This document shows, one piece after another, positions 1 through 21,804 of a stretch of 21,804 bases of DNA (positions within the stretch are counted from its first letter, which is position 1; the number at the start of each line of letters is the position of its first letter). Position numbers and translations under genes: made by a program. Origin of the DNA: a virus; IMG/VR virus record IMGVR_UViG_3300010339_000049, positions 1 to 21,804 of that record, one strand, 5' to 3'. The notes beneath the pieces are model-generated. The model saw nothing but the letters and a program-made list of their open reading frames with translations. It made no database searches and was not told the DNA's origin.

Positions 1-183
1 AAAATATTCAAGAAGCCCACCCCTCTTGGGTCCCCTGAACTGCCCAAGACTGTCGAAGAACCAATCGCACCACAGGAAGAAAAACCTCCGCAAGTTTGGT
101 TGAATTGTCATTGCTGCGGTAAAGCATCTTTTAATTGCATTCGAAAAGGTAAGTTTCTCGTTTGTGAGAATTGTCTTATATAA
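1..183 (+). CDS. C-terminal part of a small zinc-knuckle protein (5' end outside window)
   Basis: The frame is open from base 1 and ends with TAA at 181-183, giving the last 60 residues of a protein whose start lies upstream. The visible part begins with a Lys/Pro/Glu-rich linker and ends in a compact four-cysteine module, CHCC, about 15 residues, then CENC, close to the C-terminus. Two CxxC knuckles at this spacing fit a treble-clef or zinc-ribbon metal site. Such modules in small phage proteins often bind DNA or protein, but nothing here fixes the role. Its place directly before the head genes, where terminase genes usually sit, makes a packaging-associated protein possible. The linker codons at 16-35 carry one copy of a hairpin repeat seen elsewhere in the window. 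Confidence 0.6.
   Translation, partial: KIFKKPTPLGSPELPKTVEEPIAPQEEKPPQVWLNCHCCGKASFNCIRKGKFLVCENCLI
16..35 (+). repeat. Dispersed hairpin repeat, copy 1
   Basis: CCCACCCCTCTTGGGTCCCC. The arms CCCA and TGGG flank a 7-nt pyrimidine loop. It shares the core TCTTGGGTCC, preceded by CCCACCC, with copies at 7423 and 11626, in the same reading frame (codons for Pro-Leu-Gly-Ser in two of the three). Confidence 0.55.
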
Positions 184-192
184 GGAAAAAAC

Positions 193-546
193 ATGTCGAG
201 AATGGCTGTCGCAGCTTTAATTCCTTCCACAGGTGGAGCAACTAACACACAGAACTATTCGGTGTTAGGATTAGCTACGGGTGGCGCATCTGCGGTTCAG
301 GTGCTAGGTAAGAATCAAATCTTTACTATCGTTATTAGTGGAACTGCTGCTGTCCTTGTGGGCGGTGCCAGTATCGCATTTGGGTTGAGCACGGGAACAA
401 CCGCCTCTGCAACTGCCGCTAACTTTCAAATTCCTTTCGGCGTACCTATGACTTTCGATCTAGGACAAGCCGCTGATTGCTTTCAGATCTTTAACAACTC
501 AGGCAATCCTATTAATATTTATATTCTTCGCACGAACGTCGAGTAA
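193..546 (+). CDS. Small beta-rich protein of unknown function (possible virion decoration protein)
   Basis: 117 residues starting at ATG 193, with AAGGA at 182-186 as ribosome binding site. The protein is rich in Ala, Gly, Thr, Val and Ile, with alternating hydrophobic stretches typical of a beta-sandwich and no charged clusters or membrane helix. The C-terminal half has a pattern I associate with small phage virion beta proteins: a short strand, a Thr/Ala-rich turn, then an F-x-I-P-x-G-x-P-x-T-F-D-L-G segment and a final strand ending I-Y-I-L-R. It lies 8 bases before the portal start and is very likely co-transcribed with it. A head decoration or accessory role is inference from position and composition. 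The family is not firmly recognised. Confidence 0.7.
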   Translation: MSRMAVAALIPSTGGATNTQNYSVLGLATGGASAVQVLGKNQIFTIVISGTAAVLVGGASIAFGLSTGTTASATAANFQIPFGVPMTFDLGQAADCFQIFNNSGNPINIYILRTNVE

Positions 547-554
547 GGGATTAC

Positions 555-2726
555 ATGCCAGCTCAATCTGGACAAATAGGACAGTCGCCTAATAGCTCTG
601 CCCTAACGATGAATCAGAATGACCGCATGGTTTGGGCCAAAGCGTCTCTGGCTCGTATGCGGAACTTCCGTCGTCCGTATGACCAACGTAGAAGTTATTT
701 CTACCGTCAATATATTGGTCAACGTGATCGTCGGATGTATCCAGACAATCTGACTCCGCGTGCGAATACTTTTGTTCCGTATTCTCAATCAAACGTAGAT
801 GCTATCGTCTCTCGCACGCGAGATGCTTTCTTTTCTATTGACCCGCCTATTGAAGTTCGAACTAAAGGTGGAACAGATTACAGTGCTATGCAAATGCAGA
901 ACGTCATGCTTACATGCATGAAGCGTGCTGCTTGGGTTCAAAAGATTGAAGAATTCTGTCTTAATGAAGCCATCTATGGACATGCCGGAATTAAAATAGA
1001 CTGGGACTGGGATACGGATACAGTGACAGGCCCAGAGCCCGTTTATCAAATGCAGCCCTTGACTGATAATATGGGCCAGCCGATGATGGACCTTCAGGGC
1101 CAACCAATCATGATCCCTGCTGTCGGGCCTGATGGGGGACCCATACAGGTGGGAGTCAACATGGTCACTATGACCGTGCCTCGCAACTGTCCTAAGTTAT
1201 ATCCTATTGATATTTATGATTTGCTAATTGACCCGGACGAGGAAATCGTCGCGCACATGATTGAGAAGTCATGGGGCCAGATGCAGCGTGAAGTTGCTGC
1301 GAATCCAAAACTTTATTTCCCAGAAGCAATTGCTGAACTTGCTTCACGTATTTCTCGTTATTCCGCTGAGGATCGTGATGGTATTATTATCCGCATCGCA
1401 GAGATGTGGGATAATACAAAGAAGGATGTAACGATCATTACTTCGACTGATGACTGGGACGCTCTTTCCTGGAAAGACCGGAGGTACCAGTATCGCAATG
1501 CAAGCTACAGTGCTTACAAAAGACAAGTCTACAATGGCCCTAGTGTTATTCTCTATACCGGGCCGAACCCATTTGCTCACCAGCGTATTCCGATTCTTCA
1601 CATGCCCTATACTATTGTTCCCGGAGACGTGTATGGGCTTGGCCTTATTGAACGCATATCTGACCTTAATGAAGCAGTAAACGTAATGACCAATATGATT
1701 ACTGACAATTGGAACATGGGTATCAATCGTCGGTATGCATATGACACACAAGCTGATATCGATCACGAACAGCTTGATCTTGGTAATACTCCCGGTGGTA
1801 AAGTGGGGGTCACAGGAGACCCTAACAAAGTACTTGCGCCTTTACCTTTCTTTACTCCTCAGGCAGGGGACTATACCATCCTTGACCTCTACAAGGGGAT
1901 GATTGAACTATCGTCCGGGATCAGCGACTTCTATGCCAAAGGTATTGGTTCTTCAGGTGGCAACCGTACATCTTCTGGCATCTCGCAGGTTATTAATGAA
2001 TCTGGTTATGTCTTCAAGCGTTTTATCTCGAATCTCGAACTTCGTATTCTGCAACCGATGATGGAAATGGTTGCATCCATGATTCAACAGTTTGGAACTG
2101 ATGAAATGGAGTATGACATAACCAATGCTCAACCGGGTATTCCGAAATATGGTCGAGTCAAACTCGGTACTCTTATCGGTAATTATTCGTTTGATTTTGT
2201 TGGCGCTAACTATGCTACTGGCAAGGTAGTCAAGCAGCGCAACTTAATGGCATTCTACAATATTGCTTTGCAGAGTCCTTATTGCAACCAAGGCGAGTTC
2301 CTTCGTGAAATCGGGCGTTGCATGGAGATTCCGTATGTGAATCGTTTGCTCCGTACTGAGCAGGAAGTTCAACAGTCTCAGCAAGCTGCAAACACCGCTC
2401 GTCAGCAAGAAGAACTCATTAAGGAATTGCTGAAGATCGAAGGTAAGGCTCTACCTGCTGCATTGGCTAAAGCTGAACCTAATCAAGTTACAGCAGATGC
2501 TCGTAAGACTCAGGTTGTTATTGAAGAGTATCTCGCACAAACAGCAGAACAACTATTAGGCCAAGTCCCCGGAGATGCAGCCATTCTTCCTGAGACTAAT
2601 AGGCACGAGGGTAATCAAGCTACGTCGCAATTTGAAGGTTCTATTCCGGGCGGGGATATGAGCAATCACATGGGCGGTTTCGCTCAGGCGATGGGTGCAA
2701 ATTCTCTAGGAACAGCAGGAACTTAA
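555..2726 (+). CDS. Portal protein
   Basis: 723 residues. The start is ATG 555 with AAGGGA at 545-550, overlapping the previous stop. Portals form the dodecameric ring at the DNA-packaging vertex and contact the terminase and the head-tail adaptor. Size fits the larger podovirus portals. The N-terminal 60 residues are basic and aromatic (Arg/Tyr-rich helix). These are followed by a segment with an I-D-P-P-I-E-V strand, a long helix with M-x-x-V-M-L-T, and a W-D-W-D acidic strand pair, as in the wing and clip regions of environmental podovirus portals. A middle block (about residues 395-480) has the D-L-x-E-A-x-N-x-x-x-N-x-x-x-D-N stem-like helix followed by a P-G-G-K strand. Residues about 596-645 form a Gln/Glu/Lys-rich coiled coil, expected for the crown or barrel end. 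Position before scaffold and capsid agrees. The assignment rests on architecture and gene order, not on a search. Confidence 0.85.
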   Translation: MPAQSGQIGQSPNSSALTMNQNDRMVWAKASLARMRNFRRPYDQRRSYFYRQYIGQRDRRMYPDNLTPRANTFVPYSQSNVDAIVSRTRDAFFSIDPPIEVRTKGGTDYSAMQMQNVMLTCMKRAAWVQKIEEFCLNEAIYGHAGIKIDWDWDTDTVTGPEPVYQMQPLTDNMGQPMMDLQGQPIMIPAVGPDGGPIQVGVNMVTMTVPRNCPKLYPIDIYDLLIDPDEEIVAHMIEKSWGQMQREVAANPKLYFPEAIAELASRISRYSAEDRDGIIIRIAEMWDNTKKDVTIITSTDDWDALSWKDRRYQYRNASYSAYKRQVYNGPSVILYTGPNPFAHQRIPILHMPYTIVPGDVYGLGLIERISDLNEAVNVMTNMITDNWNMGINRRYAYDTQADIDHEQLDLGNTPGGKVGVTGDPNKVLAPLPFFTPQAGDYTILDLYKGMIELSSGISDFYAKGIGSSGGNRTSSGISQVINESGYVFKRFISNLELRILQPMMEMVASMIQQFGTDEMEYDITNAQPGIPKYGRVKLGTLIGNYSFDFVGANYATGKVVKQRNLMAFYNIALQSPYCNQGEFLREIGRCMEIPYVNRLLRTEQEVQQSQQAANTARQQEELIKELLKIEGKALPAALAKAEPNQVTADARKTQVVIEEYLAQTAEQLLGQVPGDAAILPETNRHEGNQATSQFEGSIPGGDMSNHMGGFAQAMGANSLGTAGT

Positions 2727-2727
2727 T

Positions 2728-3066
2728 ATGCCTAATGACGATCAATTACATTATAGAAAAGATAAATTCGCAAATGACGGGGGTGTTCAAAATAAACTCG
2801 TCGATGCAAAAAATGCAATCGTTGATGCCACTAACTTTCAATCTAGTGTGAATCGACAAGCTGGAATTGTACCACAGGTTGCCAATGTGGGTCAAGGTCA
2901 CGGTGTTGGGCAATCTTTTGCTGGGGTACACGGAAACGATCATCAAGGGGGATTGATGCCGAGTCAACCTGCAATGCATACAGGCCCGAATGAAATTAAT
3001 GAAGCTTTGAAATGGCGTTCGCAGCAAATTGCTCAGAACCCCGATATTTTGGACTATAACAAGTAA
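2728..3066 (+). CDS. Small hydrophilic Gly/His-containing protein, motif shared with the gene at 3339
   Basis: 112 residues starting at ATG 2728, one base after the portal stop, with AGGA at 2717-2720. It is polar and probably extended. Around residues 50-57 it holds Q-V-A-N-V-G-Q-G-H followed by Gly/His-rich sequence with H-G-N-D-H-Q-G-G. The nearly identical Q-V-A-N-V-G-S-G-H recurs in the protein at 3339, and the DNA of the two is also clearly similar, so this is shared ancestry rather than composition. The C-terminus is a short helix with several Gln and Asn. Function is unknown. Between portal and scaffold one finds head-assembly accessory or decoration genes in related phages. Confidence 0.75.
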   Translation: MPNDDQLHYRKDKFANDGGVQNKLVDAKNAIVDATNFQSSVNRQAGIVPQVANVGQGHGVGQSFAGVHGNDHQGGLMPSQPAMHTGPNEINEALKWRSQQIAQNPDILDYNK

Positions 3067-3076
3067 AAGGAAAAAT

Positions 3077-3337
3077 ATGCCAAATTCAGCAGATACAGCA
3101 GCTATGTTCGAGTCAATGGGACGCGGTAATGCCCATGATAGCGAACTAATGGAAGATATCGATCCTCGCACTGCCGAACATATCAAGAATCTTGGTATGT
3201 TTAATGTGGATGGCCATGCGCGAACTTCCGATCCAACGCAGACTAATTACAATGAAGTTCCTCGCCGGAAGAACCCACGTAGTATGTCGGATCAGACGGT
3301 TGCTGATGGACTAACTCGGGATTCCCAAGGACGATAA
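3077..3337 (+). CDS. Small hydrophilic protein of unknown function
   Basis: 86 residues from ATG 3077, preceded by AAAAGGAAAAAT, a good ribosome binding site. An in-frame earlier ATG at 3029 lies inside the preceding gene and has no such site, so 3077 is preferred. The sequence is strongly charged, with an N-terminal helix (M-P-N-S-A-D-T-A-A-M), an acidic middle (E-L-M-E-D-I-D) and a basic stretch R-R-K-N-P-R near the C-terminus. There is no cysteine or membrane segment. It does not carry the Gly/His repeat motif of its neighbours. Its stop (3335-3337) is followed directly by the next start at 3339, implying co-translation. No family recognised. Confidence 0.7.
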   Translation: MPNSADTAAMFESMGRGNAHDSELMEDIDPRTAEHIKNLGMFNVDGHARTSDPTQTNYNEVPRRKNPRSMSDQTVADGLTRDSQGR

Positions 3338-3338
3338 A

Positions 3339-3662
3339 ATGTCAAAAACAAATACATTAGGTCCAGCTACCAATACTGGTTTTGCAGACGGTGCAGTTAG
3401 TAATGAATTTGACCATGCAGTCGGTCATTCCCGCGAAGGTGCTAGGGGCTTGGTCTCCAAGTTAACTATGGCACATGGCGGACACTTGGGTGGGAGCGCA
3501 GCTCCTGAACAAGTTGCAAATGTAGGTTCAGGCCACAGTGATGGAATGGGTGGGAGTTCCAATTCCGGTCTTTCGAATCCCCCGACAGCAGCGGCAAATC
3601 ATTGGCCCGGAGCAGCGACTGGCCATTCACCGATGCCTAAGAACGTTAATAAAGGATTTTAA
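3339..3662 (+). CDS. Small Gly/His-rich protein with one copy of an SR-x-G repeat unit
   Basis: 107 residues from ATG 3339, with AAGGA about ten bases upstream. Residues 24-52 read E-F-D-H-A-V-G-H-S-R-E-G, then a Val/Leu-Ser-Lys turn and H-G-G-H-L-G-G. This matches E-F-M-T-A-V-S-H-S-R-M-G and the following unit in the next gene (3664). Immediately after comes Q-V-A-N-V-G-S-G-H, which matches the gene at 2728. The protein therefore looks like a mosaic of modules found in both neighbours. It is nearly free of large hydrophobics, has many Gly, Ser, His and Asn, and has a Pro/Asn-rich C-terminus. The fold is probably extended or disordered, and the function is unknown. Histidine clusters could bind metal, but no defined site is visible. 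Confidence 0.75.
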   Translation: MSKTNTLGPATNTGFADGAVSNEFDHAVGHSREGARGLVSKLTMAHGGHLGGSAAPEQVANVGSGHSDGMGGSSNSGLSNPPTAAANHWPGAATGHSPMPKNVNKGF

Positions 3663-3663
3663 T

Positions 3664-4008
3664 ATGTCATTTGAAAAAGGAAAAGCAGACTCAAGAAAAG
3701 GTGTTGGCGAGATCACTAAGACCACTCATGCTCCGGCAGGTGGAACTGGTGCTCAGTCCGGTCCTAAGGACATGGATAATGCTGCATCTGGCTCTGAGTT
3801 TATGACCGCAGTAAGCCACTCCCGTATGGGTTGTGGTATGATTACCAAGTCAACTGATGCCGCTTCTGGCGGACTCGGTGGCGGACATGGTGCAGGTGTG
3901 AATAAGTTCCAAGAAGGTGTCGGTGGGAATACGATGGCCGGTGTTGCAGCCACTCGTTCGACTGCCTCGTCTTGTGCTACGAAGTCTTGGCCTGACGCTA
4001 AATCTTAA
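3664..4008 (+). CDS. Small Gly-rich protein built from two copies of a 21-residue repeat
   Basis: 114 residues from ATG 3664, with AAAGGA at 3651-3656 giving 7-base spacing. Earlier in-frame starts fall inside the previous gene. Two units, at residues 10-30 and 53-73, follow the pattern S-R-x-G-x-G-x-I-T-K-[TS]-T-x-A-x-[AS]-G-G-x-G-[AG]. A degenerate third piece may lie at about residues 84-100 (E-G-V-G-G-N-T ... A-T-R-S-T-A). The preceding gene holds one related unit with the same E-F-x-x-A-V-x-H lead-in. Three cysteines are present but do not form a recognised site. A repeat-based structural or decoration role is conceivable. I recognise no family. Confidence 0.75.
   Translation: MSFEKGKADSRKGVGEITKTTHAPAGGTGAQSGPKDMDNAASGSEFMTAVSHSRMGCGMITKSTDAASGGLGGGHGAGVNKFQEGVGGNTMAGVAATRSTASSCATKSWPDAKS
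3691..3882 (+). repeat. Two diverged copies of a 63-bp coding repeat
   Basis: Copies at 3691-3753 and 3820-3882 encode the S-R-x-G-x-G-x-I-T-K unit. A related 66-bp piece lies at 3429-3494 in the gene before. The copies differ strongly at DNA level but keep the amino-acid pattern, indicating an old duplication under selection. Confidence 0.6.
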
Positions 4009-4017
4009 GGAGATAGT

Positions 4018-4431
4018 ATGGGAGTGTTGAGGGATTTTTTTCGGGGACGTACCATTACAGTTGTAAAGGAAGTCCCTGTTGATGTTATTAAATATAAGAT
4101 AGTTGAACTCGAAAAGCCTCGACCTGTTGCCCAAGGTTGGGATAAGGAATCTCGTGAGACTGTGATGACGCTAGCCGCGCATCCTGGCTTCCTGATTCTT
4201 ACCGATAGGCTTAAGATTCAATCTGCTCTCCTCAAACAGAAACTATCGCAAGATCGCCACAACGGTCTTCGAGATGTAGAGTTTCTTCAGAGCGGAATTT
4301 TTTGGTGTAATTGGTTGACTCAGCAGTTGGCCGCCGCTACAACGCGTGCAGCCGCAACTGCTAAGGATGCCATGAAGGAAGATGAGGATGCCTTCAAAGA
4401 ATTGCAGTCTCAGCTCGTAAAGCTAGACTAG
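4018..4431 (+). CDS. Small helical protein of unknown function between portal and scaffold
   Basis: 137 residues from ATG 4018, with AAGGAG at 4007-4012, one of the best ribosome binding sites in the window. The N-terminus is basic with an R-D-F-F-R-G-R start. A beta-like V-V-K-E-V-P-V-D-V stretch follows, then W-D-K-E-S-R-E-T-V leading into H-P-G-F-L-I-L-T-D-R-L. From residue 60 onward the protein is predicted helical, with amphipathic Leu/Lys/Gln segments, an aromatic F-W-C-N-W motif, and an Ala-rich then acidic helix at the C-terminus. I have a sense of similar short proteins preceding scaffolds in environmental podoviruses, but no named family. A head-assembly accessory role is inference from position. 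Confidence 0.7.
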   Translation: MGVLRDFFRGRTITVVKEVPVDVIKYKIVELEKPRPVAQGWDKESRETVMTLAAHPGFLILTDRLKIQSALLKQKLSQDRHNGLRDVEFLQSGIFWCNWLTQQLAAATTRAAATAKDAMKEDEDAFKELQSQLVKLD

Positions 4432-4479
4432 TCCCGGCCACAAGCCGAATTTCAATGCGTGACAACACGCGGAGATGAT

Positions 4480-5439
4480 ATGCCTGAAGACGTTTCAGCC
4501 CAATTAGAAGCAGTAGCTCCCGGTGGTGTAGTTCAATTAGGCAATGCCCCTGCGAGCCTCGATGATGGAATGTTTGACTCGTTATTTCCTGCGGAGCCAA
4601 CCGTTCAGTCCGCCCCGGCACAACCGGTGCAAACCCAACAGCAGGTAGCAGCCACTCCCGCTCAAACCCCGACCCAAACACCGGTAACACAAACGCCGGT
4701 AGCAAGTGATTTCTTCTTGCAAGGTCAGGTTTCAAAGTATAAGACAGCGGATGCGGCTGTGGAAGGTATCAACGCAAAAGATGCCTTAATCGAGCAATTG
4801 CGTCAGCGATTTGCTTTGACTACAGGGGTTGATCCAATTACAAATCAACCCGTAGGACAAGTTCAACAACAGCAACAAGCAGTACAGCAGACAGATTATT
4901 CCCAAAACGCAGAGTTGTATGTTAAGGACCTAACCGAAGCAGCTAATAAGAATGACCCGAAAGCTTACCGGGATATTCAAGTTAAATTGCTGATGGATAC
5001 GTTCAAGCCATTGCAACCTGTGATTCAGAATGCCGCTCGTGAGCAAGCCAGCCAGCAATTCTTGGCTCAGGTTCCTGCTGCGAAGGAATTCCTTGGGTCT
5101 CCTGCTTACTCTAAGGCTCTTGAAGCTTCTCCTGAACTGGCCGAAGCGATCTCTATCTGCGAGAGGGAACCCTCTCAAGCAGCCCGTCTGCCGGGGCTAT
5201 ACAAGCTAGCCCATCTGACAGCACAGGGGATTGCAGCGCCCGACCTCCTGAGAGCACAGCAAACTGTTCAACAGACTGCGCCTCAGAACACACCAACGAC
5301 TCAGGTTGTAAGAACAACGATGGCACCAACGACTCAAAGTATTCCTCAGAAGGTTGCCTCTCCTACTCTTCGTACTCTCGAAGGTATTAGGGCAACGATT
5401 GCGGAAGCTGAAGCTCGTGGCGTCAGTATGAACTTCTAA
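4480..5439 (+). CDS. Probable head scaffolding protein
   Basis: 319 residues. ATG 4480 is preferred because GGAG lies six bases before it. A GTG at 4459 in frame would add seven residues but has no such site. Scaffolds guide capsid assembly and leave the procapsid. Evidence is the position immediately before the major capsid gene, strong hydrophilicity, lack of cysteine except one, and architecture. It has an acidic N-terminus, a long low-complexity Pro/Gln/Thr linker (about residues 40-75), then F-L-x-G-Q-V-S-K-Y-K-T-A-D-x-A-V-x-G-I leading to K-D-x-L-I-x-x-L-R-x-R, a segment common in phage scaffolds. A poly-Gln stretch, helical middle, another Gln/Thr/Pro linker and a C-terminal helix follow. 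Scaffold C-terminal helices usually contact the capsid protein. No protease domain is visible. Confidence 0.75.
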   Translation: MPEDVSAQLEAVAPGGVVQLGNAPASLDDGMFDSLFPAEPTVQSAPAQPVQTQQQVAATPAQTPTQTPVTQTPVASDFFLQGQVSKYKTADAAVEGINAKDALIEQLRQRFALTTGVDPITNQPVGQVQQQQQAVQQTDYSQNAELYVKDLTEAANKNDPKAYRDIQVKLLMDTFKPLQPVIQNAAREQASQQFLAQVPAAKEFLGSPAYSKALEASPELAEAISICEREPSQAARLPGLYKLAHLTAQGIAAPDLLRAQQTVQQTAPQNTPTTQVVRTTMAPTTQSIPQKVASPTLRTLEGIRATIAEAEARGVSMNF

Positions 5440-5458
5440 CCAGTCAATAGGATACAGA

Positions 5459-6478
5459 ATGTTTAAGAATTTTCTCACCTTCATCGGGATTGCCTTTGGG
5501 TTCGGCGACGATATCATTTCAGTTGTCACTGGTTCCACCGGCGTTCCGGGTCCTGCGGGTTCTCTCGCATCTGACCAGCAAACCTATTTCTCCGCCAAGC
5601 TGCTCGAAGTTGCAGTGCTTATCACTGTGCTCGACCAGTTCGGAGACAAAGACCCGATTCCGTCTAACTCGTCTAAAACCATTCAGTTCAACCGTTTGGA
5701 GAAGCTCGCTACCACGACTGCTCCGGTTCAGTTGACTGAAGGTGTGCAGCCGGACGCAGACGGTCTCCAAATGTCTCAGTTCACCGCAGTTGCCGAACAG
5801 TACGGGAAGTTGCTCCGTCTGTCGGACCTTGCGGAACTGACCAGCAAGCACGACGTGGTTGGTCGCGCCCTGTACGTTCTCGGCTTGCACGCTGCTGAAA
5901 CGTATGACATCCTTATTTTCAACGTTCTGGCAGGCGCGTCTAACGTGTACCGTCCGAACGGCAAGACTTCCAATGCAACGACCACGGCGTCCGATAAAGT
6001 CGGCTACGTGGATTTGACTGCAATCCATGCGTCCTTGATGGATGCTGGCGCACGTCCCTTCGACGATGGCGATTATGTTTTCGTCATTCCGCCCCAGGTT
6101 CATGCTTCTTTGCAGCAAGACCCTGACTTCAAAGCTTCCAACCAGTTCGGCAAGCCCGAGCGCATTTGGAAGGGCGAAGTTCAGGAACTAGCCGGATGGA
6201 GAATTGTCAAGAGCAACGCTCCTGGCTTTGCTCCGTTCACTCAGGCTACCTCCGGTGCAGCGAACAAGGTTTATACCTCGTTTGCAATCGCTCGCAATGC
6301 GTATCAGGTTTCGGAACTTCAGAACCTGCGCGTGTATGCGGCTGCTCCTGGTGGACAGACTGACACCTTGCAGCAATCGCGTAAGATTGGTTATAAGTTC
6401 GCTTTCAAGGCGATCATCACTAACCAAGCGTGGTTGTATCAGGTTGCGTCTGCTGGACAGGCATCGGTCAACAACTAA
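5459..6478 (+). CDS. Major capsid protein, N4-gp56 family (HK97 fold)
   Basis: 339 residues from ATG 5459, with AGGAT at 5449-5453. The order of segments fits the N4-gp56 family of HK97-fold capsid proteins. There is an N-terminal arm, Y-F-S-A-K-L-L-E-V-A, then a long helix ending D-Q-F-G-D-K-D-P-I-P, followed by K-T-I-Q-F-N-R-L-E-K-L and E-G-V-Q-P-D, and Y-G-K-L-L-R-L-S-D-L-A-E-L-T (spine helix region). A later block contains D-Y-V-F-V-I-P-P-Q-V with W-K-G-E-V-Q-E-L-A-G-W-R-I-V (A-domain). No delta-domain protease or N-terminal cleavage site is obvious. Codons are clearly biased to C-ending forms (12 of 15 Asn codons are AAC), unlike neighbouring genes, which fits heavy expression. Two hairpins follow the stop codon. 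Confidence 0.88.
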   Translation: MFKNFLTFIGIAFGFGDDIISVVTGSTGVPGPAGSLASDQQTYFSAKLLEVAVLITVLDQFGDKDPIPSNSSKTIQFNRLEKLATTTAPVQLTEGVQPDADGLQMSQFTAVAEQYGKLLRLSDLAELTSKHDVVGRALYVLGLHAAETYDILIFNVLAGASNVYRPNGKTSNATTTASDKVGYVDLTAIHASLMDAGARPFDDGDYVFVIPPQVHASLQQDPDFKASNQFGKPERIWKGEVQELAGWRIVKSNAPGFAPFTQATSGAANKVYTSFAIARNAYQVSELQNLRVYAAAPGGQTDTLQQSRKIGYKFAFKAIITNQAWLYQVASAGQASVNN

Positions 6479-6490
6479 TAGTTGTTGATT
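6466..6490 (+). other. Hairpin spanning the capsid stop codon
   Basis: TCAACAAC (6468-6475) and GTTGTTGA (6481-6488) pair perfectly around a 5-nt loop that contains the TAA stop codon, and two G-U pairs can extend the stem. It could protect the 3' end of the capsid mRNA or act with the next hairpin as a transcription attenuator. Role is inference. Confidence 0.5.
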
Positions 6491-6502
6491 TAACCTCTGG
6501 AT

Positions 6503-6527
6503 GGGGGAGACCACAAAAGTCTCCCCT
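6503..6527 (+). terminator. GC-rich hairpin after the capsid gene, terminator-like
   Basis: GGGGAGAC (6504-6511) pairs with GTCTCCCC (6519-6526) around a 7-nt loop CCACAAA-like sequence, with a possible extra G-U pair at 6503/6527. Only two T residues follow directly, so termination by a U-tract would be weak. Partial terminator or RNA-stabilising element are both possible. It lies in the longest gap between genes of the window (6479-6566). Confidence 0.55.
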
Positions 6528-6566
6528 TATCCATACAAACTTTCCCACAAGGATAAGGATAAAGAA

Positions 6567-7004
6567 ATGGCTGACAACAGCACACAGACTATCATTAGGC
6601 ATAATCTCTCTGCTACCGCGCAGGAGAAACTTAACAAGAAAAAGGCTGGCGAACAGTATCAGAAAGAACATGCAGAGTTCGTCGCCAATGAAGAAAACTG
6701 GGAATACGTTGATATCCCGGACACAGACCTGTTTGACCAGCCGTTCGGTTACATCTCAATTAATCTTGAGCAGTATGGACCGGGACGGCATTTCGTAGAC
6801 CCTGATGTTGCAGGGGAACTACGTCGGATTCTTAAAGTACGAACTCAGTCGGACCTTCGAATCTATCGCCCAACGGCAGATAAGAAGATGCTAGAAATCA
6901 TGGCCCGACAAGGCAAGCCTCTTACCTCAGCTTCTTCTGGAACTCAAATGGATGTACCCTTTGAACCCTTTACGCAGAAGGAATTGGAAACAGGCCACCG
7001 GTAA
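6567..7004 (+). CDS. Protein of unknown function following the capsid gene
   Basis: 145 residues from ATG 6567, preceded by a doubled AAGGATAAGGAT ribosome binding region. An in-frame ATG at 6501 is inside the hairpin and less likely. The N-terminus is a basic, Lys/Gln/Glu-rich helix. The centre has aromatic and acidic strands (W-E-Y-V-D-I-P, Y-I-S-I-N-L-E-Q-Y-G-P-G). The C-terminal third is a charged helix followed by a Ser/Thr-rich tail. It has no membrane segment and no cysteine. The stop overlaps the next start (TAATG at 7002-7006), so translation is coupled to the DUF5675-like gene. The position after the capsid gene would suit a head completion or virion protein, but no family is recognised. 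Confidence 0.7.
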   Translation: MADNSTQTIIRHNLSATAQEKLNKKKAGEQYQKEHAEFVANEENWEYVDIPDTDLFDQPFGYISINLEQYGPGRHFVDPDVAGELRRILKVRTQSDLRIYRPTADKKMLEIMARQGKPLTSASSGTQMDVPFEPFTQKELETGHR

Positions 7005-7447
7005 TGAACTTAGCCCTTCAGCGCATTAACCTGACAGCGAACTCCACTTGCGGGAATTTGTTTATCGATAATGCGCTGGAATGCTGGACTCTGGAAGAAC
7101 CTCACGCAAGCGGCTTATCCGGGTCCTGCATACAGGCTGGCACCTACAATATTACCTTAGGACCTTCACCGAAGTTTGAAGGCTCATCTGACCCCTGGGA
7201 AAGACAGATGGGAGCAAATGTACCACACCTTATGAACGTACCTAATCGTCAATTCATCCTGATGCATTGGGGCAATACAGCGAAGGACACAGAAGGTTGT
7301 ATCCTCGTGGGTCTCGGCCATTCAGTCGATTTCATATCACAATCCCGAGCAGCCTTTACCGACCTAATCGGTAAGATGACCATAGCAGCAAACAGTGGAG
7401 AGAGTCTAACTTTGGAGGTATTGGACCCACCCAATCTTGGGTCCTAG
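7004..7447 (+). CDS. DUF5675-like protein, candidate cell-wall-acting lysis enzyme
   Basis: 147 residues starting at the TAATG overlap at 7004. The sequence follows the DUF5675 pattern as I know it. An N-terminal strand carries C-G-N-L-F-I-D, then W-T-L-E-E-P, S-C-I-Q-A-G-T-Y, P-K-F-E-G, V-P-N-R-Q-F-I-L-M-H-W-G-N (residues 79-91) and D-T-E-G-C-I-L-V-G (95-103). The paired H88 and C99 in an H-x-G-N ... T-x-G-C-I arrangement recall the His/Cys active site of YkuD-type L,D-transpeptidases. An enzyme acting on peptidoglycan cross-links is therefore a reasonable guess, and the two membrane proteins downstream fit a lysis cluster. No other endolysin is visible in the window. Enzymatic activity is inference. 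The alternative is a structural or accessory phage protein. Confidence 0.65.
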   Translation: MNLALQRINLTANSTCGNLFIDNALECWTLEEPHASGLSGSCIQAGTYNITLGPSPKFEGSSDPWERQMGANVPHLMNVPNRQFILMHWGNTAKDTEGCILVGLGHSVDFISQSRAAFTDLIGKMTIAANSGESLTLEVLDPPNLGS

Positions 7448-7454
7448 CACCATG
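7414..7454 (+). promoter_or_regulatory. Split translation start: Shine-Dalgarno, hairpin, then ATG
   Basis: A strong GGAGGT lies at 7414-7419, but the ATG of the next gene is at 7452, 32 bases away. Between them sits a perfect hairpin (7423-7444). If folded, the remaining linker is 3 plus 7 bases, a normal spacing. Hairpin-bridged starts are known in phage T4 (genes 25 and 38). Here it is inferred from sequence. Confidence 0.5.
7423..7444 (+). repeat. Dispersed hairpin repeat, copy 2
   Basis: Arms GGACCCA (7423-7429) and TGGGTCC (7438-7444) are perfectly complementary around an 8-nt loop CCCAATCT. This is the longest stem of the copies found. It encodes the last residues (P-P-N-L-G-S) of the DUF5675-like protein. 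Confidence 0.65.
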
Positions 7455-8138
7455 AGTATAACAACTGATATATCGTGGGTACAAGCCCACTTACTGTCTT
7501 TGGCTTTGGTAGTCTTGCTATCGTTCGGTGGCGTTTATGGGGTGGAAAGTATAGTCGCCAAACATGACGATGCAACAGCTAAGAAATTTCAGATTATCGC
7601 TTCAGATCAGGCAGCACAGAATAAAGCTTTTCAAACGCAGATATCCCAACAGATATCCTATCTCCAAGAGCAGAATGTTGAACAGAATAAAGAGATTGCT
7701 GTTCTCACTTCAGCTCTCTCAGCTAGAGCTATCGTAGAGAAGAAAGTTCCAGTTACAACTCATTCGTTAGATGCTGAACAAGTCGCCGAAGGATTAGGTG
7801 GGACTGCGGTAGGAGATGTTGTTAGCCTACCACTTCCTAAAGCCCAAGATGCTCTTACAGCAGAACTTCTTGTACCTTTGCTTCAGGCGGATAAGAACAA
7901 TCTAACTGACACAGTTGCAGCCGAACGTAAAATTTCAGATAACAATTTAGCCGAGTATACTTCGGAAAAGGCTGCACACGACTCGGATAATAAGACCAAT
8001 GCAACTATCATTTTAGCAGACAAAAAAGAACTTGTTGCTGCTAAAGCTGATGCTCGTAAAGCAAAAATCAAGTGGTTCGTAATCGGATATGTTTCAGGAT
8101 TCATTAGTGGGATAGCGGCACACGCGGCGGGTATCTAA
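7452..8138 (+). CDS. Two-TM coiled-coil membrane protein, spanin-like or lysis accessory
   Basis: 228 residues from ATG 7452. A TTG at 7437 in frame lies inside the hairpin and is not favoured. A hydrophobic helix at residues about 12-33 is followed by a long periplasmic-type region. That region has two Gln/Lys/Glu/Ala-rich coiled-coil stretches (about 45-95 and 150-205) separated by a Gly/Pro-containing segment with V-V-S-L-P-L-P-K. A second hydrophobic, Gly-rich helix is at 207-226 at the very C-terminus. The N-terminal anchor plus coiled coil resembles inner-membrane spanins, but classical i-spanins have one helix. A C-terminal anchor would instead tether both ends, as in unimolecular spanins, although no lipobox is seen. 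Position after the candidate lysis enzyme supports a lysis role. This remains inference. Confidence 0.6.
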   Translation: MSITTDISWVQAHLLSLALVVLLSFGGVYGVESIVAKHDDATAKKFQIIASDQAAQNKAFQTQISQQISYLQEQNVEQNKEIAVLTSALSARAIVEKKVPVTTHSLDAEQVAEGLGGTAVGDVVSLPLPKAQDALTAELLVPLLQADKNNLTDTVAAERKISDNNLAEYTSEKAAHDSDNKTNATIILADKKELVAAKADARKAKIKWFVIGYVSGFISGIAAHAAGI

Positions 8139-8326
8139 TGTTTCAAACAATTGCTAATTTCTTCGGTGGACGACATACTTTCTTTGTCACAGCGTGCTTC
8201 CTTTCGGGTGGAGTAATGGGTTGGTTCCATAGACTAGATGCAAACTTTGTTACGCTTTTATTGGGATTGCAAACTCTAGTCTTGGCGCATAGCACCAAAG
8301 AAGATTACTTTGCTCAAAAGGTATAG
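8138..8326 (+). CDS. Small membrane protein, holin candidate
   Basis: 62 residues starting at a TAATG overlap with the previous gene. It has two hydrophobic segments, residues about 13-29 and 35-50, separated by a short H-R-L-D-A-N turn, preceded by F-G-G-R-H and followed by a charged tail ending in K-V. Small proteins beginning with a G-G-R-x motif and carrying one or two helices are frequent in phage lysis regions. The size and topology suit a class II holin, which opens the inner membrane at lysis time. Nothing in the sequence proves pore formation, and it could equally be an accessory membrane protein. Confidence 0.55.
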   Translation: MFQTIANFFGGRHTFFVTACFLSGGVMGWFHRLDANFVTLLLGLQTLVLAHSTKEDYFAQKV

Positions 8327-8331
8327 TCTTA

Positions 8332-9510
8332 ATGGCCTATAATATTACCCTTACAGTTCAAAACGTCATTGACGGTGTTAGCCAAGACGTACGTCAACAA
8401 TTGAGTAGTAAGTTGTCAGGTGCTCAACAGACTGCTCTGATTGACTGGACTAACCGCGTCACTAATGAAATGATGCGCTGGTCGAACTGGTCTTTCATGG
8501 AGAGCATCCCTTATTACTTTATGACTCTGAAGGGTCAGACAGATTATTGGATCGGCGCAAAAGGAACAGGGCCAGTAGATACAGTTGACACCGGATTGAA
8601 CCTCCCCAACGTAGATAAAGTGGAACGTGATTCGGTTCGAGATATGTCTAACATGCGTGCCTTGAAGTGGCTGAAAGAACAACCGATTGGACCTACTCTT
8701 AATTACACTTCAGGTTTGGCACGTAATGGCCAACCTGCTACATTCCGTCAAGACCCAGATACGCCGTTCACTCTACAGATTTATCCAGCACCAGACAATC
8801 AGAACACCACTCAACCCGTTCCTCAAGCACCCTTTCTAACCTATGCTCCTGGTGGTACACTTCCCGCTAGGATGTACTTCATTAAAGTTACCCTGGTGGA
8901 TTCCCTTGCGAATGAGAGTGCTGCATCTTCTTCTAATCAAGCTTTCTTTGTTCCTGCGAATAATTTAGCGACTATCAAGTCCCCTGTGTTACCTTTTCCG
9001 GGCACGTCCACAGGTGTGCTATATTCAAACTGGAACGTCTACGCGGTGTCTGAAACTCCCGCGCAGTTCAACACCAATCAATCAGACCCGAATACGGAAA
9101 CGTTGCAGAACGTTTCCCCTATTGCTATTGGTACCGACTGGACTGAACCAGGAACTCCCTTAACTACGAATGGACAAGGCTGGCCGTCGAATAATAATTT
9201 GACCCAATTGGGTGGGTACATTATCCAGTTCCGTTACTTCCAGCAACGCAATACCTTGGCTAATGTTACGGACACCATTCAAATTCCTTCCAAATACTTT
9301 GACATTATTGTGCATGGCGTAACCGCTTATGCATGGAGATTCTTAGGCCGTGAAGATAAAGGCGAGTTTGAACAGCGCCTGTTTCTTGATGGATATCGTC
9401 AGATGGTCGTTGACAAGAACCTGTTCCCCGAAGGTGTGGAGTTTATTCGCCCGGATGCTGGGACGTATGTCAATCAACAAATACTTGGCTACTTGCCACC
9501 GTTCTTCTAA
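8332..9510 (+). CDS. Head-tail adaptor protein with an inserted Ig-like domain
   Basis: 392 residues from ATG 8332. AAAAGG lies about ten bases upstream. The N-terminal 58 residues are helical (Q-N-V-I-D-G-V-S-Q-D-V-R-Q-Q-L, W-T-N-R-V-T-N-E-M-M-R-W-S-N-W). The C-terminal part (about 293-365) has F-R-Y-F-Q-Q-R, then D-T-I-Q-I-P-x-K-Y-x-D-I-I-V-H-G-V and a helical stretch. Together these resemble the helical adaptor ring under the portal in podoviruses (P22 gp4-like and T7 gp11-like). Between the strands I-Y-P-A-P-D-N (150-156) and Y-I-I-Q-F-R-Y (296-302) lies an insert of about 130 residues with a fibronectin/Ig-like pattern (A-R-M-Y-F-I-K-V-T-L-V-D, W-N-V-Y-A-V-S, T-E-T-L-Q-N, W-T-E-P). The insert would project from the tail as an exposed domain. 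Confidence 0.72.
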   Translation: MAYNITLTVQNVIDGVSQDVRQQLSSKLSGAQQTALIDWTNRVTNEMMRWSNWSFMESIPYYFMTLKGQTDYWIGAKGTGPVDTVDTGLNLPNVDKVERDSVRDMSNMRALKWLKEQPIGPTLNYTSGLARNGQPATFRQDPDTPFTLQIYPAPDNQNTTQPVPQAPFLTYAPGGTLPARMYFIKVTLVDSLANESAASSSNQAFFVPANNLATIKSPVLPFPGTSTGVLYSNWNVYAVSETPAQFNTNQSDPNTETLQNVSPIAIGTDWTEPGTPLTTNGQGWPSNNNLTQLGGYIIQFRYFQQRNTLANVTDTIQIPSKYFDIIVHGVTAYAWRFLGREDKGEFEQRLFLDGYRQMVVDKNLFPEGVEFIRPDAGTYVNQQILGYLPPFF

Positions 9511-9516
9511 ACTTAA

Positions 9517-9753
9517 ATGCCTGAAACAAATATCACAGCAGTACGCGTTCAAGATAACGAATTGTTTCGTAATACACGCATCAGTTGGGGTATGGCTGGA
9601 GTGGATAACTTCACGCAGCCTCCCGCACAAGATGCAGATGCGTTCACCGTATTCTTGAATCTCTTACCTTCCGCTACGGGCGTCTTGCTCCGTCGGTATG
9701 GGTATCGCGTGTTTCTTCCTATCCTCGATTCCGGTTCAGGAGATGGTACCTAA
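9517..9753 (+). CDS. Small protein resembling the N-terminus of the nozzle-like tail protein
   Basis: 78 residues from ATG 9517. The ribosome binding site is weak. The segment from residue 42 (F-T-V-F-L-N-L-L-P-S) to 65 (L-L-R-R-Y-G-Y-R-V-F) has the pattern seen near the N-terminus of many podovirus beta-rich tail tip proteins, where an R-R-x-G-Y strand starts the first propeller or sheet. Here it ends in D-S-G-S-G-D-G-T and a stop, and the large tail protein starts in the TAATG overlap in the -1 frame. It could be a natural small subunit, or the product of an old gene split. The next gene has its own ribosome binding site (AGGAG at 9738-9742), so both are probably made separately. Confidence 0.65.
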   Translation: MPETNITAVRVQDNELFRNTRISWGMAGVDNFTQPPAQDADAFTVFLNLLPSATGVLLRRYGYRVFLPILDSGSGDGT

Positions 9754-12716
9754 TGCCAGTTCCGGTCCCACAAATCAAAGCTGGTCGTCTGGGATACTAC
9801 CAGAACATTACCAATAATAGCCGTACCATGATTGGTATGGCTGCCGATGGAACTGGTGTAAACTCTCTTACAAACAACGTGGGGTATTGGAATGCGGGTG
9901 GCACTTTTACTAACATCTTTACTCCTAGCGCCGGAGCTACTACTCCTTATATGTGTACTTCCCGTGATTATGCGTTCTTCACGGACGGGGAGCAAAGCGA
10001 TCTCTACAAGTGGGACTTAAACACTCAGCTTTGGAACTGGGGCATTGCCGCACCAACTTCTGCACCGAGTATAGCCGTTTCATCTACCGGAGGAAGTAAT
10101 CAAGGGGCCTGGTCTGCTAATACTGTTATGTCTACGATGGGTCTTCTCGTAGATACAAATAACAACGTTCAGTCGTTGGTCAGTGTCAATGTCAGTGGGA
10201 CAAATACGAATCTGACCGTTGGTTCAAGTGGTCCCGGTACACCGAACTGGAATCAAACAGGTGGCGGTACAACTTCTGATACAGGTATAACTTGGACTAA
10301 TCGTGGGCCTATTGGTGTGTGGCAAGAAAATCACTTTTATAACCAAGGCACTCTAAGTTTCGGTACCGTAACTAATCCTTCCTTCGTTTACGATACAGGT
10401 ACTAATTCTATTTATATGAATGACCAAGGTGGCGGTGGTATTTCCGGTACCATCCCTCCTGGCTTTAAACCCGTAGTCGGTGGAGACGTACAAGATGGAA
10501 ATTGTAAATGGCAGTGGGTTGCTTTCGTTAATCCTGCTCAAGCAACACCCTCTCAAGCGGCTATTACGGGATGGCAACCGAGTACATACTACACCCAATG
10601 GTTTGCGTCTTCAAACTTTTCCAAGGCCGCAGTTGTCGAACCTTGTGGTGTTCTCACAGCCTACAATGGCGTAACGAATACCTTTAATCAACCCGTCTAC
10701 ATGCAGACTTGTTCTGGCGGTACCACTCCAGCTACCGAGTCACAATTGTATTGGGCACCTCTCGCGGGACAATATACCGACGATGGCAACCTACGTTGGT
10801 TGAATCTCGGCTCTAAAACTTGGGCAGCAAATACTGCTTATACCGCTTGGGCTACCGGCGTTCAGAATTTCTCAGCCGTTGAAGATAGCCACGGTAATAT
10901 GCAAATATGTATTATCAGTGCTCCTTTTTCCGGCGCATCTATTACGTTTCCAACTTCATATGTAGACACCAATTATGGAAACGAAACAGTAGACTCAGGA
11001 GCGGTTGAAACCTGGGCCGCAGTAGGTCCCCCAGTTGCATGGTCTGCGTCTACAAAATGGTTTCTTCCAACCGGTGGTTTCGTCGCCCCTGCTTCCACAT
11101 CTGCATTTGGCGGCGTGACAATTATTGATTCCACAGATACCTATATTTTATCCGTAGTCATATCGGGTAAATCCGCCTCTTCTGGGACCGGTCCAACAGG
11201 CGCAGTTGGAACATATCCCACAGACAATACTGTCACATGGTATTCTGTTACGACCTTAGGCACAGGAGGAACAACGAATGTCGGTGCAGTTACCCTCGCC
11301 AGTGGTCGTTATTATTACGTCGTCTATCAAAATAGTATCTCAGGTGGTATGTCCGCTCCGTCACCCGTATCCCCGTTTACTGGGGTGATGAATAGTGGTG
11401 GGGTATACATCTATAACATACCCGTATCCCCTGATCCACAAGTCAATACGAAGATTATTCTAACTACCGCAGATGGTGGTAATCCGAACACGCTCTATTA
11501 CCTTGCCACGATTGCCAATAGCGTCACTTCCTACCCGGACAACACTCCCGAAACTACCGTCCTGCTAGCAAACGTTTATCAGGAAACGGATGCATATGGG
11601 AACGTAATCGGCGTTTACAATAATAACCCACCCCCTCTTGGGTCCTTCCCAACATCCCACAAAGGCCGTATTTGGCTTGCTTCTGGATCAACAGTCTATT
11701 TTTCTAAATCACTGGCAGATGTTGTGACTGTTAGTGGTATTGTTGCAGGTCGTTATGAAGAAGCCTTTAATCCTGCCAATGCACTTGACATTAGTCCCGG
11801 AGCCGAACGCATCACTGGTCTCTTATCTGATGGCTTTGCCCTTTACATCGGAACAGAACGCCATGTCCGTCGTATCTTTGGCGATAGCCCGACTAACTTC
11901 CAATTGCCGAACGTCATCTTCTCTGAAGCGGGAGTAATGAATCAAAACGTTTGGCAGATCGTCTTCATGCGCGAACAACCAGTTGGCTGCATGTGGTTGA
12001 CTCCCGATTTTCGTTGTATCCGTAGTGACTTCAATATCTATTTAAATGTCGGTGAACCTATTCAGAACACATTGAATAGCATTAACCCTGCTGCCACAGC
12101 CGCTTGCTGGGCAACCTATGTCGGATACAACACGTACAACTTCTATTGCTTAGCAATATGCACAGGTTCCAACACCACGCCGGATACGATGTGCGTGTAT
12201 GACCTACAGCGCCAGAAGTGGTACATATGGCAATTCGCGGATCACTTCTTGAGCGGTTTGTTTTATTGCTCTCTATCCGGCGTGCTCCGTTGGATTATGA
12301 TTGATTCCAATGGAGATGTTCGTTATGTAGACCCTACGGTGGTGGAAGATCGGTCAACCGATCCCGCTCCTGTAGGTATTACCTCTACCTGGACTACCAG
12401 TTGGTTGTCCTTAGGGGACCCGACTATTAAGAAGGTAGTGAACGAGGTTGAGGTTGGGACCACATTACCATCTACCCTTGTCTCGGTTTCTGGTGCTACC
12501 ACTGCCGCAGACTTCGCAAATCCCAATCTTATTATCTCAAATGCACCTTTAACACAGAACTTTTTGAATGAATATAAGGTATTCTTAGCGGGATTGAAGA
12601 CCACTTATAGGTTTTATCAATTCACATTCACGAGTTCTTCGGTTCCGTCTTCTACCTTACAAGATGTCTTGATGGATTACTTTGGCGTTGAAGTGATGCC
12701 GATTTCTAGAATCTAA
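9753..12716 (+). CDS. Nozzle-like tail protein (large beta-rich, podovirus tail hub)
   Basis: 987 residues from the TAATG overlap, with AGGAG at 9738-9742 supporting this start. The protein is almost entirely beta strands rich in Gly, Thr, Asn and aromatic residues. The N-terminal third has R-L-G-Y-Y-Q-N-I-T-N-N, T-S-R-D-Y-A-F-F-T-D-G and L-Y-K-W, typical repeats of propeller blades. Around residues 505-620 lies a fibronectin-type segment. From about 625, P-P-P, then H-K-G-R-I-W-L-A-S-G-S-x-V-Y-F-S begins a block continuing with E-R-I-T-G-L, L-Y-I-G-T-E-R-H-V, V-Y-D-L-Q-R-Q-K-W-Y and R-Y-V-D-P. That fits the nozzle-type tail protein of T7/P22-like podoviruses, which closes the tail tube beneath the adaptor. 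The residues around 625 carry hairpin repeat copy 3. The function is inferred from pattern and position. Confidence 0.72.
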   Translation: MPVPVPQIKAGRLGYYQNITNNSRTMIGMAADGTGVNSLTNNVGYWNAGGTFTNIFTPSAGATTPYMCTSRDYAFFTDGEQSDLYKWDLNTQLWNWGIAAPTSAPSIAVSSTGGSNQGAWSANTVMSTMGLLVDTNNNVQSLVSVNVSGTNTNLTVGSSGPGTPNWNQTGGGTTSDTGITWTNRGPIGVWQENHFYNQGTLSFGTVTNPSFVYDTGTNSIYMNDQGGGGISGTIPPGFKPVVGGDVQDGNCKWQWVAFVNPAQATPSQAAITGWQPSTYYTQWFASSNFSKAAVVEPCGVLTAYNGVTNTFNQPVYMQTCSGGTTPATESQLYWAPLAGQYTDDGNLRWLNLGSKTWAANTAYTAWATGVQNFSAVEDSHGNMQICIISAPFSGASITFPTSYVDTNYGNETVDSGAVETWAAVGPPVAWSASTKWFLPTGGFVAPASTSAFGGVTIIDSTDTYILSVVISGKSASSGTGPTGAVGTYPTDNTVTWYSVTTLGTGGTTNVGAVTLASGRYYYVVYQNSISGGMSAPSPVSPFTGVMNSGGVYIYNIPVSPDPQVNTKIILTTADGGNPNTLYYLATIANSVTSYPDNTPETTVLLANVYQETDAYGNVIGVYNNNPPPLGSFPTSHKGRIWLASGSTVYFSKSLADVVTVSGIVAGRYEEAFNPANALDISPGAERITGLLSDGFALYIGTERHVRRIFGDSPTNFQLPNVIFSEAGVMNQNVWQIVFMREQPVGCMWLTPDFRCIRSDFNIYLNVGEPIQNTLNSINPAATAACWATYVGYNTYNFYCLAICTGSNTTPDTMCVYDLQRQKWYIWQFADHFLSGLFYCSLSGVLRWIMIDSNGDVRYVDPTVVEDRSTDPAPVGITSTWTTSWLSLGDPTIKKVVNEVEVGTTLPSTLVSVSGATTAADFANPNLIISNAPLTQNFLNEYKVFLAGLKTTYRFYQFTFTSSSVPSSTLQDVLMDYFGVEVMPISRI
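11626..11645 (+). repeat. Dispersed hairpin repeat, copy 3
   Basis: Arms ACCCA (11626-11630) and TGGGT (11639-11643) flank an 8-nt loop of pyrimidines, followed by CC. The geometry is the same as copy 2, and the core TCTTGGGTCC is identical to copies 1 and 2. It encodes P-P-P-L-G-S inside the nozzle-like protein. Confidence 0.6.
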
Positions 12717-14524
12717 TGCCACCAACAGTCTCATCTCTTGACTCACTTAAGCTTCGGGCTACTGAAGTGCAATCCCCTGGAGGAATGAAAGTTCTCAACC
12801 AGTGGGCGGATAGTATTGCCCAAACACTGGTCAATCAGCAAACGGTTCAGAAGCAAACGAATCAAACTGTCGCGGTTAGTAAAGCTAGCAGTGGCGGCCT
12901 TTCGAGTGTTGGCTTGTCAATGCCAAGTACCGTCTTCTTGGTTACAAATTCGCCATTGACCAGTAATGGTATAATTACTGTTGGTTTAATTAATCAACCA
13001 CCAGGTCAAGTTTTTGCAGCAGGTATTCCGGGACTGACTGGTTTGCAAACGGTTACAACGTTAGGTATGCGTGCACCCGCTACTGTAACCTTAACGAACA
13101 GTCCAACAAGTCCAACGTCTTATGGAATGTTCTCTTACATCAGTTCTGCTGGTACCTATCCTCCACCGGGATGGACAGATCAAGGTTCACTGGGAGCCTT
13201 GTATACAAACTCTTTTACTGGAACAAATCCAGTATCTGTGACATGGGGACCTTCACCAGGACCCGCACAAGAAGTTGGTGCCTTACTTTTATTCACAGGA
13301 ACCATACCAAACTTGGTGCAAAGTAAAGGTGGAAACCTTTCTCTGTCTCCACCCTTTCAGCAAGTTTTTACCAGTAACAATGTGGCTGGTAACACGTTAA
13401 TCGCTGTTGCTCAATTAGCGACAAGCGGTGGTAATACCTTTACAACTACAGTTACTGATTCCAACAGTAACGTGTATAACGCAGTAGCTATTGCTCAGTG
13501 TCCTTATGATTCAGGTTCCGGTGATCCTTATATTGCAACTTACGTTTTTATTTGCACCAATTGCAAGGGCGGAGCTAATACAGTTCAATTTAACGTATCT
13601 GGTACTTACTCGCCATTTGCTTATCGGCATGGATTTATATTCGAGTTTGGTGCATTACCTGCGGGTTCCAGTCCCCCTTATTTCCGCAATTTAGTATCGG
13701 CTGATATTCCTACAATTAATCTTGGGGATAGTGCCAATGGTGGTGTAACGGGAAACTTGCCGGTTACAAATCTTAACTTCGGCTTCGGGGCTAATAGTTC
13801 AACTTATTGGCGTGGAGATGCTACTTGGCACGCTCCATTTGTTACGGATACTACGACACTTACCGTCAATGGCAATGCATATACTACTGTAGCAGCCGAT
13901 GCCGGACACAATCTGGTTTGGACAGGTAGTGGCGCAACACAGCCTTTAAATCTTACACTAGCTAATGGCTTTTATGGATGGGTAGTGAATAGTTATTCGG
14001 ATGCCGGTGCTGTCGTAATAGTACAGACTTTAAACAATAGCGGCGCAGGTGGTGCTACTATAACATCTATCACTCTAGCGCAGGGTCAAGGTGTTTATGT
14101 AGGATATGACGGGTTTAATTATTATGCGATGGATGGGGCTTCATTTTCTACTCCCCAAACCCCTTACGTTGTTGGGTTCGTTGGAACTACAGCGATGGCA
14201 AATAGCAGTGGTACTTTGTTTACTCCCACTGCTAACGGTTGGTTTAGAATTAGTGCAATGGAAACGATAAACGTAGCCGCTACTACGTCTTCCACTATGC
14301 CCTCTTATTCTATTACTTGGACCGATCCCAATAACAATACGTCGCAGACACAGCAATTAATTGCAACCAATTCAAGTAATACACTAACGACTTACGGTAG
14401 TGGTACATTTTATTTTTATGCGAAAAAGAATGTTGCTATTACTTATGCCACTTCGGGTTATGCAAGTAGTGGTGCTACACAAATGCTTTACAGCTATGCC
14501 GGAAGTTTAGAATTAATGAGATAA
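12716..14524 (+). CDS. Tail fibre / receptor-binding protein
   Basis: 602 residues from the TAATG overlap. The N-terminal 55 residues (helical, Gln/Lys-rich) are probably the tail-attachment part. Residues about 58-110 contain G-L-S-S-V-G-L-S-M-P-S and S-P-L-T-S-N-G-I-I-T-V, a pattern common in phage fibres. Residues about 140-315 form a separate beta domain with V-A-G-N-T-L-I-A-V-A and T-D-S-N-S-N-V-Y-N, which may bind glycan. Residues about 320-372 hold F-R-N-L-V-S-A-D-I-P, N-G-G-V-T-G-N-L-P-V and T-Y-W-R-G-D-A-T-W, a characteristic shaft motif before the receptor-binding end. The last 120 residues (after about 482) are a Thr/Ser-rich beta tip. No intramolecular chaperone or depolymerase motif is visible. 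Location after the tail hub fits. Confidence 0.8.
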   Translation: MPPTVSSLDSLKLRATEVQSPGGMKVLNQWADSIAQTLVNQQTVQKQTNQTVAVSKASSGGLSSVGLSMPSTVFLVTNSPLTSNGIITVGLINQPPGQVFAAGIPGLTGLQTVTTLGMRAPATVTLTNSPTSPTSYGMFSYISSAGTYPPPGWTDQGSLGALYTNSFTGTNPVSVTWGPSPGPAQEVGALLLFTGTIPNLVQSKGGNLSLSPPFQQVFTSNNVAGNTLIAVAQLATSGGNTFTTTVTDSNSNVYNAVAIAQCPYDSGSGDPYIATYVFICTNCKGGANTVQFNVSGTYSPFAYRHGFIFEFGALPAGSSPPYFRNLVSADIPTINLGDSANGGVTGNLPVTNLNFGFGANSSTYWRGDATWHAPFVTDTTTLTVNGNAYTTVAADAGHNLVWTGSGATQPLNLTLANGFYGWVVNSYSDAGAVVIVQTLNNSGAGGATITSITLAQGQGVYVGYDGFNYYAMDGASFSTPQTPYVVGFVGTTAMANSSGTLFTPTANGWFRISAMETINVAATTSSTMPSYSITWTDPNNNTSQTQQLIATNSSNTLTTYGSGTFYFYAKKNVAITYATSGYASSGATQMLYSYAGSLELMR

Positions 14525-14534
14525 GGAAAAGAAA

Positions 14535-14744
14535 ATGGATCAGTCGTTTCAAGACCTGTTATTGCAAAACTTGACTGAATTGAAAGCCGGTCAAGATAAA
14601 ATCAATGACAATATTACAGAACTTAAAGTAGATCAAGCTACAATGAAGACTGAATACAAACGAGATGGTCGTTGGATATCTGGCATCGGTGCAGCAATTG
14701 GTGTTGGACTAAGTTCGGGCATCCATTTCATATTTAAGAAATAA
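14535..14744 (+). CDS. Small coiled-coil plus TM protein, XhlA/holin-like
   Basis: 69 residues from ATG 14535 with AAGGA at 14523-14527. Residues about 5-42 form an amphipathic Leu/Lys/Asp helix with heptad-like spacing (L-L-L-Q-N-L-T-E-L-K, I-N-D-N-I-T-E-L-K). Residues about 47-66 form a Gly-rich hydrophobic segment (W-I-S-G-I-G-A-A-I-G), ending with F-K-K. This order (coiled coil then one C-terminal helix, about 70 residues) matches XhlA-type hemolysin/holin-associated proteins and small phage membrane proteins. It is separated from the lysis-like cluster at 7004-8326, so the window would hold two lysis-related sites or one of the two calls is wrong. A virion membrane-contact role is also possible. 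Confidence 0.6.
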   Translation: MDQSFQDLLLQNLTELKAGQDKINDNITELKVDQATMKTEYKRDGRWISGIGAAIGVGLSSGIHFIFKK

Positions 14745-14755
14745 CCGGAGGGGTT

Positions 14756-15103
14756 ATGAAACGCATTAGACTGGCAAACGAAACTGAGATAGATAGTATC
14801 AAGGATCGAAGCGATCTTGATGTTGGATGCAATGTCATCGCTCTTGATACGGTTCTAGGGACTGGGTTTGCTGTCCGTCGAGTTTGTAATGAGATTGATC
14901 CAGTGATCTCACCTGATGGTTGGAATCTTCGGCAACGAGTTTTCTTCATGCGCGATCTCGAAACTATGATGGCCGCGCAAGGGGTCACACATTATTATTT
15001 TAATGTTGGTGCGGACGAACAACTTTGGATAAATACTGTTACGGAGTGGGGGGCAGAACAAGTAAGTACGAAGCCGGAGTATCGTTTTAAGAAACTTCTC
15101 TAA
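14756..15103 (+). CDS. GNAT-fold-like small protein
   Basis: 115 residues from ATG 14756 with GGAGGGG at 14747-14753, the strongest ribosome binding site of the region. The start R-I-R-L-A-N-E-T-E-I-D-S-I and the end W-G-A-E-Q-V-S-T-K-P-E-Y-R-F-K-K-L resemble the first strand-helix and last strand of GNAT acetyltransferases. An H-Y-Y-F-N-V strand and Q-L-W-I-N helix precede it. The usual acetyl-CoA pyrophosphate loop (R/Q-x-x-G-x-G/A) is not visible and the protein is shorter than normal GNATs, so an active enzyme is doubtful. Similar short GNAT-like proteins occur beside the internal virion genes of T7-type phages. Its place just before the ejection-type genes agrees. I hold the fold as plausible and the function as unknown. 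Confidence 0.55.
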   Translation: MKRIRLANETEIDSIKDRSDLDVGCNVIALDTVLGTGFAVRRVCNEIDPVISPDGWNLRQRVFFMRDLETMMAAQGVTHYYFNVGADEQLWINTVTEWGAEQVSTKPEYRFKKLL

Positions 15104-15591
15104 TGTCAACGTCAACTACTACAACTGCTTCCAACGTTTTCAACCCATTAGCAATGGCGCAATACAACTCGTTTCAGCCGCAGATTCAAACACAGCTTCA
15201 AAACAATATTAATAATCCGTGGTCTGCAATGGGTGGTAATCAACAGTTTGCCAATATGAATGAAGCTAACCAAGCACAGTATGGCGCAAATATGGGTAAC
15301 TCCATTAGCTCTGCTTTGGCTCGTGGTATTCAGCCAAATTCACCACTATTGGCTAGCATGATTAATAAGAATGCCTCTCAGTATTCTGGTGCCACATCAA
15401 GTGGCTATAGTAATCTCTGGCAGCAAGCAGCTAACTTCCGTCAAGGTTCGGCTAATGCAGCAGCCGGTTATTCGCCATTGGCTACTGGTGGAGTTCAGAA
15501 ACAATCTGCTGGTGGGCTAGGACAGTGGATCGGTGTCGCAACCGCAGCTATTCAAGGTGCTGGTCAAATTGGAGCAGCGGCTGTCGCTTAA
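15103..15591 (+). CDS. Asn/Gln/Ala-rich internal-virion-type protein, paralogue A
   Basis: 162 residues from the TAATG overlap. It has few charged residues and is rich in Asn, Gln, Ala, Ser and Gly. The N-terminal stretch M-S-T-S-T-T-T-T-A-S-N-V-F-N-P-L-A-M-A-Q-Y aligns with the N-terminus of the next protein. A second shared block (L-A-R-G-I-Q-P-N-S-P-L-L-A-S-M, then Y-S-P-L-A-T-G-G-V-Q) aligns with the middle of the next protein. The C-terminus is a hydrophobic Gly/Ala-rich segment (G-Q-W-I-G-V-A-T-A-A-I) that could enter a membrane. The composition, position and small size recall ejection proteins that leave the virion with the DNA. Direct evidence for this is lacking. Confidence 0.65.
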   Translation: MSTSTTTTASNVFNPLAMAQYNSFQPQIQTQLQNNINNPWSAMGGNQQFANMNEANQAQYGANMGNSISSALARGIQPNSPLLASMINKNASQYSGATSSGYSNLWQQAANFRQGSANAAAGYSPLATGGVQKQSAGGLGQWIGVATAAIQGAGQIGAAAVA

Positions 15592-15595
15592 TACT

Positions 15596-16294
15596 ATGTC
15601 AACGACTAAAACAACTTCCCAATCTAATACCTATGCTCCCGGCTCGATGGCAACCTACCAGAACTTAACCGGTTCTGGTGGACAGGTTTTGAGTCAAAAT
15701 GCCTCGCAACCTTTTTCTAATCCTTTCTTTCAATCTTCTTTAAATGCAACAGGACAAGCCAATACTAATTTATTCAATAACTCTAATACTGCTTTAGCAC
15801 AACGCTCAAATGCTTTGGGTATTCCTTCGAATAGTCCATTCATGGCTTCTCAATTGGGAGCCAATCAACGTCAATTGATGACCAATCAAAGCAACAGTTT
15901 TAATAACTTGTATGCTGGTGCAATAGCTAATAGAAACAATTCTGTTGGTTCTATGATGCAATACCGTCCACTTCAAACAGGCGGAAGTCAGGTTCAAGCT
16001 ACAGGTGGACCGGGTACTATGCTTCCTCTAGTGGATGCTAGTATTGCTGCCGGTAGTCAAGTTGCTGCATCTGCTTTAGCTGGTGGGAATCAAGTCCCCC
16101 CGCAAAATCCAACAGGCGATCAACAGATTCAACAAGATTTGGGTCAATCTGTTGGTGCACAATATCAAATGCAAAATCCTCAACAGCAACTACCAAATGG
16201 TCAATACCCCGCATACCCCGGTAATCAGCAACTAAGTTATACAATGGGTAGTCAAGTAAGCAATCCCTTTATGCCGCAAGGGAGTGGATACTAA
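15596..16294 (+). CDS. Asn/Gln/Ala-rich internal-virion-type protein, paralogue B
   Basis: 232 residues from ATG 15596. A GTG at 15533 in frame is inside the previous gene, and the paralogy of the N-termini (M-S-T-T-K-T-T-S-Q-S-N versus M-S-T-S-T-T-T-T-A-S-N) supports 15596. No clear ribosome binding site precedes it, so re-initiation after the preceding stop (4 bases away) is likely. Shared blocks with paralogue A include L-G-I-P-S-N-S-P-F-M-A-S-Q and Y-R-P-L-Q-T-G-G-S-Q-V-Q-A-T-G-G. The C-terminal 70 residues are a Gln/Pro/Asn-rich tail unique to this copy. The central S-I-A-A-G-S-Q-V-A-A-S-A-L-A segment is Ala-rich and weakly hydrophobic. The role is probably DNA ejection or virion structure, unproven. 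Confidence 0.65.
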   Translation: MSTTKTTSQSNTYAPGSMATYQNLTGSGGQVLSQNASQPFSNPFFQSSLNATGQANTNLFNNSNTALAQRSNALGIPSNSPFMASQLGANQRQLMTNQSNSFNNLYAGAIANRNNSVGSMMQYRPLQTGGSQVQATGGPGTMLPLVDASIAAGSQVAASALAGGNQVPPQNPTGDQQIQQDLGQSVGAQYQMQNPQQQLPNGQYPAYPGNQQLSYTMGSQVSNPFMPQGSGY

Positions 16295-17610
16295 TGGCTT
16301 ATCAAAATCAAGGTCCCTATCAGAATTACGGTCCAATGCCTCCGTCCGAAATGCAGAACGCGCAAGATGCTGCGGATCAGGCTGTTCCACGGGTTGCCCC
16401 GCAACGTTCTCAAGGTATGATGGATTTATTGAATTCACTACCTCATCCTAATCCGGCTGCTCCTCATTCGCAAGGAGATAACCGTCAGCAAGATATTAGC
16501 CCTATGGCTACCTATCAGGCAATGGCTGATAAATTGAGTAGCCCTTACTTGATGTTTCCAAAACCTCAAGAAGGAAGTTTTTTCTCTAACCATCCGCTAT
16601 TGACTGGTGCTTTGGATCAAGGACTAGCCGCAGCCGCATTGACACATATTGCACCTGTTGCCAGTGCGGGGGAAAATATTGCCGCAGGGTTACGTGGCAT
16701 TCTTGAAGCCCGTCAGATGGCTCGTCAGAATCAAGTGCAGCAAGCAATGTTGCCATATCAATTGATGAGGCCTCAACTTGAGGCTCAGCATCTTGGTGCA
16801 CAAATCAGTCAAGAAACCGCTTCAGCTAATTTAGCTAATACTCGTGCAGAGTATGAACCAGCCCTAATGACTGGAAGAGCTAATCTAGCTAATGCAGGTG
16901 CAGAGCGACAACTTGGCTGGCATACTGGTTCAGGTTCTTATCAAGACCCTGAAACGCAACAGACTTATGTTATTCAGTCAAATGCTGCTGGAAAGGTTCG
17001 CACGGTAGATAATCAAGGCAATGAAGCCCCCGCAGATGTTCATCTTCGTGCAATATCACGTACTGGCGGAAATCCGAACGTAGATTTTTCAGAATCTGGT
17101 ATTCTCCGTCGTATACATGACGGTGATCCGTCAGCTCCTGCTGATCTCGCACGTTATAACCAAGCACAAGCTTCTGCTGCTGCCGCACATGCCCAAGGTG
17201 CACAAAATGTTAATCAGCCTATAAATAACGCTGACAAGTATCATAACAATGAAGTAAAACGTGCCAGCGAAGCTATTCCTAAGTTGCAAACTCCTGGACA
17301 GTACTATGAAGCAAATTCGCAACAGCACATTGATGATTTGACCCATGGGAACGAACCTGGGTATGTTTCTAACTATGACAAGTATTTAACAGAGAGACAG
17401 CAATCAATCAATGACAATAACGATATGATTTCTCGTTATGATGCCTCAGGTGCTGGCCGTGTAGGTATTTCATTCAATCAGTTTAAGGCCGATCCTGATG
17501 CGTACACTGGGAAAGCTGCCAAACAACCCGCTCCTGCATCTTCTGCTCCTGCGTCCGATAAAGTTCCATTTTGGAATGCAAAGACTCAGCGTTACGAAAC
17601 TCCTAAATAA
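16294..17610 (+). CDS. Gln/Ala-rich large internal-virion-type protein
   Basis: 438 residues from the TAATG overlap, with AAGGGAG just upstream. The N-terminal 90 residues are Pro/Gln/Asn-rich and probably disordered. Residues about 100-140 are hydrophobic and helical (P-L-L-T-G-A-L-D-Q-G-L-A-A-A-A-L). A long Gln/Ala/Leu helix follows to about residue 210. Then comes a beta-like segment (S-G-S-Y-Q-D-P-E-T-Q-Q-T-Y-V-I-Q) suggesting a small domain. The last 130 residues are Asn/Lys-rich helices with an Ala/Pro/Ser linker and the end P-F-W-N-A-K-T-Q-R-Y-E-T-P-K. Its composition resembles the neighbouring proteins, and it precedes the giant ejection-type protein in the same frame, separated by only a TAA and one codon. 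No named family is recognised. Confidence 0.6.
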   Translation: MAYQNQGPYQNYGPMPPSEMQNAQDAADQAVPRVAPQRSQGMMDLLNSLPHPNPAAPHSQGDNRQQDISPMATYQAMADKLSSPYLMFPKPQEGSFFSNHPLLTGALDQGLAAAALTHIAPVASAGENIAAGLRGILEARQMARQNQVQQAMLPYQLMRPQLEAQHLGAQISQETASANLANTRAEYEPALMTGRANLANAGAERQLGWHTGSGSYQDPETQQTYVIQSNAAGKVRTVDNQGNEAPADVHLRAISRTGGNPNVDFSESGILRRIHDGDPSAPADLARYNQAQASAAAAHAQGAQNVNQPINNADKYHNNEVKRASEAIPKLQTPGQYYEANSQQHIDDLTHGNEPGYVSNYDKYLTERQQSINDNNDMISRYDASGAGRVGISFNQFKADPDAYTGKAAKQPAPASSAPASDKVPFWNAKTQRYETPK

Positions 17611-17613
17611 CTC

Positions 17614-20600
17614 ATGCCTCCTCAACAGTATGATACAACGCAACTGGATCATTTAGATCATCCAGTTTTAGGACCCCTCGCGTTCCCTTCGGCGATGCCT
17701 GCTGAAGAACGGAATGGCATCATAGATAATATGATGGCTACGAGGTCTAAAGCATCTGGTGTTTCTACTGTCGGTGGTTTCGCTATGCCGACAGAGTATG
17801 CCAATGCCATTGCTCCTGCTATAGGAGTAATGAAGAATATTCAACAGGTATCTCAAGTAGCTTCTCAACCTAAAGAAGCCCCGCCTTTAATTCCATCTAA
17901 CGCCAGCATTCAAGCCCGGACTCCAACTATTGGGGAACGCCTTGGTAGTGCAATTGATCCTCTCATTCAGCACTTTAAAATGGGTGGTGCGGCTCAGGAC
18001 CCACGTTTACTTGCTCCAGAAGATGTAATGACTCCTCTGGAGAAAAAGAATCAACCCTTAGCCACAACTATTGGAGAAACCGTAGGTTCTCTTACCACTG
18101 CCCCTGGCATACTTACCATGGCCGCAACTTCCGGTATGGGTTCGCTAGCTCGTGTAATAGGGGTAGGTCCGGCGACAATGCTTAACCGTTTCGTAAGTGG
18201 AGCATTCTCCCTTTCGATGGTTAAGAATGCTTATGATAAATATCCCGCCTTCAAAGCAGCAGTTGACAATGGCGATATTAATGAAGCCAAGCATCAATTT
18301 TACGGTGGTGTTGTAGACCTTGGACTTGCTGCTTGGACCGGTCAACATTCTCTAATTGGCGATCCGGTTCCCGCTCAACCTTCTCCTAATCGTTCCCCTG
18401 TAGACATGGGCAGAGTAACAGTGCTGCCTCCCGATCCCGCAGGTCCGGGTATGGAAGCTGCTCGCGTAGGTGCGAACACTCCCAAACTCCCACCCTCTGT
18501 GGGTCCCCAAGAACTTCCTACTCCTAACTCATCGACACTGATGACTGGGAGTACTTCTGGTTTAAGGAAGCTTGAACCGCGTCAATATGATATAGCGGAA
18601 AAGTTTGGCTTAATCCCTCGTGCAGCATCTGCTGGTATGTCTGCGTATCATGAATTCCAAGACCCAAATACGGGTGGAAGTTTCTATGTAGAGAAGACAG
18701 CCACCGATGAAGCTATCTCTCGGAAACTAGCCGATTACCGTGCTTCAATCAATCCTGCGGACCGCTCTCCTGAGTTATTGAAGAAGGGTGAGGATGCTCG
18801 TAAGTCGATGGATGCGGCTAGGGTTATCGTTGACAATACTAAAGAACCCGATATGGCTGGGACTCCGAAACCCAGCGATGCCGAACCAGTTCCTGAACCT
18901 ATTCAGAAGTTCGTAGAGAAAGCACCTACGATGGTGCAGTCTATGGTTTCCGGTCAGATGGAACCCATAATGACGGAGATTCGTCTCCTTGAGCAGAGGC
19001 TTGCTCAAATGGATAGGGCGAGTGCAGCCAAGCCTGTTGCCCTTGGGCTGAGTGCTGCCGCCCCTCAAACTGTTGCTCCACCTGTTCGTGGGTCCCTTAC
19101 TGATTGGGCATTGCCACAGCATTTGGAAACCAATATCAATTTGTTAGTTGGTATGCGTACGAGCCTTGACTCAACCATCTCTGAGGCACAGAATACTGCT
19201 ATCTCAAATCGTATTGAAGCGGTCAAGGCCGATGCTCGTAACCAATTGCGCCAACATTTAATGGCTGCCAGTGATCGTCAATTGGAAATGCTTCAAGCCG
19301 ATCAGAAGGCTAAGGGCGCAGATTTAGACGAGCGTGCAGGGGCTGCGGCTTCGGCGATTGAAAATAATCGTAAGGTTGAAGTTGCTAATGCTGAACTGAA
19401 AGCTGCTCAAGCTACCGGTGGGCCGAATACAGGTGGTATTGATCCTGATACCGGCCAACCGATCAGTGAACGACCTGAATCAGTTATCAATACAGAATCA
19501 CGTTCCCTTATCAATGATATTCGGGGACGGGAAGTCATTGCTAAACCTGATATGCTTATTCCTCATCCCAAACCAAAGGGTATGACGGATGAAGCCTATG
19601 CTGAACATATTGCTAACCTTAATGAAAAGCGTATGGCATTGCGTAAGCATATTAAAGATCAATATGAAATCGTCAAGGACACAGGTGAAGGCTCTGAAGA
19701 ACTCATGGAGAAAATGCATGAGTTAGATCAGCTTTCTGGTCTGATTGGTAAGTATCCGTCAGGTCTAAAACGTCCAGGTCAGCTAACAACTCATCTTGGT
19801 GGACGGGCAAGGATTGTTGATCCTTCTGCTTCTGGTGCTGGACTTACGCTTATTGAAGCCCGTCGTATTATGGGTAAGCAGGTCAACAAGATTCCCGGTG
19901 CAACTGAGTTCGCTATTCAAGCTAAGAAACTAAAAGAAGAAGCACGTATCCGTAAGATGATTGCGGATGTTATTGACAAAGAAAAGGTTCGTCGTGCAGA
20001 TCAAAAGAAAGGTATCGATCCGGCGGAACAAGTTGCTGTAGCTGCTGAAACTGGAGTTAAGCCAAAGAACGATCCCAATCAACGCGGGGCACTTGGTGAA
20101 GTTGCTATAAAACAAAGTCCACGGCCTACCCTTTCTATCCCTAGTGATGCTGGAATGTTAGACCGAGCGAAGCAACTAGGATTAGATTCTTACTCAATAG
20201 ACGAAGATAACCCTCGTTCAGGCGGGCGTGGTTGGCTCTCCTCCGATGGTAAAACATGGATAACCGCTGGCGCTGATACCCACGATACCGTGGCATGGAA
20301 ATTACTGCGTCAGGATATGCCTGAAGGATTTAAGCACAGTCAGAATTACTTAGAGGATTCATTAGGTAATTCAGTACATGGCGCAGAAGCCATGAAAGAT
20401 GGCGGTTGGATTCGTAAAACAAACGATCACGACTACGAAATCTCTCGCTTTACTCCCGACCTTATTCATACCCTAGCCAATGATGGTAGATATGGTCGGT
20501 CTATGACTATTGACTATCGAGATGCCCAAGGCCAAATGAAGTATATTGACATTGGCAAATGGGAAGACGTAGATGATTTTGCTAAACAAGTTCGCGCAGG

Positions 20601-21804
20601 TATACGAGATAATCGTGGTTACAATCTCCAATCAGGAAAGATTCCTGGAGGCGTTACTGGACTAGCTGCTGGTCTTGGTATGGCTGCTGGTGCCGTCAAA
20701 GGCTTTGCTGTCGGTGGCCCTATTGGTGGAATCATTGGTGGAAGCGTTGGTTTTGTTTCGGGTTTCCTTACACCTGCACTAATGGCTCGGATGCGGCCAA
20801 CACTTGTAAAGATTGCTCCGCTAATTCGCAATATCTCTCCGCGCTCCTGGCTCTTTGGACAACAACAAGAAGCCCCTGCTACACCTGCGGCAGAAGCTCT
20901 ATTGAATGCTCAACGTAAAGGACCATTAGGTGCTCAACAGGATTTAGTTGCTCGTATCTCTTTGTTTACAACAGAGATGATGCAACATTTTATTGATCCC
21001 TATACTCGTATTAACGACCAATCAAGTGTATTAGGTAAGTTCGTTCGTCAAGCCGATCCAGTTGGTAAAGTATTCAATGCACAAAAAGTAGCTGTGGATG
21101 ATAGCCTGTATGTCATGGCTCGTATGACTGCTGGTGGTCCAGGTGGTGCTTTAGAAGTTCGAATGATGGCTTTGCGAAAAGCCTTTGCGGAAGCGGTGAA
21201 AAATGGCTTACTCAATCACGTAGATAATTATCTTAATTTGACAAACTATCGTCGCGTCTATTCCGTTCTTCGAGAACACGCAAACGATTTGCAGATGGCT
21301 ATTCAGAATTATCAAACTAAGTTGCAAAGTCCTAGTATCACAACCAAACAAACTGTAGCTCTCCAAGATGATATCAAAGAAGCCCAAGCTACATTGACGG
21401 ACCTTCAAGCTAAGATTAAAAATGGCAAAGTTACTCCAATGGGTTATACGGAAGGAAAAATTGCCATTGAACTTGCTAAATTGCGTCAGGCTTTAAGTCC
21501 TGACAAGATGCAGCACGTTCAAGCTATTGCCATGCAGATTTGGAAGTTCAATCGTGATCTTCTTGATCTTGCAAATCAAGGTCCACATCGCATTGTCAGT
21601 GATGCTGATTATAAGACGTATGTAGATCGCGGAATTGAATATACTCCTATGCAGCGTATCATGCAAGATATGGCTGGTAGTGATGCGGCTAAGAATAGTT
21701 GGAATGCTAAGAACAATCCCCTCTATCTTCGGCAGCAAACCATTATCCGTATGTTAGAGGGTAGTGAACGAATGAACGTTTCTCCAATCACTGCCTCTGC
21801 AACT
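17614..21804 (+). CDS. Giant phage protein, large polyvalent type with LPD38-like C-terminal region (3' end outside window)
   Basis: A single frame is open from ATG 17614 to the right edge, at least 1397 codons, with no stop. No good ribosome binding site precedes it, so it is probably coupled to the previous gene. Regions in order: Pro/Ala/Gln-rich N-terminus; a hydrophobic helical part (about 150-245) ending with a K-Y-P-A-F-K-A-A-V-D-N-G-D motif typical of such proteins; a coiled-coil middle (about 430-700); a compact Trp/Gly-rich domain (about 850-1004) with G-W-L-S-S-D-G-K-T-W and G-G-W-I-R-K; a glycine zipper (about 1010-1055); and a C-terminal helical region (from about 1106) with D-x-Y-T-R-I, Y-V-M-A-R-M-T-A-G and I-W-K-F-N-R-D-L-L-D, resembling LPD38. 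Large polyvalent proteins of this type are thought to enter the cell with the DNA. The exact catalytic content is not visible. Confidence 0.7.
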   Translation, partial: MPPQQYDTTQLDHLDHPVLGPLAFPSAMPAEERNGIIDNMMATRSKASGVSTVGGFAMPTEYANAIAPAIGVMKNIQQVSQVASQPKEAPPLIPSNASIQARTPTIGERLGSAIDPLIQHFKMGGAAQDPRLLAPEDVMTPLEKKNQPLATTIGETVGSLTTAPGILTMAATSGMGSLARVIGVGPATMLNRFVSGAFSLSMVKNAYDKYPAFKAAVDNGDINEAKHQFYGGVVDLGLAAWTGQHSLIGDPVPAQPSPNRSPVDMGRVTVLPPDPAGPGMEAARVGANTPKLPPSVGPQELPTPNSSTLMTGSTSGLRKLEPRQYDIAEKFGLIPRAASAGMSAYHEFQDPNTGGSFYVEKTATDEAISRKLADYRASINPADRSPELLKKGEDARKSMDAARVIVDNTKEPDMAGTPKPSDAEPVPEPIQKFVEKAPTMVQSMVSGQMEPIMTEIRLLEQRLAQMDRASAAKPVALGLSAAAPQTVAPPVRGSLTDWALPQHLETNINLLVGMRTSLDSTISEAQNTAISNRIEAVKADARNQLRQHLMAASDRQLEMLQADQKAKGADLDERAGAAASAIENNRKVEVANAELKAAQATGGPNTGGIDPDTGQPISERPESVINTESRSLINDIRGREVIAKPDMLIPHPKPKGMTDEAYAEHIANLNEKRMALRKHIKDQYEIVKDTGEGSEELMEKMHELDQLSGLIGKYPSGLKRPGQLTTHLGGRARIVDPSASGAGLTLIEARRIMGKQVNKIPGATEFAIQAKKLKEEARIRKMIADVIDKEKVRRADQKKGIDPAEQVAVAAETGVKPKNDPNQRGALGEVAIKQSPRPTLSIPSDAGMLDRAKQLGLDSYSIDEDNPRSGGRGWLSSDGKTWITAGADTHDTVAWKLLRQDMPEGFKHSQNYLEDSLGNSVHGAEAMKDGGWIRKTNDHDYEISRFTPDLIHTLANDGRYGRSMTIDYRDAQGQMKYIDIGKWEDVDDFAKQVRAGIRDNRGYNLQSGKIPGGVTGLAAGLGMAAGAVKGFAVGGPIGGIIGGSVGFVSGFLTPALMARMRPTLVKIAPLIRNISPRSWLFGQQQEAPATPAAEALLNAQRKGPLGAQQDLVARISLFTTEMMQHFIDPYTRINDQSSVLGKFVRQADPVGKVFNAQKVAVDDSLYVMARMTAGGPGGALEVRMMALRKAFAEAVKNGLLNHVDNYLNLTNYRRVYSVLREHANDLQMAIQNYQTKLQSPSITTKQTVALQDDIKEAQATLTDLQAKIKNGKVTPMGYTEGKIAIELAKLRQALSPDKMQHVQAIAMQIWKFNRDLLDLANQGPHRIVSDADYKTYVDRGIEYTPMQRIMQDMAGSDAAKNSWNAKNNPLYLRQQTIIRMLEGSERMNVSPITASAT
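18489..18507 (+). repeat. Dispersed hairpin repeat, copy 4 (weaker)
   Basis: CCCAC (18489-18493) pairs with GTGGG (18499-18503) around the 5-nt loop CCTCT, followed by TCCCC. It resembles copy 1 with one inserted base and a shifted stem. The match is looser than among copies 1-3, so shared origin is tentative. Confidence 0.35.
20641..20775 (+). other. Glycine-zipper segment in the giant protein
   Basis: The codons encode a Gly-rich run with the pattern G-x-x-x-G (about residues 1010-1055), with I-G-G-I-I-G-G at its centre. Glycine zippers insert into membranes or form helical bundles, which would fit a role in crossing the host envelope. This is inference. Confidence 0.55.

Follow-up and report, generated by a model that had tools for sequence, protein, structure and literature searches.

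How does a ribosome find a start codon whose only strong Shine-Dalgarno (SD) sequence lies far outside the normal spacing? The question is raised by one gene junction in a 21,804-nucleotide stretch of viral DNA (positions 1 to 21,804 of IMG/VR record IMGVR_UViG_3300010339_000049), which as a whole is referred to here as the window. A first-pass annotation, made from the letters of the window, had proposed that a hairpin copied from a dispersed repeat bridges the gap between this SD and the start of a lysis-like membrane protein.

A distant Shine-Dalgarno sequence and a hairpin before ATG 7452

The junction comprises the following features.

7004..7447, + strand: DUF5675 protein, the upstream gene (PF18925, E 3e-29; phrog_1501)
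7414..7419, + strand: Shine-Dalgarno GGAGGT within the 3' end of the DUF5675 gene, on codons Leu-Glu-Val; -10.7 kcal/mol to the anti-SD
7423..7444, + strand: hairpin with a 7-bp stem (7423-7429/7438-7444) and loop 7430-7437; overlaps a site of the motif array described below; homologous hairpins in the related loci L010 and L026
7445..7447, + strand: TAG that ends the DUF5675 gene, 4 nt 5' of ATG 7452
7452..8138, + strand: 228-aa membrane protein, its membrane segment N-terminal and its match to Rz-like spanins weak; ATG backed by homologues

On re-reading the sequence, the coordinates given for the GGAGGT, the stem and ATG 7452 were all correct. The SD and the ATG are separated by 32 bases, and no SD is present at normal spacing before 7452, as had been claimed. 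The gap is occupied by a perfect 7-bp stem (GGACCCA paired with TGGGTCC) with an 8-nt loop; when the hairpin is folded out the SD-ATG linker, recomputed as 3 + 7 nt, is the 10 bases originally described. The hairpin also encodes the last codons of the DUF5675 protein, whose open reading frame (ORF) ends at TAG 7445-7447, again in agreement with the first-pass annotation. ORFs were called using a simple longest-ORF rule, and homologues whose alignments begin at residue 1 support the start at 7452. The description of the product as lysis-like is backed by its single N-terminal membrane segment and a weak profile match to phrog_739 (Rz-like spanin, E 0.018); in a profile search the 228-aa protein had no Pfam match. 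Within the window, no Rfam family matched at the gathering score.

The hairpin alone has a predicted folding energy of -11.3 kcal/mol, a stability reached by just 3 of the 21,782 22-mers of the + strand, the one at 7423 among them. When it was folded within about 100-200 nt of sequence, in three different contexts, the predicted probability of its pairs was 0.95-1.0. The stability of the whole 71-nt region is ordinary for its composition (z -0.87). Thus, the folding of 7400-7470 that had been suggested as a check upheld a strong hairpin, set in a region that is not unusually stable overall. The distant GGAGGT is the strongest SD near any start in the window, the next having an energy of -10.0 kcal/mol. 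Based on the predicted energies, freeing 7412-7422 and 7445-7464 with the hairpin kept requires 8.0 kcal/mol, and melting all of 7412-7464 requires 21.4 kcal/mol.

Outside the stem, GGU at 7417-7419 is predicted to pair with ACC at 7449-7451 (probability about 0.69), so that the SD could be partly hidden. This pairing would be the basis for an inhibitory structure that enforces coupling, in which the hairpin and the outer GGU/ACC helix hide both SD and start, and translation needs DUF5675 ribosomes to melt them. We consider this very unlikely, given that the outer helix is only 3 bp long, that pairing with the anti-SD (-10.7 kcal/mol) should compete with it, and that the ACC before the start is missing in L026 and L010.

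The junction in related phages

Relatives were retrieved using a capsid query on IMG/VR, which gave 57 related-phage loci, and further loci came from DUF5675 queries. All of the related records come from metagenomes and lack end repeats. The clade consists of uncultured phages, the longest records of which are 58-64 kb.

A far GGAGGT with an intervening inverted repeat occurs in three lineages. The first comprises the window and L012, with an SD-start distance of 32 nt and a folded linker of 10 nt. The second is L010, whose DUF5675 protein is 78% identical; here the distance is 36 nt, and the folded linker is about 7 nt with a 3-bp outer helix and otherwise about 16 nt. Its stem carries one C to T change, which gives a G-U pair, and one terminal mismatch. 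The third lineage, L019/L026, has a distance of 29 nt and the hairpin GGACC..GGTCC; in L026 the stem is altered to 5 bp, the folded linker is 9 nt and the DUF5675 stop lies inside the hairpin loop. The membrane proteins of the window and L026 are only 41% identical. In the hairpin-free lineages, GGAGG is found 7 nt (L028, L031) or 5 nt (L033/35/37) from the start; L028 and L031 have a + strand array site 367 nt inside the membrane-protein gene, and their SD is normal. L046 has an array site at the junction, yet a proximal GGAG too. In L062, a fourth case of the hairpin, the repeat has only a weak GGTGG on its 5' side and is followed by the start of a different downstream gene (1799-2224); this encodes a 141-aa protein (MAFSLTNIIGGSIGD...) with a hydrophobic stretch and replaces the membrane-protein gene after DUF5675. 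In L036, an extra small ORF (4318-4575; MSRITDRTEAG...) is inserted between the DUF5675 and membrane-protein genes and is served, at a spacing of 6 nt, by the same GGAGGT.

A homology-free scan for an SD, a hairpin of at least 5 bp and an ORF start returned five matches in 882 kb of related sequence, partly overlapping loci included. Two of the five are this junction in the window and its L026 orthologue. The three lineages in which SD, hairpin and start occur together are the only ones known and may derive from a single event by descent, and the comparison of the stem, which spans four junctions, has too little power for covariation. The cross-phage comparison that had been proposed thus recovered the hairpin at the junction in L010 and L019/L026, from few independent lineages and with a low ensemble probability in L010; the modelled probability of the L010 and L062 hairpins is 0.01-0.64, varying with context. 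Based on the energetics and the modelled stem probabilities, the physical case for bridging appears good in the window, fair in L026 and weaker elsewhere.

Expression of the membrane protein could also be explained by termination-reinitiation, with DUF5675 ribosomes stopping at TAG 7445 and restarting at ATG 7452, and with the GGAGGT and the hairpin uninvolved in initiation. Stop and start are separated by 4 nt, the gene pair of relatives overlaps or lies almost end to end (ATGA-type in L031, GTGA in L028), and a near SD is also absent at several other tightly packed starts in the window (6501, 9517, 12716, 15103 and 17614). As the whole explanation reinitiation nevertheless seems doubtful to us. 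In adjacent gene pairs that lack the site, the start is still preceded by GGAGG at 5-7 nt. The codons that carry it differ (E138-V139 in the window, V139-E140-D141 in L028), a pattern suggestive of selection for the SD; moreover, the stop of L026 lies 13 nt before the ATG. The GGAGGT is conserved in L010, L019/L026 and L033, and its position may partly reflect the protein, since the Leu-Glu-Val that it encodes is common to several relatives. We conclude that comparison supports bridging as a candidate mechanism: across lineages a far SD goes with a hairpin and a near SD with its absence, whereas reinitiation would fit the expression of the gene equally well and the SD can be partly hidden.

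The hairpin overlaps one site of a bipartite motif array

The repeat that the hairpin was said to copy is a bipartite DNA motif, CCACC-N4-8-GGGTC, in which the gap between the half-sites is variable (4-8 nt). It occurs about once per 3 kb across 13 related phage records, on both strands and in both genic and intergenic sequence. The sites in the window are listed here.

17..32, + strand: array site, score 21.4
1138..1152, - strand: array site, score 23.9
5535..5552, + strand: weak array site, score 16.8; sole exception to alternation in the window
7427..7443, + strand: array site CCACC-CAATCTT-GGGTC, the putative bridge (matrix scan)
9201..9215, - strand: array site (matrix scan)
11628..11644, + strand: array site (matrix scan)
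12330..12345, - strand: weak array site, score 16.5
18490..18505, + strand: array site (matrix scan)
18661..18677, - strand: array site (matrix scan)
19078..19094, + strand: array site (matrix scan)

With a two-part scoring matrix trained on exact sites, 182 sites were identified, compared with 5 in randomised sequence. The pattern CCCACCC-N2-7-GGGTC has 35 exact matches in 12 of 36 related records and its reversed form has none; copies exceed those in shuffled sequence by large factors in 10 of the 13 records. In an unbiased scan of all gapped 5-mer pairs, the highest or nearly highest rank in each record of 20 kb or more went to CCACC..GGGTC or to one of its shifted versions (CACCC or CACCT combined with GGGTC, GGTCC or CGGGT). 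Palindromic 5-mer enrichment, unlike the gapped-pair scan, did not bring out the motif. In G008, the record of L046, a direct pair ACTCC..ACTCC (26 vs 1.1 expected) outranks the array motif in the pair scan. The motif was also noted in L286-L316. In 27 records (about 1.3 Mb) of phages whose only shared gene is DUF5675, 5 sites were counted, compared with 16 matches to the reversed control. In genome_contigs, no capsid relative was found that would point to a host or prophage source, and a source of that kind was rejected, the pattern matches there being scattered over unrelated taxa in a chance-like manner. No gene was found whose presence tracks the C-type motif.

Relative to genes, the sites are evenly oriented (28 sense, 29 antisense). 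Records without the hairpin form carry the motif as well; their sixth base is mostly T (G001, G002 and G009) or A (G007), and for that reason no C/G hairpin forms. Together, the 28:29 orientation and the T or A at the sixth base in several phages rule out a family of sense-strand RNA hairpins. Intrinsic terminators are likewise ruled out, as no T-run follows the stem in the contexts inspected. The view that the hairpin copies a dispersed repeat was right in that the repeat is far above chance, and needs recasting in that the repeat is a DNA-level alternating array. Because hairpin formation within this array is lineage-dependent, translational control cannot be the general role of the repeat.

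Sense-oriented sites that end 1-20 nt before ORF starts number 9 (2.3 expected), mostly without a clear upstream SD. Sites near ORF starts are G008:5008, G008:51489, G002:35046, G009:12575 and G007:3666 (records of L046, L022, L055 and L043). Close to the junction, L033/L036 have an array site at +62 on the - strand, and other lineages have array sites a few hundred bases from the position occupied in the window; the local array persists.

Neighbouring sites alternate in orientation

The order of the sites in the window is + - (+ weak) + - + - + - +. Among the related records, neighbouring sites are inverted in 131 of 169 pairs. The binomial probability of this is 1.8e-13, and when orientations were shuffled within records, alternating pairs averaged 89.8 and reached 117 at most in 20,000 trials; probabilities quoted in this way are too small because they assume independence, whereas the records share ancestry and the pattern is partly inherited. 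When only exact sites are considered, all 38 of the 38 neighbours within 1 kb are inverted. Neighbours in the same orientation are about twice as distant (medians 3.6 and 4.5 kb vs 1.2 and 2.2 kb), a spacing that a missed or lost site would explain. About a quarter of comparisons (186 of 696) showed a genic site to have a counterpart where another record is homologous, and 180 of these 186 counterparts are in the same orientation. In fragments outside the matrix training, counted from exact matches only and with near-duplicates dropped, 17 pairs alternate and 10 do not (5 and 2 within 1 kb); this is the same direction, weaker and not significant on its own.

From the alternation alone, we infer that a protein may pair neighbouring sites in an orientation-sensitive manner, as in looping, recombination or DNA organisation. 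A search of the literature on alternating dispersed motifs in phages found nothing relevant. A further-reaching reading, to which we assign a probability of roughly 0.5, is that a clade with about 20 CCACC-N4-8-GGGTC sites per genome, alternating regardless of gene direction, has an undescribed organising or site-pairing system that acts on inverted neighbours, and that one site of this array was exapted as a split ribosome binding site (RBS), its hairpin bridging the distant SD to ATG 7452.

An array site as a candidate split ribosome binding site

According to our main reading, which we hold at about even odds, the inverted repeat at 7423-7444 is first of all an array site; in the lineage of the window, it separates the SD of the membrane-protein gene from the ATG. 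With C as the sixth motif base and GGA preceding the site, the mRNA is predicted to form the 7-bp hairpin. Comparison and energetics suggest that folding out would reduce the gap between SD and ATG from 32 nt to 10 nt and that a 30S subunit could still use the start; the gene would thus keep a usable SD because the hairpin folds out. Ribosomes that finish at TAG 7445-7447 and start again 4 nt further on probably supply the gene as well. Since the hairpin would melt whenever a ribosome translates through it, the two routes of initiation would alternate. Selection would retain the array site for a reason at the DNA level, with the split RBS as an accommodation.

The site might instead belong to the array and have no effect on translation, the GGAGGT arising by chance from the codons for Leu-Glu-Val. 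Array sites face either way, within and between genes, and those lying just upstream of other starts have no clear SD before them, an observation that counts against bridging. We nevertheless regard a pure array site as unlikely, in that the junction site goes with a distant SD in the lineages examined, with the exception of L046 and its proximal SD.

If the main reading is true, the bridge is one of few natural split RBSs with comparative support across phages. It would also suggest how a split RBS originates: a DNA site that is needed for another purpose comes to lie between SD and start, where its folding out makes it tolerable. The alternating array raises a new question, namely which phage protein or process needs scattered alternating sites.

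The closest comparison for the bridge is with phage T4 genes 38 and 25, in which a stem-loop shortens the SD-start distance from 22 to 5 and from 27 to 11 nt, respectively (PMC3014915). The window resembles them in its distant SD and intervening stem-loop, with a change from 32 to 10 nt. The T4 gene 25 structure is present in close T-even relatives and absent in distant ones (PMC3014915), and the hairpin described here may have a similar distribution. Unlike in T4, the hairpin is a copy of an array motif, it overlaps the end of the upstream coding sequence, a reinitiation route coexists with it, and bridging is predicted only.

For the array, a comparison can be made with the stoperators of cluster A mycobacteriophages, which lie predominantly in one orientation relative to transcription (PMC6550527). 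The array is like them in that a short asymmetric site recurs many times along the genome and its consensus changes between lineages (PMC6550527). Unlike stoperators, the array sites ignore the gene strand (28:29), alternate, and have a half-site gap of 4-8 nt. With no predominant orientation relative to transcription, the array sites do not fit stoperators.

The sites recognised by Type III restriction enzymes are short and contiguous, and phage T7 escapes EcoP15I by having all of its sites point the same way. The array is comparable to the head-to-head sites of translocating Type III enzymes in that the relative orientation of two sites matters (PMC3874151). It differs from them in favouring inverted neighbours and in a site that is bipartite with a variable gap.
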